A stretch of 64,000 nucleotides of DNA from Streptococcus sp. DD12 (GTDB lineage Bacteria > Bacillota > Bacilli > Lactobacillales > Streptococcaceae), in the NCBI RefSeq assembly GCF_001578885.1, contig NZ_KQ969495.1, positions 789,123 to 853,122 of the forward strand. The letters run 5' to 3'. Under the pieces are notes generated by a model. It saw only the letters and a list, made by a program, of their open reading frames with translations, was not told where the DNA came from and searched no databases. The position numbers were made by a program, and so were the translations under genes. Positions 1 through 64,000 of the stretch are shown here, in pieces (within the stretch, counting starts at the first letter, position 1; every line of letters begins with the position of its first letter).

Positions 1-1395
1 AAAGCCTTGTGGTCTCGATTCGGGTTAGCGCTCTTTGCTTTGCTTCTCTCGCTAACCCTTTCCTCACGAGTGGCGGCGGCCGACTGGTCAGGCCTAGCCA
101 CTGCTACTAAGAGTGGGCCCAACATGGCCTATGTCGACTACGACAGCCTAGATAGTGCGGAAAAAGCCCAGGTCCGCCAACTGGACGCCAATGAAGCCGT
201 CAAGTCCAACTGGCGCTACAAGCTGGTCTATGCCAAGGACCAGACACCGGAGTCATCACCTTCGTCAAATGCTAGCACGCCGTCAGCGACGGGAGCCTCT
301 AGCGCTACTTCACCCTCTAAGCCCCAAGAGGGCTTCCTGCCAGAAACAGGTGAAAAAACGATTGCTGGCTTGTCTCTGATTGGGCTCGTCTGCATCGGGG
401 GCGCCCTCTTTCTCGTCTTCCGCAGAAAGACCACCAGCGCCAAGGGCTTGCTTCTTGTCCTCGCAGCGACAGGTGCTCTGGGTCTGGGGACTAGCGTGGC
501 CAAGGCCTACTCAGGCACCGTGCTCAAGGAAGCAGAGTTGGTGGCCACAGACACCGTCATCACACCACCTGCCATCGCGGGTTACCACTATGTCGGCGCC
601 CTTTCTATCCCGTCAGGAACTGTCATTGCCCACTATGTGGACACCGAAGGAAATACCATCGCAGATAGTGTGACCGTGGCTGACGAAGCAGATGTCGACA
701 CTGACTACACCACCGAGCAAAAGACCATCGAAGGCTACCAGTTCAAAGAGATGGCTACAGGCTCAGCCGCAACGACCGGCAAGGTCATCGACGGCACCCA
801 GACAGTGACCTATGTTTATGAGAAAGTGGGGACCTATCGCCTTAATTTGGCGCTTACTATTGACCAGATTATCCCTAATAATGGCTTCTCTTTAGCCCAT
901 CCAGACAACCTATATGGCGATATTTATTTTCGTATCCTTGGAGCTCCAGTAGTCACTTATAAGGGGCAGGTCTTAACACCAACCATCACCGCAGATAAAG
1001 CAATCCCTAGTTTATTCCCGGCAGGTAGCACTTATAGGATGCCTGATGACTATATAGACTATTATAAGTACAGCTACAGCTACACGGTGTTCGAGTCCCA
1101 AGGACCTATCGGAAGTCCGATTACCTATTCGGGGGAAACTGCTGAAAGCATTGAGCAAAATCTGATTATCCACTGGAATGGCGTGGATTACACACCAACG
1201 GCATTTGCTGAAATGATTCGGGTACACCTTAAGGCAGCAGGGATTTTAATCGATGCTGATAATTTGACTTCTGGTATCAAAATAACTGGGGAAGGCGTTC
1301 CAAGTGGAGATATCACAAGCAATCAAGTTTACACTCCCCTTAGAGAAGAAAATGTTAACATGTCCATTAGTACAGGTGTCTGGAACAATATGTAA
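1..1395 (+). CDS. Surface protein with internal LPETG signal and MucBP domain (5' end outside window)
   Basis: The frame is open to the first base, so the true start lies upstream; the first visible residues already form the hydrophobic core of a signal peptide ending near VAAA. Counting from the TTG at 7: an export region of about 25 residues, a short extracellular part to about 105, a Ser/Ala/Pro linker, LPETGE near 112-117, a membrane segment (about 119-139), an FRRK charge cluster, then a second hydrophobic segment (about 147-168) ending in VAKA, which looks like a signal peptidase site. After that come a MucBP-type domain (about 205-275) and a C-terminal region of about 185 residues rich in Tyr that I do not recognise. 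A sorting signal is normally C-terminal, so its internal position is odd. Surface location is well supported; function is unknown. Confidence 0.75.
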   Translation, partial: KALWSRFGLALFALLLSLTLSSRVAAADWSGLATATKSGPNMAYVDYDSLDSAEKAQVRQLDANEAVKSNWRYKLVYAKDQTPESSPSSNASTPSATGASSATSPSKPQEGFLPETGEKTIAGLSLIGLVCIGGALFLVFRRKTTSAKGLLLVLAATGALGLGTSVAKAYSGTVLKEAELVATDTVITPPAIAGYHYVGALSIPSGTVIAHYVDTEGNTIADSVTVADEADVDTDYTTEQKTIEGYQFKEMATGSAATTGKVIDGTQTVTYVYEKVGTYRLNLALTIDQIIPNNGFSLAHPDNLYGDIYFRILGAPVVTYKGQVLTPTITADKAIPSLFPAGSTYRMPDDYIDYYKYSYSYTVFESQGPIGSPITYSGETAESIEQNLIIHWNGVDYTPTAFAEMIRVHLKAAGILIDADNLTSGIKITGEGVPSGDITSNQVYTPLREENVNMSISTGVWNNM

Positions 1396-1425
1396 CTAAA
1401 AACACGCCCCATGACTAGCGAAAAC

Positions 1426-1462
1426 AAACCGCCTGAGACCAAGTCTCAGACGGTTTTTCTTT
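1426..1462. terminator. Bidirectional rho-independent terminator
   Basis: AAACCG and CTGAGAC arms pair with GTCTCAG and CGGTTT around a CAA loop, followed by a T-rich run on the plus strand and an A-rich flank that serves the minus strand. It separates the surface protein from the convergent end of the histidine operon. Confidence 0.85.
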
Positions 1463-1864
1463 TTATTCGTGTAATTCTAGGGGGAGGCCGTCAGGGTCAA
1501 AGAAAAAGGTCATCTTTTCCCCGGTAAAGCTATCATAGCGGATGGGCTCCACCCGCACTCCCTGACCTAGGAGTTCCTCTCGACTGGCTTCAATATCTGC
1601 AGTGGTAAAAGCTAGGTGCCTCAAGCCTGCAGCCTCGGGATAGGAGGGCCTTTCTGGGGGAATTGGCGCCCCATCCACCTCAGTATCTGGGCCAAAGATT
1701 TCTAGGCGAATGTCGCCTGACACCAAGTCCAACTTGATATCCCCACGGTCTGGCCGGCGATGTTCAGCCAGCACGTCAAAGCCTAGGATATTGACATAAA
1801 AATCACGACTTTTAGCATAGTCCCGCACTAAAATCGCCACATGATTAATGGTTTCTAAACGCAT
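1463..1864 (-). CDS. VOC (glyoxalase/bleomycin-resistance fold) family protein, YaeR/GloA2-like
   Basis: 133 residues, one vicinal-oxygen-chelate domain. The usual metal ligand pattern is visible: His8 in INHVAI, Glu55 in IRLEIFG, His82 in LRHLAF, and a Glu near the C terminus in LPLELHE. This resembles the single-domain glyoxalase-like proteins related to E. coli YaeR rather than classical GloA. It starts 3 bases after the hisE stop, so it is probably the last gene of the histidine transcript, ending at the terminator next to it. The substrate is unknown; co-transcription does not by itself imply a role in histidine synthesis. Confidence 0.8.
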   Translation of the reverse strand: MRLETINHVAILVRDYAKSRDFYVNILGFDVLAEHRRPDRGDIKLDLVSGDIRLEIFGPDTEVDGAPIPPERPSYPEAAGLRHLAFTTADIEASREELLGQGVRVEPIRYDSFTGEKMTFFFDPDGLPLELHE

Positions 1865-1867
1865 AAC

Positions 1868-2182
1868 TTAGTAGTCTGTGATTTCAGGCCGGTCATGAAT
1901 GCGAGAGGCTTTTCCCTGACGGGCATCTAAAACAGCTTGGACATCGCTAGGTGAGACCCCCGTATCTGCCAGCATGACAGCCAAATGGTAGAGGAGGTCA
2001 GCCGTTTCATTGGCAATCTCTTCTTTGTCTGCATTTTTAGCAGCCACAACAACTTCTGTCGCCTCTTCGCCGACCTTTTTGAGGATTTTATCCAAGCCCT
2101 TCTTGTAAAGGTAATTAGTGTAAGAACCTTCTTTGGGGTTGGCTTTGCGATCGAGCGCCTCTTGATACAATGATTCTAACAT
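1868..2182 (-). CDS. hisE: Phosphoribosyl-ATP pyrophosphatase HisE
   Basis: 104 residues, an all-alpha MazG-like fold. It hydrolyses PR-ATP to PR-AMP, the second step of histidine synthesis. The EEATEVVVAAKN segment (about 38-49) and the later ETADLLYHL segment hold the acidic magnesium-binding residues of the family. It is separate from hisI, not fused as in enterobacteria, and lies 12 bases downstream of it, so the two consecutive steps are adjacent in the operon. Confidence 0.95.
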   Translation of the reverse strand: MLESLYQEALDRKANPKEGSYTNYLYKKGLDKILKKVGEEATEVVVAAKNADKEEIANETADLLYHLAVMLADTGVSPSDVQAVLDARQGKASRIHDRPEITDY

Positions 2183-2194
2183 AGGGTCTTCTTT

Positions 2195-2533
2195 CTATTG
2201 CTTGTCATCCCCTAAGGGGATAGTTGTGAAAAAGCAGGAATGGGCACCTGTATGACAGGCCGCTCCCTCCTGAACAACACTGGCCAACAAGGTATCTTGG
2301 TCACAGTCGATTTTTAAGCTCTTGACATGTTGGTAATGGCCACTGGTAGCCCCCTTGTGCCAGAGCTCTTTGCGGCTACGACTCCAGTAAACCATCTGAC
2401 CAAGCGCCAAGGTTTTTTCAAAGGCCTCTTGATTCATATAGGCCAACATGAGCACTTCCTTGGTCTCATGGTCCGTAACAATAACAGGCACTAGCCCACC
2501 TTGCTTTGCAAAATCAATCTCTACCGAACTCAT
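2195..2533 (-). CDS. hisI: Phosphoribosyl-AMP cyclohydrolase HisI
   Basis: 112 residues, normal for a stand-alone HisI. It opens the purine ring of PR-AMP, the third step. The conserved [17 protein letters not shown] block (from about residue 49) and the DCDQD acidic motif with downstream Cys residues (AACHTG, HSCFF) give the metal sites expected in this family. The start overlaps the hisF stop by 4 bases, suggesting translational coupling. Confidence 0.95.
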
Positions 2534-3287
2534 AGCCGTACCTCCAACTCGTGGGCTGCCAGAGCTGTTTTAACATCAGAAATTTTGACCTCGCCATAGT
2601 GGAAAATGGAGGCAGCAAGGGCGCCCGTTGCAGAGGTTTTTTCAAACACTTCAACCATGTCAGGCACATTGCCTGCACCACCTGAAGCAATGAGAGGAAC
2701 ATCGACAACATCGGCCACGGCATTGAGCATTTCTAGGTCAAATCCTGATTTGGTCCCGTCTTTGTCCATAGAAGTGAGGAGAATCTCACCTGCTCCCAGA
2801 CTGACGGCTTCTTTGGCCCAAGTCAAAAGGTCGCGACCAGTATCCTTACGGCCACCTGCCACATAGACATGCCAGTTGCCATCAGCTTGGCGCTTAGCGT
2901 CAATGGCCACAACCACACACTGATTGCCGAATTTTTCAGCGCAATCCTTGATGAGTTGGGGATTGGCTAAGGCCGAGGAATTGACAGCAACCTTGTCAGC
3001 CCCTGCTTTGAGCATCTGATTCATGTCGTCAACCGAGCGGATACCGCCACCTACTGTAAAAGGGATGAAGACTTGATCTGCCACGCGCCTTACCATATCA
3101 ACGGTGGTCTGCCTCTGATCGCTCGTTGCGGTGATGTCAAGAAAAACCAATTCATCACACCCTGCCTCATAATAGGCACGCGCCGAATCAACAGGGTCAC
3201 CCACATCCGTCAGGTTAACAAAATTAACCCCCTTGACCACACGACCATCCTTGACATCCAAGCAAGGAATAATCCGTTTTTAAGCAT
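2530..3287 (-). CDS. hisF: Imidazole glycerol phosphate synthase subunit HisF, apparent -1 frameshift near codon 3
   Basis: HisF is the cyclase subunit that works with HisH. The body is a typical beta-alpha barrel with catalytic Asp of CLDVKDG and the second Asp in VAIDAK. The start is abnormal. A strong GGAGG lies 5 bases before an ATG at 3287 that overlaps the hisA stop, but this ATG reads MLKNGLF in the wrong frame. The HisF frame, read directly after the hisA TAA, gives [10 protein letters not shown]. One extra A in the five-A run at 3277-3281 would give [11 protein letters not shown] and a 252-residue protein, the normal length. Without it the only in-frame start is a TTG at 3261, which drops the first beta strand and leaves the catalytic Asp as residue 2, with no Shine-Dalgarno. 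Family assignment is certain; the start is a real mutation, slippage, or a sequence error. Confidence 0.85.
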
Positions 3288-4008
3288 GTCCGCCTCCAAA
3301 CTGCTGGAGCTCTTCCAGACTAATGTTCCCATTGTAATAAGCCTTGCCAACGATGGTACCTGCCACACCAATTTCCTGAAGCTTTTCCAGGTCGCTGAGT
3401 TGGGCAATGCCACCTGATGCAATGACCTTGGCAGTGGATAATGCCGCAACCAGCTGTTGGTAGTGCGCAAAATTAGGCCCCGTCAACGTCCCATCGCGGT
3501 CCACATCTGTATACACAAAGAGTTCTACGCCCATGCTTTCCATCTTTTTAGCCAGAGTGATGAAGTCCACATTGCTGGTCTCTAACCAACCTTCGGTAGC
3601 CACCATACCATTTTTAGCATCAATGCCGACCACGATTCGGTCCGCACCAAAGCGCTCTATGGCCGCCTGAACAAAGTCAGGGGCCTTGACGGCCATGGAA
3701 CCGATGATGACACGGTCAATCCCAACCGCTAGATAGTCCGCAATCTGGTCCAAGGTGCGAATACCACCTCCGACCTCAATACCAAGCCCTGTTGCTGACT
3801 TAATCTCAGCAATCAAATCTCGATTAGTAGCTCGTCCATCCAAGGCTCCGTCGAGGTCTACCACATGGATAAAGGCAATGCCAGCAGCCTTAAAAATCTT
3901 AGCTTGCTCCATAACATCGGGATTAACCACTGTTTTTTGCGAAAAATCCCCCTTAAACAAACGGACAGCCTGCCCGTCCTTAATATCAATCGCAGGTAAA
4001 ATTTGCAT
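3280..4008 (-). CDS. hisA: HisA, ProFAR (BBM II) isomerase
   Basis: 242 residues, a beta-alpha barrel paralogous to HisF. It isomerises ProFAR to PRFAR, the substrate of HisFH. The N-terminal [13 protein letters not shown] carries the catalytic Asp, and [12 protein letters not shown] carries the second Asp and the phosphate-loop neighbourhood. The stop overlaps the ATG expected for hisF. Upstream, instead of the tight packing seen elsewhere in the operon, 204 bases separate it from hisH and contain a long palindrome. Confidence 0.95.
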
Positions 4009-4021
4009 AATTAAGATGTGA

Positions 4022-4112
4022 GAGCGTTTAAAAAGTGGATAGATTTTAGAAGCTTGGCGAAAAATCCTGATTTTTCTGACAAGCTATCTAAATCCCGAAC
4101 TTTTAGCGCGAA
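4022..4112. repeat. Long imperfect inverted repeat inside the his operon (miniature-element-like)
   Basis: Two arms of about 43 bases fold back on a 2-base loop at 4067-4068. The inner arms AGCTTGGCGAAAAATC and GATTTTTCTGACAAGCT pair almost fully, and the outer arms continue with GATTTTAGA against ATCTAAATC and GCGTTTAAAAAGT against ACTTTTAGCGC. It lies between hisH and hisA, where other joints in the operon overlap or are under 15 bases. No T-run follows it, so it is not an ordinary terminator. I found no second copy by eye. Confidence 0.65.
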
Positions 4113-4212
4113 CTCATTTCCTTTCTATCTATTGGTGAAGAAAATACGGTTTCTGAGACAGTTGACCTGTCTGTTTTAAAGAACGATTTTCCTCAACAGT
4201 CAGCCAGATTCT

Positions 4213-4833
4213 TTAGTCTTTGTCCTGGCCACATAAGCCGACAAAAGCTTGCAGGATGCCGAGACCTGTCTGCCCTGACTTTTCAGGATGAAACTGGCAA
4301 CCAAAAACCTTGCCCTTAGAAATCATAGCCGGCACCGGTAAACTGTAAGTCGCCGTCGCATCCAAATAGGTCGTCTCTACGTCCGTATAGTAAGAATGGA
4401 CAAAATAGACATCTTGCTTAGCTAACCCTTGAGTCAGAGCGGTTTCTTGTAGGACATGGAGGTCATTCCAGCCCATGTGTGGCACTGGAAAACCCGGCTG
4501 GGCGGGAATAGGGCGACAAACACCCGGAATAAGCCCCAGTCCTGCCGTTTGCCCATGTTCCAGACTGCTATCTAAGAGCAACTGCATGCCCAAACAAATC
4601 CCCAAAAGCGGTGTGCCTTGTGCAACGGCTGTTTTGATTGTTGCAACTAAACCACGGTCTTCTAAGATTGCCATAGCAGTTGGAAAGGCACCAACACCCG
4701 GCAAGATGAGCCCATCTGCCTGCGCAATTTTTTGTGGGTCCGCTGTCAACTCTGCTGAGACGCCGATTTCCCTCAAGGCCCGCAAAACGTTGGCTGTGTT
4801 TCCCGCATCGTAATCAATAACGACTATCATCAT
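4213..4833 (-). CDS. hisH: Imidazole glycerol phosphate synthase glutaminase subunit HisH
   Basis: 206 residues, class I glutamine amidotransferase. It releases ammonia from glutamine and passes it to HisF. The nucleophile is Cys80 in LLGICLGMQ; the His and Glu of the triad are in CQFHPEKSG near the C terminus; the oxyanion strand PGVGAF is at about 45-50. The ATG overlaps the hisB stop in an ATGA arrangement; a second ATG one codon later is equally possible. Confidence 0.95.
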
Positions 4834-5414
4834 AGGCTCCCCTTGGTTGAGTTGACCCCATGAATCTCAGGATTTATGGTAATCGCTTCGCGAAGCGCAC
4901 GCCCCGTGGCTTTAAAGAGACTCTCTGCCTTGTGATGGGTATTTTTGCCATGCAGAATTTTTAAATGTAGGTTCATGCGTAGGTTAAATGCCAAAGCAGT
5001 GAAAAATTCTTCGACAAGCTCCGTATCAAAATTACCCAATTTCGGATTGTCAAAAACGGCATCAAAAACCAAATAAGAGCGACCAGACAAGTCTAAACTC
5101 GCCATGCCCAAGGTTTCATCCATCGGCACAAAAGCCGTGCCATAGCGGTTAATCCCAGCCTTATCTCCCAAAGCCTCTAAGATAGCTTGACCCAAAACAA
5201 TGCCGACATCTTCCACCGTGTGGTGGCTATCAACCCAAAGGTCACCTTCAGCCTTGACGACCAAGGACAGGCGCCCATGGCGAGCAAAGAGGGTCAGCAT
5301 GTGGTCAAAAAAGCCAACACCCGTCTGGATATCCACCGGTTCTTGTTGATCTAAATTTAGCGCAAGTTGGATCTTGGTTTCAAACGTTTCACGTGATATT
5401 TCTGCTTGTCTCAT
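4830..5414 (-). CDS. hisB: Imidazoleglycerol-phosphate dehydratase HisB
   Basis: 194 residues, the length of the monofunctional dehydratase, so the N-terminal histidinol-phosphatase domain of the enterobacterial fusion is absent. Manganese-binding His/Glu motifs are visible: [17 protein letters not shown], and the later [13 protein letters not shown]. It makes imidazole-acetol phosphate for HisC. It overlaps the neighbouring phosphatase gene by 4 bases. Confidence 0.95.
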
Positions 5415-6061
5415 AGATGTGTTACCTCGTCAATGATGGCTAGGGCCTGGTACAGGTCCGGTTCTGTGATTTGGTAGGGGGCTTGTTCTCGCACAATGGG
5501 TTTTGCACAAAAGGCAATGCCAATGCCTGCTGCCTGAATCATAGGCAGGTCGTTGGCTCCATCTCCCATAGCTACGGTCTGGCTCATGTCTAAGCCATTT
5601 TCTGCCGCCCAGGTCTTGAGTTGCTTGAGTTTGGTCTCTTTGGTGACAACCTCTCCAAGCGTTCGCCCAGTTAAGAGGCCATTAACAACTTCCAAACGGT
5701 TGGCCACAGCGTAGTCACAACCAGCTTCCGCAGCAAGACGGTCAACGGTCTCATGAAAGCCACCTGACACAAGACCAACCTTGTAGCCACGGTCATGCAG
5801 GGCAGTAACCAAAGCCTTGGCTCCCTGGGTAAAGTGCAATTCTTGATAAACCTCTTCAAAGATACGCTCTGGTAACCCTTTGAGCAAGGCGACGCGCTCT
5901 GCTAGGGCTTGGCGAAAATCCAATTCCCCCCGCATAGCCCGCTCGGTAATATCGGCTACTTGAGGACCAAGGCCCGCTTTTTCACCTAAAAGGTCGATAA
6001 CCTCTTCTTGGATGAGGGTCGAATCCACATCCATGACCAAAAGTCCTTTAATTGCTGTCAT
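5411..6061 (-). CDS. HAD-family phosphatase, SerB-like, within the his operon
   Basis: 216 residues from the ATG at 6061, chosen because GAGG lies 6 bases upstream and the catalytic motif then falls at residues 11-15; an earlier ATG at 6085 would add eight residues inside hisD. Motif I is MDVDST (nucleophile Asp11, acid/base Asp13), motif II is LVSGGF, and motifs III and IV are in [11 protein letters not shown] and [10 protein letters not shown], as in phosphoserine phosphatases. The gene sits between hisD and hisB. No PHP-type HisK or HisB-N domain is encoded in the operon, so this protein is a reasonable candidate for histidinol-phosphate phosphatase. That is inference; phosphoserine phosphatase activity is the alternative. 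Confidence 0.85.
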
Positions 6062-7331
6062 TACGCACCTCGATGGCCTTGGCATGGGCCGCTAAACCTT
6101 CCGCATAGGCCAAGGTTGTAATGGCTTTTTCCGACCGATTGACCGCAGCCTGATCATACTGGGTATACTGGATACGCTTGACAAAATCATGCACACCCAA
6201 GGCTGATGAAAAGCGACTGGTACTGGTTGTCGGCAGGACATGGTTAGCCCCGGCATAATAATCCCCAATCGGCTCACTGGTAAAGTGTCCCAAAAAGACA
6301 GAACCCGCATTCTCTACATGGTCCAAATAATCATAGGCATCCTCCATGGCAATTTCCAAATGCTCAGGCGCCACAAGGTTCATCAAATCAAACATGGATG
6401 CCTTATCAGGCGCAATAATGATACGCCCGTTATTTTCAATGGATGGCCGCGCAATAGCTTCCCGAGGGAGTTGGCCAAGTTGGTGTTCAATCTCAGCCTC
6501 AACCGCATCAGCCAAGGCCTCAGAATCCGTCACCAAAATCGCCCGAGCACGCACGTCGTGTTCGGCTTGCGACAAGAGATCGGCTGCCACATAGCGGGCA
6601 TTGGCACTGCTATCTGCAATAACGCCAATTTCAGAGGGCCCTGCAATCATGTCAATCCCGACTAAACCAAAGACCTGTTTTTTAGCCGTAGCCACGAAGA
6701 TGTTTCCAGGTCCTGTAATCTTATCCACACGCGGAATAGAGGCTGTCCCATAGGCCAAGGCTGCAATCCCTTGCGCTCCACCGACCTGATAAATCTTATC
6801 CACACCTGCCAGGCGCGCAGCCACTAAAATCGCTGGCACATAGGTTTTCTGAGGCGGGGTAATCATAATGATTTCTTTGACCCCTGCGAGCTTAGCAGGG
6901 ATGACATTCATGAGGACCGAAGAAGGGTAGGCAGCTGTACCTCCTGGCACATAAACCCCAACCCGTTCGATGGGACGAATCAATTGCCCACGGACAATCC
7001 CTGGCTCTGGCTGGTCTTCAAAACCTGTCTCCAACTGATGGCGGTGGTAACTCTCAATATTAGCCTTGGCTTCTTCTAAAGCTGTCAAGGCTTCTGCATC
7101 CACACGGTCAAATGCCTCTTGGATAGTGGCTTCGGATATGAGAAAATCATCGACCAAAATCTGGTCAAATTTTTCCGAATACTGCCGCAAGGCCTTGTCC
7201 CCATTGACACGGACATCCTCTAAAATCGCCCGTACCGTCTCGTCAACATTACGGTTCTCCTTGCTCAACTCGAGTTGTTCTTGATAAAGCAAGTCAGAAA
7301 TTTCTTGGTTACTTCCAGTTAATCGTTTCAT
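6048..7331 (-). CDS. hisD: Histidinol dehydrogenase HisD
   Basis: 427 residues, typical length. It oxidises histidinol to histidine in two NAD-dependent steps at a zinc site. Recognisable blocks are [18 protein letters not shown], the glycine-rich [23 protein letters not shown], the SQAEHD zinc-site region and the APEHLEI block with catalytic Glu-His. Overlaps of 4 bases with hisG and 14 with the phosphatase show tight operon packing. Confidence 0.97.
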
Positions 7332-7975
7332 TGAAAAGGTACCTCCTCTGTGCCGACAACGGCCTTTATTTTTTCGATGAAAGGCATAATGTCTGCATTA
7401 TTTTTCAGGGCAGCTTGGTTAACGATGAGCCGAGCCGAGATGCGACAAATATCTTCATACACTTTAAGCCCATTCGCTACCAAGGTATTGCCCGTTTCTA
7501 CAATATCAACGATCGCATCAGCCAAGCCAATCACTGGGGCAATCTCAACCGAACCCTGTATGGAGATAATCTCCACATCTTCCCCTTTTTTATTGAAAAA
7601 GTCTCGGGCGACAGTTGGGTACTTGGTGGCAATCCGTTTGCGCTTATGGTCACCTGGGGCATAGTCATCTGTCGAAGCGACTGAAAATTTACAGCGCCCG
7701 AAGTTAAGGTCTAGCATCTCAAGATAGCCAGAAGGGTGCTCGATGAGGACATCCTTGCCCACAACACCGATATCAGCTACCCCGTGGCGAACATAGGTCG
7801 TCACATCCGGTGCTTTGACGAGTAAAAACCGAAAACGTTTATCTGGGCTTTCAAAAATCAGATTACGCCCTTTTTCTGCCATAAAAGACAAGTCAAAGCC
7901 AGCCTTTTCTAACAACTTCACCGTGTCTTTTTCAATACGGCCTTTGGTGAGGGCAATGGTTACTTGTTCAGTCAT
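7328..7975 (-). CDS. hisG: ATP phosphoribosyltransferase catalytic subunit HisG (short form)
   Basis: 215 residues, lacking the C-terminal ACT-like regulatory domain of the long form, so it needs HisZ, which is encoded just upstream. It condenses ATP and PRPP in the first committed step. The PRPP-binding loop is in [18 protein letters not shown] (about 157-174), and the N terminus [13 protein letters not shown] is characteristic. It overlaps both neighbours by 4 bases. Confidence 0.97.
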
Positions 7976-8946
7976 TGGGCACCTCCATTTTCCATGTGTG
8001 CATGTACCGCTTGGTAGACCAGGTCAATATCAATGGCCCAGCCCACTGCAGTGAGTTCGTGGGCGCCAAAACGTTCAAAGAGTTGGTCATACCGCCCCCC
8101 TGACACAAAGGCATCCGGCGCAGCATCGCCAAAGACCTTAAACATAACCCCCGTATAATAAGGCATGGTGGGAATCTGCCCCAAATCCACATTGGTGGTC
8201 CCTAAATCTTTGTCTAACTTGAGCAAGAGAAGCTCCAAATCTGACAGCGCCGACAAAACCTGCTGGTCCTGTACCAAATCTCGGGCCCGTTTCAGAACTG
8301 TCTGGCTCTCCCCAAAGAGATAAGGCAACTCTTGAAGGAAAGGCGAAAAGACACTGGGGTGTTCCTTTGTAAACATAGTCAATTGCGTGATATTTTTGTC
8401 CTTGATGGCCTGATAGAGATAGGCACTCTTTTCAGCATCCAACTGCAACTGGTCAAAAATCGTCTGTAAAACTCCCGCATGCGAAAACTCAAACCGATAA
8501 GCAGGCACTTGAGCAACTTCCAAGGCTTCCTTGGCAGATAAAATGGCTTCAGGCAGAGCTTTGTCTACCGGATAGCCAATGATTTCCACGCCGGCTTGCG
8601 TGTGCTCATTTTCTAAACCTCGCAGTTCTTCATTGTAGGTAAATACCTTACCGGAATAAGAAAACTTGATGGGGGTCTCAACTTGCGTAGAGGCAATCAC
8701 GCGCCCAATCTGACTGGTGACGTCCGGCCGCAAGGCTAAAAGTTCCCCCTGTTGGTCAAACAAGTTGTAATGGTTTCGCTCAACCTGGTCGCTAAAGACC
8801 TCGAAATGTTCCAAAGTTGGGGTCTCTATACGGTGAAAACCGTCTGCCATAAGCAAATCACTGATTGACCGCTCCATCTGATAGGTCATGCGTGCCCGTT
8901 TGAACAATTTATCGTGCATGCCTGTTGGCAAAGTTGTTTTTTTCAT
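7972..8946 (-). CDS. hisZ: ATP phosphoribosyltransferase regulatory subunit HisZ
   Basis: 324 residues, a histidyl-tRNA-synthetase-like paralog without aminoacylation function. Class II synthetase-like motifs remain: the GMHDKL N terminus, the motif 2 region [12 protein letters not shown], and SGGRYDQL and GWAIDID near the end. It forms a hetero-octamer with short HisG and confers histidine feedback control. Genuine HisRS is longer (about 420 residues), which supports HisZ. Confidence 0.95.
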
Positions 8947-9998
8947 GTGTTTAACTCCTCTAAAGTGCGAACGAGGGTCGCCATTTCCTCAGGCAAGCCA
9001 ATGGAAATCCGTAAATAATCCGCTATGCGATCAATTTTGGGAAAGTATCGCACATAAATCTTGTTTGCTTGCAGATGTTCAAAAACCGCTTTGGCAGAAG
9101 CCCCCTTAGGCTTTACCAAGACAAAATTGGTCAAAGACGGCAGAACCTCATAGCCCAGTTGCCTCAAGTCCTGACTAAAGCCGTCACGTGTTTCTGCTAT
9201 TTTTTGACAATTGTCGGCGTAATAGTCCCAAGACTGGACGGCTGCCGTGGCTAATCTTTCAGACAACATGTTGACATTGTAGGGATTGATACTATTTTTG
9301 ACAGCAGTAATCACTTTCATCAGACGAGGGCCACAGACCCCATAGCCAACCCGCAAACCAGCCAAAGAAGCATCCTTTGAAAAGGTCCGTGTCACAAACA
9401 AATTGTCATATGTCTTAACCAGAGAAATCACCGATTGGCCACCAAAATTAATATAGGCCTCATCCACGATAACTACGATATCTGCATGTCGGGCCACAAA
9501 GGCTTCAATCTCTGTCCAATCCTTATAGCGGCCCGTTGGCGCATTGGGGTTGGTCAACACCACTCCCCCACAGGGCCTGTCCTCGTAAGCGGACAAATCC
9601 AGGCTAAAGTCCTCAGCCAAGGGGACCTCTTCATAAGGAATATGGTAAAGGTCCGCCCAAACCTTATAAAAGCCATAGGTCAAATCGGGAAAGAGCACAG
9701 GCGCCTCACTGTTAAAGAAAGCCTGAAAAGCCATCGAAAGGATATCATCTGACCCATTCCCAATGATGAAAGCTTCTGCCGGAAGCCCATGCACTTGCCC
9801 CAAGGCTTCTCGAAGTGGCGCTTGGTCTAGGCTAGAGTAGCGTTTGAGCTGATCCGCATCAAAGCTTGTTAAGGCTTGCATGACGGCAGCGCTCGGCCCA
9901 TAAGCATTCTCATTGGTATTGAGCTTAATCATCTCTTTTTCATTAGGCTGTGCTCCAGCAACATATGGGGCAATTTGGCGTAAACCTTTGATTTCCAT
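8943..9998 (-). CDS. hisC: Histidinol-phosphate aminotransferase HisC
   Basis: 351 residues, PLP-dependent fold type I enzyme. The Schiff-base lysine is in [17 protein letters not shown] (about residues 206-222), the cofactor Asp-Ala-Tyr triad is in [10 protein letters not shown], and the substrate region [14 protein letters not shown] is at the N terminus. It converts imidazole-acetol phosphate to histidinol phosphate. It is the first gene of the operon; AGAAAGGA upstream is its ribosome binding site, directly after the T-box terminator. Confidence 0.97.
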
Positions 9999-10017
9999 GG
10001 CTATTCCTTTCTAAAAG

Positions 10018-10286
10018 ACAAAAAGCGCCCTCGCAAACGCAAGGACGCTAAAGACGTGGTGCCACCTTCCTTCGGACAGCAGTCACCTGCTGACCCTCAG
10101 CGAGTTAGCTCTTTTGGCTAACTCTACCCTCGTAACGGGAGGAACCGTCCTAGGCTAATAGGCTCAAACAAGAGCTTTTCGCTTAGGCGCTCAAGAAGGT
10201 GTCTTCTAAAGGCCAACGTCCTTTCACCGCATAGACGCTCTCTGTTTAGGGGCCTTTATTTCATTTCTCTCATCGCTTATTGTATT
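10018..10286 (-). promoter_or_regulatory. T-box riboswitch leader of the his operon
   Basis: On the minus strand, AAGGTGGCACCACG (10056-10070) matches the conserved T-box. It is followed by a G+C-rich terminator hairpin (10024-10049) with a U-run ending just before hisC. Stem I can be folded: AAAGGCC (about 10250-10256) pairs with GGCCTTT (about 10208-10214), and below it GAGAA pairs with TTCTT. The 3' side of the specifier loop reads AGAAGACACC. This contains CAC (His, 10199-10201) overlapping GAC (Asp, 10201-10203). A further strong hairpin with arms AGAGTTAGC and GCTAACTC lies at about 10102-10126. Uncharged tRNA is expected to stabilise the antiterminator and allow transcription. Confidence 0.9.
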
Positions 10287-10292
10287 TTCTTT

Positions 10293-10321
10293 ATTCTACA
10301 AGAAAATTCAGAAAATTGCAA
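10293..10321 (-). promoter_or_regulatory. Sigma-A promoter of the his operon
   Basis: Minus strand TTGCAA (10316-10321) and TAGAAT (10293-10298) are separated by 17 bases. The expected start point is near 10286, giving a leader of about 290 bases that contains the T-box. Confidence 0.8.
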
Positions 10322-10359
10322 GAGCTCACCTTAAAATTAATATTTTTTCAGTCATTTTC

Positions 10360-10611
10360 CTACTCTTCATCATCTATAACCTCAGCATCCTTCCGACGCC
10401 CACCATTTGAAGTGTATTTTGGTTTTTCATCTTCCTTATAAGGCAAACATAAGCCCAAGACAAGATAAATAATAATACCATAATGGCTAAAAATTATAAA
10501 TAAAGCAATAATCAAACGTGCAATCGAAACATCCCAGCCAAACTTATCAGCTAAGCCAGCCACAACGCCAAAAAACCAGCGTCCTTTTCGCAAACGGTAA
10601 TAGGGTCCCAC
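10360..10611 (-). CDS. PspC-domain membrane protein
   Basis: 83 residues, starting at a GTG with AAGGAAGG upstream. The N-terminal LRKGRWFFGVVAGLADKFG is the PspC signature, followed by one membrane helix (about 31-57, IARLIIALFIIF through YLVLGLCLP) and an acidic hydrophilic tail ending in DDEE. In other Firmicutes and Proteobacteria, PspC-like proteins act in envelope-stress sensing; whether this short form does is not known. It is monocistronic as far as I can see. Confidence 0.85.
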   Translation of the reverse strand: MGPYYRLRKGRWFFGVVAGLADKFGWDVSIARLIIALFIIFSHYGIIIYLVLGLCLPYKEDEKPKYTSNGGRRKDAEVIDDEE

Positions 10612-11437
10612 TCTCTTTACCTTCCTTACTTTTTTTCTAGTATAGACTTTCTCTCACGAGCTGTCATCAGACTTAGGACTGAATTTTATTTAAGAGTAAG
10701 CACTGCACTAATAAGGCCTTTCTTCAGAAGCTGTCCTCTGGCCACTAAGGATAGCCACTTGGCTGTAAAATGCACCACTTTCGCCGAGAGCCTGCTGGAA
10801 TCAGCGCCAACATAACATTTCCTACTGGGGCATTGACAGGAAGCTAGGGAAATAGAGCCACCCCCTAGTTCTCCCCTTTGCTTTAAGAATCCTACTGTCA
10901 GGCTGCAACCCCTGTGCACTAAAGGGAAGACTATCACCCTCGGCATTGGTCCAGCTTCTACTCCTGAGCTGTCATCACCAGCTGCAATGATGGTCAACGC
11001 CACCCCACTAGCTTGGGTTAGCCCAGGGGCTACTTGTTGAGATGAGGGCTGATTTTCTAATGCAAGCTCTGGTGCTTTTGCTTGACTAGAACGACTGACT
11101 TCCTGATAAGATGCGACACAACTAGACCTGTTGCTTGACCACTGACTTCTTGCTGGCCTTTTGGGCTCGCTTTGCCGAACAGCTTTTTTTGACAAGCCGC
11201 CCCCCATAAACTGACACATCAAGGGAAGCTGAAATTGATTGCATTGAGGCTTTCATGATTGCTTTCTCTCTCATTTTTTTACCCTTTATCTCTTAATCAT
11301 CCCCATGCAAAACGAACAACTAAAACAAGATGATTTTACTTTTAACCGTAAAAAATTCAGGGTTTTCTATAAGTAAAAGCTCTATTTAGGACTTTCAAAT
11401 AGCATTTTAAAAAAATTAACTTTTTCTAACTTTTCAC
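10612..11437 (-). other. Gene-poor stretch; possible decayed reading frame around 10686-11270
   Basis: No gene is convincing here. On the minus strand an ATG near 11272 opens a frame that reads about 50 residues (DVSVYGGRLVKK and on) before a TAG near 11121, while a second frame from about 11222 to 10686 is open for 178 codons and rich in Ser, Gln and Ala (for example SSQQVAPGLTQASG). The two frames overlap around a seven-A run near 11186. This could be one gene broken by an indel or chance openness. I recognise no domain, signal peptide or anchor. Confidence 0.3.
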
Positions 11438-11466
11438 TTGACGTTGTAATTTTTAGATGGTAGACT
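11438..11466 (+). promoter_or_regulatory. Sigma-A promoter of clpL
   Basis: TTGACG (11438-11443) and TAGACT (11461-11466) with a 17-base spacer, about 70 bases before clpL. I see no CtsR heptad pair or CIRCE element next to it. Confidence 0.65.
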
Positions 11467-11543
11467 ATAGTCAGAAAGCTTGATTAGAAGCTTTTAATAA
11501 AAACAACAACTTATTAATATTGAAATAAACGAGGTAACAACTT

Positions 11544-13649
11544 ATGGCAAACAATTTTTATTCTAATGATCCTTTCGGTCGGATGGATGACATCTTCAAC
11601 CAACTGATGGCCAATACGGGTGGCTACAACACAGAAAGCCGTCGCTATTTGGTTAACGGTCGTGAAATCACACCAGAAGAATTCGAAGTCTACCGTCAAA
11701 CAGGCAAGCTTCCAGCTAGTGCTACAGCACAAAGCCAAGCACCACAAGCTGTCAAAGAAGATGGTATTTTAGCAAAACTAGGAACTAACCTGACTGAGGA
11801 AGCCCGCCAAGGCAACCTGGACCCCGTCATTGGACGCAATAAGGAAATCCAAGAAACTGCTGAAATTTTGGCGCGTCGTACTAAAAACAACCCTGTTTTA
11901 GTAGGTGATGCCGGGGTTGGTAAAACCGCTGTCGTTGAAGGTTTGGCACAAGCTATTGTCAATGGTGACGTCCCAGCAGCTGTCAAGGGCAAGGAAATCA
12001 TTTCCATTGACATTTCCGGTCTTGAAGCAGGCACTCAGTACCGAGGCAGTTTCGAAGAAAATATCCAAAATTTGGTAAAAGAAGTCAAGGACGCTGGCAA
12101 CATCATCCTCTTCTTTGATGAAATCCACCAAATCCTCGGCGCTGGAAGCACTGGGGATGGTCAGGGGTCTAAAGGCTTGGCAGATATCTTAAAACCTGCC
12201 CTTTCTCGGGGTGAGTTGACCGTCATCGGGGCAACCACCCAAGACGAATACCGTAACACCATTCTCAAAAACGCTGCTCTAGCCCGTCGCTTCAACGAAG
12301 TCAAGGTCAATGCACCATCTGCTAGCGATACTCTGGAAATTCTAAAAGGCATTCGTAGCCTCTACGAAGACCACCACAATATCGTCCTGCCTGATGAAGT
12401 GCTTAAAGCGGCTGTGGACTTGTCTGTTCAGTACATCCCACAACGGAGCTTGCCTGACAAGGCCATTGACTTGGTTGATATGACAGCTGCCCACTTGGCA
12501 GCACAACACCCAGTCACTGACATTGCCAGCATCGAAAACCAAATCGAAAAAGAAAAAGCAAAACAAGAGCAGGCGGCTGAAAAAGAGGACTACGAAAAAG
12601 CCCTCGAAGCCAAAGTTCGCATCCAAGAGCTCGAAGCCAAAATCGCTAACCACACCGAAAACCAAAAGGTGACAGCGACTGTTAATGATGTCGCTGAGTC
12701 CGTGGAACGTTTGACAGGTGTTCCTGTATCTAAGATGGGCGCTAGCGATATCGAACGCCTCAAAGAGCTCAACAGCCGGCTTAAAGGCAAGGTAATTGGT
12801 CAAGACGAAGCTGTCGAAGCTGTTGCTCGGGCCATCCGCCGTAACCGTGCCGGCTTTAGCGAAGGTAACCGCCCTATCGGCTCCTTCCTCTTTGTCGGAC
12901 CTACTGGTGTTGGTAAGACAGAGTTGGCCAAACAACTTGCTTTGGATATGTTTGGCTCCAAGGATGCCATCATCCGTCTGGACATGTCTGAATACTCAGA
13001 CCGCACAGCCGTTTCCAAATTGATTGGTACAACCGCTGGTTATGTCGGCTATGATGACAACAATAACACCCTGACCGAACGGGTCCGTCGTAATCCTTAC
13101 TCTATCGTGCTCTTGGACGAGATTGAAAAGGCCGATCCTCAAGTCATCACCCTTCTTTTACAAGTTTTAGATGACGGTCACTTGACAGACGGTCAAGGAA
13201 ACACCGTCAACTTTAAAAACACCGTCATCATCGCCACTTCAAACGCTGGCTTTGGTAACGAACACTTGACAGGGGACGAGGACAAGGACCAAGCCATCAT
13301 GGACCGCATCAAACCTTACTTCCGCCCTGAATTCCTCAACCGCTTCAATGGCGTGATTGAATTCACACACTTGACCAAGGAAGACCTTAAGGAAATCGTT
13401 GAACTCATGCTCAATGAAGTCAACAAAACCTTGGCTAAAAAAGACATTCATTTGGAAGTGTCAGAAGATGCCAAGGCCTTCCTCATCGAAGAAGGTTATG
13501 ATGAAACTATGGGAGCCCGCCCATTGCGTCGGGTTATCGAAGGTCAAATCCGCGACAAGGTAACCGACTTCTACTTGGACAACCCAGAAGTTAAGGAACT
13601 CTCTGCCGACATGGTAGATGGCACCCTAACCATCTCAGCTAAAGGCTAA
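11544..13649 (+). CDS. clpL: ClpL, stress-induced Hsp100 ATPase/chaperone
   Basis: 701 residues, the length of streptococcal ClpL. It lacks the double Clp-N repeats of ClpC and has a short N-terminal region ([24 protein letters not shown]) typical of ClpL. Two AAA+ modules follow: Walker A GDAGVGKT at 121-128 with Walker B ILFFDEIH, and GPTGVGKT at 452-459 with LLDEIEK; a short coiled-coil region with many Glu/Lys lies between (about 330-375). The C terminus GARPLRRVI is the D2 sensor-2 region. It refolds aggregated proteins and contributes to heat tolerance in related species. GAGG lies 8-9 bases before the ATG. Confidence 0.95.
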
Positions 13650-13699
13650 TTGTCTACAAGACCAAGTCTTTGAAAACTTCCCTTTGGCTCAACCTTCCC

Positions 13700-13735
13700 A
13701 AACGCTTGAAACAGAAATGTTTTAAGCGTTTTTTT
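13700..13735 (+). terminator. Terminator of clpL
   Basis: AAACGCTTGAAAC pairs with GTTTTAAGCGTTT and is followed by seven T. Confidence 0.85.
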
Positions 13736-13923
13736 CATACAAGAGAAGTCTTGCCTATAAAAACTGGGTTTATTCGCAGACTTGCACAGACTCAACCAAT
13801 AAAATAAGTTTGTCTGCATTATGGAGCTAGTGGATACTCACAAGCTTTTGTCATGGAAAAATTGACTTAAAAATCTTGGTTTTGAAAGGCATTCCCCAGA
13901 CTGGATTGGATTTTTAGACAGAA
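13736..13923. other. Intergenic stretch without a gene
   Basis: Between the clpL terminator and the ilvD terminator I see no coding frame or clear regulatory element. Confidence 0.6.
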
Positions 13924-13958
13924 AAAAAGTGATTTGACTTATCTTCAAATCACTTTTT
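13924..13958. terminator. Terminator of ilvD (symmetrical)
   Basis: AAAAAGTGATTTGA pairs perfectly with TCAAATCACTTTTT around a seven-base loop. It is symmetrical enough to act in both directions; ilvD ends 11 bases away. Confidence 0.85.
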
Positions 13959-13968
13959 CATTACTTGC

Positions 13969-15678
13969 TTATGCTTTTCCTGTTTCTTCAGGTTTCCAAA
14001 AGTCTGTGACAGCTCCCTTAGAAGCAGATGATACGATGTGTGCATATTTACCAAGAACCCCACGGCTGTAAAGTGGTGGCAGGACCGTTTCAGCCTTACG
14101 TCTTTCCAGCTCTTCCTCGGAAACAGCCATTGTGATTTCTTTGGTATCTTGGTCTACGGTGACCATATCGCCAGTTCTCAGGTAAGCAATCGGTCCACCA
14201 ACCTGTGCTTCAGGCGCAATGTGACCAACAACCAGACCATAAGTTCCACCAGAGAAACGACCATCTGTCAAGAGGGCAACCTTGTCCCCTTGTCCCTTAC
14301 CAACAATGATAGAAGACAGAGACAGCATTTCCGGCATACCAGGACCACCCTTAGGCCCTACAAAGCGGACAACAACCACATCGCCATCCACCACTTCATC
14401 GGCCAGAACAGCTTCGATGGCATCTTCTTCAGAGTCAAATACCTTAGCTGGGCCGGTATGGTTACGAACCTTAACCCCAGAAACCTTGGCTACGGCGCCA
14501 TCAGGGGCTAGGTTACCATGCAAGATGATGAGCGGACCATCGGCACGTTTTGGTTTGTCCAATGGCATGATGACTTTTTGACCTGGTGTCAAATCATCAA
14601 AGTCAGCCAAGTTTTCAGCAACGGTTTTACCTGTACAGGTAATCCGGTCACCATGCAAGAAGCCATTCGCTAAAAGGTAACGCATGACAGCTGGCACACC
14701 ACCGACATTGTAAAGGTCTTGGAAGACATACTGACCAGATGGTTTCAAATCGGCCAAGTGAGGCACGCGCTCTTGGATGACGTTAAAGTCATCCAAACTG
14801 AGGTCAACATTTGCGGCATGGGCAATAGCCAACAAGTGCAGGGTTGCATTGGTAGACCCACCCAAGGCCATGGTTACAGTGATGGCATCTTCGAAGGCTT
14901 CACGGGTCATGATGTCAGATGGTTTAATCCCTAACTCAAGCATCTTAAGGACCGCACGACCAGCTTCCTCGATGTCCGCTTTTTTCTCAGGAGATTCAGC
15001 TGGATGTGATGAAGAACCTGGCAAGCTGATTCCGATAACTTCAAGGGCTGTTGCCATGGTATTAGCTGTATACATACCCCCACAACCACCAGGGCCAGGA
15101 CAGGCATTACACTCAAGCTCTTTGACTTCTTCTGCGGTCATATCTCCGTGGTTCCAGTGACCCACCCCTTCAAAAACAGAGACCAAGTCAATGTCCTTAC
15201 CGTCCAGATTTCCTGGTGCGATAGTTCCACCGTAAGCAAAGATAGCAGGGATATCCATGTTGGCAATGGCAATGGCAGAGCCAGGCATGTTCTTATCACA
15301 GCCACCGATAGCCACAAAGGCATCCACATTGTGTCCGCCCATAGCAGCTTCGATAGAGTCAGCGATGATGTCACGCGAGGTCAGTGAAAAACGCATCCCT
15401 GGTGTCCCCATGGCAATCCCATCAGCTACGGTAATGGTTCCATACTGAACAGGCCAACCGCCCCCTTGCTTGACACCTTCTTTAGCGATTTTTCCAAAGT
15501 CATGCAAGTGGATGTTACACGGCGTGTTTTCTGCCCAAGTTGAAATAACTCCGACAATTGGTGTTTCAAAGTCTTTGTCGGTCATTCCTGTTGCACGCAG
15601 CATGGCACGGTTAGGTGACTTAACCATGCTGTCGTAAATCTTAGAACGATGGCGGAGACTTTTCAGTTCTTCAGTCAT
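13969..15678 (-). CDS. ilvD: Dihydroxy-acid dehydratase IlvD
   Basis: 569 residues from the ATG at 15678, chosen over an upstream in-frame start at 15702 because AAGGAGA lies 8 bases before it. The enzyme makes 2-keto acids for valine, leucine and isoleucine. Iron-sulfur cluster cysteines are in GGCDKNMPG and CPGPGGCGG, and the C-terminal domain contains DGRFSGGT and SSASKGA. No other ilv gene is nearby; it appears to be monocistronic. Confidence 0.96.
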
Positions 15679-15759
15679 AATGAGATTCTCCTTTGCTTTC
15701 ACCCTTCATTTTACCATAAAAATAGCCTATCGTAAAAGGTTTTCCTAAAGTAGCCTGCC

Positions 15760-16308
15760 TTACTTAAGCTTATCGCCACTATACGTGTGCGTCTTTTCCA
15801 ACTGCGGAAAATCTTGTTGACGCAGGGCTTCATAAATAACCATACATACTGTATTGGAGACATTAAGACTCCGTACGTGTGCATCATTCATGGGAATCCG
15901 CACGCACCAAGCTTCATGAGCCCGCATAAATGCTTCAGGGAGCCCCTTATCTTCACGCCCAAAGACAAAATAATGGTCTCCTTGACCCTGATAGGACACC
16001 TCTGCATAGGTTTTAGTGGCAAATTTAGTCACCAGATGAACCTGTCCTTCGACCTGCTCTAAAAACTCATCTAAACTATCATAGAATCGCACATCTAACT
16101 TATCCCAATAGTCCAGACCAGCCCGCTTCATTTTCTTATCATCAATCGGAAACCCCATTGGTCGAATGATGTGCAGGGGGCTGTTGGTTGCGGCACAAGT
16201 CCGCGCAATATTTCCTGTATTGGCAGGAATTTGCGGTTCAAAAAGAACGACATGGTTTTGCCCACTATCGCTTCGGTGATTCTGTTGGCTTAAGGCTTCA
16301 ATATCCAT
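15760..16308 (-). CDS. trmL: tRNA (cytidine/uridine-34-2'-O)-methyltransferase TrmL (SPOUT family)
   Basis: 182 residues if started at the ATG at 16308 (MDIEALSQ), with AAGGG 9 bases upstream; longer starts at 16326 and 16371 run into the leader terminator. The SPOUT knot is clear: [18 protein letters not shown] near the N terminus, [12 protein letters not shown], and the C-terminal [20 protein letters not shown] that forms the SAM-binding knot. It methylates the wobble ribose of certain Leu tRNAs in other bacteria. Older annotations call this family rRNA methylase. Confidence 0.92.
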
Positions 16309-16328
16309 CTCTTCATCCCTTTTCATGT

Positions 16329-16420
16329 CAAAAAAGAAAACCAGGTTGCTCGGAGTAAACTCAGCAAACAACCTGGTTGCATGTCACTCGTTAACTTAAA
16401 TCATAACAGGTTTGAGTTAA
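16329..16420 (-). promoter_or_regulatory. Structured leader with intrinsic terminator upstream of trmL (attenuator)
   Basis: Two hairpins precede trmL on the minus strand. The first (16391-16420) pairs TTAACTCAAA with TTTAAGTTAA. The second (16338-16378) pairs AACCAGGTTG with CAACCTGGTT, has an inner paired GCTGAG/CTC region, and is followed by TTTTCTTTTTTG, a proper terminator before the coding region. The arrangement of two stem-loops, the second a terminator, in front of an RNA methylase gene recalls the 23S-methyl RNA motif described in Lactobacillales. I cannot confirm this without a covariance search. Confidence 0.7.
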
Positions 16421-16441
16421 ATCAACGAATTTTCATTTACT

Positions 16442-16469
16442 ATTCTACCACTTTCGCCACTCTTGTCAA
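16442..16469 (-). promoter_or_regulatory. Promoter of trmL
   Basis: Minus strand TTGACA (16464-16469) and TAGAAT (16442-16447) with a 16-base spacer, placing the start just ahead of the two-hairpin leader. Confidence 0.75.
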
Positions 16470-16595
16470 GAAGAAATTGCAAAAAAACTAGGACAAAACG
16501 CCCAAGTCTATCACTCGCAGATGAATCATTGGGAATGAGGGTAAAACACAGTATTATTACATAACAGGGACAGAAATGTTGTAGCTTTTTCTATA

Positions 16596-17504
16596 TTAGT
16601 TCTCTAATAATTCAGAAAGGTAGCCTTCTTTCAACATGTTCAAATTAAAAATATTTTGAATATGTCCAAATGCTTCAGATAGAGGCAGGTGCGCTGTTTT
16701 CCACCCTTGACCATCAGTCACCCAAACAAATTCAATAGCGTCATTTGATGTAGTAACAAATTGACTAAGTTCTGTAAATTCGCCAGCAACAGCTTTTAAC
16801 TTGCTACCGCCTCCACCGTAGTAATTCGTTTCAATTAGCCAAACTTTATGTTTCTCTTTTGAGTACACAGCGACATCAAATCTTCTTTCGGACTTATCAA
16901 CAGGAACGTCAATATTCCAATTCTCTTTAATGAATAGAGCAGTGGCTTGAGCTTTCCATTCCAATCCCAACTCATTTGCTAATTTAGCAACATGACGTTC
17001 TAAAATACCTTCCATAGTTGTTCCACTTCGATTTTTTCGGGCGTTGCTATCTAATCCTGCCTCTACACCATAAACATAGTCAACTAAAGAACGATTAGCC
17101 TTATTTTGCAAAAAATCAAGCAAACCCGACTGTTCTATAAAATCAAGGTAATCTTGTATTCGAGTACTATCGATTTTTTTAAAGCTAAGTTGTTCAAAAT
17201 CCATATTATCATAATCATCGACTATGAGAATATCAAGAACCTTCTCTCTACTGGCTATTAAACTCGGAATTGCTCTCAGTAATTCTGGTTGCTTCGAGAA
17301 TAAGTTTTGAGCTTCGTCACGAATATTTTCTTTGCCAATTAAATAATTGAGGGTATTTAATTCAAGTTCGTATTCCTTCGTCTTACTTTCCACTTTTTCC
17401 CAATTCACATAGTATTCTGGAGTACGATTAGTTACAGACAATGAAGTTAAAAATATATCTAATCTCTCTCTAGATGTCTTTATTGCATAATCATTTAAGT
17501 TCAT
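16596..17504 (-). CDS. DpnII/MboI-family type II restriction endonuclease (GATC)
   Basis: 302 residues. The order of conserved blocks matches DpnII and MboI: LNTLNYLIGKENI near 50, SLVDYVYGVEAGLDSNARKNRSG (short form LVDYVYGVEAGLD) near 140, and the nuclease core RRFDVAVYS with WLIETNYYGGGGSKL, followed by FVWVTDGQGWKTA. The Asp and the Glu of ETN fit a PD-(D/E)XK-type centre. It is the last gene of a four-gene GATC system; its ATG overlaps the stop of the extended reading frame upstream. The island is AT-rich compared with its neighbours, as in known horizontally acquired DpnII-type systems of streptococci. Confidence 0.9.
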   Translation of the reverse strand: MNLNDYAIKTSRERLDIFLTSLSVTNRTPEYYVNWEKVESKTKEYELELNTLNYLIGKENIRDEAQNLFSKQPELLRAIPSLIASREKVLDILIVDDYDNMDFEQLSFKKIDSTRIQDYLDFIEQSGLLDFLQNKANRSLVDYVYGVEAGLDSNARKNRSGTTMEGILERHVAKLANELGLEWKAQATALFIKENWNIDVPVDKSERRFDVAVYSKEKHKVWLIETNYYGGGGSKLKAVAGEFTELSQFVTTSNDAIEFVWVTDGQGWKTAHLPLSEAFGHIQNIFNLNMLKEGYLSELLEN

Positions 17505-18114
17505 TTCTTATTCTCCTCTAACGGCAACGGCAAACCTATAGCATCTAGTGGAATATAATTAAAATAATATTTACACCCAACACTAATGATATAATCTAAA
17601 ACATCTTTATATCTTGGTTGTTTGAATCAAGCTTTATCCAATAAATAGCAATAGAAAACTTCTTTATTCAGAGGAGAGAAAAGTTTTTTGTACTGTTTCA
17701 ACTTAAAGTCGCAAGTTTGCAATTTTTCATCCACACTTCCACCGTCACTTTGAGTTTTCTTTTCCACAATATAAACTGTATTTTTATTAATTACAAATAT
17801 CGCCTCATCAGGTAATAGTTTAGCTGATACAATTTTTGTATAATCATAGCCATCAATTTCGTCAAAATAACGATAAAGCCCTTCCTTTTGGAAAATTTGT
17901 CCAACTTCCTCATCTAAAAAACTAATTCTCCAACGAAGAGGTTTTGTTCTGAGTTTAGTACCTTTAACAATTTCGCCAGTTTTTCTCCTTATTGTATTGT
18001 AATCAATGTTTTCAATACGGTATCCTGACTGCTTACCTAAAAATGTCGGGAAATCTGTTTTTAATTCAAATTCCAAACCTGTTTTAGTATTTGCCCCACC
18101 AACACTACCTTTAA

Positions 18115-18118
<4 letters not shown>
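17501..18118 (-). pseudogene. Second restriction nuclease-like gene interrupted by an in-frame TGA
   Basis: The frame starts at 18118, overlapping the dpnA stop by 4 bases, and reads 163 residues to a TGA at 17627-17629. Beyond that TGA the same frame stays open for 41 codons (FKQPRYKDVLDYIISVGC and on) and ends in a TGA at 17501 that overlaps the next ATG in the compact ATGA fashion used throughout this operon. So the natural product was probably about 205 residues and the internal stop is a nonsense change, possibly from TGG. The GGANTKTGLEFE start and the PDEAIF ... IVEKKTQ ... GSVDEKLQT region look like a PD-(D/E)XK nuclease. It is not of the DpnII fold. Its specificity is unknown. Confidence 0.75.
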
Positions 18119-19819
<1,701 letters not shown>

Positions 19820-19882
19820 TTACTAATACTTAGTACCATCCCCTCTCACCTCTCACAGGCCTATCTACGCTTAAGGTACACA

Positions 19883-19909
19883 AAAAAGAACCTGGCTACA
19901 GGTTCTTTT
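19883..19909 (-). terminator. Terminator of the CBS-ACT gene
   Basis: AAAAGAACCTG pairs with CAGGTTCTTTT around GCTA; on the minus strand a T-run follows. It closes the CBS-ACT gene before the restriction-modification island. Confidence 0.8.
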
Positions 19910-19913
19910 GGCC

Positions 19914-20573
19914 TTAAAAATCTGCTTTAGCTTGGGTAGTGGTAATCGCTTCTACTTCTAAGCCTTGCGCTGTGATAGCTTGTTGCAGAGTGGCATGGTC
20001 GCAGCTGCCTTCAACTTGGATTTCAATCGCTACCTTTCCAGATTTTCGGGTGCTAGCAACGATGCGCTTGATATTGAGTTCTTGAGCCACCAAGATATCC
20101 GTCACTTTTTCCAGAACACCGATGGAGTCATCACTCAAGAGCGAAATGCGAATCCCTGCTTGACCAAAGCCTGCAATCTCCAAGAAGGCCTTGAAAATAT
20201 CTTTGTCGGTAATGATACCATAAACTTGGTCACCCTCAACAACTGGCAGGACACCAACATTATGCTGAATCATTTCATAGACAGCCTCTTCTAGTTCAGC
20301 ATAAGGAGATACGGTGACAACATCACGAATCATGACATCACGAATTTTTGTTTTATTGAGCAAATAATTCATTTCATAAATTGAAAGACTAGATGCTTTA
20401 GAGGGGCTAGCCTCATTGATCGTATTTTCCGTCACAAGGCCGACCAATTTATCATTTTCAATCACTGGTAGGCGTCGCAAACTTTTTTCCCGCATGATAT
20501 CCGTCGCGTGCGCCACCGTTGTATCTGGTGACACATAAACGACTTTCTTGGTCATGTAATCTTTTACAGCCAT
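19914..20573 (-). CDS. CBS-pair plus ACT domain protein (AcuB-like)
   Basis: 219 residues from the ATG at 20573, preceded by AAGGAG with 8-base spacing; upstream in-frame codons to 20666 are not needed. Two CBS motifs (MTKKVVYVSPDTTV to about 55 and IRDVMIRDVVTVSPYAELEEA from about 77) form one Bateman module, and the last 75 residues resemble an ACT domain (IRISLLSDDSIGVLEKVTDIL). Such proteins bind adenine nucleotides or other ligands; the position next to the branched-chain amino acid transporter is conserved in streptococci. It has its own extended -10 box TGTTATAAT (20595-20600). Confidence 0.85.
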   Translation of the reverse strand: MAVKDYMTKKVVYVSPDTTVAHATDIMREKSLRRLPVIENDKLVGLVTENTINEASPSKASSLSIYEMNYLLNKTKIRDVMIRDVVTVSPYAELEEAVYEMIQHNVGVLPVVEGDQVYGIITDKDIFKAFLEIAGFGQAGIRISLLSDDSIGVLEKVTDILVAQELNIKRIVASTRKSGKVAIEIQVEGSCDHATLQQAITAQGLEVEAITTTQAKADF

Positions 20574-20758
20574 GCTTTTTCTCCTTTTTTCTTTATTATA
20601 ACATTTTCCAACAGTTAAGGGGCTATTCTGTCGGGTGACAACGAGTGATGAGTCCCTCTTTTTCACAAAAAAAGTGAAACAGGCCTAAATGTCAACACCA
20701 TTTAGTTGGCTGTTCCACTCTAGACAAAAATCATTCATCTGATTTAGCGTTAGAAAGA

Positions 20759-21469
20759 TTAGCCACCCAAGTAAGCTTTACGGACTTCATCAGATGTCAA
20801 TAGTTCTTGACCTGTACCAGACATGGTAATCTTACCTGTCTCCAAAACATAGGCCTGATCAGAGATGCTGAGGGCCTTGTTGGCGTTTTGCTCAATCAAG
20901 AGAACAGTTGTTCCTTGTTTTTGGATATCCTGAATGATGTCGAAAATTTCTTGGATAAAGATAGGGGCAAGTCCCATAGAAGGTTCATCCAAGAGAAGAA
21001 GTTTGGGTTGGCTCATCAGAGCGCGTCCCATGGCAAGCATCTGTTGCTCCCCGCCAGAAAGGGTCGCTGCATCTTGATTTTTACGTTCTTCCAAACGTGG
21101 AAAACGTGAAAAGATTTTCTTAAGGTTGGCTTGGTTTTGCTCCCGGTTGTTGTTGAGGAAGGCACCCATTTCAAGGTTTTCCATAACCGTCAGACCAGCA
21201 AAGACATGTCGTCCTTCTGGAACTTGTGACAAGCCATCTTTAACGATTTTTCGTGCAGGTAATTTTTGAATTTCTTGTCCTTCAAAACGAATAGTCCCTG
21301 AACTTGGGCGAACAAGACCAGAGATGGTCCGCAAGATACTGGTTTTACCAGCACCATTGGCTCCAATCAAAGAGACAACCTGTCCTTCTTCCACCTGGAA
21401 GCTAACGTCTTTGACCGCTTGGATGACGCCGTAATGGACGTCTAAGTTTGACACTTCTAACATAGCCAT
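20759..21469 (-). CDS. livF: Branched-chain amino acid ABC transporter ATP-binding protein LivF
   Basis: 236 residues. Walker A GANGAGKTS near 33-41, signature LSGGEQQ and Walker B LLLLDEPSMGL are all present. The GLSQVPEGRHVFAGLTVMEN block is typical of LivF. It pairs with LivG to power the LivHM permease. Its ATG overlaps the livG stop by one base (TAATG), indicating coupled translation. Confidence 0.97.
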   Translation of the reverse strand: MAMLEVSNLDVHYGVIQAVKDVSFQVEEGQVVSLIGANGAGKTSILRTISGLVRPSSGTIRFEGQEIQKLPARKIVKDGLSQVPEGRHVFAGLTVMENLEMGAFLNNNREQNQANLKKIFSRFPRLEERKNQDAATLSGGEQQMLAMGRALMSQPKLLLLDEPSMGLAPIFIQEIFDIIQDIQKQGTTVLLIEQNANKALSISDQAYVLETGKITMSGTGQELLTSDEVRKAYLGG

Positions 21470-22233
21470 TAGGCTTCACCTCCTAGATAAGCTTCAATAA
21501 CGCGTTTGTTGTTCCGGATTTCTTCAGGTGTGCCGTGGGCAATGAGACGGCCGTACTCAAGCACGTAGATACGCTCTGTGACTTCCATAACCAGGCTCAT
21601 ATCATGTTCAATCAACATGATGGTAATGTCAAACTCACGTTGAATTTGACGAATTAAGGCGGTTAATTCAGCCGTTTCTTGCGGGTTCATCCCAGCTGCT
21701 GGCTCATCCAAGAAGAGAATCTTAGGTTCAGTTGCCAAGGCACGCACGATTTCTAAACGGCGTTGTTGGCCATAAGGCAAGTTCTTCGCCAGGGTCTGAG
21801 CGTCCTTGTCCAAATCAAAGATAGCTAGCAATTTCAGAGCACGGTCATGTAACTCAACTTCGCTGTCATAGTAGCCAGGCCCACGCACCAAACTTTCAAA
21901 GAAATGATTGGAATGCTTATTGCTCATGCCAACCAAAACATTTTCGATAACGGTCATGTCCTTGAACAGACGGATATTTTGAAAGGTTCGCGAAAGTCCT
22001 AAAGAGGCAATCTTAGATGGTGTTTTGCCATTAAGCGTGGTGCCATCCAAAACAACGCTACCACTGGTAGGTTCATAAACACCTGTTAAAAGGTTAAAGA
22101 GTGTCGTTTTACCAGCACCATTAGGGCCAATCAAACCGACCAATTCCCCTTTATTGAGCTCAATAGTCACATCACCAACGGCGGTCAGACCACCAAACTC
22201 TTTTGTCAAATGTTGCACATCAAGAAGCGCCAT
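21469..22233 (-). CDS. livG: Branched-chain amino acid ABC transporter ATP-binding protein LivG
   Basis: 254 residues. Walker A GPNGAGKTTL near 36-45, the LivG-typical GLSRTFQNIRLFKDMTV block, a degenerate signature YGQQRRLEI (Gly replaced, usual in LivG) and Walker B ILFLDEPAAGMNP. It overlaps livM by 14 bases. Confidence 0.97.
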   Translation of the reverse strand: MALLDVQHLTKEFGGLTAVGDVTIELNKGELVGLIGPNGAGKTTLFNLLTGVYEPTSGSVVLDGTTLNGKTPSKIASLGLSRTFQNIRLFKDMTVIENVLVGMSNKHSNHFFESLVRGPGYYDSEVELHDRALKLLAIFDLDKDAQTLAKNLPYGQQRRLEIVRALATEPKILFLDEPAAGMNPQETAELTALIRQIQREFDITIMLIEHDMSLVMEVTERIYVLEYGRLIAHGTPEEIRNNKRVIEAYLGGEA

Positions 22234-23197
22234 TTTCTTTGCCCTCCTTTTGGTTAGTTTTATTAAAGAAACGAGAAAGATAGAATTCTTTGGTTCCTAA
22301 AAGTCCGCTTGGACGGAAAATCATGATAAGGATTAGGGCCAATGAATAGATAATCATCCGAATGTTGGACACGTCTTGCAAGAACATGTTGAGAACGCCC
22401 AAAACAATGGCTGCTAAAATGGTTCCGGTGATAGAACCCAGCCCTCCTAAAACGGCCACAATCAAGTAATCGATTGATTTCATGATGGTGAAATCTTTGG
22501 GAACAACGGTTCCAATGTAACCCACATAAAGGGAACCTGCTACAGCAGAAATCATGGCACCAACAACAAAAGTGATAACCTTCATCTTGGTAACATTAAC
22601 CCCCATGGACTCGGCAGCAATTTCATCCTCACGAACTGAAATGATTTGACGTCCTGTTGCTGAACGCAAGAGGTTCAGCACTAAAATCGTAATCACGACA
22701 ACAAAGAGAAAGACAACAGGCCAGGTTGTGTAAGGCAGAGTTCCTGTCAAACCTGCAGCACCGTTAGTGATGGTGCCACCATTGACGATAACAATCCGGA
22801 TGATTTCAGCCATCCCCAAAGTTGCAATGGCGAGGTAGTCCCCTTTCAGACGCAAGGTTGGAATCCCGAAGACCAAGGCCAAAAGCGCTGCAATAGCCAC
22901 ACCGATTAGCATGGACAGGTAAAACCCATTATAGGTATTGAAGCCCTCGTACTGGGTCAAAATAGCTGTTGCATAAGCCCCGATGGCCATAAACCCAGCT
23001 TGTCCAAGGGTAAACTGTCCTGAAAAGCCAAGGACCAAGTTGGTTCCTAACCCCATCAAGATAGAAATCCCGATTCCCATCATGATTTGGATATAATACA
23101 TGTCTAAGACACCAGCTGAAACCAAGCCTTGGATGATCAGATAGAGCACCACGAAGATGGCCAACCAGGCGACATTTACTTTTAGATTTTTTCTCAT
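22220..23197 (-). CDS. livM: Branched-chain amino acid ABC transporter permease LivM
   Basis: 325 residues with about nine hydrophobic segments. The LivM signature GLGTNLVLGFSGQFTLGQAG (short form GFSGQFTLGQAGFMAIGAY) and GDYLAIATLGMAEIIRI are visible, as is the cytoplasmic SVREDEIAAESMGVN loop that contacts the ATPases. Three bases separate it from livH. Confidence 0.97.
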   Translation of the reverse strand: MRKNLKVNVAWLAIFVVLYLIIQGLVSAGVLDMYYIQIMMGIGISILMGLGTNLVLGFSGQFTLGQAGFMAIGAYATAILTQYEGFNTYNGFYLSMLIGVAIAALLALVFGIPTLRLKGDYLAIATLGMAEIIRIVIVNGGTITNGAAGLTGTLPYTTWPVVFLFVVVITILVLNLLRSATGRQIISVREDEIAAESMGVNVTKMKVITFVVGAMISAVAGSLYVGYIGTVVPKDFTIMKSIDYLIVAVLGGLGSITGTILAAIVLGVLNMFLQDVSNIRMIIYSLALILIMIFRPSGLLGTKEFYLSRFFNKTNQKEGKENGAS

Positions 23198-23200
23198 TGC

Positions 23201-24085
23201 CTACACCTTCTCTTTCACGTTTTTGCCCAAAAGCCCTGCAGGACGGACTAAAAGGATGATGATAAAGACGGCATAAACGACCAAGTCACGAAAACTTGAC
23301 AGGTTCAAGGCATTTGCCAAGGTTTCCAAAATACCAATCAAGAAACCACCAATCGCTGCACCTGGAATCAAACCAATACCACCTAAAACGGCCGCCACAA
23401 AGGCTTTAATCCCTGGGGTCATTCCCATCAAAGGTTCTAAGGAATTGTAGTACAAACCAATCAAGACACCACCAGCACCAGCCAAGGCAGAACCTAAAGC
23501 AAAGGTGAAACTAATGGTTGAGTTGACATTAATCCCCATCAACTGTGCCGCATCACTATCAACAGAAACCGCACGCATGGCTTTCCCCATCTTTGTCTTT
23601 TGCACAATCAACTGCAAGGCAACCATCAAGAGCAAGGTCACCGCCAAAATCAGGACTTGGATATTACTTACCGTAAAGATACCAAGATTGTATTGTTGTG
23701 TCTTAATCACCTGTGGGAAAGAACGGGTGTTGGCACCGACCAAAAAGACCATCCCATATTCTAGGAAGAAGGAAACCCCAATGGCTGTAATCAAGACAGA
23801 AATCCGAGGCGAGTTTCGCAAAGGACGATAAGCCAAGTATTCAATCAGCATCCCCAAGCAAGCCGTCGCTGCCATTGTAATGACGAGTGCCAACCAAAAA
23901 GGCAAATGCCAAAAAGAGATAATGTAGTAACCGACAAAGGCCCCTACCATATAAATATCGCCGTGGGCGAAGTTAATCAATTTAATAATCCCATACACCA
24001 TGGTGTAACCTAGGGCCAGAAGTGCATAGACACTTCCTAGGATAATCCCATTCACCAGCTGTTGGGGCAATTGTTGTAAAAACAT
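23201..24085 (-). CDS. livH: Branched-chain amino acid ABC transporter permease LivH
   Basis: 294 residues, about eight membrane segments. GSVYALLALGYTMVYGIIKL near the N terminus, NFAHGDIYMVGAF and the loop MRAVSVDSDAAQLMGIN identify the family. It forms the membrane channel with LivM. Confidence 0.97.
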   Translation of the reverse strand: MFLQQLPQQLVNGIILGSVYALLALGYTMVYGIIKLINFAHGDIYMVGAFVGYYIISFWHLPFWLALVITMAATACLGMLIEYLAYRPLRNSPRISVLITAIGVSFFLEYGMVFLVGANTRSFPQVIKTQQYNLGIFTVSNIQVLILAVTLLLMVALQLIVQKTKMGKAMRAVSVDSDAAQLMGINVNSTISFTFALGSALAGAGGVLIGLYYNSLEPLMGMTPGIKAFVAAVLGGIGLIPGAAIGGFLIGILETLANALNLSSFRDLVVYAVFIIILLVRPAGLLGKNVKEKV

Positions 24086-24115
24086 AAGCTACCAAACTTT
24101 CTTTACATTCAGATC

Positions 24116-25306
24116 TTATTTTGCAACGGTAACGGCTGTTGCCGTATCTTCTTTACCATCTTTCATACGAACCATCAAGGCCGTCTTAATTGGGTTGTGT
24201 TGGGCATCAATGGTCATTTCACCTGTAACCCCTTGGAACCCTTTGAGTTTTGCCAAATTATTAGCTAATTCAACCGAGTCATTGGCGTGTTTAGCAGCAT
24301 CAGCAATCATGTATACCGAATCATAGGCCAAAGCAGCAAACATGTTAGGCTCTTCGCCGTATTTGGCTTGATAATTTTTAATGAAATCATCCGCCTTTTG
24401 GGACAGGCTTGTTTTGGTTGAGTAACCAGAAACATAGTAGACATTATTGGTATTAGCTGCACCAGCCAACTGAATGAAGGTGGCGTCACTAAATCCATCA
24501 GGTCCTAAAATAGGCTTGTCAATCCCCATATCACGCGCTTGTTTGGTGATAATCCCTGTTTCTGTATAGTAACCAGGCATGACAATGGCATCGTAATCCA
24601 AATCTTTGAATTTAGTCAAAGCGGATTGGAAATCTTTATCCCCAGAAGCAAAGGTTGCTGTAGAAACGATTTGGCCTTTGTAGGCCTTTTGGAAGGCTTG
24701 GGCAATCCCTTTGGCATAGTCACTGGAGTTATCATAGTAGAGAACCACACGTTTGGCATTAAGGTTATCAAAAGCATACTGAGCCAAGACCTTCCCTTGG
24801 AAGCTGTCTTGGAAAGTCGCCCGAAAGACGAACTGCTTGGTCTTACCACCAGATACGGTCAAGTCATCTTGTGTCCCTGCTGGTGTCAACAAAGGCACAC
24901 CTGTTTTTTGGGCATTCAGAGAGGCCGCAGCTGTCGCACCAGAGGTCATTGGCCCGATAATAGCATTGACCTTGGAACGAATGGCCAAGTTTGTTGTAGC
25001 CGTTGAGGCTTCTGCATTATCTGACTTATTGTCTTTGGTGACCAACTGGATTTTCTTGCCGTTGACACCGCCATTGGCATTGATTTCTTCCGTGGCTAAT
25101 TGAACCCCTTTTTGGGCAACGGTTCCGTAGGCAGCAACCGCCCCGGTTAATTCCAGGTTGACACCAATTTTAATGGTATTTCCAATCGGTGTCCCTGTGG
25201 CACTAGCCGTTTCGTCAGGTTTTTTATTCCCGACAGTAAACGCTAGGGCAGCTAAAACAGCGATAACGACTGCGACACCAAAGCCGAGTGTTAGCTTTTT
25301 GTTCAT
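24116..25306 (-). CDS. livJ: Branched-chain amino acid binding protein LivJ
   Basis: 396 residues, periplasmic-binding type I fold. An N-terminal hydrophobic segment (about 7-25) exports it; a clear lipobox Cys is not visible, so it may be held by an uncleaved or atypical signal. GVNLELTGAVAAYG, NANGGVNGKKI and GPMTSGATAAA are typical of LivJ/Leu-Ile-Val-binding proteins. It is the first gene of livJHMGF. Confidence 0.93.
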   Translation of the reverse strand: MNKKLTLGFGVAVVIAVLAALAFTVGNKKPDETASATGTPIGNTIKIGVNLELTGAVAAYGTVAQKGVQLATEEINANGGVNGKKIQLVTKDNKSDNAEASTATTNLAIRSKVNAIIGPMTSGATAAASLNAQKTGVPLLTPAGTQDDLTVSGGKTKQFVFRATFQDSFQGKVLAQYAFDNLNAKRVVLYYDNSSDYAKGIAQAFQKAYKGQIVSTATFASGDKDFQSALTKFKDLDYDAIVMPGYYTETGIITKQARDMGIDKPILGPDGFSDATFIQLAGAANTNNVYYVSGYSTKTSLSQKADDFIKNYQAKYGEEPNMFAALAYDSVYMIADAAKHANDSVELANNLAKLKGFQGVTGEMTIDAQHNPIKTALMVRMKDGKEDTATAVTVAK

Positions 25307-25346
25307 ATGTACTACTCCTTAATAGTTTCTTAAAAGGTCTTCTAAA

Positions 25347-25375
25347 AGAATACTGAATTATCTGACAATTGTCAA
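25347..25375 (-). promoter_or_regulatory. livJ promoter with overlapping CodY box
   Basis: Minus strand TTGACA (25370-25375) and TATTCT (25347-25352) have a 17-base spacer. AATTGTCAGATAATT (25356-25370) matches the CodY consensus AATTTTCWGAAAATT at 13 of 15 positions and lies within the promoter. CodY repression of branched-chain amino acid uptake when isoleucine is plentiful is well established in Gram-positive bacteria. Confidence 0.8.
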
Positions 25376-25390
25376 GGTTAGAGACCGAAT

Positions 25391-25414
25391 AAAAACGCTT
25401 CCTTAATAGGAGCG
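25391..25414 (-). terminator. Terminator of ylbF-ylbG
   Basis: On the minus strand CGCTCCT pairs with AGGAAGCG (one bulge) around ATTA and is followed by TTTTTATT. Confidence 0.75.
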
Positions 25415-25435
25415 CTCCGATTCAACAGCCTCATT

Positions 25436-25690
25436 TTAATTATCGCGTTCTAAACTACCGACAAAATCCCTATCCACCTCTTTATAATAAGAAGGCAAGA
25501 CCTTGGTCACACAAGGCAAGGCTTCTAATTTATCAATGGTGGTTTGGTATTTCTCTGCGTCCACATAAAGAACAACATAGTTCATGGCCTGTGACTGGTA
25601 AAGGCAGTCACCAAATTTTCGAATTTTGCGAATATCACGGCGGTGTTTTAGGTAAACGATGAGTTTCTCACGGGTGGGTAGGGCTAGCAT
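25436..25690 (-). CDS. YlbG family protein (DUF2129)
   Basis: 84 residues from the ATG at 25690, preceded by AAAGGAGG. LIVYLKHRRDIRKIRKFGD and NYVVLYVDAEK are typical of the small cytosolic YlbG family. It overlaps ylbF by 23 bases and follows it on the same transcript, as in other streptococci. The function is not established. Confidence 0.88.
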   Translation of the reverse strand: MLALPTREKLIVYLKHRRDIRKIRKFGDCLYQSQAMNYVVLYVDAEKYQTTIDKLEALPCVTKVLPSYYKEVDRDFVGSLERDN

Positions 25691-26141
25691 CTTTTCCTCC
25701 TTTACGTTTGACAGGTTGGGGAGACTTGGCCTGATGATGAGGTTTTCGGCGGGGAGCAAATGGCAAGCCTGTATCCACAAAGATAGAGGGGTCAACTGCC
25801 ATCGCAAGTGCTTGTGTCACCTTGGCTAAGACCTCTTGCAAGGCATTTTCATCTTGACGGAGTTGCCCGACCAGAGGGTAAAGGTCAAGCTCACGCTTCA
25901 ACTGAAACAAATCCCGTCTTAGGGTACGCGCTTCAGGTAAAATATCCCGATAGGCCTCAATCTCCTCGTAGGCTTGTTTGGTTTCCTCAAACTGTGCCAC
26001 CTTGTCCTGCAAGACAAGATCAGCTTCGATAGCTGCTTGTGTCGCCTGATAGGCTTGATATTCTGGGCTTTGCTTTAAGGCCGATATGACACGATTGGTG
26101 GCCTCTTCAATCGCCAATAATTGGTCATCTATGATTAACAT
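25668..26141 (-). CDS. YlbF/YmcA family protein
   Basis: 157 residues from the ATG at 26141. Mostly helical, with a central heptad-like stretch from about 15 to 110 (ATNRVISALKQSPEYQAYQA onward) and a basic, Pro/Lys-rich tail (RRKPHHQAKSP, PVKRKGG) longer than in Bacillus. In B. subtilis YlbF, YmcA and YaaT form a complex that modulates RNase Y. The message appears leaderless: TATAAT ends 6 bases before the ATG. Confidence 0.8.
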   Translation of the reverse strand: MLIIDDQLLAIEEATNRVISALKQSPEYQAYQATQAAIEADLVLQDKVAQFEETKQAYEEIEAYRDILPEARTLRRDLFQLKRELDLYPLVGQLRQDENALQEVLAKVTQALAMAVDPSIFVDTGLPFAPRRKPHHQAKSPQPVKRKGGKDASPTHP

Positions 26142-26147
26142 GCTGTC

Positions 26148-26156
26148 ATTATACCA
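26148..26156 (-). promoter_or_regulatory. Extended -10 promoter of ylbF, leaderless message
   Basis: Minus strand TGGTATAAT is an extended -10; GACAGC separates it from the ATG, and no Shine-Dalgarno fits in between. Confidence 0.65.
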
Positions 26157-26185
26157 TAAAATAAGCCGGCTTTCGAGAGACAAAA

Positions 26186-26213
26186 AAAGACCAGAAAGGC
26201 TTTCTGGTCTTTA
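26186..26213 (-). terminator. Terminator of clpP
   Basis: AAAGACCAGAAA pairs with TTTCTGGTCTTT around a three-base loop; seven A on the plus strand give a T-run on the minus strand. It lies between clpP and the ylbF promoter. Confidence 0.85.
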
Positions 26214-26238
26214 TCTAGAAAGGATTTTCTCCCCTTCC

Positions 26239-26829
26239 TTATTTGAGTTCGTTGTTGGCCATGATTTCGTCAATAAAGCCGTAATCCAAGGTTTCTTGCG
26301 CACTCATCCAATTATCACGTTCGGCATCAATATGAATTTTCTCGATGTCTTGACCTGAGTTTTTCGCCAAGATTTCTTCCAAATTTTGACGGGTTTTGAG
26401 CAAGTGTTCTGCAGCAATGGCCATATCGGTTTGCTGTGTGCCACCGCCTGTACCACCCATAGGTTGGTGAATCATGTATTCAGCATTTGGCAACATGAAA
26501 CGTTTGCCCTTGGTCCCGCTAGAGGCAATGATAGTCCCCATGGAAGCCGCCATCCCCATAACGATTGTCTGCACATCAGACTTGATAAAGTTCATGGTAT
26601 CCACAATGGCGAGGCCTGCTGAGACAGAACCACCAGGCGTGTTGACATAAAGGTAGATGTCCTTGCTACTGTCCTGCGCATCCAAAAAGAGCAACTGGGC
26701 AATAATAGAATTGGCCATATTATCTTCGACTGGGCCCGTCAACATAATAATCCGGTCTTTTAACAGGCGAGAATAGATGTCATAAGACCGCTCTCCCCGA
26801 CTGGTTTGTTCAATAACTACTGGAATCAT
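26239..26829 (-). CDS. clpP: ATP-dependent Clp protease proteolytic subunit ClpP
   Basis: 196 residues from the ATG at 26829, preceded by GGAGA with 5-base spacing; a further upstream in-frame ATG is not supported. Catalytic triad Ser96 (MAASMG), His121 (YMIHQP) and Asp172 (DAERD). The protein partners with Clp ATPases such as ClpC, ClpE and ClpX encoded elsewhere. The promoter carries a perfect CtsR box. Confidence 0.98.
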
Positions 26830-26861
26830 AGGTTTCTCCATTCATTTAGCTTAGTAAAGCT

Positions 26862-26890
26862 ATTATAGCATTTGGTCAAAAAAGGTCAAA
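26862..26890 (-). promoter_or_regulatory. clpP promoter with CtsR operator
   Basis: GGTCAAAAAAGGTCAAA (plus strand 26874-26890) is an exact CtsR heptad repeat with a three-base gap. It covers the -35 region (TTGACC on the minus strand); TATAAT is at 26862-26867. CtsR repression of clpP is established in streptococci. Confidence 0.92.
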
Positions 26891-26910
26891 GAAAAAGTTT
26901 CCTTCTTATC

Positions 26911-27546
26911 TTATTTAGTCCCAAATAAACGGTCGCCTGCATCTCCCAAACCTGGCACAATATAACCGTGTTCATTCAAGTGGTCGTCTAAAGAAGCTGC
27001 GTAAATGGCAATCTCTGGATGTGCCTCTTGCAAAGCCTTCACCCCTTCTGGCGCAGCCACCAGACAGACAAATTTGATTTGGCTAGCAGGTACCCCCCGT
27101 TTGAGCAAGGAATCCACCGCCAAGATAGCAGAACCACCGGTCGCAAGCATCGGATCAACCAAGAAAATTTGACGTTGGTCAATATCTTCTGGTAATTTGA
27201 CCAAATATTCAACAGGTTGTAAGGTCTCCTCATCACGGTACATGCCAATGTGGCCTACCTTCGCAGCTGGAATCAAGCTCAAAAAGCCATCCACCATCCC
27301 AATACCTGCACGCAAAATAGGTACGATGGCCAATTTTTTCCCTGCAATTTGTTTTTGAACAGTTTTCGTAATCGGTGTTTCGATCGTCACATCTTCTAAA
27401 GGCAGGTTGCGTGAAACCTCGTAGCCCATGAGCATAGCGATTTCATTGACCAGCTCGCGGAAATCCTTGGTAGAGGTCGTTGTACGACGCAAAATAGACA
27501 ATTTGTGTTGAATTAGTGGATGTTCGATGACTTGAAAAGTCCCCAT
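26911..27546 (-). CDS. upp: Uracil phosphoribosyltransferase Upp
   Basis: 211 residues from the ATG at 27546 ([15 protein letters not shown]); a GTG four codons earlier is also possible and the Shine-Dalgarno is weak for both. The PRPP loop [12 protein letters not shown] is near 130-141, and [15 protein letters not shown] at the end is the uracil-binding region. It salvages uracil to UMP. TATAAT lies about 30 bases upstream, so it has its own promoter. Confidence 0.96.
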
Positions 27547-27752
27547 ATTGGTAACCACACTTTCTAATAAAATACTTCTATTTATTATACAAAAAAATTC
27601 CCCTATTATCTAGAAAGACAATTATTCGTCAATACGAGGGCATGGCACCTTATTTTGATAGAAGGTGATGAAAACACTCAAACTTCCATGTCGCTATTGA
27701 AAGAGACAAGATTCCCTCTACTTAGAAGGTCTATAGATGTCACAATGAAAAC

Positions 27753-27783
27753 AAAAAAAGGCCGCCCCTCTCGGAGTCAGCCC
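27753..27783 (-). terminator. Terminator of the cysteine hydrolase gene
   Basis: On the minus strand a G+C-rich imperfect hairpin (GGCTGACTCC with GGGGCGGCC) is followed by seven T. Confidence 0.7.
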
Positions 27784-27792
27784 TATCTGTTA

Positions 27793-28317
27793 TTATTCTA
27801 ATGCAGCCACCACTTCTTCAACAGGTAAAACCTCAGCAAAGCGCTTATCCCAAATGTGGTCCTGATAAAAATCAATGATGGCTTGCGCTTTGAGCTGGTC
27901 CTTGTCAAAGGTTGTCACCGCATCACGGACCAAAATTTGCTCAAAGCCATATTCAAATCCAACTTTCAAGGATGTATCGATACAAAACTCTGCCTGCATA
28001 CCTACAACCGTGTAGCTCTTGATGCCTTTTTCATCGAGATAGGCTTTCAGACCAGTTCCGCGGTAGATACTGTTAAAATTCTTTCGAAAAATGTTGTCTT
28101 CTGGCCGTGGGGTCAGCTCATGATAAACTTCCCAGCTGGCATCCCCTTCTGAAAGGAAGCCTTCTGGCTCTGTATGGCGGAAATAAATAACTTCTTTACC
28201 AGCTGCTTCAAAGGCCGCAATAGTTGCTTTCACCTTTGACAAAAAAGTATCCTTATTTGCAGGTCCTAAGTCAATCAGGCCTTCTTGAATATCTACGACG
28301 ATTAGTGCTTCTGTCAT
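27793..28317 (-). CDS. Isochorismatase-family cysteine hydrolase
   Basis: 174 residues. The triad of this family is visible: Asp9 in IVVDIQ, Lys79 in IFRKNFNS, and Cys112 in GMQAEFCIDTS, where the cis-peptide usually precedes the Cys. Members include nicotinamidases and isochorismatases; the metal-site residues of PncA are not obvious, so I would not call it nicotinamidase. It stands alone between its own terminator and a gene-free stretch. The substrate is unknown. Confidence 0.85.
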   Translation of the reverse strand: MTEALIVVDIQEGLIDLGPANKDTFLSKVKATIAAFEAAGKEVIYFRHTEPEGFLSEGDASWEVYHELTPRPEDNIFRKNFNSIYRGTGLKAYLDEKGIKSYTVVGMQAEFCIDTSLKVGFEYGFEQILVRDAVTTFDKDQLKAQAIIDFYQDHIWDKRFAEVLPVEEVVAALE

Positions 28318-28749
28318 GGTTTACGCCTTATCCTTTTGTCTGATGAATTTACAATTGCATATGTTGTAATCTATCTCGTTACATTTTAGACTATTTTCTT
28401 TTACCTGGCAAGGAAAAACTCCTTTTCAAGTGTCTGCTTATTTGGCACTCTATCCCAGACAGAGCAGTCTCTACATTATTTTTCTATCTTGTATAGAAAG
28501 GACACAGCCAAAGGTTTTTCCCTTTTCAAAGGATTGGACACTAGTAAAGAAAGCTGAGCAGAGTCAGGCTGGCCGACCTGGCTTTAGCAAACAAAGCCAA
28601 AGGCATCATTTTTTCTCAATGAATGCGGTTTGCTACAAGTGCTGTTTTCAAGCGCCCCTCCCAAGAAATAGCTAACATGCTTCCAAACAGCTCAACACGA
28701 GTCCGTTCTGATTGTTTGGGGCTTGCTGAGCTAGCCTGAGTGCTTTTTC
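28318..28749. other. Gene-free stretch
   Basis: About 430 bases with no credible coding frame. An open frame of 81 codons on the plus strand (28430-28675) has no ribosome binding site and unremarkable composition. Confidence 0.5.
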
Positions 28750-28778
28750 TTGATTTTCTACCTACTAGTAGGTATAAT
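28750..28778 (+). promoter_or_regulatory. Promoter with palindromic operator for the flavin oxidoreductase gene
   Basis: TTGATT (28750-28755) and TATAAT (28773-28778) have a 17-base spacer, and the perfect 16-base palindrome TACCTACTAGTAGGTA (28759-28774) fills that spacer. A near-identical palindrome sits in the same place in the nitroreductase promoter at 31141-31156. The TetR-family gene between them is the likely repressor. Confidence 0.85.
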
Positions 28779-28811
28779 ACCCTCAGTTAAAAAATTTTAG
28801 GGAGGTAGCGT

Positions 28812-29852
28812 ATGAAACATCTGATTGTCGGTGCGGGACTCAGCGGACTCTATATGGCTTACCAACTAGAAAAAGCAGGTGAGGATTACCTGATTCTAGA
28901 GGGGAAAGACCAGGTCGGTGGTCGTGCTAAAGGCTTACAGGTCTTGCCAAATTGGGAATTAGAGTTAGGAGCGACCTGGTTCTGGCCCGATTTTGACAAG
29001 CTGTTAGCTAGTTTGATTGACCAACTGGGGCTTGAAACATTTGACCAACCTACAGGTACCTACTTATATGAAGAAAGCAATGGAGAGAAAGGCCAGTACC
29101 ACAGGCCCTTCTCCGATGGGCGACGCGTCAGTGGTGGCATGAGTCAGTTAATACAGGCTCTTTTAAGTCGGATAAACACAGAAAATCTCCATCTCAAAGA
29201 AAGGGTAAAGGAGATAAGCTTAAAAGGGGAAAGCATCCAAGTCTTAACTGACAAACAGCTGTGGCAGGCCGATAAGGTTTTTCTAGCCCTTCCGCCACGT
29301 TTGGCAGCCACAAGGATTGCCTTTAGTCCTCAGCTACCTGACAGTATTCAGCAAAACTGGCTGTCCACAGATACTTGGATGGCGCCTCATGCCAAGTACC
29401 TAGCGGAATTTTCAGAACCTTTCTGGAGACAGCAAGGTTTGACGGGTAATGCCATGAGTCATTTAGGCCCCTTAGTCGAGATTCACGACATCTCTGACCA
29501 GGCCAACCAATTTGGCGCTCTCTTTGGCTTTTTTGGGATTCCTTCTGCTAAAAGACAAGCACTTGGACAAAACCAATTGAAAAAGTTAGCACGTGCACAG
29601 TTGGTCCGTTTGTTTGGCATGGATACTTTAAAGTATTTAAAAAACGATACCATCAAAGACTGGTCACAGGATGCCTACCTTGCGACTTCCCAAGACCAAC
29701 AATTTGCTCTAAACCATCCCCAATCGGCTAACAACCAACTGTCTGCTAGCTGGCAAAATAAATTAGTCGGGATAGCAAGTGAATTTGCACCAACAGCGCC
29801 AGGCTTTCTATCAGGCGCCCTTGAAGCTGTTAATGAGGCCTTAAAAAAATGA
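28812..29852 (+). CDS. FAD-dependent amine-oxidase-type oxidoreductase
   Basis: 346 residues, shorter than most monoamine oxidases. The dinucleotide-binding GAGLSGLYMAYQLEKAG is at 7-23 with the acidic residue ending beta 2 in ILEGKDQVGGRAKG, which is the R-rich flavin motif of the family. GGMSQLIQALLSRI and the C-terminal GIASEFAPTAPGFLSGALEA also match. GGAGG precedes the ATG. A cytosolic flavoenzyme; its substrate is not evident. Its promoter carries the TetR palindrome, so it is probably induced together with the nitroreductase. Confidence 0.85.
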   Translation: MKHLIVGAGLSGLYMAYQLEKAGEDYLILEGKDQVGGRAKGLQVLPNWELELGATWFWPDFDKLLASLIDQLGLETFDQPTGTYLYEESNGEKGQYHRPFSDGRRVSGGMSQLIQALLSRINTENLHLKERVKEISLKGESIQVLTDKQLWQADKVFLALPPRLAATRIAFSPQLPDSIQQNWLSTDTWMAPHAKYLAEFSEPFWRQQGLTGNAMSHLGPLVEIHDISDQANQFGALFGFFGIPSAKRQALGQNQLKKLARAQLVRLFGMDTLKYLKNDTIKDWSQDAYLATSQDQQFALNHPQSANNQLSASWQNKLVGIASEFAPTAPGFLSGALEAVNEALKK

Positions 29853-29875
29853 GGATTTTTTCCTCATTTTTTTGT
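29844..29875. terminator. Shared bidirectional terminator
   Basis: AAAAAATGAGGA pairs with TCCTCATTTTTT. The stop codon of the oxidoreductase (29850-29852) and of the convergent tetR gene (29864-29866) both lie inside the hairpin arms. Confidence 0.85.
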
Positions 29876-30412
29876 TAATCGCGCTAGTTTATCTGTCAAG
29901 AGCTGATCAAAGTAACTTAAATCCCCACTTGCCTTAGTGATTAATTGCGCCCCTTGGACGGTAGCAAAAAAATCCTCAGCTAGTTGAGACACGAGACCTT
30001 CGTCTTCAAAGAGAGACTTTAGCCAATCGGTATTACATTGGAAAAATTCTTGAACGGACTGATTGATTGCCTCAGTCAAAGCATACTGTTCGGTTGCCAA
30101 CATGGAGCACAGGCAAATGTTCCCACTTTCGAGATTTCTTCTGTAGAGTTGGATAAAAGCTTCTAAACTCTGAGAAAAATCCTCTCCCCTGGCCCTGATA
30201 GCGTCCAAACTCGCTTTGAAGTCTTGATTGTAAACCTCTAAAACTCTCGCAATCAGGTCTTGTTTTTTGGGAAAATAATAGTGGATACTGGCCTTTCTTA
30301 TCCCCATTGCGGTTGAAATTTCTGCATAAGAGAAACCATTAACCCCACGAGATTGGATAAATGCCGTCCCTAATTGAATGATTTTTTCTTCCGTTTCACT
30401 CATTTTTTTCAT
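29864..30412 (-). CDS. TetR/AcrR-family transcriptional regulator
   Basis: 182 residues. The N-terminal helix-turn-helix spans about 9-55: GTAFIQSRGVNGFSYAEIST, then IRKASIHYYFPKKQDLI, the recognition-helix segment with the family YYFP motif. The C-terminal ligand domain is unassigned. AAGGAG precedes the ATG. It lies between two genes whose promoters share a palindrome, so it probably represses both and is relieved by a quinone, nitro compound or similar ligand (inference). Confidence 0.9.
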   Translation of the reverse strand: MKKMSETEEKIIQLGTAFIQSRGVNGFSYAEISTAMGIRKASIHYYFPKKQDLIARVLEVYNQDFKASLDAIRARGEDFSQSLEAFIQLYRRNLESGNICLCSMLATEQYALTEAINQSVQEFFQCNTDWLKSLFEDEGLVSQLAEDFFATVQGAQLITKASGDLSYFDQLLTDKLARLTKK

Positions 30413-30423
30413 TGTGACTCCTT

Positions 30424-30459
30424 AAAAAAACTGCCATACCCCTAGTATAGCAGTTTTTT
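30424..30459. terminator. Terminator of the nitroreductase gene; overlaps tetR promoter region
   Basis: AAAAAACTGC pairs with GCAGTTTTTT around a loop holding the partial palindrome ATACCCCTAGTAT. The minus-strand sequence TGCTATACT inside it resembles an extended -10, so the tetR message may begin here. Confidence 0.7.
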
Positions 30460-30469
30460 CGCGCTTAAA

Positions 30470-31108
30470 CTATTTTATGGTCAAAATATCGTCTGTCTCA
30501 ATGCGAGAGTTTTCAAATTGGTTAATCGGGTGTTGACTTCGATAGCCCAAGGCAATCCCTGCTACCACAAGCTCGTCATCTGACACACCCAAGTGAGAGC
30601 GAATTTCATCAGGGTATTTGATATTTTCATAGGCAACCATGCTATCGACACCATGCGATGCTGCACTAAGCATGAGGGTTTGGGCAAAGCTTCCACTATC
30701 GTAAATTGACCATACAGGAGCTGATTTAGGGACGGTGATATAAGCCATGCTTGGTGCCTGCCACAAGCGCGCATTGGCTTCTCCAAACTCCTTCATTGTG
30801 GCATCTTGGTGAACGGATTCCAGCCAAGTTTCCATGTTTGACCAGGGAAGTTCTCCCCATTCCTTGATGGATTTTACTGGCAAATCCGAGTAGCCTTTAA
30901 TGCCATCTTGAGATTTTTTTAAATGTTCCCCTTGAATGGCTTTCATCGTTTCGCCAGTGGCAATATAAACTTTCCAGGGTTGAGAGTTTGCCCAGGAAGG
31001 TGCCTGCTGAGCGTCACTTACTATTTCCTTGAGCAAGTCTTTGGCGACTGGCTTATCTTGAAAATCTCGGATAGATACACGGCTTTTTGCTAATGTTTTA
31101 AAATTCAT
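30470..31108 (-). CDS. Nitroreductase family flavoprotein
   Basis: 212 residues from the ATG at 31108, preceded by AAGGAG; upstream in-frame codons overlap the promoter and are not used. SRVSIRDF at the N terminus binds FMN phosphate, followed by QQAPSWANSQPWKVYIAT, the usual second FMN block, and the C-terminal GIALGYRSQHPIN. Such enzymes reduce nitro compounds and quinones with NAD(P)H. The same operator palindrome as the flavin oxidoreductase controls it. Confidence 0.9.
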   Translation of the reverse strand: MNFKTLAKSRVSIRDFQDKPVAKDLLKEIVSDAQQAPSWANSQPWKVYIATGETMKAIQGEHLKKSQDGIKGYSDLPVKSIKEWGELPWSNMETWLESVHQDATMKEFGEANARLWQAPSMAYITVPKSAPVWSIYDSGSFAQTLMLSAASHGVDSMVAYENIKYPDEIRSHLGVSDDELVVAGIALGYRSQHPINQFENSRIETDDILTIK

Positions 31109-31136
31109 TTTCGAAACTCCTTTTTTTGATAAGTAT

Positions 31137-31165
31137 ATTCTACCTATTAGTAGGTAGGTTGTCAA
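31137..31165 (-). promoter_or_regulatory. Nitroreductase promoter with TetR-type operator
   Basis: Minus strand TTGACA (31160-31165) and TAGAAT (31137-31142), 17-base spacer. The palindrome TACCTATTAGTAGGTA (31141-31156) differs from the one at 28759 by one base and has the same placement between the boxes. Confidence 0.85.
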
Positions 31166-31206
31166 TTAAAGCGTTTCGTAAAATTAAAAATGAGATTCCC
31201 AAACAA

Positions 31207-31228
31207 AAAAACGGCTTATCGCCGTTTT
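31207..31228 (-). terminator. Terminator of the fructosyltransferase gene
   Basis: AAAACGGC pairs with GCCGTTTT around a short loop; the minus strand continues with a T-run. Confidence 0.8.
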
Positions 31229-31283
31229 CTCGTCAGGCCAAATGGCCTAGTAATTTAGCTCTTCAAACGAATCCTCTTATCGC

Positions 31284-33934
31284 TTAGAAGAATTTCTTAA
31301 ATGGAATCGCAATCACCCCTGCAATGGCAATAACAAAACCAAAGATGAGGACATAGAAAGTGCCACTATTGTCTACTGTTGAAGCTGGTTTTGGTGCTTC
31401 TTGTTTTGTTTCGTTTTTAGCAGGTTGTTCAGCTGGCGCTGGCGTAGGAGCTGGTGTTGCTGGTTGTTGTGCTGGTGTTGCTGGTTGTTGCGCTGGCGCC
31501 GCAGGTGTTGCTGGAGTTGCTGGGGTTGTAGTCGTCGTTGTTTGACCGTTACCACCATCAGTTGTGACGTTGGTTGTTACCGTTACACTAGTTGGAATAG
31601 TGATGTCACCTGTTGGTGCTGACGTATTGATGGTGATGGTTGGTGTCACATTGACCGTCACATTATTGTTTGTAACAACAGAAACCGTTGGTGTTGTAAC
31701 CGTTTGGCTAGTTTGACCTTTATCTGTCTTGTTATCTGTTGCGTCATCTTTTTAGTCTCTTGACCTGGTGTAACGATTGGTTTTTCAGCTGGAAGCGGTT
31801 GGTGCTCTTTCAAGCTGTTGCCATAGCTATTAAGTTTATCCCAGTCAACGCTACCAAAGGTTTCATTTGGCAAGTGAGCTGTCGCTAAGGTACCAACAGT
31901 ATCCAAAGTCTTACTTGATGCATCCCAAATCCAGTCACCTTGTTGTGTCATTTCTGCCAAGACACGTGTGGTGTTATCTGGCAAGAATTGTACCAAGAAG
32001 CTTGGTGCCCAAGTTGAGTTATTGCCTTTACCTGCCACTTCGTTACGGTTGGTCATGTAGGCCGTAATAAGCATGGTGTCATCTGAACCGTCTACAGGCA
32101 CAGCGTAGTAAGAATATGTGGCTGTCCGCCAGTCAGCTGGTACAGAAGCTGTCAATACGGCACCTGAACCATTGAGTGGTTTGTATCCTGTTGTGATGTT
32201 GTCAGACACATAGCCCAACATTACCACGTTGTCACCAACCACTTCGTCTGCTTTTTGCCATGCGTAGTCATTAGACCCGTGGTTCAAACGTGAAGCTGTA
32301 AACATGTAGTATTTGTCTTTCAACTTCACGACATTTGGACGTTCCAATTCATCACTGACCATGGCTGCAGACAAGAGCGGTGTGTAGTATTCTTTGATAG
32401 TTGGTGTTTTTTCATCACCTTCTAATTGAAGGATACCAATTGCCGCATTTGACCATTCTGCACGAAGCTTCATGTCTTGGTTATCCAAGATGCTAAAGAG
32501 GCTCTTAGCTGCAAATTCAGCTGTTCCACCATAGTTAGACAGGTTATAGATTTGGTTTTCACCTTGGTAGTTTTCGGTACCAGTTGACGCTTCAAAGATC
32601 AAATAACGTTTGCCATCAGTATCTTGGAAGACATGTGGGTCACGCATGGCAATGTTGTCAATACCGTTGCGGGTTTCACGCCATTGCGCATAGCTTTGGT
32701 AGTGGTAGCCGTCACCACCCTTAGGTGTAAGGACACGGTCATTTTCAACAGATTTCAAGACAACTTCGCCATTTTCAACCGCCAAGTTCAAAGTAGCGGT
32801 TGCTAACATTTGGTTGTTTGAGTAGTCATCTGATGTGTCTACATGGGTATAGTAAAGTTGGATAGAGCCATCTGAGTTGACCGCTGCAGAACCAGACCAT
32901 TGTTGGGTTACGGCATCAACATTGTAACCAAAGATAGCCCCAGCATTTTTCCAATGATCAAAGTCATTGTCCCCATATTTATTGTAGAGGAGGTAAAGGT
33001 GGTTATCGTTGGCGTTTGGAACACCCATCATAGCCACAACCAATTGGTAACCATTCCAATCTGAAACGCGACCTGTTCCCAAATCTTGAACTGGCCATGA
33101 ATCCCAGACGTCCAAATCAGCCACTTCGCCTGTTTGGGCATCACGAGTTGTAGCAGCTTTCATGTTTTTAATCACGTCAGCCTTGAAATATGGAATCGCA
33201 TAACGTGGGTCTTGAGCCACCAAGGTATCTGCAACGTCTTGGAACTCACGGTAGGTCATTTGATGACCAGTTGCAGACGTTTCAGACAAAACAAGTTTGT
33301 TCAAGGCTGCCTTTTGGTCATCCGTCAAGCTAGCGATATCCAAGTTAGCTTCCTTGGCAAAAGCGTTGGCCAATTGGTTAAGGCCTGTTCCTTCAACATA
33401 TTCAGTTGTTGAAAGGTTTTGAGCTGCCAATTTTTCAACCGTTGATTGGATGCTTGGTGCTGTGCTTGTAGAAGCTGCTGTATCAGCTGCTGGTGTGCTT
33501 GTTGTAGCAGTGTCAGCTGTTGCTGATGGGCTGGTTGTCGTTGCCGCTGTTGTGTCAGCTGTCGCTGCCCGGTCAGTGTTTGCTTCTGTGGCTGCTTCTG
33601 TTGTTGCTGTGGTAGCTGGTGCTGCTTCTACTGCAGTCCCTGCAGCATCTGTCGCTGGTGTTGCCACAGAAGTTTCTGTTGCCACGGCAGGGGTGCTTGT
33701 TGCAGTCGCATCAGCACTTGAGGCAGTTGACGTGTCACTAGTGCTATCGGCAGTTACTGTAGTGGTCACAGCCGCTTCAGCAGGTGTTGCTTGCACTTGG
33801 TCAGCGGAAACAGTTCCTTGTGACAAGAACGTAAAGCTTCCGACAATGACTGAGGCAGCTCCAATAGTGGATACTTTACGGATGCTATAACGAGGCCGTT
33901 TTGCATGTTGAGGGGTTTTCGATTTGAATGACAT
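31284..33934 (-). CDS. Levansucrase/inulosucrase-type fructosyltransferase (GH68), frameshifted near the C terminus
   Basis: The N-terminal signal has a [17 protein letters not shown] motif, followed by a Thr/Ala-rich region (about 45-170) and the GH68 five-blade domain. Catalytic residues: nucleophile Asp278 in WDSWP, transition-state stabiliser Asp432 in MRDPHV, acid/base Glu531 in ELERPN. It polymerises fructose from sucrose. The frame from 33934 stops at 31658 after an atypical basic tail. One extra A in the five-A run at 31749-31753 would instead join it to a Thr/Val/Pro-rich linker (repeats of QQPATPA) and a C-terminal hydrophobic anchor ending PFKKFF, giving 883 residues. Cell association by a hydrophobic C terminus without LPXTG is known for the S. 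salivarius enzyme. As read, the enzyme would be secreted but not anchored. Confidence 0.9.
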
Positions 33935-34026
33935 AGAATTACCTTCCTTGTAATTTTTACCTTATCTTAACATTGGATGGAATTCTTTGGCAAATCTTTT
34001 TAGGAAACTTTAAGTTATGATAAAGA

Positions 34027-34040
34027 TGAAAGCGCTTTAT
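34027..34040 (+). promoter_or_regulatory. cre site (CcpA) upstream of the fructosyltransferase
   Basis: TGAAAGCGCTTTAT matches the catabolite-responsive consensus at 13 of 14 positions. It lies about 90 bases upstream of the gene and just downstream of a probable -35 TTGACA (minus strand, 34079-34084), a position suited to repression. Confidence 0.65.
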
Positions 34041-34177
34041 TTTTAAGGTTTTTTATGTATTTAACATCCTAATCCTTTTGTCAATTTATATGCTCATTGC
34101 TGAATGAAAATCCGTTTTCTTTATGCCCTTCCCCTTCTTTTCGATTATGTTTTTTATTTAATTTTCATGACAAATGA
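34041..34177. other. Fructosyltransferase promoter region, otherwise empty
   Basis: AT-rich stretch holding the probable -35 TTGACA at 34079-34084. The -10 is ambiguous (AATACA with 17-base spacing or neighbours). No gene is visible. Confidence 0.5.
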
Positions 34178-34206
34178 AAAAAACTACTCATTGATTTTTG
34201 AGTAGT
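34178..34206 (-). terminator. Terminator of kimA
   Basis: ACTACTCA pairs with TGAGTAGT around a T-rich loop, with A/T runs on both sides. Confidence 0.8.
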
Positions 34207-34243
34207 ATTTTTTATGTTTTTAAAAAGGCATATTTTGATATCA

Positions 34244-36096
34244 CTATTTTTTCAAGTGGTAGGAATAGCTAGCAATCACAATATTTTCATTCCAGCGCAA
34301 GCTCAACCGAATTCGGACAGACATCTGATTGTGCAAGATATTTTGCCAGCGTTTATTTGGGACAAATTTTGGAATGACGACGGTCATGGTCGCATTTTCA
34401 GCCTGGGCCTTGTCAGACATGGCCTGAACATAAGCAACCGTCGGCTTAACAATATCGTTATAGCTACTCTGAATATTTTGAAAGTTGATATCTGGGAAAT
34501 ACTCACGAAACTCACGCTCGACCTCGTGGTCCTTATGTTGAGTTTCCTTGGTTGATACGTGCATGGCAATGACCTGGTCACCGATACTAGTCGCGTAGTT
34601 AATGGCGCGAATGCTGGCCTGGGTTACATTTCCCACTAAGACCAAGACTGTATTTCCACCAGTATAGGCGATGTTTTTTACTTCTTCAGTCAAACGCAAC
34701 TGAGAAGCCACATTATCATAATGGCGTTTGATGGAGTAAAAGACCGCCATCAAAATTCCGACAATCGGAAAGAATGGCCAAATATCCGTGAGGCGAGTCA
34801 CTAATAAAATAGCGACAATCAGATAACAGATGGAAGCACCGATGATATTGGCAACGGACTTGCGTAAAAAACCTCGACCGATGGTTTTTTTCCAATGGAC
34901 AATCATCCCTGTTTGTGACAAGGCAAAGGGGACAAAGACACCGATGGTATAAAGGGGAATCAAGGCCTCAGTAGACCCCTCAAAAATCAAGAGAAGGATG
35001 AGCGACCCCAAGGCCAAGGCAATAATCCCATTGGAATAACCCAAGCGTTGGCCTTTTTCCATAAAGAGGTGGGGCATGTATTTATTTTTGGCCATGTTAA
35101 AGGATAACATGGGAAAGGCTGAAAAACCGGTATTAGCAGCTACCGCTAAAATCAAGGCCGTCGACAACTGAAAGACATAAAAGAAAGCATTGCCTAGGGC
35201 TGATTGGCCAAAGATGCCCTTAGCGATTTGCGCCAAAGTCGTGATATTGCTGGTCGGTACCAAGCCCATATAATAGTTTAAAAAGGTAATCCCTGAAAAC
35301 ATGAGAGCCAAGAGCAAGGACATAATCCCTAGGGTCTTAGCGGCATTTTTTCTTTGGGCTTTTTGAAAAAGGGCACCGAATTGGAAATGGCTTCAACCCC
35401 TGTTAAGGAAGCCGAACCACTTGTAAAAGCCCGTAAAAGCAGAATCAGACTAACATTGGGCACCACTGCTCCGATATGGGCTGTTGCCTGATAAGGAATT
35501 TGACCTGTTGCAATTTTGATAAAACCAAAACCAATCATAAAGAGAATGGCTGCGATGAAAAAGTAAACAGGTACCATCAATGACTTAGCCGACTCACTGA
35601 CACCACGTAAATTGAGGTACATGAGAAAGAGGGTCAGAAAAATGGCAATCCCCAAATTCCAAGGGGCAAGAGCTGGAAAAGCTGACGTAATCGCATCCGC
35701 CCCAGAGGAGACAGAAACCGCCACGGTCAACATGTAATCAATCAACAAACTGCCACCAGCGACCAGTCCTAAACTAGGATTAAGGTTTTCTGTCGTCACC
35801 ACGTAGGCCCCACCCCCTTGGGGATAGGCATGGATGACTTGTTGGTAGGAGATGGTCAGACTGGCTAGGAGCACCAAGACAATCAGACCAATAGGTAAAG
35901 ACCACCAGATGGCCGCAGAAGACACGGCTGTCAAAACCAAAATAACCTGTTGTGGCCCATAAGCAATAGAGGATAAAGCGTCACTCGACAACATGGCGAG
36001 TGCCTGCGTCTTTCCAAGCAGGTGCCCTTCATCATCTCGATCGTCTGCTAAGGGTTTTCCCAATAAGAGTAACTTTAACTTTTCAATCACAGGCAT
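34244..36096 (-). CDS. kimA: KimA-type high-affinity potassium importer (APC superfamily), frameshifted
   Basis: Two adjacent frames together make one protein. The first (36096 to 35329) has KTQALAMLSSDALSSIAYG, YPQGGGAYVV and TGVEAISNSVPFFK and stops in an atypical PLRP tail. The second resumes at MSLLLALMFSGITFLNYY, reads through ANTGFSAFPML and ends with RWQNILHNQ and a YHLKK terminus close to B. subtilis KimA. One extra A in the six-A run at 35346-35351 would give KEKNAAKTLGIM and a 617-residue protein of about 12 membrane helices plus a cytosolic domain. The ATG at 36096 is only 2 bases from AAGGAG; a GTG at 36090 has better spacing. No c-di-AMP riboswitch is visible upstream. KimA activity in Bacillus is inhibited by c-di-AMP. 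Confidence 0.85.
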
Positions 36097-36136
36097 ATCT
36101 CCTTAGAATGTGGGTTAAATTGTGCATAATAGTAGC

Positions 36137-36165
36137 ATTATAGTCCTAATTTAAAATTTTGACAA
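36137..36165 (-). promoter_or_regulatory. Promoter of kimA
   Basis: Minus strand TTGTCA (36160-36165) and TATAAT (36137-36142) with a 17-base spacer, overlapping the 3' end of yidD. Confidence 0.75.
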
Positions 36166-36411
36166 GTCCTTGTCGGCGGCTGGCTGTCGCTTGAGGCTAA
36201 AATGGTCGGGAACAGGATCCGCACCAGCCTTGGCCCATGGGTGACAGCGTAATAAACGGGCTATTCCCATGATAAGGCCCTTGCTACCGTGCTTTTTAAC
36301 GGCTTGGGCCATGTATTCGGAACAAGTTGGCTGATAGCGACACGAAGCTGGCAAAAAAGGGGATATCCCCTTTTGATAAAGTCTGACAAAAAATAGAATA
36401 ATGGTTTTCAT
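36151..36411 (-). CDS. yidD: Membrane protein insertion efficiency factor YidD
   Basis: 86 residues. [20 protein letters not shown] and [10 protein letters not shown] with the later [11 protein letters not shown] are the diagnostic cysteine-containing blocks. In E. coli it assists YidC-mediated insertion at the inner face of the membrane. It overlaps rluB by 4 bases at the end of the scp-rluB transcript. Confidence 0.95.
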
Positions 36412-37127
36412 GACCCTTTGGCTAACTCATGCAGTTGACTGACTTCTTTTTTGGATAATTTACGATACTGGCCGACTGGGAGGCCTTCTAGCCCCAGGTG
36501 TCCAAAGCGGATCCGTGATAACTTATCCACAGGCAGACCAACTGCTGCAAACATCTTTTTGACTTGGTGGTTGCGTCCTTCATGGATGGTCAACTCCACA
36601 ACCGACCGATTTTTGTCACGATCAACACGCACGATATCATAGGTGGCCGGTTTGGTCTTTTTCCCATCTATCACCAGGCCTCTGGTCAAGGGACGCAGAT
36701 TTTCCTTGTTGGCAATACCTGACAGGCGAGCCCGATAGACCTTATCCACCTCATGCTTGGGGTGCATCATATGATCAGCGAAATCCCCGTCATTAGTCAG
36801 CAGTAAAATGCCACTGGTATCCCAGTCCAAGCGACCAATCGGGTAGATACGGGCCGACACATCAGATAGGAGGTCCCGAACTGTCTTTCGCCCTTTTTCA
36901 TCTGATACACTGGAAATCACACCACGCGGTTTGTTGAGAAGATAATAAACCTTCTCTTCGTTGTAAATGGGTTGACCGTCAACTTCGACGCGGTCCCCCG
37001 AGGCCACCTGGGTGGCTAAGTCTTTCACGACTTGTCCATTGAGGGTCACTTGCCCTTGACGTATGAGTTCTTCGGCCTTGCGGCGGCTGGCTACACCGGC
37101 ATGAGCGATAAATTTATTAATCCGCAT
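36408..37127 (-). CDS. rluB: Ribosomal large subunit pseudouridine synthase B family (RluB)
   Basis: 239 residues from the ATG at 37127 ([11 protein letters not shown]); the start overlaps scpB by 11 bases. An S4 RNA-binding domain occupies 1-60, followed by the RsuA/RluB catalytic domain with Asp in [28 protein letters not shown] is the conserved substrate-binding block. It modifies 23S rRNA. The position next to scpAB is conserved in Firmicutes. Confidence 0.94.
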
Positions 37128-37683
37128 CTGTTTTTTCCTCTTCAAATAAGATCTGCTGGCTATCTTCATCCAGCACCAAGCTACTCGCATCGACCAGCTC
37201 ATCTAAGCTATTTATCCCTAGATAATCCAAGAAATAATCCGTTGTCGCATAGAGGTTTGGACGCCCTAGCGTTTCTTTTTTTCCTGCCTCTTGAATCAAA
37301 TGCAGGGCCAGAAGCTTCGTAATCGCCCCACTTGAATTGACCCCACGAATATCATCCACTTCTGCTCGGGTGACGGGTTGGCGATAGGCAATGATAGCCA
37401 GGGTCTCCAAGGCTGCCCTGGATAAACTTTGGTTGACAGGGGAGTTGGAAAAATCGTGTAACAAAGGCGCAAAAGCTTCTTTGGTTACCAGCTTGTAGCT
37501 GTTGGCTGACTCCAAAAGACTAAAGGCAGAATTGGGATCAGCTTGGTATTTTGCGGCTAAGCTTTCTAAAGATTGGACCAGACCTGTTGGTGGCATGTCC
37601 AAAATGTCGGATAGTTGGCGAAGCGTTAAGCCCTCCTCGCCGGCCACATATAAAAGGGCCTCAATCTGAGCTATGGGTGTCAT
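37117..37683 (-). CDS. scpB: Segregation and condensation protein ScpB
   Basis: 188 residues, two winged-helix domains. [18 protein letters not shown] at the N terminus and [18 protein letters not shown] with [11 protein letters not shown] in the second domain are typical. It forms the Smc-ScpAB condensin. It overlaps scpA by 23 bases. Confidence 0.96.
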
Positions 37684-38389
37684 GAGACTCCTCTACCTTT
37701 CTGAGCACAATGGCTTGACCAAGTTGCTGGGCAAACACCTGTTGGCGCTTGACCAACTCAAGTGTCGCTAGAAACAGGGTAATCATTTCATCTTTGCTAT
37801 GGCAAGACTCAAATAGGGCCTCCAAGTGCAGTTCTTCAGCCTCGTCTAAAGCCGTTTCGAGCCGCGCCATCATGTCCTCGATGCGAAAGTTTTCTCGAGC
37901 GATAGCGGTATGGCTATTGGTCAAGATTTCCTGTTTTTGCGTCATCACCTTGGAAAAGGCCATGAAAATATCGAGAACATTTTTGTCTTGATTGAGAACT
38001 ACTTCTTCTGAAATCAACTCTGTTTTCGGTTTGGCATAGCATTTTGCGCGATCTTGATGTTGTTCATCCATCTTTTCCGATAAGAGTTTGTATTGGCGGT
38101 AAGCTTCGATTTGATTTAAAAGGGCTAGCTCTGGGTCTTCTTCAACCGCATCCACAGTCTCTACAACTGTCGGCAAGAGTTTGCGACTTTTGATGAGCAT
38201 GAGCTGACTGGCCATCAGCATATAGTCCCCAGCAACTTCTAATTTCATGGCCTGTAGACCCGCAATGTAAACCAGGTATTGTTCGATGACCTCAGTGATG
38301 GGCACATCGTAGATATCCACCTTATATTGGGAGACTAAATGCAGAAGAAGATCCAGAGGACCTTCAAAATCTTTCAGCTTTATATCCAT
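37661..38389 (-). CDS. scpA: Segregation and condensation protein ScpA
   Basis: 242 residues, kleisin. [18 protein letters not shown] at the N terminus binds the Smc neck; a charged middle and a C-terminal winged-helix region (about 190-235) bind the Smc head and ScpB. Its ATG overlaps the stop of the XerD-like gene by one base. Confidence 0.96.
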
Positions 38390-39135
38390 TACTTGACGTA
38401 ATATTTTTCAATAGTAATCGGTGACTTCAAGCCCAAACGACGTCCAAGTTCGTGGATATCGACACCTTCTTCAACACAGCGTAAAATATATTGCTCACGG
38501 AGCTCTTGCGCCGTCATTGGTGTAATCCCCAAGACTTTTTGGTAGTTAGAAATATGGGTAAAGAACCATTGGCGTGAGTAACGTGTCCCTGATTTCTCAA
38601 AGTAATAGGTTTTGTGGTTTTCAGGAATTTCCATACGAGACAAGAGTGTCTCAGTCAAATTGAGCACCCGAACCTTACCACGAGTTTCCACAATCAATGT
38701 TTTGAAATCCAAATCCACATTTTTGACTTCGATGGTCAAAATTTCTGTTGGGGTCAATCCGAGTTCCAAAACAAATAAAATCAACAGTTGCCCTAACTTG
38801 TCTTCATTTTCCTTGTAATAGATAGATGTGTCTTGCTTTTCAGGCAGATTGTCACTCTTAGGCAACCGAATCACATCTGGAAGGTTAAACAGTTCGCTGA
38901 CAATTCCTTTTCTAAAAAGGTAAACCAAGTACTGGTTGACTGTTGAACGTTTTCTCCGAGCAGCTGAAGGTTTAAAATGGTCCAAGTTTTTCTCAAAGGC
39001 ACGAACCTTGGCTGCTGTCAATGCTTCTGCTTCACCAGTTTCTCGCTCAAAAGCTAGCAAGTCATAGCGATAAGAACTTTGAGAGTTTTCAGCTAATTGT
39101 TTTTCATGTATAAATTCTTCAATGTAAGACGTCAT
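38389..39135 (-). CDS. XerD-like tyrosine recombinase-fold protein, catalytic residues missing
   Basis: 248 residues. The N-terminal SAM-like core-binding domain (1-90) and the C-terminal recombinase fold are recognisable. The first catalytic Arg is replaced (GLTPTEI where active enzymes have GLR.SE), and the HxLR segment reads AQELREQYI, with Gln in place of His. The LGH motif is LGLKSP. Only the second Arg and the C-terminal Tyr (EKYYVK) remain. It matches the streptococcal XerD-like family of the scpAB neighbourhood, which is distinct from XerS, the usual streptococcal dif recombinase. Probably not a recombinase. Confidence 0.88.
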
Positions 39136-39138
39136 TGT

Positions 39139-39582
39139 TTATTCTCCTTTTACAGTATGCAATAGTGCATTCATAACTTTTAATAAAGATTTTCGGGTAA
39201 TGATGCCAAGCAAATGGTCCGACGCGTCTAGAACGGGTAAAAAAGGGGCATCGACCATCTTGTGCATCATTTCTTCAAGTGAGTAATCTTCTTTTAGGGT
39301 TTCCATTTGTCGGTTAACCATCAGGGCAATATCCATCCCCGCCACTTGTTCCTGGCTAAGCTCATGCTCTTTTTGGTAGCGGATAATATCTGTTATAGCA
39401 ATGGTTCCCAAATAAATCTTGTCCTTTGAGATTACTGGCACTCGACTATAACCAACATTGGCAAGTAATAACATGACGTGTTCCACATTGTGTGTATCAA
39501 TAAAAAGGGCTAAGTCTTCTACTGCTGTCATCAGATGACCACGTCTTTTTTGGATAAAATCTTCAAATTCCGATTGAATCAT
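39139..39582 (-). CDS. CBS-domain protein, CbpB/YkuL-like
   Basis: 147 residues, one Bateman module with CBS repeats at about 15-75 (VEHVMLLLANVGYSRVPVIS) and 85-140 (YSLEEMMHKMVDAPFLPVLD). B. subtilis and Listeria homologs bind c-di-AMP. That would fit the KimA importer nearby, but the link is inference. It overlaps the phosphoesterase gene by 4 bases. Confidence 0.85.
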   Translation of the reverse strand: MIQSEFEDFIQKRRGHLMTAVEDLALFIDTHNVEHVMLLLANVGYSRVPVISKDKIYLGTIAITDIIRYQKEHELSQEQVAGMDIALMVNRQMETLKEDYSLEEMMHKMVDAPFLPVLDASDHLLGIITRKSLLKVMNALLHTVKGE

Positions 39583-40100
39583 CGTTTAAATTCCTTGGTT
39601 AGAGCCGGATATTCCTGGTGGTTACGCGTGTAATAACGAACGGTGATGGTAGACTCTGTTACCGTCACGAGAGCATAGAGTTTTTCAGCTATTTCCCCAC
39701 GAGGTTGAGAGACACTCCCAGGGTTGATGAAAATCGTTTTGCCATTGCGCCAGGCTGCTGGCACATGCAGGTGGCCATAGAGGCAGATCGTCGCATCGGC
39801 TTCCTGAGCAAATAAATCTAAGCGCTCCCAACCAAAATTAATGCCATAAAGGTGGCCGTGGGTTTGAGCAATGGTAACATCACCATAAGTCACAAGGTTT
39901 GTAGGAGCATAGGGCCCTTCCCAATCACAGTTCCCTTGGACCACATGGATGCCAGACCATAATGGGTCGTTGCCAGAGAGTTCGGAGTCTCCATTGTGAA
40001 AAATGGCCGTCACCTGTCCCTGGTATTTTGCTTTTAGTTCTTCAACGATTGCGCGATCCCCATGGGAATCACTCATGACTAAGAAAGTTTGGCTTGCCAT
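39579..40100 (-). CDS. YfcE/MJ0936-type metallophosphoesterase
   Basis: 173 residues. Metal-binding motifs: SDSHGD (10-15), NGDSE, GNCD, TQTHGH and YGHLHVP. Homologs hydrolyse phosphodiesters or small phosphorylated substrates with Mn2+. Its start overlaps the 3' end of rdgB by 22 bases. Confidence 0.92.
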
Positions 40101-41020
40101 GCTGGAAAGACCTCCATTAACCGTTTAACTGCTTGGCCGCGGTGAGATTGCTGATTTTTTTCGTCAGGGCTCAACTCCGCAGCCGTCTTATCCGTACCTG
40201 CGACGACAAAGATTGGGTCATAGCCAAAACCACCATCACCTTTTGGATTAAAAGCGATGCTTCCTGGCCAATCCGCCTCAACCACCAAGCTCTCCACACC
40301 AGGCTTTGCAACCACTAAGGTGGTATGGAAATGAGCCGAGCGTTTGTCACGGTCGATAACTGTCGCTAACTCATGGAGGAGTTTTGCGACATTGGCCTCG
40401 TCTGTAGCATCAGGACCTGCAAAGCGGGCCGACCACACACCTGGAAGCCCACCGAGGACATCAACCGCCAAACCGGAGTCATCCGCTAAAACCATCTGAC
40501 CGGTTAGGTTGGCAATCGTTTCCGCCTTAAGACGGGCATTTTCCTCAAAAGTCATGCCTGTCTCAGCCACTTCTGGCAAGTCAGGATAGGCATTGAGGTT
40601 TTCCACCTCGTAACCCATGGCGCCAAAAAGTTCTGCAAACTCCTTGGTTTTCCCTTCGTTACGCGTAGCAATCAAGAGCTTTTGAGGAAGACTTTTTTCT
40701 TGAACCGCTCCCAGTTCCAAGGCAAAAGCTAAGACTAGGCTACCATTTTTCGTCACCTGACCTAGGCCATCTTCTTGTGCATAAGCGTAGTCATCACCCG
40801 TGATTTGTGTCAAGAGGCGACTCAGGGCAGAAAAGAAATCTGGCTGATTGCCATAGTCGGCAACAAAAACTTGACCTGTCTGATCAGTCAGTAAGGCTTG
40901 CGTTAGAGCAAGCTCTTTTTGGGGGACTTGCCCCGAGAACTGCATGACTTGACAGGACGCATCTGTCACCTGATATAAGAGATGAGCTTGCCCCACCTGG
41001 ATGTCTAAAGGTTTGTTCAT
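40079..41020 (-). CDS. rdgB: XTP/dITP diphosphatase (RdgB/HAM1) with streptococcal N-terminal extension
   Basis: 313 residues from the ATG at 41020, which overlaps the murI stop in an ATGA. The catalytic HAM1 domain begins near residue 115 ([18 protein letters not shown]) and includes [19 protein letters not shown] and GFGYDPIF. The first 110 residues are an extension of unknown role shared by streptococcal orthologs. The enzyme removes non-canonical purine triphosphates from the nucleotide pool. Confidence 0.94.
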
Positions 41021-41811
41021 AAATCGACGTGCTCCACCTGTAGTGGCCGGTTGAGCCAATGCTCTCCAACAGCTTTAAAACGGTCCACATTGGCTGTCGT
41101 GTAAAAACGGTGATGAAGGGCTTGTTTTGACCGGTCATGATTGATTTGAAAATAATTGAGTAAGACACTGATATCTCGGACACACTCTGCCCCACTATCA
41201 ATCAGTGTCACCTCATCCCCCATAGCGTTTTGAATAATCGGCGCTAACAATGGGTAATGCGTGCAGCCTAGGACCAAGGTATCTATCCGCCCAACCAAGG
41301 GAGCCAATTGCTCGTAGACAATTTTTTTTGCCACACTAGAGCCCATTTGATTAGATTCCACCAGGGGAACAAAGCGTGGACAAGCTAGGCTTGTTACCTG
41401 CATTTCTGGAGCCAGTCGGGTAATGCTGCGCTTATAAATATCTGATGTAATGGTCATCGGTGTGGCAATAACGCCGATTTGATTGCTGCGTGTCGCTTTA
41501 ATTGCCGCACTGGCACCGGGTAAAATAACGCCTAAGACTGGAATGTCTAAAGCTTCTTTTACTTCTTCCCAGGCGACTGCAGTGGCGGTGTTACAAGCGT
41601 AAACAATCATTTTGACATTTTGTGCTTGCAAAAACCGGACCATCTGCCACGTAAAATCGCGAATTTGCTCCGCAGGACGCGGACCAAAAGGAGCTCTGGC
41701 TTGGTCACCAATGTAGACGATTTCTTCATGAGGCAATTGCCGAAACATTTCTCTGACTACCGTCAGGCCACCAACACCAGAATCCAAAAAGCCAATAGGT
41801 CTATTGTCCAT
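41017..41811 (-). CDS. murI: Glutamate racemase
   Basis: 264 residues. [13 protein letters not shown] near the N terminus, catalytic Cys in YACNTATA and the second in GCTHYPLL. It makes D-glutamate for peptidoglycan. It is coupled to rdgB as in other streptococci. Confidence 0.97.
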
Positions 41812-41851
41812 CGTCTTGTCCTAGAAATAGGGGCTATGCCCCCGTCTTTCT

Positions 41852-42094
41852 TTATTTTTTCTTTTTGCTTTGCTCAGCTTTAGATTGTTTGACAAGCTGG
41901 CGGTAAGTTTGTTGAATCTTAGCCTCGCTAGGTTTTTGGCCCATTTGGCGCATCATGGTGGCCAAAATTTCAGGGGTCAAGATGGGGTTTTCAGAAACTT
42001 GCTTTTCAAACTGCTTGCGCGCAAGGTAAATCCCCAACACAGTCCCAGCCAAAACACCAATAATAATCAACAAAATCCAAATAACAACTGACAT
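41852..42094 (-). CDS. YneF family membrane protein
   Basis: 80 residues. One N-terminal helix (about 4-26, [19 protein letters not shown]) and a cytoplasmic part with [22 protein letters not shown], the family signature, and a Lys-rich tail. The function is unknown. Confidence 0.9.
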
Positions 42095-42199
42095 GTTTGT
42101 TATAATTCTCCTTTAACACATAATACCTGTCTATTCTATCATATTTTCAGGTCAATTGAAAGCTTTTTCGTTAAGAAATGTATGGGCTTACAGAGCAGG

Positions 42200-43162
42200 C
42201 TATTTTTCATAGGGCGAATGTGTCTTTCCCTCTGCTAAAGCCTGACTTTCTGGGAGGCTCACCACCCGATTTTGATTAGTCCTTGCAGGCATCTTCTGGC
42301 GGTCATACCAGTAAACTTTGGATTGGCCCTTATTTGCGACATAAACAGTCCGTTCCTGATTCGCATGTGACGCCTCATTTGTATTGCTGGCACGCGCTTG
42401 AGCGCGACCTGTCTGGTAATCAATGTTGGCGTTAGGACTGACATTATCCAAGACGACTTGACTAATCCCCTCACTGGTCTGGCTTTCACGAGGACTGCCA
42501 AGGCTAATCGGCACTATCTGGCCACTGCTATCCAGTCCCACATAGCGAAGGCGGATTTGCCGTGGAAGCAGTTCATTGCCCTGATAAATGGGCACGACCT
42601 CATAATCCAGCCACTTATCTGGGTGTTGGGCTAGCCAATCGTCTAGACGATTCTCATAATAGAGCATGCTATCGGTATTGCTGTCGTCCATCCCCTTATA
42701 ATTACCAGCATTTAGCCAGTTTGTCATAGGGACTAGATTGCGTCGTTCACTGTTTAGGCCACTAAACTGATAACCTACCAGATGCCCACGACTCATCAGC
42801 CAAGCCTTCTGGTTGCCCTCTCCATAGGGCAATTTGTAATTGTGCCAACCGACGGGGTCAACGGTTATGCGACTATCCCGTTTTCTTTGCGGTTCATCTC
42901 GGTCGCGCAACTGAATATGGGCGCCTTGGGCACGACCAAGCGGATCAAGAGAGGCAAGAACCAAGGCTTTTTTGCCAGTAAAGACCAGCGTCCCACTAGG
43001 TGTTTTTTCAACTTGCGTTTCCCAGCCAGAAAGAGAAGGTTGGTCTTGACTAGGCCGTAACCATAGATTTCCTGCTAAAAAGAGGAGCAAGAAGAGAAAA
43101 ATAAGTCCTACTGCGCGAACCACTAGGGAGGGGCGACGATTAAAATCTGTCATTTTTATCAT
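42200..43162 (-). CDS. DNA/RNA non-specific endonuclease, membrane-anchored (EndA-related)
   Basis: 320 residues. One N-terminal membrane helix (about 14-32) anchors it. The beta-beta-alpha metal nuclease core follows: MSRGHLVGYQFSGLNSE with catalytic His where DRGH enzymes have Asp instead of Ser, and NLVPMTNWLN with the metal-binding Asn. A C-terminal segment TVYVANKGQSKVYWYD resembles the extra tail of other streptococcal secreted nucleases. Possible roles are DNA uptake or scavenging. TATAAT lies 8 bases before the first ATG, so the leader is very short. It is divergent from mutY. Confidence 0.85.
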   Translation of the reverse strand: MIKMTDFNRRPSLVVRAVGLIFLFLLLFLAGNLWLRPSQDQPSLSGWETQVEKTPSGTLVFTGKKALVLASLDPLGRAQGAHIQLRDRDEPQRKRDSRITVDPVGWHNYKLPYGEGNQKAWLMSRGHLVGYQFSGLNSERRNLVPMTNWLNAGNYKGMDDSNTDSMLYYENRLDDWLAQHPDKWLDYEVVPIYQGNELLPRQIRLRYVGLDSSGQIVPISLGSPRESQTSEGISQVVLDNVSPNANIDYQTGRAQARASNTNEASHANQERTVYVANKGQSKVYWYDRQKMPARTNQNRVVSLPESQALAEGKTHSPYEK

Positions 43163-43238
43163 TTTCTTTCATTATAATATCATTTTCTGTTGTATTTTTC
43201 TTGTGCCGAGGATTTCTCATTTTTGGTACAATGAGACT

Positions 43239-44357
43239 ATGTTAGATTTGACCCAATACGGTATCACCATGTGGGATGATGCCACAATCGTTTCCTTTCG
43301 AAAGACTTTGCTGGATTGGTACGACAGCCACAAACGTGACCTCCCCTGGCGAAAGACCAAGGACCCCTATGCCATCTGGGTATCTGAAATCATGCTTCAG
43401 CAAACGCAAGTGGCAACGGTTATCCCCTACTACGAGCGCTTTTTAACCTGGTTTCCGAAAATCGAGGATTTGGCAAAGGCACCAGAAGAGAAACTGCTAA
43501 AAGCCTGGGAAGGGCTGGGCTATTATTCACGGGTCCGCAACATGCAGGCGGCCGCACAGCAGATTGTCAGAGACTTTGACGGTCGTTTCCCTAACCAACA
43601 CGCTGACATCCTCCGCCTCAAGGGCATTGGCCCCTATACAGCTGGAGCTATCGCTTCCATCGCTTTTGATCTGCCTGAACCTGCTGTCGATGGCAATGTT
43701 ATGCGTGTCATGGCTCGACTGTTTGAAGTGGATTATGATATTGGTGACCCCAAAAATCGGAAAATTTTTCAAGCTCTTATGGCGATTTTAATCGACCCAG
43801 ACCGACCTGGTGATTTTAACCAGGCCCTGATGGACCTGGGAGCCGATGTGGAGTCTGCCAAAAATCCTCGGCCCCATCTGTCACCAATCAAAGCCTTTAA
43901 TGCCGCCTATTTACACGACTCTTACGACCGTTATCCCATTAAACTCCCAAAGAAAAAACCTCGGCCACTATCTTGGCTAGCCTTGCTTGTCCAAAATAAG
44001 GAGGGGGCTTTCTTGTTAGAAAAAAACGAGAACAGGGGGCTTTTATCAGGTTTTTGGACATTTCCACTCCTAGAAATGCCTTCCCAAGCACCTGATGATG
44101 CCACTATTTGCCAACTTTTCAAAGCCAACTACCCTTGCCAGATCCGCTTGACAAAGCGAACCTTTGGCATGGTCACTCATACCTTTAGCCATCAAAAATG
44201 GACGGTTTGCTTGAGAGAAGCCCAATTACTAGAAGAACAAGCAGAACTCCCCGACAAACTGAAATGGGTTTTCCCCCAAGATTTTGCCAACTTCCCCATG
44301 GCTACCCCACAAAAGAAAATGTGGCAAGCCTATCAAACAAAGGCTAATAAAGACTAG
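43239..44357 (+). CDS. mutY: A/G-specific adenine glycosylase MutY lacking the iron-sulfur cysteines
   Basis: 372 residues from the ATG at 43239. The helix-hairpin-helix LKGIGPYTAGAIASIAF with catalytic Asp in VDGNVMRV and the Glu in SEIMLQQTQV are present, and the C-terminal MutT-like domain (about 255-360) recognises 8-oxoG. The segment that normally holds four Cys (after LMDLGA) reads DVESAKNPRPHLSPIKAF, with none. Clusterless MutY is known in some Lactobacillales. It removes A opposite 8-oxoG. TGGTACAAT ends 6 bases before the ATG and no Shine-Dalgarno is present, suggesting a leaderless message. Confidence 0.95.
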   Translation: MLDLTQYGITMWDDATIVSFRKTLLDWYDSHKRDLPWRKTKDPYAIWVSEIMLQQTQVATVIPYYERFLTWFPKIEDLAKAPEEKLLKAWEGLGYYSRVRNMQAAAQQIVRDFDGRFPNQHADILRLKGIGPYTAGAIASIAFDLPEPAVDGNVMRVMARLFEVDYDIGDPKNRKIFQALMAILIDPDRPGDFNQALMDLGADVESAKNPRPHLSPIKAFNAAYLHDSYDRYPIKLPKKKPRPLSWLALLVQNKEGAFLLEKNENRGLLSGFWTFPLLEMPSQAPDDATICQLFKANYPCQIRLTKRTFGMVTHTFSHQKWTVCLREAQLLEEQAELPDKLKWVFPQDFANFPMATPQKKMWQAYQTKANKD

Positions 44358-44384
44358 CAGTCTGTCTACGAGACAGGCTGTTTT
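44358..44384 (+). terminator. Terminator of mutY
   Basis: CAGTCTGTC pairs with GACAGGCTG around TACGA, followed by TTTTA. Confidence 0.7.
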
Positions 44385-44451
44385 ACTTGTCTATAAGTAG
44401 TCGCCAATCTTTTGGGTCACTCATTCGCTAAAGACAAGGGGTGCTGACCTC

Positions 44452-44868
44452 TCACGATTTATTTTCTAAAGCCTTTAAGGCTTGAAAAAAATCTGGTTGC
44501 TGACGCTTGAGGTTAACAAAATTTCCCTGCTCATCGAGGAAACTATGCTGAGAAGTCGCCTGACAAACCAAGCGAGCATCCGCACGATTTCTCATTTCAT
44601 AGGCAAGGGTTAGGCGTGCTGCCTTTACAGCTATCACGTCTACGGAGATGCTAATCTCGTCCATAAAGGTTGTTGTTGCCAGATAATCGGCCTCAACAGC
44701 CGTTACAGGGGAAATCACACCAATAGCCTCCAGACGGTCATAAGGAAAACCAATCTGGGCCAAAAGGTCACTTCTGGCTTCCTCCATCCAGCGGATATAG
44801 TTCGAATGATGAGTGATGCCCATCCGATCCGTTTCATAATACTGAACTTGATGCTGATAACTATGCAT
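44452..44868 (-). CDS. Acyl-CoA thioesterase, YbgC/4-hydroxybenzoyl-CoA type hotdog fold
   Basis: 138 residues from the ATG at 44868, preceded by AAAGGAGG. YYETDRMGITHHSNYIRWME contains the Tyr-x-x-Thr-Asp and the His-x-x-x-Tyr of this family; Asp14 is the usual catalytic residue. It lies just downstream of the terminator of the gene before it, so it has its own promoter. The acyl substrate is unknown. Confidence 0.88.
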   Translation of the reverse strand: MHSYQHQVQYYETDRMGITHHSNYIRWMEEARSDLLAQIGFPYDRLEAIGVISPVTAVEADYLATTTFMDEISISVDVIAVKAARLTLAYEMRNRADARLVCQATSQHSFLDEQGNFVNLKRQQPDFFQALKALENKS

Positions 44869-44934
44869 GACGTCCTCCTTTTTCTCTATTATAGCAAATG
44901 CCCTGACCTTTGCCGTGAGATTTTTCATCCGACA

Positions 44935-44960
44935 GCAAAAAACCACCCTTACAGGTGGCT
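44935..44960 (-). terminator. Terminator of the GHR-like operon
   Basis: CCACC pairs with GGTGG and the minus strand continues with TTTTTT. Confidence 0.75.
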
Positions 44961-44966
44961 TAGTCC

Positions 44967-45998
44967 TTAGTCAACTAGGAATTTTTTGTCAGGTGTTTTC
45001 GACAAATATTTGCGCTTTTGAGGCTGAGACCAGATGGCATCAAAATCAATGTCATCTGCAAAGCGGGAATTGTAGTCCACAAAGAGTTTTTCTTTTTTGG
45101 TGTCCCAACCACGGGCAATATCATGGAAATAAGTATTGTGGCGAAAGGCAGGAATGGCGTAAAGATCACGTGCGTAGCCCCAGATGTTTGGATACTCTGA
45201 AATCCGTTTTTTAATAGGTCCCAAATTACGGTAATAATGGGTATCAAAGCGCGCCAGCGTCACAAAGAAACGCACGTCAGAATCTGTGACATAATCTCCA
45301 AAAAGGAAACGATTGGTCTTAAGGCGTTCTTCCAAGACATCCAGTGTCGTAAAGAAGTCGTCAAAGGCCTCATCGTAAGCGACGATGGATTGCGCGAACA
45401 TCATCCGGTAAACCCCGTTATTGATAAAGGGAAAGAGGACATTGTCATTTAAATCATCAATTGATTGACGTAATGCTTCAGGGTAAAGATTTGGTGCCCC
45501 TTCCTTGTGATAGGGTTTAAAGGCTGTTTCAAAATAATTGGTTAAGCGATGGTAATCGTTGTTGGCTACTTCATAGGTATCCAAGTCAACCAGCGCTGGC
45601 ACCGTTGACCGTCCTGTGTATTCTGGATCCGCACGGTAGTAAAATTCCGCTAAATATTCAGCTCCTGTTTCGGGATCTTTTAAATCGTCATTATAGGCGA
45701 ATTCCCAGCCGAACTCACGGCGTTCCGGATCCTCAGTGTGCCCAACCTGATTGACAGAAATAACATCTTCCAAGCCCAGCAACTCTCGTACGATAGAGGC
45801 ACGGTTTGACCAGTGGCAACCTCGAGCCCAAAAAAGGCGGTATTTGCCTGGTTGCGCCTTAAGTTCCCCCTCACCGTCACCAAAAGGTGTTGTGAAGCGG
45901 TTTGGCTGGCGTTGGAAGGCGCCACGTTCATCAATTTCGGTTTTTGTTTCCATTGGGCGGACTTTAATAGTTACGGGTTTGATATCTTTTTTAGGCAT
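44967..45998 (-). CDS. Glutathionyl-hydroquinone reductase-like protein (Xi-class GST fold), paralog 1
   Basis: 343 residues. An N-terminal thioredoxin-like domain with Cys in ARGCHWSNR and a C-terminal helical GST domain. The family consensus CPWAHR is changed to CHWSNR here. YRADPEYTGRSTVPALVDL and the later NNGVYRMMFAQS and VTDSDVRFFVTLARFD are typical of YqjG/ECM4-type enzymes, which reductively remove glutathione from quinone conjugates. It is 20 bases downstream of a paralog. The altered active site suggests a different thiol or substrate (inference). Confidence 0.87.
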   Translation of the reverse strand: MPKKDIKPVTIKVRPMETKTEIDERGAFQRQPNRFTTPFGDGEGELKAQPGKYRLFWARGCHWSNRASIVRELLGLEDVISVNQVGHTEDPERREFGWEFAYNDDLKDPETGAEYLAEFYYRADPEYTGRSTVPALVDLDTYEVANNDYHRLTNYFETAFKPYHKEGAPNLYPEALRQSIDDLNDNVLFPFINNGVYRMMFAQSIVAYDEAFDDFFTTLDVLEERLKTNRFLFGDYVTDSDVRFFVTLARFDTHYYRNLGPIKKRISEYPNIWGYARDLYAIPAFRHNTYFHDIARGWDTKKEKLFVDYNSRFADDIDFDAIWSQPQKRKYLSKTPDKKFLVD

Positions 45999-46018
45999 AG
46001 TGTCTCCTTTTAAGGGTA

Positions 46019-46972
46019 TTAAGCAAAGGTCTGGCGGTCTCTCTCATGGGGTTCCTCCCAAACCGAGAGGTCTGGCCCCTTAGGAAGGATTTGATGAGGG
46101 TTGATGGTCGCGCTCAGATGGTAATGTTTTTTGATATGGTCAAACTTGGTCGTCTCTTTAAAAGCAGGCTGCTGGTAGAGGTCACGCGCATAGGCCCAGA
46201 GATTGGGAAAATCAACAAGGCGGTTACGATTGGTGTTGAAGCCATTGTAATAAGCCACATCAAAACGGGCCAGCGTCACATAGAGGCGGATATCCGAATC
46301 CGTTATCTGGTCTCCAAAAAGGTAACGCGAATGCCCCAAACGCTCCTCCAGCGTGTCTAAACGCTCAAAGAGCCTATCATAGGCGGCTTCATAGGCTGAT
46401 TGACTGGTCGCAAAACCAGCCTTGTAGACCCCGTTATTGATGTCATGATAGATGACTTCATTGAGGGCATCGATTTCGGAACGCAAGGCCTCGGGATAAA
46501 GGTCAGGGGCATCTTTTTTGTGCAAGTCACGCCATGCCAGTTCCCAATGGCGTAGGAGGTTGAGAAAATCATTGTTAACCACCTGTCCCGTCTGTAAATC
46601 AACCAGAGCGGGCACTGTAAAGCGCCCTTCGTAGTTAGGGTCTGTCGCCAAATACAAGTCACTGAGGTAAGGAACCTTCAAAACAGGGTCTTTTTGACCA
46701 GCATCCAAAGCAAAGGCCCAATCTGTCCGTTCAATCTTAGGGCGAACAGGGGCAACAATCCCAACCGACACCTTGTCTTCTAGACCTAGCAGTTTGAGGG
46801 CAATCAATTGGCGGTGGGCCCATGGACAGGCATAGGAGGCAATCAAGCGGTAGCGACCGGCCTCAACGGGGAGTTGCCCTTCTTTAGGGCCAAAGGAAGT
46901 CACAAAGCGTGTTTGCTGTCGCTTGAAATTTCCTTGGGCATCGACTTCTTTTTTGACATAATCTGTCGGCAT
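46019..46972 (-). CDS. Glutathionyl-hydroquinone reductase-like protein, paralog 2
   Basis: 317 residues with the canonical CPWAHRQLIALKLLGLED active-site block, DPNYEGRFTVPALVDL, NNGVYKAGFATSQ and ITDSDIRLYVTLARFD. It shares length, domain order and many motifs with the gene just downstream, so the pair arose by tandem duplication or was acquired together. Low-G+C cocci often obtain glutathione by import or through GshF; I see no glutathione gene in the window. Confidence 0.9.
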   Translation of the reverse strand: MPTDYVKKEVDAQGNFKRQQTRFVTSFGPKEGQLPVEAGRYRLIASYACPWAHRQLIALKLLGLEDKVSVGIVAPVRPKIERTDWAFALDAGQKDPVLKVPYLSDLYLATDPNYEGRFTVPALVDLQTGQVVNNDFLNLLRHWELAWRDLHKKDAPDLYPEALRSEIDALNEVIYHDINNGVYKAGFATSQSAYEAAYDRLFERLDTLEERLGHSRYLFGDQITDSDIRLYVTLARFDVAYYNGFNTNRNRLVDFPNLWAYARDLYQQPAFKETTKFDHIKKHYHLSATINPHQILPKGPDLSVWEEPHERDRQTFA

Positions 46973-46992
46973 AGCGCCTCCTTTTTCGTCAG

Positions 46993-47478
46993 TTAATAGC
47001 GACCAATCTCACTCTCAAAACGGTAGCCCTCGGGCAGGAAGAAACCTTCCTCTTCCATCCAGCGAAAGCCGTCGCTCGTCGCATCACCAAAGTGGGCAAA
47101 GGCCGTTTTGTTGCGACGAAAACCGTAGTGCTCGTAGAGCGTCAGGGTCTGGGGATGGGTGTAAAGGATAATGTTTTGCCCTTTAAGCTTATCCAGCAAA
47201 GTCGTAATCAAGGTGTGACCGACATGTTGCCCTTGATAATCCGGATCAACCGCAACATTGTAAATCGCCGCCTGGGTATAACCATCACTCAGGGCACGGC
47301 CCACCCCAATAACACGGTCCTTGTCCTTGATAAAAAGGGTAACATCTGAATTTTTAAAAACCTTCTCCTGCATCTCAGCATCGTGGTGGGAACTTAGACC
47401 AGCCTTGTGCAAGACATCCGCCACCTGCTGGTAATCTACTTTTTCAGGGTCCGTTTCGATGGTATAGGGAAATGACAT
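46993..47478 (-). CDS. GNAT-family N-acetyltransferase
   Basis: 161 residues. The acetyl-CoA loop is in DPDYQGQHVGHTLITTLLDK (V/I)xxxxQ/RxxG/A, with beta4 AAIYNVAVDP before it. The C-terminal YEHYGFRRN closes the fold. The substrate is unknown. It lies between the GHR-like pair and an orphan binding protein, with short gaps, and may be co-transcribed with both. Confidence 0.85.
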   Translation of the reverse strand: MSFPYTIETDPEKVDYQQVADVLHKAGLSSHHDAEMQEKVFKNSDVTLFIKDKDRVIGVGRALSDGYTQAAIYNVAVDPDYQGQHVGHTLITTLLDKLKGQNIILYTHPQTLTLYEHYGFRRNKTAFAHFGDATSDGFRWMEEEGFFLPEGYRFESEIGRY

Positions 47479-47486
47479 AGGGCCTC

Positions 47487-48344
47487 CTAGCCTTTAAGTG
47501 AGGGCGAATAATCTGCCCCGAAGTATTTTTCATTGATTTTTTTAGACGTCCCATCTGCAATCACTTCTTTGAGTGCCTTGTTGACGTCTTTTTGGAGTTG
47601 GCTTTCACCCTTGGCAAAAATCAGGTAACTGTAGGGCTCCGCTAAGAGTTCCGATTCCAAGTCACCAGAAACTTCCTTGCCGACTAGATCCATTTGGTAT
47701 TCCTTTTGGTAATACTCAAACATGGGCTTATCCATCACCAAAAAATCATACTTACCAGAGGCCACGCCCTCTAGTTGGGCCTTCAAATCTTCTTGAGAAT
47801 AATTGAGCTGGATAGGCTTGTCGGTATGCGCCTTGTTATAGCTTTCAATGGCTGTCGTCGAATTTACCCCTGCTGAACCTACAGTAGATAGGCCTGCCAA
47901 GTCTGCCCAGCTATTGGCCGACTTAGCCAACTGGCTGTCTTTTTTGAAGATGACCACGTAGGAATTTTTAAAAATAGGGTCACTAAAGAGGTAATTTTTC
48001 TCACGTTCTGCATTTTTAGCGAAGTTGTTGACCCCAATCTGATAGCGACCGGACGTCAAACCTGAAAAGATAGAGGGAAATTCTGTCTTGACGATTTTAA
48101 GTTTGTACTGGGGTAATTTCTCAAAAATCGCCTGAAGCAATTCAATATTGTGCCCCGTCAACTGACCCTTTTCAACAAAACTAAAGGGTTTCGGGCTCCC
48201 TCCTGTCGCTGCCACGACCTCTGTTTTAGGGCCATCAGTTTTACTGGCAGACTTTCCCTGCAGCGTTTGACTGGCCAAAAACACTAGAACAACTGCCAGC
48301 ACAAGGCCTGATACGAGGCCTATAACCTTTTTAGTGACTCCCAT
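47487..48344 (-). CDS. Amino acid ABC transporter substrate-binding protein without adjacent permease
   Basis: 285 residues, type II periplasmic-binding fold (bacterial extracellular solute-binding family 3). A hydrophobic N-terminal segment (about 7-27) targets the envelope, but no lipobox Cys follows, so it may be an uncleaved membrane anchor. GGSPKPFSFVEKGQLTGHNIELL and GVNNFAKNAEREKNYLFSDP resemble cystine or polar amino acid binders. No permease or ATPase gene is next to it, and the promoter region holds an inverted repeat. Confidence 0.87.
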   Translation of the reverse strand: MGVTKKVIGLVSGLVLAVVLVFLASQTLQGKSASKTDGPKTEVVAATGGSPKPFSFVEKGQLTGHNIELLQAIFEKLPQYKLKIVKTEFPSIFSGLTSGRYQIGVNNFAKNAEREKNYLFSDPIFKNSYVVIFKKDSQLAKSANSWADLAGLSTVGSAGVNSTTAIESYNKAHTDKPIQLNYSQEDLKAQLEGVASGKYDFLVMDKPMFEYYQKEYQMDLVGKEVSGDLESELLAEPYSYLIFAKGESQLQKDVNKALKEVIADGTSKKINEKYFGADYSPSLKG

Positions 48345-48430
48345 CTGATCTCCTTTTCACTCGCTGTTTGCGATTGTTTCCATCCTATCACACGCGAGAG
48401 ACTCTGCCTAATCTATCTTTCTTATGGCTA

Positions 48431-48451
48431 GGTATCAATTTTTCTGATACC
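48431..48451. promoter_or_regulatory. Inverted repeat in the divergent promoter region of the binding protein and pepV
   Basis: GGTATCA and TGATACC flank seven bases. A partial third copy, GGTAT, follows at about 48461. It lies about 85 bases from the binding-protein gene and 65 from pepV. The identity of the regulator is open; a LysR-type cysteine regulator is one possibility. Confidence 0.45.
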
Positions 48452-48515
48452 CACATGACTGGTATTTCTCATCACTTTACCGTAAGATAGAGGTATGACA
48501 AGGAGGTCAGCTACT

Positions 48516-49916
48516 ATGGACTGGAAAGCAATCATTCAACCCTATCAAGAAAAATTATTAGAGGATTTAAACGGGCTTTTGCGCATCCCATCCGTCAAGG
48601 ACCCTAATAGCGCAAGTCCAAAGGCCCCCTTTGGCCAAGCTATCGATCAGGCCCTGGCTTATATGTTAGCTTTGGGTGAAAAGAACGGCTTTACTTCAAA
48701 AAATAGCGATCATTACGCCGGCCATCTAGATTTGGGGCAAGGTGAAAAAACCTTGGCAATTCTCAGCCATTTAGATGTCGTGCCGGCCGATGCTAGCCAA
48801 TGGACCACCCCACCTTTTGAACCCACTATCCGCGAGGGAAAACTCTATGCCCGTGGCGCTCTTGATGACAAGGGACCTAGCCTCATGGCTTTTTATGCCG
48901 TCAAAATTCTAAACGACCTCGGCCTCACTTGGACCAAAAAAATCCGTCTCATCTATGGAACAGACGAAGAAAACGACTGGGAAGGAGTCAGCTACTACTT
49001 CCAAAAGGAAGCCATGCCGGATTATGGTATCGTTCCAGATGGCATTTTTCCCATGATTTATGCTGAAAAAGGGGTCGTAAACCTTGACTTGAAAAAGAAC
49101 TGGCAGCCAGAAGCTCTTCTTTCTTTCCACTCTGGCTCTGCCTATAATCTTGTCCCTGATCAAGCCCAAGCCACGCTGGATTGGCCTCGGGATCTGACTA
49201 AGGCATTTACAGAATTCTTAGCCAGTCATCCGGTGACCGGCCAGATAGAGCGGACGGACCAAGGTTATCAATGCCTCATTCTCAAAGGGAAAACAGCGCA
49301 TGCTGCTGGTCCTGAGCAAGGCATCAACGCTGCCCTTTATCTCTGGCATTTTTTAGCCAGCTTAGATTTCTTCCCAGAAAGCAAGGCCTTTCTAAGCTTA
49401 GTGGATGAAGCTCTCTTTGAAAAAACGGACGGACAGGGTCTGGGGCTTGCCGCTAGTGATGAGGAACTCGGTGCTGTTACGCTAAACCTATCGAAAATCA
49501 ACTGGCAAGCTGGCCAACTCACCCTGGGCCTCAACTGGCGATACCCTGCTAGCTATGATTTTCAAAAGGCTTATCAAAGGCTGACCGCTTGGGGAACTGC
49601 TAGCGGGTTTGACCTTAGCCTCATCTCCCACAGACAGCCTAGCCATACCGATACATTGGCCCCTGAAACCCAGATTCTCCTTGAAACCTACCGTAAACAC
49701 ACGGGTGACCAGACACCACCATTAGCGATTGGCGGTATCACCTATGGCCGCGTCTTTGACCGTGGCATAACTTTCGGTCCCGCCTTTCTTGGAAAACCAG
49801 CCACCCTCCACCAGCCCGACGAGTACATCGCCCTTGATGACCTCTGGAAAGCCTTAGAAATCTACTGCGATGCTCTCTACCAGCTAGCAACCTTAGAAGG
49901 CTCCCAAAAGGCCTAA
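48516..49916 (+). CDS. pepV: Dipeptidase PepV (M20 family)
   Basis: 466 residues from the ATG at 48516, chosen because AAGGAGGT lies 9 bases upstream; an in-frame ATG at 48495 precedes that site. Zinc ligands and catalytic residues: SHLDVVP (His and Asp), [15 protein letters not shown] and VPDGIFP. The lid domain occupies about 190-380, and GGITYGRVF lies near the end. It hydrolyses dipeptides in the cytosol. Confidence 0.95.
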
Positions 49917-50036
49917 TCCTTATCAGGCTAAAAATTAAAATTTTTTCAAGACTTCCCTTGGGTGAGGCAGGGACAATAGCGAATGCAAACCTATGCCATG
50001 CTTCAAGGTTGAACCTAAACTAGCCATGTTTTCGAG

Positions 50037-50068
50037 CGCATGAAACAGAATCTGTTTCATGCGTTTTT
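50037..50068 (+). terminator. Terminator of pepV
   Basis: CGCATGAAACAG pairs perfectly with CTGTTTCATGCG around AAT, followed by five T. Confidence 0.9.
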
Positions 50069-50170
50069 CTTAGGCTAGAAAGGCTAGGGCCTTGTTTGCA
50101 AAAACGGTCTTTATCTGATTTTATGAGCAGGTTTCTTTAGAAAGGAAGCCCCCTCCTTTCTAAGACAAGC
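50069..50170. other. Intergenic stretch with one extra hairpin
   Basis: TTAGAAAGGA and TCCTTTCTAA (about 50136-50162) form a perfect 10-base stem without a T-run. No gene is visible. Confidence 0.5.
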
Positions 50171-50204
50171 AAAAAAGAGAGAACCAAAGGGTTCTCTCTT
50201 TTTT
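50171..50204. terminator. Terminator of metE-metF (symmetrical)
   Basis: AAAAAAGAGAGAACC pairs with GGTTCTCTCTTTTTT around a three-base loop and can act in both directions. Confidence 0.88.
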
Positions 50205-50248
50205 CTAGGATGGACACTTTCGGTCACATGTTACTGCTCCAATAGCTA

Positions 50249-52096
50249 TCAGCCTACTTTTCGTGCCTTTTTCTTATCATTGATATAATCCACCAGAGCG
50301 ACGGTTAAATCATAGCGCATGAAAGGTGTAATCAGGTAAATCCCATTAAAATGGGCAAGGGCTCGGTCAATCAAGGCCTTACTTTCATCCAAGGCAATCT
50401 GTTGACAAGCCTCCTTGTCATCTTTTTTTTCTTCCAATTTTTCCAAGAAGGACTCACTGAGCTGAATGCCGGGAACTTCATTGTGGAGAAAAATCGCATT
50501 ATTATAGCTGGTAATGGGCATTATACCGACAAAAAATGGCGCATCATAAGGCTTGGTCACTTGGGCCAATTCATCAATAATCTCACCACTGAAGACAGGT
50601 TGGGTAATGAAATAATCTGCTCCAGAAGCTATCTTGCGTTCGATGAGTCGTCCCGTCCGTGCCAAATTTTTAACATTGGGGTTAAAGGCAGCCGCTACGG
50701 TAAAATGCGTCGCTTTTTTAAGACTCGCCCCGCTGTAGCCTTTGCCACTATTGAGTTGCTGGATCAACTGCAACAATTTAAAACTATTGGCATCATAGAC
50801 GCTAGTTGCTCCGGGGAAATCCCCCATTTTGGAAGGGTCGCCTGTAATGGCCAAAACATTATCAAAGCCCAGCACATCCATCCCCAAAAGACGGGACTGC
50901 AAGCCAATCATGTTGTGGTCACGGCAGGCCAGATGCAGTAAAAACGGGGTATCAATTTCATCCTTAAGGCTGGCAGCCAAGCTAAGATTACAAATCCGTG
51001 TCCGCGCCAGAGAATTATCCGCCAATGTGATGGCTGAAACGCCACTTTGGTCCAGGGCCTTGACCCCTTGCGTAAAGGCTGTAATATCCAGGTGTTTTGG
51101 CGGGTCTAATTCCGCAATGACCGTGATATCTTTTCTTACCTTATCAACTAAGGTGTGCCCACGGTGCGCTGTCGCAATCAGCTCATCTGGCGATGGCAAG
51201 GGGGTAATGACCTTACGATGGACAGGTTCAAGCCCACGAATGGACCGCTTAATCGCCCGAATGTGCTCAGGTGTTGTGCCACAACAGCCCCCAATAATAC
51301 GTGCCCCTTCGTCCACCAAAAGCTTAGCCGACTGGCCAAAATAGTCCGCATTGGAACTAAAGCTGTAGGCGCCATCGTCTTGAATGGCCAAAAGACTAGC
51401 ATTAGGGTAGACGCTCAGGTAGGATTGGGCAAATAGAGGCACTTGCTTAAGGGACTGAATCATATGATAAGGCCCTAGATGGCAATTGAGTCCCACCACA
51501 TCAGCACCGAGCATGACAAGTTGACTCATGACTTCCACAAGTGGTTGGCCATTTTCTAAAATACCCGCTTCGTGAAGCGAAAGATTAGCCACAATAGGCA
51601 AATCGGTGAGCGGACGGACAGCCTTGATGACAGCCAGGAGCTCTTCGGCATCATAGTAGGTCTCAAACAGCAGACCGTCCAAATGGTCACCGCTTGTGAG
51701 AAAAGATACCTGCTCCAAGGTCTCAGCGATAATCTCATCCAGAGTCAGATCGCATTGCCGCAAGCCTCGCGAGGCACCAACCGTGCCCAGGACAAATGTC
51801 CCTTCTCCAGCCACCTCACGCGCAAGTGCCACACCTGCCCGGTTGATCGCTTCGGCATCTTGATCAAAGCCGTATTGTTTGAGACGATGGCGTTTAGCAG
51901 CATAGGTATTGGTTTGAATAATATCAGCCCCGGCTTTGATATAGGCCTGGTGGACACGTTTGACCTCTTCGGGTCGAGAGATATTATAACTCTCATAACA
52001 ATTATCCAAGCCATTGGCATACAAAAGCGTGCCCATAGCCCCATCGGCTACCAAAACTTCATTGGCTAAACGTTCTAATAAACCTGGCATAGGCAC
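50249..52096 (-). CDS. Bifunctional homocysteine S-methyltransferase / methylenetetrahydrofolate reductase
   Basis: 615 residues. The N-terminal half (about 1-290) is a zinc-dependent methyltransferase: DGAMGTLLYANG, TNTYAAKRHRL, GLNCHLGP and IIGGCCGTTPEHI, where the three Cys bind zinc. The C-terminal half (about 320-610) is a MetF barrel: VIAELDPPKHLDITAF, LAITGDPSKMGDF and TQPVFSGEIIDEL. The same fusion occurs in B. subtilis YitJ. It supplies methyl-THF and can transfer a methyl group to homocysteine. It follows metE by 12 bases on the same transcript. Confidence 0.93.
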   Translation of the reverse strand: MPMPGLLERLANEVLVADGAMGTLLYANGLDNCYESYNISRPEEVKRVHQAYIKAGADIIQTNTYAAKRHRLKQYGFDQDAEAINRAGVALAREVAGEGTFVLGTVGASRGLRQCDLTLDEIIAETLEQVSFLTSGDHLDGLLFETYYDAEELLAVIKAVRPLTDLPIVANLSLHEAGILENGQPLVEVMSQLVMLGADVVGLNCHLGPYHMIQSLKQVPLFAQSYLSVYPNASLLAIQDDGAYSFSSNADYFGQSAKLLVDEGARIIGGCCGTTPEHIRAIKRSIRGLEPVHRKVITPLPSPDELIATAHRGHTLVDKVRKDITVIAELDPPKHLDITAFTQGVKALDQSGVSAITLADNSLARTRICNLSLAASLKDEIDTPFLLHLACRDHNMIGLQSRLLGMDVLGFDNVLAITGDPSKMGDFPGATSVYDANSFKLLQLIQQLNSGKGYSGASLKKATHFTVAAAFNPNVKNLARTGRLIERKIASGADYFITQPVFSGEIIDELAQVTKPYDAPFFVGIMPITSYNNAIFLHNEVPGIQLSESFLEKLEEKKDDKEACQQIALDESKALIDRALAHFNGIYLITPFMRYDLTVALVDYINDKKKARKVG

Positions 52097-52108
52097 CTTC
52101 CTTTTGTC

Positions 52109-54346
52109 TTATTTACCGAATTTTTTACGCACATCTTTGGTTGCTTGAACCAAGACTTCAAGAGCAGCAATTGTTTCTGGTTCGCGACGGGTCTTCAAAC
52201 CACAGTCAGGGTTAACCCAGAATTGTTCCAAATCCAACTGGTTGAGTGGGCGTTCGATATTTTTAACCACTTCTTCTTTGCTTGGTACACGTGGTGAGTG
52301 GATATCGTAAACCCCCAAACCGATTCCCAATGGGTAAACGGCTGTTTCAAAGGACTCGATGATGTCCCCGTGGCTACGGCTGGTTTCGATAGAGATAACA
52401 TCCGCATCCAAGTCACGGATAGAATCAATAATTTCATCAAATTTAGAGTAACACATGTGGGTGTGGATTTGCGTATCATCCTTGACAGATGACGTTGCCA
52501 CACGAAAGGCATGAACAGCATCGTCTAGATAAGCCTTTTGTTTAGCCTTGCGCAATGGCAAACCTTCACGCAGGGCCGCTTCGTCTACCTGAATGATAGC
52601 AATGCCAGCATCTTCGAGCAACTTGATTTCATCTTTGATTGCCAAACCAATTTGGTTGAAGAGTTCACGACGTGGAATATCTGTCCGTTCAAACGACCAG
52701 TTTGTGATAGTGATTGGTCCTGTTAACATTCCCTTCACAGGTCGGTCAGTCAAACTTTGAGCGAAGACTGTCTCTTCAACTGTCAGCGGTTGAATGTGTT
52801 GCACATCCCCATAGATAATTGGTGGTTTAACAGCACGAGAACCGTAAGATTGGACCCAACCAAGTTTTGTGGTTGTAAAGCCAGCCAATTTTTGTCCGAA
52901 GAATTCGACCATGTCAACCCGTTCAAACTCACCATGAACCAGAACGTCAATATCCAAGTCTTCTTGAATTTTAATCCAGCGGGCAATTTCTGACTTGATG
53001 AACTCTTTGTAGTCTGCATCACTGATGTCCCCACGTTTCCACGCCAGACGTGTCCGACGGATTTCAGGTGATTGTGGGAAGGAACCAATCGTTGTTGTGG
53101 GCAAGGTTGGCAAGTGCAGACGGTCTTGTTGCACTTGGCGACGGACCTTGTAGTCATGTTGGCGTTGGGTTGGTACCTTATCCAAGTCTTCCAAATCCAC
53201 ATTTCGGAAATCAGCTGCCTGAAGGGCATCGTAATCCGCAACATGCTTGTCATAGGCTGGATTTTCAACGCCATCCGCCTTTTCTGCCAAGAGTTTGATT
53301 TCGGTCAATTTTTCATCGGCAAAGGCCAAACCATTTTTAAGGACAGGGTCCAAGTCCGTTTCATTTTTAGTGGTGACTGGGACATGCAAAAGAGAACTTG
53401 ACGGTTGGATGACAACTTCTTTGGCATGGTCTTTTAGGGTCGCAATCAGCTCTTGTGTTGTGACAAAGTCATTCGCCCAGACATTACGGCCATCAACCAC
53501 ACCTGCAAAGAGGGTTTTGCCATCAAAGTAACCCGCTTCAACCGCTGCAAGGTTTTCTTCTAGACCATGAACAAAATCCAATCCAAAACCAGCAACTGGC
53601 AATTGAGACAAGACCTTAGCATCAATCAGGGCTTCAAAATAAGTTTGGAAAATGAGCTTAGCTTGAGGGACTTCCTTAGCAAAGTAAGCGTAAACCCCTT
53701 TAGCAGCCTCAAGCAAATCATGGCCTTCATCTGTCACAAAGATAGGCTCATCCACTTGAATGTAGCTTGCCCCCGCATCAACCAATTCTTGGAAGACTTC
53801 CTTATACAAAGGCAAGAGTGATTTGATGGCTTGCGTGTAATCTTCCACACCGCTCGACAAAGCGACGTAGGTGATTGGTCCTGTGATGACAGGTTTTGCC
53901 TTATCCCCGACAATCTCACGCGCTTCCTTATAGAGGTCCAAGAGGCGGTGGTTGGTGATTTGTGGTTTTTGTTTAGACCACTCAGGCACGATATAGTGGT
54001 AGTTGGTGTTAAACCATTTCTTCATCGAAGAAGCCACATTTTCTTTATTTCCTCGCGCAATGGCAAAGTAAAGGTCAATATCCTTATCTTCTTTGGCAAA
54101 GCGTTTAGGAATGATATTAAACTGCAAAGAGAGATCCAAAATGTGGTCATACAAAGAGAAATCCCCTACTGGAATGAGGTCCAAACCAGCTTGATCTTGT
54201 TTTTTGAGAAATTCTAGGCGCAATTCTTTAGCTTGTGCAAACAAATCCTCTTGGGAAATTTGACCTGCCCAATAGCTTTCAATCAGTTTTTTCCATTCCC
54301 GGTTTTCTCCCAGACGTGGGTATCCTAAGCTTGAAATCTGTGTCAT
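52109..54346 (-). CDS. metE: Cobalamin-independent methionine synthase MetE
   Basis: 745 residues from the ATG at 54346, six bases after GGAGG; a GTG one codon earlier is less likely. [16 protein letters not shown] starts the N-terminal barrel. The C-terminal barrel has [13 protein letters not shown] and [13 protein letters not shown] with His and Cys zinc ligands, plus [10 protein letters not shown] and NPDCGLKTR with the last Cys. It methylates homocysteine using methyl-THF triglutamate. Confidence 0.98.
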
Positions 54347-54408
54347 CACAATCCTCCTTGGCTCTTTTGAGAGCGTAAACTATATCTGTTTATTTTTGCT
54401 ATGAGAAA

Positions 54409-54437
54409 ATATTACCCTAGAAAGCCTATTAAATCAA
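54409..54437 (-). promoter_or_regulatory. Promoter of metE-metF
   Basis: Minus strand TTGATT (54432-54437) and TAATAT (54409-54414) with a 17-base spacer. Both MET boxes lie upstream of the -35. Confidence 0.75.
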
Positions 54438-54470
54438 TGGTTTTGGGGTTTCTATCTTTTTATGACGTGG

Positions 54471-54518
54471 TATAGTTTTAAACTATGCGGTTAGAGTTTG
54501 TTATAGTTTTAAACTATA
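54471..54518 (-). promoter_or_regulatory. Two tandem MET boxes (MtaR/MetR-type LysR regulator)
   Basis: TATAGTTTTAAACTATG (54471-54487) and TATAGTTTTAAACTATA (54502-54518) match the streptococcal MET-box TATAGTTTnAAACTATA. Their centres are 31 bases apart, about three helical turns, so two dimers could bind the same face. The position upstream of the -35 fits activation when methionine is low. Confidence 0.85.
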
Positions 54519-54527
54519 ACTCCAACC

Positions 54528-54559
54528 AAAAAGAGTTCGAGCAAAGACTCAAACTCTTT
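54528..54559 (-). terminator. Terminator of the Cna-B surface protein gene
   Basis: AAAGAGTT and GAG pair with CTC and AACTCTTT; on the minus strand TTTTTGG follows. Confidence 0.75.
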
Positions 54560-54577
54560 CCTACTTTTGTATAGGCA

Positions 54578-56830
54578 TCACAGTTCCTGACGCTCTTCGA
54601 CCTCTACTAGCCCCATGCCCAAATAGATGAGACTGACACCCACAAACAGGGCGCCAAGATTTTGGCCATCGCCTGTCTGAGGCAGACGCTCTCTAGGCTG
54701 ATGGCTATTGGTGACGGTCAGGCCGTCATAACTGGCTTCATAGCCAGCGACAGGGTCTTCTGTTAACTGGTAACGGATTAACTGCCCATTAGCATACTTA
54801 GGCAAATCTGTGAGGTCGTAAACCCAACTATCGCCTGCTTGTCGGCTGATGGTAAAGGTTCGCCATAGCTGGCCGTTGGCATAGAGGTGCATGGTCACCT
54901 GCCGAGGACGAAGACCGTCTTTATCGCTCGCGTCTCGCCAAAGCTTGGTCACCCGTAGCGACATCACTTGGGTGAGATGGCTATTGGTGACTTGGTAATC
55001 CGCGACTTGGCTCGTATAACCGACTACTGGGTCTTCTACCAGGCTATAATCGATGCGCTTGCCGTCGCGCATTTGCGGTAAATCCGTAAAGAGATAGCGC
55101 CAATCATCCTGAGCAGTGACCTGTCTGATAGCCACTTCTTGACCGTCTGCCAAGAGACGTAGGGTAATAGCTGACGGACGCAGGCCGTCTTGGTTATTGG
55201 CATCCTGCCAAGTTTTGCGACCTGATATGGTCAAGACCTGTGGCGCTTCTGGACGATTTGGAGGGAGGGTTGGGGAATTGACCACCGTGAGACGAGCTGT
55301 CTGGTCAACACTTGAAAAATCACTGGCCGAGATATTCAGGGTGCTTGTGTTGGCGGTATAGCCTTCAGGAGCACTGATTTCCGTCAAGCTGTAATCGGCC
55401 TTTTCTAGCCCACTAACAGCAATCAGCCCGTCAGTCGTCGTTCGATAGACACCAATCAACTCCTTATCTCTGTTTCTGGTCAAGCGGAATACAGCATTAG
55501 CGAGTGGTCGCCCGTCTGGACTCACTTTTTTGATGGCAATATGGTAAATATAGCCCTGAGCTTGGCCACCGGCCAGTTGCGTATAGGTCGTGTTGGTCAC
55601 TTGATCAATCGGATTTCCCTGACTGCTTAAGCTGGCCGTATTAATGAAAAATTGGCCATTATTCGGACGGTCGGTCAAGCGCACCTGGTAGCCTATCCAA
55701 AAGCCATCGGTTGACGAGAGATCCCCTAGATTGAGACTAAAGGCATGCTGGCCTTCACCAAACTGGACAGGATAATTTGCCGTAACATCCGTCCGTGACA
55801 TTAAGGCCCAAACAGCGTTAGCCGACTGCCAGACCCAAGTGCCTTTTTCAATGGTAAAGGATTGCGGGAGGTATTGCCCTGTACTTGCGTCGATGGCATC
55901 GGAAATGACTGTTTGAGGCAAATCTTGCCCCGAACGATTGATAGCCAGATAGTATTGGACCACCTGTGGGTCTTGACCCTCTACCCAACTGGCCTTACTG
56001 ATAGGGCGGGCAGCCAAGTAGCCGACAGGGCCAACGCCGGCAAAGGTTACCTGACCCGCATAGTAGGTCTTGTGGTTGACCGTAAGGGTTAAAGGAACAG
56101 CCTGAGCCCCTGGGATGACGGTATGGTCGATACGGGCATAAAAGTGCAGGCTACCCGTGATGTCATAATGGTCAGTCACATAATCTGTATAGGTTAACCT
56201 AATCGTTTTTTGACTGCCATCGATATGGGCAGTGGCCACCAGATTGCCTTTATCGTCTAAGACATTAAAATCAGAACTGGTCGGTGCTAGACTGGTCGGT
56301 AGTTGAATAAGCGTATAATCTCCAGCTTGTACCTGACCATTGGGGAGAGAAAAACCAGCAGAGATTTCAAAGGTTTGCCACTGGATGAGAGCGGTTGTCG
56401 CCAAGTCGGTCCCATCAATACTAGAGACCGACACACCTGTCAACACATCATTGACAGCTTGACCGCCCGCAGCTCGATCTTCAGCGTCAGAGACTGCGAC
56501 AGATGAGCGATCGGTAACCGACGCTTCCTCCCTCTCTGGTTCAGGACTGGCTTCATCAGTTGTTTGTGGCTGAAGACCAGACGCCTCTTCTTCTGGCTTA
56601 CTCGTCCGAGTGTCTGAAGGAGAAGGTTCAGTAGCATCTGTTAGGGAGGTGTCCACGCTAGTGGTGTCTTGTGAGGGTTGGGTGGCAGGCTCCTCTGAGA
56701 CCAGACTGGTTTCAGGAGAAGCTTCCCCACTAGCGACATCTTCTGCGAGAGCACCCAAGGGAGTCGCTAAACTAGCGACTAGTAGAATAACCAAGAACAG
56801 GTGATTCATCACCTTTTGTAGGCCTTTCAT
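54578..56830 (-). CDS. LPXTG-anchored MSCRAMM-like adhesin with Cna-B repeats
   Basis: 750 residues. A signal peptide ends near ALAED (about 30), followed by an acidic Ser/Thr/Pro/Glu linker to about 125. An Ig-like adhesin region runs from about 130 to 420 (ALIQWQTFEISAGFSLPNGQ; an N2-N3-type fold is inferred). A SpaA/Cna-B-type prealbumin-like domain (IKKVSPDGRPLANAVFRLTR) and two Cna-B repeats (GRKTWQDANNQDGLRP and TKLWRDASDKDGLRP) follow. LPQTGD is near 716-721, followed by a hydrophobic segment. The tail after it, EVEERQEL, is acidic instead of the usual Arg/Lys-rich tail. GGAGATG precedes the ATG. The ligand is unknown. Confidence 0.9.
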   Translation of the reverse strand: MKGLQKVMNHLFLVILLVASLATPLGALAEDVASGEASPETSLVSEEPATQPSQDTTSVDTSLTDATEPSPSDTRTSKPEEEASGLQPQTTDEASPEPEREEASVTDRSSVAVSDAEDRAAGGQAVNDVLTGVSVSSIDGTDLATTALIQWQTFEISAGFSLPNGQVQAGDYTLIQLPTSLAPTSSDFNVLDDKGNLVATAHIDGSQKTIRLTYTDYVTDHYDITGSLHFYARIDHTVIPGAQAVPLTLTVNHKTYYAGQVTFAGVGPVGYLAARPISKASWVEGQDPQVVQYYLAINRSGQDLPQTVISDAIDASTGQYLPQSFTIEKGTWVWQSANAVWALMSRTDVTANYPVQFGEGQHAFSLNLGDLSSTDGFWIGYQVRLTDRPNNGQFFINTASLSSQGNPIDQVTNTTYTQLAGGQAQGYIYHIAIKKVSPDGRPLANAVFRLTRNRDKELIGVYRTTTDGLIAVSGLEKADYSLTEISAPEGYTANTSTLNISASDFSSVDQTARLTVVNSPTLPPNRPEAPQVLTISGRKTWQDANNQDGLRPSAITLRLLADGQEVAIRQVTAQDDWRYLFTDLPQMRDGKRIDYSLVEDPVVGYTSQVADYQVTNSHLTQVMSLRVTKLWRDASDKDGLRPRQVTMHLYANGQLWRTFTISRQAGDSWVYDLTDLPKYANGQLIRYQLTEDPVAGYEASYDGLTVTNSHQPRERLPQTGDGQNLGALFVGVSLIYLGMGLVEVEERQEL

Positions 56831-56879
56831 GGGTCATCTCCTTTTCGCTTTAAGGAACAGTTCAGGATTTCTCACCCAA

Positions 56880-56917
56880 ATTTTAGCACGGGTTTTTGTT
56901 TTTTACAAACGCTTACA
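56880..56917 (-). promoter_or_regulatory. Adhesin promoter with overlapping cre site
   Basis: Minus strand TTGTAA (56903-56908) and TAAAAT (56880-56885), 17-base spacer. TGTAAGCGTTTGTA (56904-56917) matches the cre consensus at 13 of 14 positions and overlaps the -35, suggesting CcpA repression on preferred sugars. Confidence 0.7.
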
Positions 56918-57037
56918 AACATAAGAACTGGTGAAAACAAGAGCGATTTCAACATTAGGAGTGTTTGTTGACACATTAGGAAAATCAAGCAAAATTCCAT
57001 ACACTTGTCATCACTGATAAATGTCAGTTTTGCTTAA

Positions 57038-57073
57038 AAAAACAAGTCAAAACCTAAGTTTTGACTTGTTTTT
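57038..57073 (-). terminator. Terminator of mutS2
   Basis: AAAACAAGTCAAAAC pairs with GTTTTGACTTGTTTT around CTAA; T-rich on both sides. Confidence 0.88.
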
Positions 57074-57082
57074 ATGGCCTGC

Positions 57083-59425
57083 TTAGCCCTTGAAGGTCAC
57101 TACAGTTACCCCGCTACCGCCAGCATTCTGAGGCGCATAGGCGTAGTTTTTGACATGTTTGCTCCTTGACAGGTAATTTTGCACCCCTTCACGGATAACT
57201 CCCGTACCTATACCGTGAATAATATCCACTTGCGCTAGATTATTGAGCAAGGCTTGGTCAATGAAATCATCTAGCATAGCCATGGCAGCCTCATACCGTT
57301 GCCCCCGCAAATCCAAGCGGGCTGAAGCTTTTTGGGTCTTTTGCCGTTTGACCCGACGACCGCCAGCGGTCTGCCCTCCAGACCTTTCTGAAGATTTATC
57401 CTTGCGGTTGAGGGTAAATTCATCAGCTTTTAGGGTCATCTTGATAAGACCAACCTGAGCCTCCCAGCGGCCATCCTTGAGCTGATTCGTTAGGGTTCCT
57501 CTTTGCCCATAGGCGGTTACCGTGATTTCGTCACCAACTTTTGCAGCCTTAACCTTTTTCGCTTTTTTGAGCACTTTATTTTTGGACAAATCCGGCTCGG
57601 GAACCAGTTTTTTCAGAGCCCCCTTAGCTTCGATGACTTGGTGGGGTTTTAACTGGGCACGATGGTCCAAGTCTTTGAGAATGGCATCACTTTTTTCCAA
57701 AGCCTTGTCTACAATTTGACGGGCTTCTTTGGTGGCCTCTTCCACTTCCTTGTCCTTGGCGTGATTGAAATCATTGTAGAGTTTTTTCAGAGCCCGATTG
57801 TATTTGTAATTTTCCTGCTCTAAATCTCGAATCGTGTCCAAACGTCTCGCCGTTTCCTCACTTTGGGCTTCCAAACGCTCGATGATACGGTTGACGTCAT
57901 TCGAAACATCTACCAAACCTTGCGCCGTTTCAACGATAGTGCTAGACAGTCCCAAGCGCTGGGCGATGTCAAAGGCATTAGACCGCCCAGGCACCCCTTG
58001 CATAAAGTGGTAGGTGGGCTGTAAGCTCTCCATGTCAAAGGACATGGAAGCATTGACCACACCAGGCGTTTCAATCCCATAGGCTTTTAGCTCAGGATAA
58101 TGCGTTGTCGCTACTGTCCGAGCGCCTTTCTCCCGTAAATTTTCTAAAATAGCAATGGCCAAGGCCGCCCCCTCTTGAGGGTCGGTCCCTGCCCCCAGCT
58201 CATCCAACAAGACAAGCGAATGGGCATCGGCACGCTCGATGATAGAGACGATGGCAGTCATGTGACTCGAAAAGGTCGACAAACTTTGTTCGATGGATTG
58301 CTCATCCCCGATATCTGCAAAGATTTCTGTAAACAAAGTCACCTGTGACCCTGTATCTGCACAGATAGGAAGGCCTGATTGGGCCATGATTTGCGCCAAA
58401 CCAAGGGTTTTAAGTAAGAGGGTCTTCCCACCTGTATTTGGCCCTGTAATCAGAATACTCTGCATCTCTGCATCAAATAGGAGGTCGTTAGCGACAGGTT
58501 TTTCTAATAAGGGGTGAACAACATGCAGGAGGCGAACACCGCCATCTGGGCTAAAGGTCGGAAGGCTTGCCCCATAGTCACGTAAGAAACGATACTTGGC
58601 CCGCACCAAATCCAAATGCCCCAAAAGCCAAGCGGTATTAGCCAAACTCTGCACCTGAGGACGCAAGAGGTCAGAGAAACCACGTAAAATCCGACGAATT
58701 TCGTGGCGCTCAGCCGCCCGACTCTGCGTAATGGATTCGCTCAGAGCGACCACCTCACGCGGTTCGATATAAACCGTGTTGCCCGAAGCCGAAATATCAT
58801 GGACAATCCCCTTGATACGGTTGCGGTAAGTGTTTTTTACAGGCAAGACGCTGCGCCCATTCCGATCTGCCACTAGTTGTTCTGTCAGCATGTCGCCTTT
58901 ATCTTTGACAATGCTTTGTAAGACCTGACGAATAGCCTGTTCATCCCGCTGAATCTGACGCCGAATACTTTCCAGCTCAGGACTGGCAAAGTTTTCCAAA
59001 AAACCCGCCTCATTAACCGCCAAAAAGGCTCCCGTCAGCTGAGGATAACTTTCCATCTTTTCAAAGAGCTGGTCTAGGGCAGAAAGGCTGACATTATCAA
59101 GCCCTTGATAAAAATCACGCACCTTCTGGCTTTCCGACACTAAACGTTTAATCGCTAAAAGATCCGCCAATGACAGGTCTGCCTGAAGTTCAACGCGCTT
59201 TAAAGGTTCACTGACCCGATCCAGCCGACCAAGATCTAAGTGGTGCTGAACGCTTTCCATCTGGGCAAAATCCGCCACCTGCGCCCACTGGTCCTGGATT
59301 TTTTGAGCATCCGTCAAAGGGACCAACTGCCCTAACTCTTCCTCCCCCATTTGTGTGGTCAAATAAGGGCGGAATTTTTCTTTCACCTGATCAAATTCTA
59401 AGAGAGATAACACTTTTTCATTCAT
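57083..59425 (-). CDS. mutS2: MutS2, ribosome-rescue/recombination-suppressing ATPase
   Basis: 780 residues from the ATG at 59425 ([11 protein letters not shown]). No mismatch-recognition domain; the ABC ATPase has Walker [10 protein letters not shown] (about 325-333) and Walker [14 protein letters not shown] long coiled-coil runs through about 500-620, and a C-terminal Smr endonuclease domain ([27 protein letters not shown]) closes it. In B. subtilis and related species MutS2 senses collided ribosomes. The message looks leaderless: TGCTATAAT ends 7 bases before the ATG. Confidence 0.95.
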
Positions 59426-59432
59426 AGCTTCT

Positions 59433-59441
59433 ATTATAGCA
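59433..59441 (-). promoter_or_regulatory. Extended -10 promoter of mutS2, leaderless message
   Basis: Minus strand TGCTATAAT (extended -10) followed by AGAAGCT and the ATG. There is no standard Shine-Dalgarno. Confidence 0.6.
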
Positions 59442-59578
59442 CGATTTGTCAAATAAATAGTCAGCGACTTCAGCTAGGAAAGGGGAATGGAAAGACAGGC
59501 AACAAAAAAGAAGAAACTGCCAGACACAGTCCCTCCCTTTCTTTTGTGATAACACGCAACTGGTAGTCTACAGACCGA

Positions 59579-60124
59579 CTAGATGCCAACCGTCCACCAA
59601 GTCTGGATGAGTTGGGTAAAAGGCCAAAAACCTTTAACCAAAAAGGTAACCATTGGCGAACCTGTCAAAAGCCCCTGCACACCCGCCTGGGTGATGGTTG
59701 CTAAAATGTTAAAAAACATACTCAGACTCACCAAGGTTACGAGCAAGGACAAGCCTGCCGCCACCCAGCGACTCCAGGCGAAAGCCCAACGATCTAGCTT
59801 GGCAAAATGCACCAGAATGCCCAAAAAACGACAGAGCAGATAGACAGCCAAGTAGATTGTAAAGAAGGCTACCCCATTGTAAAAAACACCATCTAACTGA
59901 AGCAAATCAATCTGAGTAAAAAATGACTGCACCGACTCCTGGGTCGGGTTAGAATAGGGCACCCAAAGTGAGATAGCCTGTGCCAGAGGCCGATAGTTAA
60001 AGTAAGCCACCAGCACACTTAACAGACTGGCTAGACTGTAGTAAGCCTGCAAGAGCAACCCCCGGTTATAGCCGATATAACATTGCCAGGCACAGATGAC
60101 CAGCAAAAGTGCAGATAATATCAT
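59579..60124 (-). CDS. CvpA family membrane protein
   Basis: 181 residues, four to five membrane segments (about 1-18, 25-45, 78-100, 112-140). The N terminus LLLVICAWQCYIGYNRGLLL is typical of CvpA. E. coli CvpA is needed for colicin V production and for envelope stress tolerance; the role in cocci is unclear. It is coupled to zapA by a 4-base overlap. Confidence 0.88.
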   Translation of the reverse strand: MILSALLLVICAWQCYIGYNRGLLLQAYYSLASLLSVLVAYFNYRPLAQAISLWVPYSNPTQESVQSFFTQIDLLQLDGVFYNGVAFFTIYLAVYLLCRFLGILVHFAKLDRWAFAWSRWVAAGLSLLVTLVSLSMFFNILATITQAGVQGLLTGSPMVTFLVKGFWPFTQLIQTWWTVGI

Positions 60125-60378
60125 GCTTTGTCCTCTTCGGCCTCAGGGTGTTCTTTTTCATCCCAGGCCATTTCGCGTTCTAGCTGTTTGGAGAGGGTAT
60201 TGATAGCCATCAAGATAGCCACCGTCTCATCGTCTGCCTTGGGCAATTTCTCTTTAATGGTGTCATATTTTTCATGGGCCAAGCGTTCAACTTCTTCCAT
60301 AAAAAGGTTGTCTTTATCCGTTGTCAAGGTTAATTGTTTTTCCCCGAAGGTAAATTTGTATCGATTTTTACTTGTCAT
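60121..60378 (-). CDS. zapA: Cell division protein ZapA
   Basis: 85 residues. YKFTFGEKQLTLTTDKDN and VERLAHEKYDTIKEKLP at the N terminus, then a helix with AILMAINTLSKQLERE, match the small ZapA family that bundles FtsZ. It starts the zapA-cvpA pair ahead of mutS2, a conserved streptococcal order. Confidence 0.85.
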   Translation of the reverse strand: MTSKNRYKFTFGEKQLTLTTDKDNLFMEEVERLAHEKYDTIKEKLPKADDETVAILMAINTLSKQLEREMAWDEKEHPEAEEDKA

Positions 60379-60450
60379 AAGGTCACCTCACCTTCTATTA
60401 TAGCGAAAATCTCCTTTTAGGACAAACTTGGACCTCAGAATGGTCTCGGT

Positions 60451-60479
60451 TTGAGTTTGATCATTATTTATAGTAAAAT
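60451..60479 (+). promoter_or_regulatory. Promoter of rnhC, leaderless message
   Basis: TTGAGT (60451-60456) and TAAAAT (60474-60479) with a 17-base spacer. GAAGATT then separates it from the ATG at 60487, so the first transcribed base is at or next to the start codon. Confidence 0.65.
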
Positions 60480-60486
60480 GAAGATT

Positions 60487-61389
60487 ATGACAACTGTTGT
60501 ACTAAAAGCTGACCCCACACTGGAGGCACGCTTAATCGAAGATTTCAAAGCCTTTCAAGTTCCGGCAAAACAAGCCTATATCCGTTTCATGGCAAAACCT
60601 CAAGGAGCAACCCTATCTATCTATAGTTCCGGCAAGGTGGTTTTCCAAGGTTCCAAAGCCCAAAGTCTGGCTGCGGCCTATGGTTTCCAGCCTGAAAGCT
60701 CTCAGCAGGCTATCGACCAGAACCAGCCCTACATCGGGACAGATGAAGTGGGCAATGGCTCCTATTTTGGTGGATTAGCGGTCGTGGCTAGCTATGTCAC
60801 ACCTGCTGACCATGCCTTTCTACGAGAGCTGGGGGTGGACGATTCTAAAAAACTCACCGATAGCCGTATTCGTGAGATTGCGCCTCAACTCATGGCAAAA
60901 ATCCCTAACCAGCCCTTACTGCTGACACCAGAGCGCTACAACTCCGTCGTCGGCCAAGGAAAACCCTACAATGCCGTGTCAGTCAAGGTAGCCTTGCACA
61001 ACCAAGCCATCTACCTGCTCCTAGAAAAAGGACTGCAACCTCAGGCCATTGTCATCGATGCCTTTACCAGCGTCAAAAATTACCAGCGCTACCTCAAACA
61101 AGAAAAAAATCATTTCCCCCAAGAAGTGCACTTAGAGGAAAAAGCTGAAGGCAAGTACCTAGCCGTCGCTGTGTCGTCCATCATTGCACGCTACCTCTTT
61201 TTGGATAATCTTGACAAGCTCTCTGCCCAAGTAGGGATGTCCTTGCCAAGTGGCGCATCCGCTCAATCCGACCAGGTGGCTAGCCAATTGCTCCAGCAAG
61301 GTGGTCTGCAAGTTCTCAATCAAACCGCCAAACTACATTTTGCCAACACCCAAAAGGCCCAAGCCCTTGCAGGCAAGGCCCAGTCATAA
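60487..61389 (+). CDS. rnhC: Ribonuclease HIII
   Basis: 300 residues from the ATG at 60487. The N-terminal TBP-like substrate-binding domain (about 1-75) distinguishes HIII from HII. The catalytic domain starts at [14 protein letters not shown] (Asp and Glu), with VDDSKKLTD and [11 protein letters not shown] holding further acidic residues. It removes RNA from RNA-DNA hybrids. It is divergent from zapA and followed by lepB after 9 bases. Confidence 0.95.
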
Positions 61390-61398
61390 AGGAGTTTT

Positions 61399-62031
61399 AT
61401 GCTTAAATTTTTACGAGAATGGGGCGTTTTTTTCCTCATTATTATCTTATGTACTCTCTCTCGGATTTTCATCTGGTTCCCGGTTACAGTTGATGGGCAC
61501 TCCATGGACCCGACCTTGGCCAGTGGCCAGCAACTCTTTGTGGTAAAAACCGCAAAGATTCAACGCTTTGACATTGTTGTCGCCAATGAAAAAGAAAACG
61601 GTCAAGTCAAACAAATCGTTAAGCGGGTCATCGGCATGCCAGGGGATACCATCACCTACCAAAATGACATCCTTTACGTCAATGGCAAAAAGACCAAGGA
61701 ACCTTATCTGAACGCCTACATCAAGGCCTTCAAAAAGGATAAGCTACAAAGCACCTATACTTACAACGCAGATTTCCAGACACGGGCCACTAATTCCGAA
61801 AGTTTCACCACTTCTGTCACAGCTTCCGGAGAACCCGACTCGTCTAACTTTACCATCACGGTTCCCAAAGGCCAATACTTGCTCTTAGGAGACAACCGTA
61901 TCGTCTCAAAAGACAGCCGTGAAGTCGGTACCTTTAAACGCAGTGCCATCGTTGGCGAAGCCAAATTCCGCTTTTGGCCTATCTGGCCTTTTGAAGTAGG
62001 GCCACTATCTGCCTTGAGCTTTTCACTCTAA
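61399..62031 (+). CDS. lepB: Signal peptidase I
   Basis: 210 residues with AAAGGAG upstream. An N-terminal helix (about 9-27) anchors it; the Ser35/Lys75 dyad is in DGHSMDPTL and VKRVIGMPGD; GDNRIVSKDSREVG is box E, with Ile-Val where Arg or Asn-Ser is more usual. It cleaves signal peptides on the outer face. Confidence 0.95.
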   Translation: MLKFLREWGVFFLIIILCTLSRIFIWFPVTVDGHSMDPTLASGQQLFVVKTAKIQRFDIVVANEKENGQVKQIVKRVIGMPGDTITYQNDILYVNGKKTKEPYLNAYIKAFKKDKLQSTYTYNADFQTRATNSESFTTSVTASGEPDSSNFTITVPKGQYLLLGDNRIVSKDSREVGTFKRSAIVGEAKFRFWPIWPFEVGPLSALSFSL

Positions 62032-62044
62032 CCTAACCAGACAC

Positions 62045-62075
62045 AAGGCTGAAGCATTCGCTCTCAGCCTTTCCT
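62045..62075 (+). terminator. Weak terminator or attenuator between lepB and recD2
   Basis: AAGGCTGA and GC pair with GC and TCAGCCTT, followed by TTCCTT. The poor T-run suggests partial termination. Confidence 0.55.
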
Positions 62076-62088
62076 TATGGGGACCATT

Positions 62089-64000
62089 ATGGAAGAAAAA
62101 TACATTTCCGGTACCGTCGACCGGATTATCTATGAAAATGAACAGAATTACTACAAGGTTTTGTCTGTCTTTATCGAAGATACCGACGCTGACTACGAGG
62201 ACAGTGACATCACCTTAACAGGCAACTTTGCCCAAATCATGGAAGGGGATAGCTACACGTTTTGGGGCAAGCTCACTCAGCACCCCAAATACGGGCAACA
62301 ATGGCAGGTGTCCCGATACGAAAAGGTAAAACCCTCCGCATCCGGATTGGTGTCTTACCTCTCTAGTTACCGCTTTAAGGGGATCGGTAAAAAATTGGCG
62401 CAACAAATTGTCGACCTCTATGGAGACGAGGCTATTGATGCCATCCTAGAGTCACCAGAGCGTCTAGAAGAAATTTCGGGTCTGCGCCCAAATGTGCGCC
62501 AAAGCCTTCTGGCAAGCCTCAAGGAAAACCATGGCAATGCCCAAATTTTAGCTCAGCTAGCCGATTTGGGCCTGTCCAACCAATTAGCTAGCCGGATTTT
62601 CGAGCACTATGGTGAAAACAGCTTAGACATTCTGACGGAAAGCCCCTATCAGTTGGTAAGAGATATTGCTGGTGTGTCTTTTCAAGCTGCCGACCGGATT
62701 GCACAAGGGCAAGGCATTGATGCGCAGTCAGCCAGTCGCTATCAGGCAGGCTTACTCTATAGCCTGGAACGTCATGCTCAGGAAACTGGCGATACCTATC
62801 TGCCAAGCGACCAGCTTTTGACGAAGACCAAAAATTTGTTAGAAAACTTGCGACCAGGCCCTATTAGCCTAGCACATCTCAACGATGAATTAGACAGCAT
62901 GTTGCTAGAAGAGCTGGTCTACCAAGCAGGGACCGACAAGATTTTCCAAGCCAGTCTCTTTCTAGCCGAAGAAGGCATCGCAAACAGTATCAAACGCCTG
63001 CAAAGTCGAAAGCTAGACCCGCCTTTTCAACCCAAAGATATCGGCCGTGAACTTCTCGCCAGAGAACTTGAAAGCGACATGACCTATTCTCCCCAACAAA
63101 AAGAAGCCATTAGCCAAGCGCTCAGCCATAAGGTTTTCCTGTTGACGGGTGGGCCAGGTACCGGAAAAACCACGGTCATCAAGGAAATCATCCGACTCTA
63201 TGAATCCCTCTACCAATTGGATTTGGCCGAAAACAACCCCATTATCCTCTGCGCGCCAACAGGAAGGGCAGCTCGGCGCATGTCCGAAGTCACAGGACTC
63301 CCTAGCGCTACCATCCACCGTCATCTAGGCTTGACACTAGAGGACCAAGAAGATGACGACCTTTCAACGGAACTAGACTGTCGTCTTCTCATCATTGATG
63401 AATTTTCCATGGTGGATACCTGGCTCGCCAATCAACTCTTTCGTGCTTTGCCAATCACCTGCCAAGTCATCATTGTCGGAGACAGTGACCAGCTCCCATC
63501 CGTCGGCCCCGGCCAAGTCCTATCCGACCTCCTGCAAGTACCCAACCTCCCTCAGGTCCGTCTAGAAAGCATTTTTCGACAGGCAGATGATTCGACCATT
63601 ATCCCTCTAGCCAATGCGATTCGTCAGGGGATTATCCCAGACGATTTGACGCAGGTCAAAGGTGACCGTTCCTATTTCGAGGTAAATGACAGCCAGATGG
63701 CCGCCACCATCGGAGGGATCGTTACTTTAGCCATCAAGAAAGGCTTTCAAAGCACAGACATCCAAATTTTAGCCCCTATGTATCGCGGTCCTGCCGGTAT
63801 TGACGCTCTTAACCAGCATATGCAAGCGCTCTTAAACCCCAAGGACAAGCAAGACGAGTTCGCCTACAAAGATTGTATTTATCGTACAGGCGACAGGGTG
63901 ATTCACCTCATTAACGACGCCGAAAACGATGTCTTTAACGGTGATTTGGGACGGATTATCGACCTCATCCCAGCCAAAGCGAGCGATTCAAAACAAGATG
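62089..64000 (+). CDS. recD2: RecD2-type 5'-3' DNA helicase (3' end outside window)
   Basis: 637 codons are visible, with no stop. The N-terminal OB-like part (1-95) and helix-hairpin-helix repeats (about 95-230, FKGIGKKLAQQIVDLYGD) mark RecD2, which is independent of RecBC. Walker A GGPGTGKT is at 354-361, followed by LCAPTGRAARRMSE (motif Ia) and LLIIDEFSMVDTWL (motif II). It unwinds DNA and supports resistance to DNA damage in other bacteria. The rest of the helicase domains lie beyond base 64000. Confidence 0.95.
   Translation, partial: MEEKYISGTVDRIIYENEQNYYKVLSVFIEDTDADYEDSDITLTGNFAQIMEGDSYTFWGKLTQHPKYGQQWQVSRYEKVKPSASGLVSYLSSYRFKGIGKKLAQQIVDLYGDEAIDAILESPERLEEISGLRPNVRQSLLASLKENHGNAQILAQLADLGLSNQLASRIFEHYGENSLDILTESPYQLVRDIAGVSFQAADRIAQGQGIDAQSASRYQAGLLYSLERHAQETGDTYLPSDQLLTKTKNLLENLRPGPISLAHLNDELDSMLLEELVYQAGTDKIFQASLFLAEEGIANSIKRLQSRKLDPPFQPKDIGRELLARELESDMTYSPQQKEAISQALSHKVFLLTGGPGTGKTTVIKEIIRLYESLYQLDLAENNPIILCAPTGRAARRMSEVTGLPSATIHRHLGLTLEDQEDDDLSTELDCRLLIIDEFSMVDTWLANQLFRALPITCQVIIVGDSDQLPSVGPGQVLSDLLQVPNLPQVRLESIFRQADDSTIIPLANAIRQGIIPDDLTQVKGDRSYFEVNDSQMAATIGGIVTLAIKKGFQSTDIQILAPMYRGPAGIDALNQHMQALLNPKDKQDEFAYKDCIYRTGDRVIHLINDAENDVFNGDLGRIIDLIPAKASDSKQD

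Follow-up and report, generated by a model that had tools for sequence, protein, structure and literature searches.

An in-frame TGA at a conserved tryptophan codon of a short predicted endonuclease gene in a DpnII/LlaDCHI-type locus of Streptococcus sp. DD12

Introduction

SsuDAT1I of Streptococcus suis reportedly consists of two methylase genes followed by two endonuclease genes, with overlapping genes and a last endonuclease of the LlaDCHI type. We take its first endonuclease, SsuRA, to be of the DpnII type. LlaDCHI is said to have no second endonuclease, unlike the locus described here, and it presumably shares with DpnII the methylases and a PF04556 endonuclease, as the family names also suggest. 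PMC5198162 names SsuDAT1I as a Type II system, PMC4190342 places LlaDCHI of Lactococcus lactis among the lactococcal GATC systems, and PMC3573125 presents DpnII of S. pneumoniae as a GATC system and gives the roles of DpnM, DpnA and DpnB.

Here, we describe a related locus of Streptococcus sp. DD12. The window analyzed was a stretch of 64,000 nucleotides (assembly GCF_001578885.1, contig NZ_KQ969495.1, positions 789,123 to 853,122), in which the first of two endonuclease genes contains an in-frame stop codon.

Results

Organization of the locus

Four minus-strand genes with overlapping ends were found in the window in the order MA, MB, RA and RB (Table 1). A Dam-type methylase, a DpnA-type methylase and a PF04556 endonuclease are present together, which constitutes the DpnII/LlaDCHI-type gene set, and two endonuclease genes (RA, predicted and broken, and RB) follow the two methylase genes, as in the SsuDAT1I type. 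The start of MA was set at the ATG at 19756, within a longer open reading frame that opens with TTG; the start of MB in its relatives matches a later ATG at 18912. No internal stops were found in MA or RB. RB, which is presumably of the LlaDCHI type, has its own ribosome-binding-site-like stretch (AGAGGAG) 8 bases before the ATG, so its translation need not depend on that of RA.

The G+C content was 31–38% in the locus and 40–51% on either flank. The adjoining rRNA methyltransferase gene was recovered in 19 of the 20 relatives searched. The CBS/ACT gene was not seen in these 19 loci within the up to approximately 1.5 kb checked per side, so an empty insertion site could not be shown. The competence box TACGAATA occurred at 30 sites of the window with at most one mismatch, compared with 29.5 expected, and at none at the MB start. 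By sequence, neither RA nor RB matched any PDB entry at E values up to 1.

Table 1. Positions and assignments of the genes and sites of the locus in the window.
Feature	Position	Strand	Assignment
MA	18902–19756	-	Dam-type adenine methyltransferase, DpnM-like; PF02086 1.4e-74; TIGR00571 dam 3.6e-87, over cut-off
MB	18115–18966	-	DpnA-type adenine methyltransferase; PF01555 7.2e-67; 75–90% identity to relatives
RA, truncated ORF	17627–18118	-	Predicted short endonuclease, 163 aa; whole gene 17501–18118
Predicted PD...ExK catalytic motif of RA	17756–17812	-	P103, D104, E119, K121; invariant columns of alignments A1 and A2
In-frame TGA, RA residue 164	17627–17629	-	Trp in each of the 8 class-A relatives compared with it
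RA continuation past the TGA	17501–17626	-	41 conserved codons and native stop overlapping the RB start
RB	16596–17504	-	Presumed LlaDCHI-type endonuclease, 302 aa; PF04556 DpnII 4.9e-89; PADLOC REase_II 1e-127

The in-frame TGA and the tail of RA

Read from 18118 to 17501, RA encodes 163 residues ending in LLDKA, the in-frame TGA and a further 41 residues beginning with FKQPRY. Its native stop, the TGA at 17501–17503, overlaps the RB ATG at 17502–17504, and the MB stop overlaps the RA start at 18115–18118 in the same style. The sequence-only reading, which had described 41 codons running from the TGA to a terminal TGA overlapping the next ATG, with a junction like those of other genes of the island, was borne out on both points, and the in-frame stop in RA is confirmed. 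In comparisons with five intact relatives, the stretch past the stop aligned in the same frame at 39–40 of its 41 codons with 82–90% amino-acid identity, so the tail is not a product of chance. RA is the sole copy found in its genome assembly, and the observation of the stop comes from one assembly (11 contigs, 99.3% complete) of one genome of the species.

Tryptophan at the stop position in relatives

Relatives of RA were present in 11 of 284 streptococcal genomes, comprising 8 close ones (class A, window counted) and 3 distant ones (class B). Wider samples gave 5 relatives outside Streptococcus in 395 genomes of the order and 1 in 398 genomes of the phylum; five of these six were open over 196–213 residues, and one (G526) was broken. 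The class-A relatives, which occur in streptococci and Carnobacterium, were aligned over 196–207 amino acids.

We used two alignments, A1 with 10 rows and A2 with 15 rows other than that of the window, four proteins being common to both. The stop column of A1 contained Trp in all seven other class-A rows and Phe in the three class-B rows, and that of A2 contained Trp in 12 of the 15 other rows and Phe in 3. A scan of genome contigs with the 163 residues of RA gave relatives in S. acidominimus, S. cuniculi, S. infantis, Carnobacterium maltaromaticum and S. peroris. Each of the five encodes Trp at the position of the stop; four copies are intact (202–207 residues), whereas that of S. peroris carries a frameshift ahead of the Trp column. 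The change of a Trp codon to TGA, which had been proposed from the sequence with an alignment of intact homologs as its check, agrees with these results, since the eight other class-A relatives (seven intact and one frameshifted) all carry Trp at this position.

Homologs that naturally end at the stop position were sought, and none was found. The 15 other rows of A2 and the 10 other rows of A1 extend 25 to 40 residues past the stop column, the lowest value (25, L116) being set by a contig end, and no other row of either alignment has a stop at the TGA column of RA. A relative in N. gonorrhoeae was considered as a natural short end and rejected: its frame is open to eight codons past the Trp, and the conserved end lies in another frame. 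We regard it as a broken copy because of this displaced end and because the preceding methylase gene has an internal stop, a reading based on viewing one of the two Neisseria records. The pair (L112:2197-4456) consists of this DpnA-type methylase gene and the frameshifted RA relative, and the gene upstream of it looks like the dam-replacing gene drg.

Age of the stop and search for recoding

The pN values of RA against five relatives were 0.073–0.145 before the stop and 0.032–0.111 after it, with pS values of 0.53–0.91. Against S. acidominimus, pN was 0.073 before and 0.032 after the stop, with pS above 0.5. Because dS was saturated, dN/dS values were left unused, and only pN and pS were considered. 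Private changes at columns that six relatives keep invariant number 4 in the window RA, the stop being one of them and none lying after it, and 1 to 8 in the relatives; relaxed selection was not seen in this comparison. RA appears to have been under purifying selection on both sides of the stop until recently. Because the substitution patterns are alike before and after the stop, either the stop arose recently or the tail continues to be used; both predict an equal pattern, and from the substitutions we infer a recent mutation as the simpler of the two.

No SelB was found over the cut-off in the genome (best 186.6 bits, cut-off 242.25; assembly 99.3% complete), and RF2 is present. In a tRNA list covering 24 places, which contig-end tRNA clusters suggest to be incomplete, CCA was the only tRNA-Trp anticodon seen and no UCA anticodon occurred. 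The TGA is followed by T, whereas C is the usual next base in leaky contexts. The checks of SelB and of tRNA anticodons thus gave no recoding machinery for this TGA.

Motif, predicted fold and context of the RA family

The residues P103, D104, E119 and K121 are invariant in A2, correspond to a PD...(D/E)xK motif and precede the stop. The family conserves P103-D104, E119-x-K121 and a GSVDEKLQT stretch. The 163-residue RA gave no match in Pfam, NCBIfam or PADLOC at E 0.001. The intact S. cuniculi RA (class A) stayed under the Pfam cut-offs, with 14.4 bits for PDDEXK_11 (PF20472) against a cut-off of 23.7, whereas the class-B relative L088 scored 24.4 bits, just above it. Neither RA nor the S. 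cuniculi relative matched PF04556, whereas the first endonuclease of the G058 locus did. Profile A1 against the PDB gave four chance-level rows. Phage records gave no match at E 1e-5, and PHROGs gave one weak match for the S. cuniculi protein (E 0.0043), to a function-unknown family. In a literature search, neither the short RA family nor the junction of MB and RB was the topic of any title among the matches listed.

The intact RA of S. cuniculi was modelled with AlphaFold2 from 16 rows (pLDDT 87, pTM 0.83). Its best fold matches were BstEII (Z 8.3) and BsoBI (Z 8.2), followed by Bse634I, PspGI and MunI, mixed with other nucleases; the best Foldseek E value was 3.4e-3, with none at 0.001 or better. 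The model gives moderate support to a resemblance of the RA family to the PD-(D/E)XK fold. The modelled tail contains a helix (168–179), a strand (183–186) and a short helix (191–194). Alignments of several restriction enzymes to the model end at residues 196–200, past the stop, as judged from the first and last aligned residues only; those of BstEII and BsoBI reach residue 196, and those of the restriction enzymes listed above end at 196–198 and thus seem to include the tail elements. Folding of the 163-residue RA without an alignment gave a pLDDT of 33, which is meaningless.

On one Lactiplantibacillus and one Leuconostoc plasmid, the gene immediately before an RA relative encodes a Dam-type methylase, and no further endonuclease is annotated alongside (three of eight plasmid-collection matches were viewed, the third being from Neisseria). 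The Leuconostoc plasmid (L114) also carries, by eye, a remnant after the nuclease gene that resembles the class-C proteins described below. Of 14 viral loci, 12 were scanned; a methylase ORF of the MA or MB type was near the RA relative in 9 and absent in 3, and in three of the 9 (L123, L124 and L127) the methylase was recognized by a weak 69-residue match only. A PF04556-like RB relative was also present in 4 of the 12. From its methylase neighbors and its predicted fold, the RA family would be a GATC endonuclease.

Contents of the junction between MB and RB

MB was present in 31 of 284 streptococcal genomes (E ≤ 1e-60) and PF04556 in 34, three of which lack MB and hold a piece of RB only (G231, G280 and G056). 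A single PF04556 endonuclease, 34–37% identical to RB, follows in 9 of the 31 MB loci, and the other 22 have an RB-type gene at least 73% identical to that of the window. We surveyed the slot between MB and RB in the window and in 21 streptococcal loci within L079–L109. The occupants in these 22 loci were a class-A RA (8), a class-B RA (3), a DpnII-family endonuclease (1, G058), a class-C protein of 177 residues (2), a class-D protein of 267–279 residues (4) and, by eye, a shrunken class-D remnant (1, G210); 3 loci had nothing. The G058 locus, with its DpnII-family first endonuclease, presumably represents the SsuDAT1I arrangement. The class-C and class-D proteins tested had no Pfam match above the cut-off and no PADLOC match.

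At the DNA level, MB is 98.7% and RB 90.7% shared between G201 (RA) and G091 (class D), and the corresponding values for G154 (RA) and G205 (class D) are 97.5% and 88.4%. Because MB is near-identical across unlike occupants, the occupant would have been exchanged within a kept frame, or the flanks recombine around it.

Class-C slot proteins of approximately 177–182 residues are found at L085:2637-3170, in L097 and at L122:3413-3961, and the L085 protein had no match in Pfam, PADLOC or PHROGs. In the phage contig L122, the class-C-like protein (by eye) has both an RA relative and a complete MA-MB-R set as neighbors, an arrangement that hints at where the slot cassettes come from. Class-D slot proteins of 267–279 residues are found at L091:2613-3452 and L095:2558-3361, with no family match above the cut-off; in L095, the class-D gene is followed by a 59-residue zinc-ribbon-like ORF.

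Breaks in the genes of related loci

A gene was counted as broken if its matched stretch contained a stop or a frameshift. Such breaks occurred in 2 of 8 class-A RA genes (window and S. peroris), 0 of 3 class-B RA genes, 1 of 22 RB genes (G210), 1 of 31 MB genes (G197) and 0 of 31 MA genes. G231, G280 and G056, which lack MB and hold just part of RB, were excluded beforehand, and a stop inside the RA of G029 turned out to be a natural end and was left out. The difference between class-A RA and RB (2/8 vs 1/22) was not significant (p = 0.17), nor was that between all filled slots, with the G210 remnant uncounted, and RB (2/18 vs 1/22, p = 0.58). The broken RA relatives outside the streptococci were those of G526 (two stops) and N. 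gonorrhoeae (frameshift).

Other damaged loci were observed. In G210 (L102), codon 156 of RB, which lies in a conserved stretch, is an in-frame TGA, and nothing but the class-D remnant occupies the slot; both endonuclease genes look broken there, beside methylase genes that contain no stops. In G280 (L110) and G056 (L111), the first approximately 45 residues of MA and the last approximately 60 of RB are all that is left; the two genomes carry comparable scars from deletion of the entire system. In G197 (L098), MB has an RB-like stretch of approximately 42 residues and internal stops, as if MB and RB had recombined.

Discussion

With a probability of approximately 0.78, we consider RA to be a second, short PD-(D/E)XK endonuclease gene of a GATC locus that was struck by a single recent nonsense mutation at a Trp codon, with a product that is likely inactive and a locus that still methylates and restricts through MA, MB and RB. 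The mutation would have shortened RA to 163 of 205 residues. The truncated protein would keep its active-site motif and would lose the last helices and strand of the predicted fold, and because of this loss it is most likely inactive; judged from the model, it is probably dead despite the motif. GATC methylation and restriction would continue through MA, MB and RB, with GATC as the presumed specificity of both the locus and RA and with restriction presumably resting on RB. Points against this explanation are that a single genome stands for the species, which leaves room for a base-calling error or a change confined to one culture, that the tail has no decay yet, that the fold matches are moderate and that the nuclease role of the RA family is a prediction.

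The absence of decay bears on the alternatives as well. A tail conserved like the rest, with no private change at conserved columns, and a single assembly in 11 contigs would also be expected if the TGA stemmed from faulty assembly or base calling, or had arisen in the sequenced culture alone, with RA intact in the natural population. No stop occurs in MA, MB or RB of the window, however, and the independent breaks in relatives (the S. peroris frameshift and the G526 stops) make a real break plausible. We still give an error, or a change that arose in the one culture, a small but real chance. The sequence-only reading had raised the idea that readthrough keeps activity low, and near-cognate tRNA-Trp could in principle decode the TGA, yielding a little full-length RA and a low level of restriction. 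The kept frame and low pN after the stop fit this idea, but a stop that arose recently would leave an equally well-kept tail. RF2 without SelB over the cut-off, the lack of a UCA anticodon among the incompletely listed tRNAs, the T rather than C after the TGA and the confinement of the stop to the window row of A1 and A2 all argue against readthrough; the idea found no support, and we regard it as the least probable of the alternatives.

The 163-residue product might instead have a function of its own, such as weak nuclease activity, nicking or cooperation with RB, and its predicted catalytic motif precedes the stop. Against this, all 15 other A2 rows have at least 25 tail residues, the modelled tail of the intact relative holds two helices and a strand, and the alignments to several restriction enzymes, known by their first and last aligned residues only, end beyond the truncation. 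A functional short protein is thus very unlikely, marginally less so than readthrough. A recent inactivating nonsense mutation remains the preferred reading.

It had also been noted from the sequence that the nuclease is truncated while its partner is intact, as if redundancy allowed decay. The first part held: RA is cut by the TGA, and RB and both methylase genes are free of stops. Redundancy fits and is a fair idea of the reason for the decay of RA, but an excess of breaks was not shown statistically (2/8 vs 1/22), and the RB of G210 itself has a nonsense codon.

The stop in RA is in itself an ordinary loss-of-function mutation in a redundant-looking endonuclease gene. It points to a short nuclease family that is poorly covered by the libraries searched and that, on some plasmids, looks like the sole endonuclease accompanying a Dam-type methylase and, elsewhere, like the second one. 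The exchangeable second-gene slot is the more interesting result and deserves follow-up. We tentatively suggest, as a reading with somewhat less than even odds, that the MB–RB junction is a slot in which second defence genes of several families are swapped between streptococci with the flanks kept, and are inactivated by single mutations as well, the window representing an occupant just after its switch-off. A slot with fast content turnover would offer a test of why a restriction system carries two enzymes for one site.

In the DpnII system, as in the window locus, a PF04556 endonuclease comes after a Dam-type and a DpnA-type methylase, but DpnII has one endonuclease only. RB is 34–37% identical to the endonucleases of the nine streptococcal loci that carry a single, DpnII-like enzyme, a range that applies to the nine as a set. 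SsuDAT1I is the closest known system to the window locus. Both have two methylases and two endonucleases, the last of the LlaDCHI type, on the SsuDAT1I side reportedly so, whereas the first endonuclease of the window belongs to another, shorter family with no Pfam match over the cut-off and is broken.
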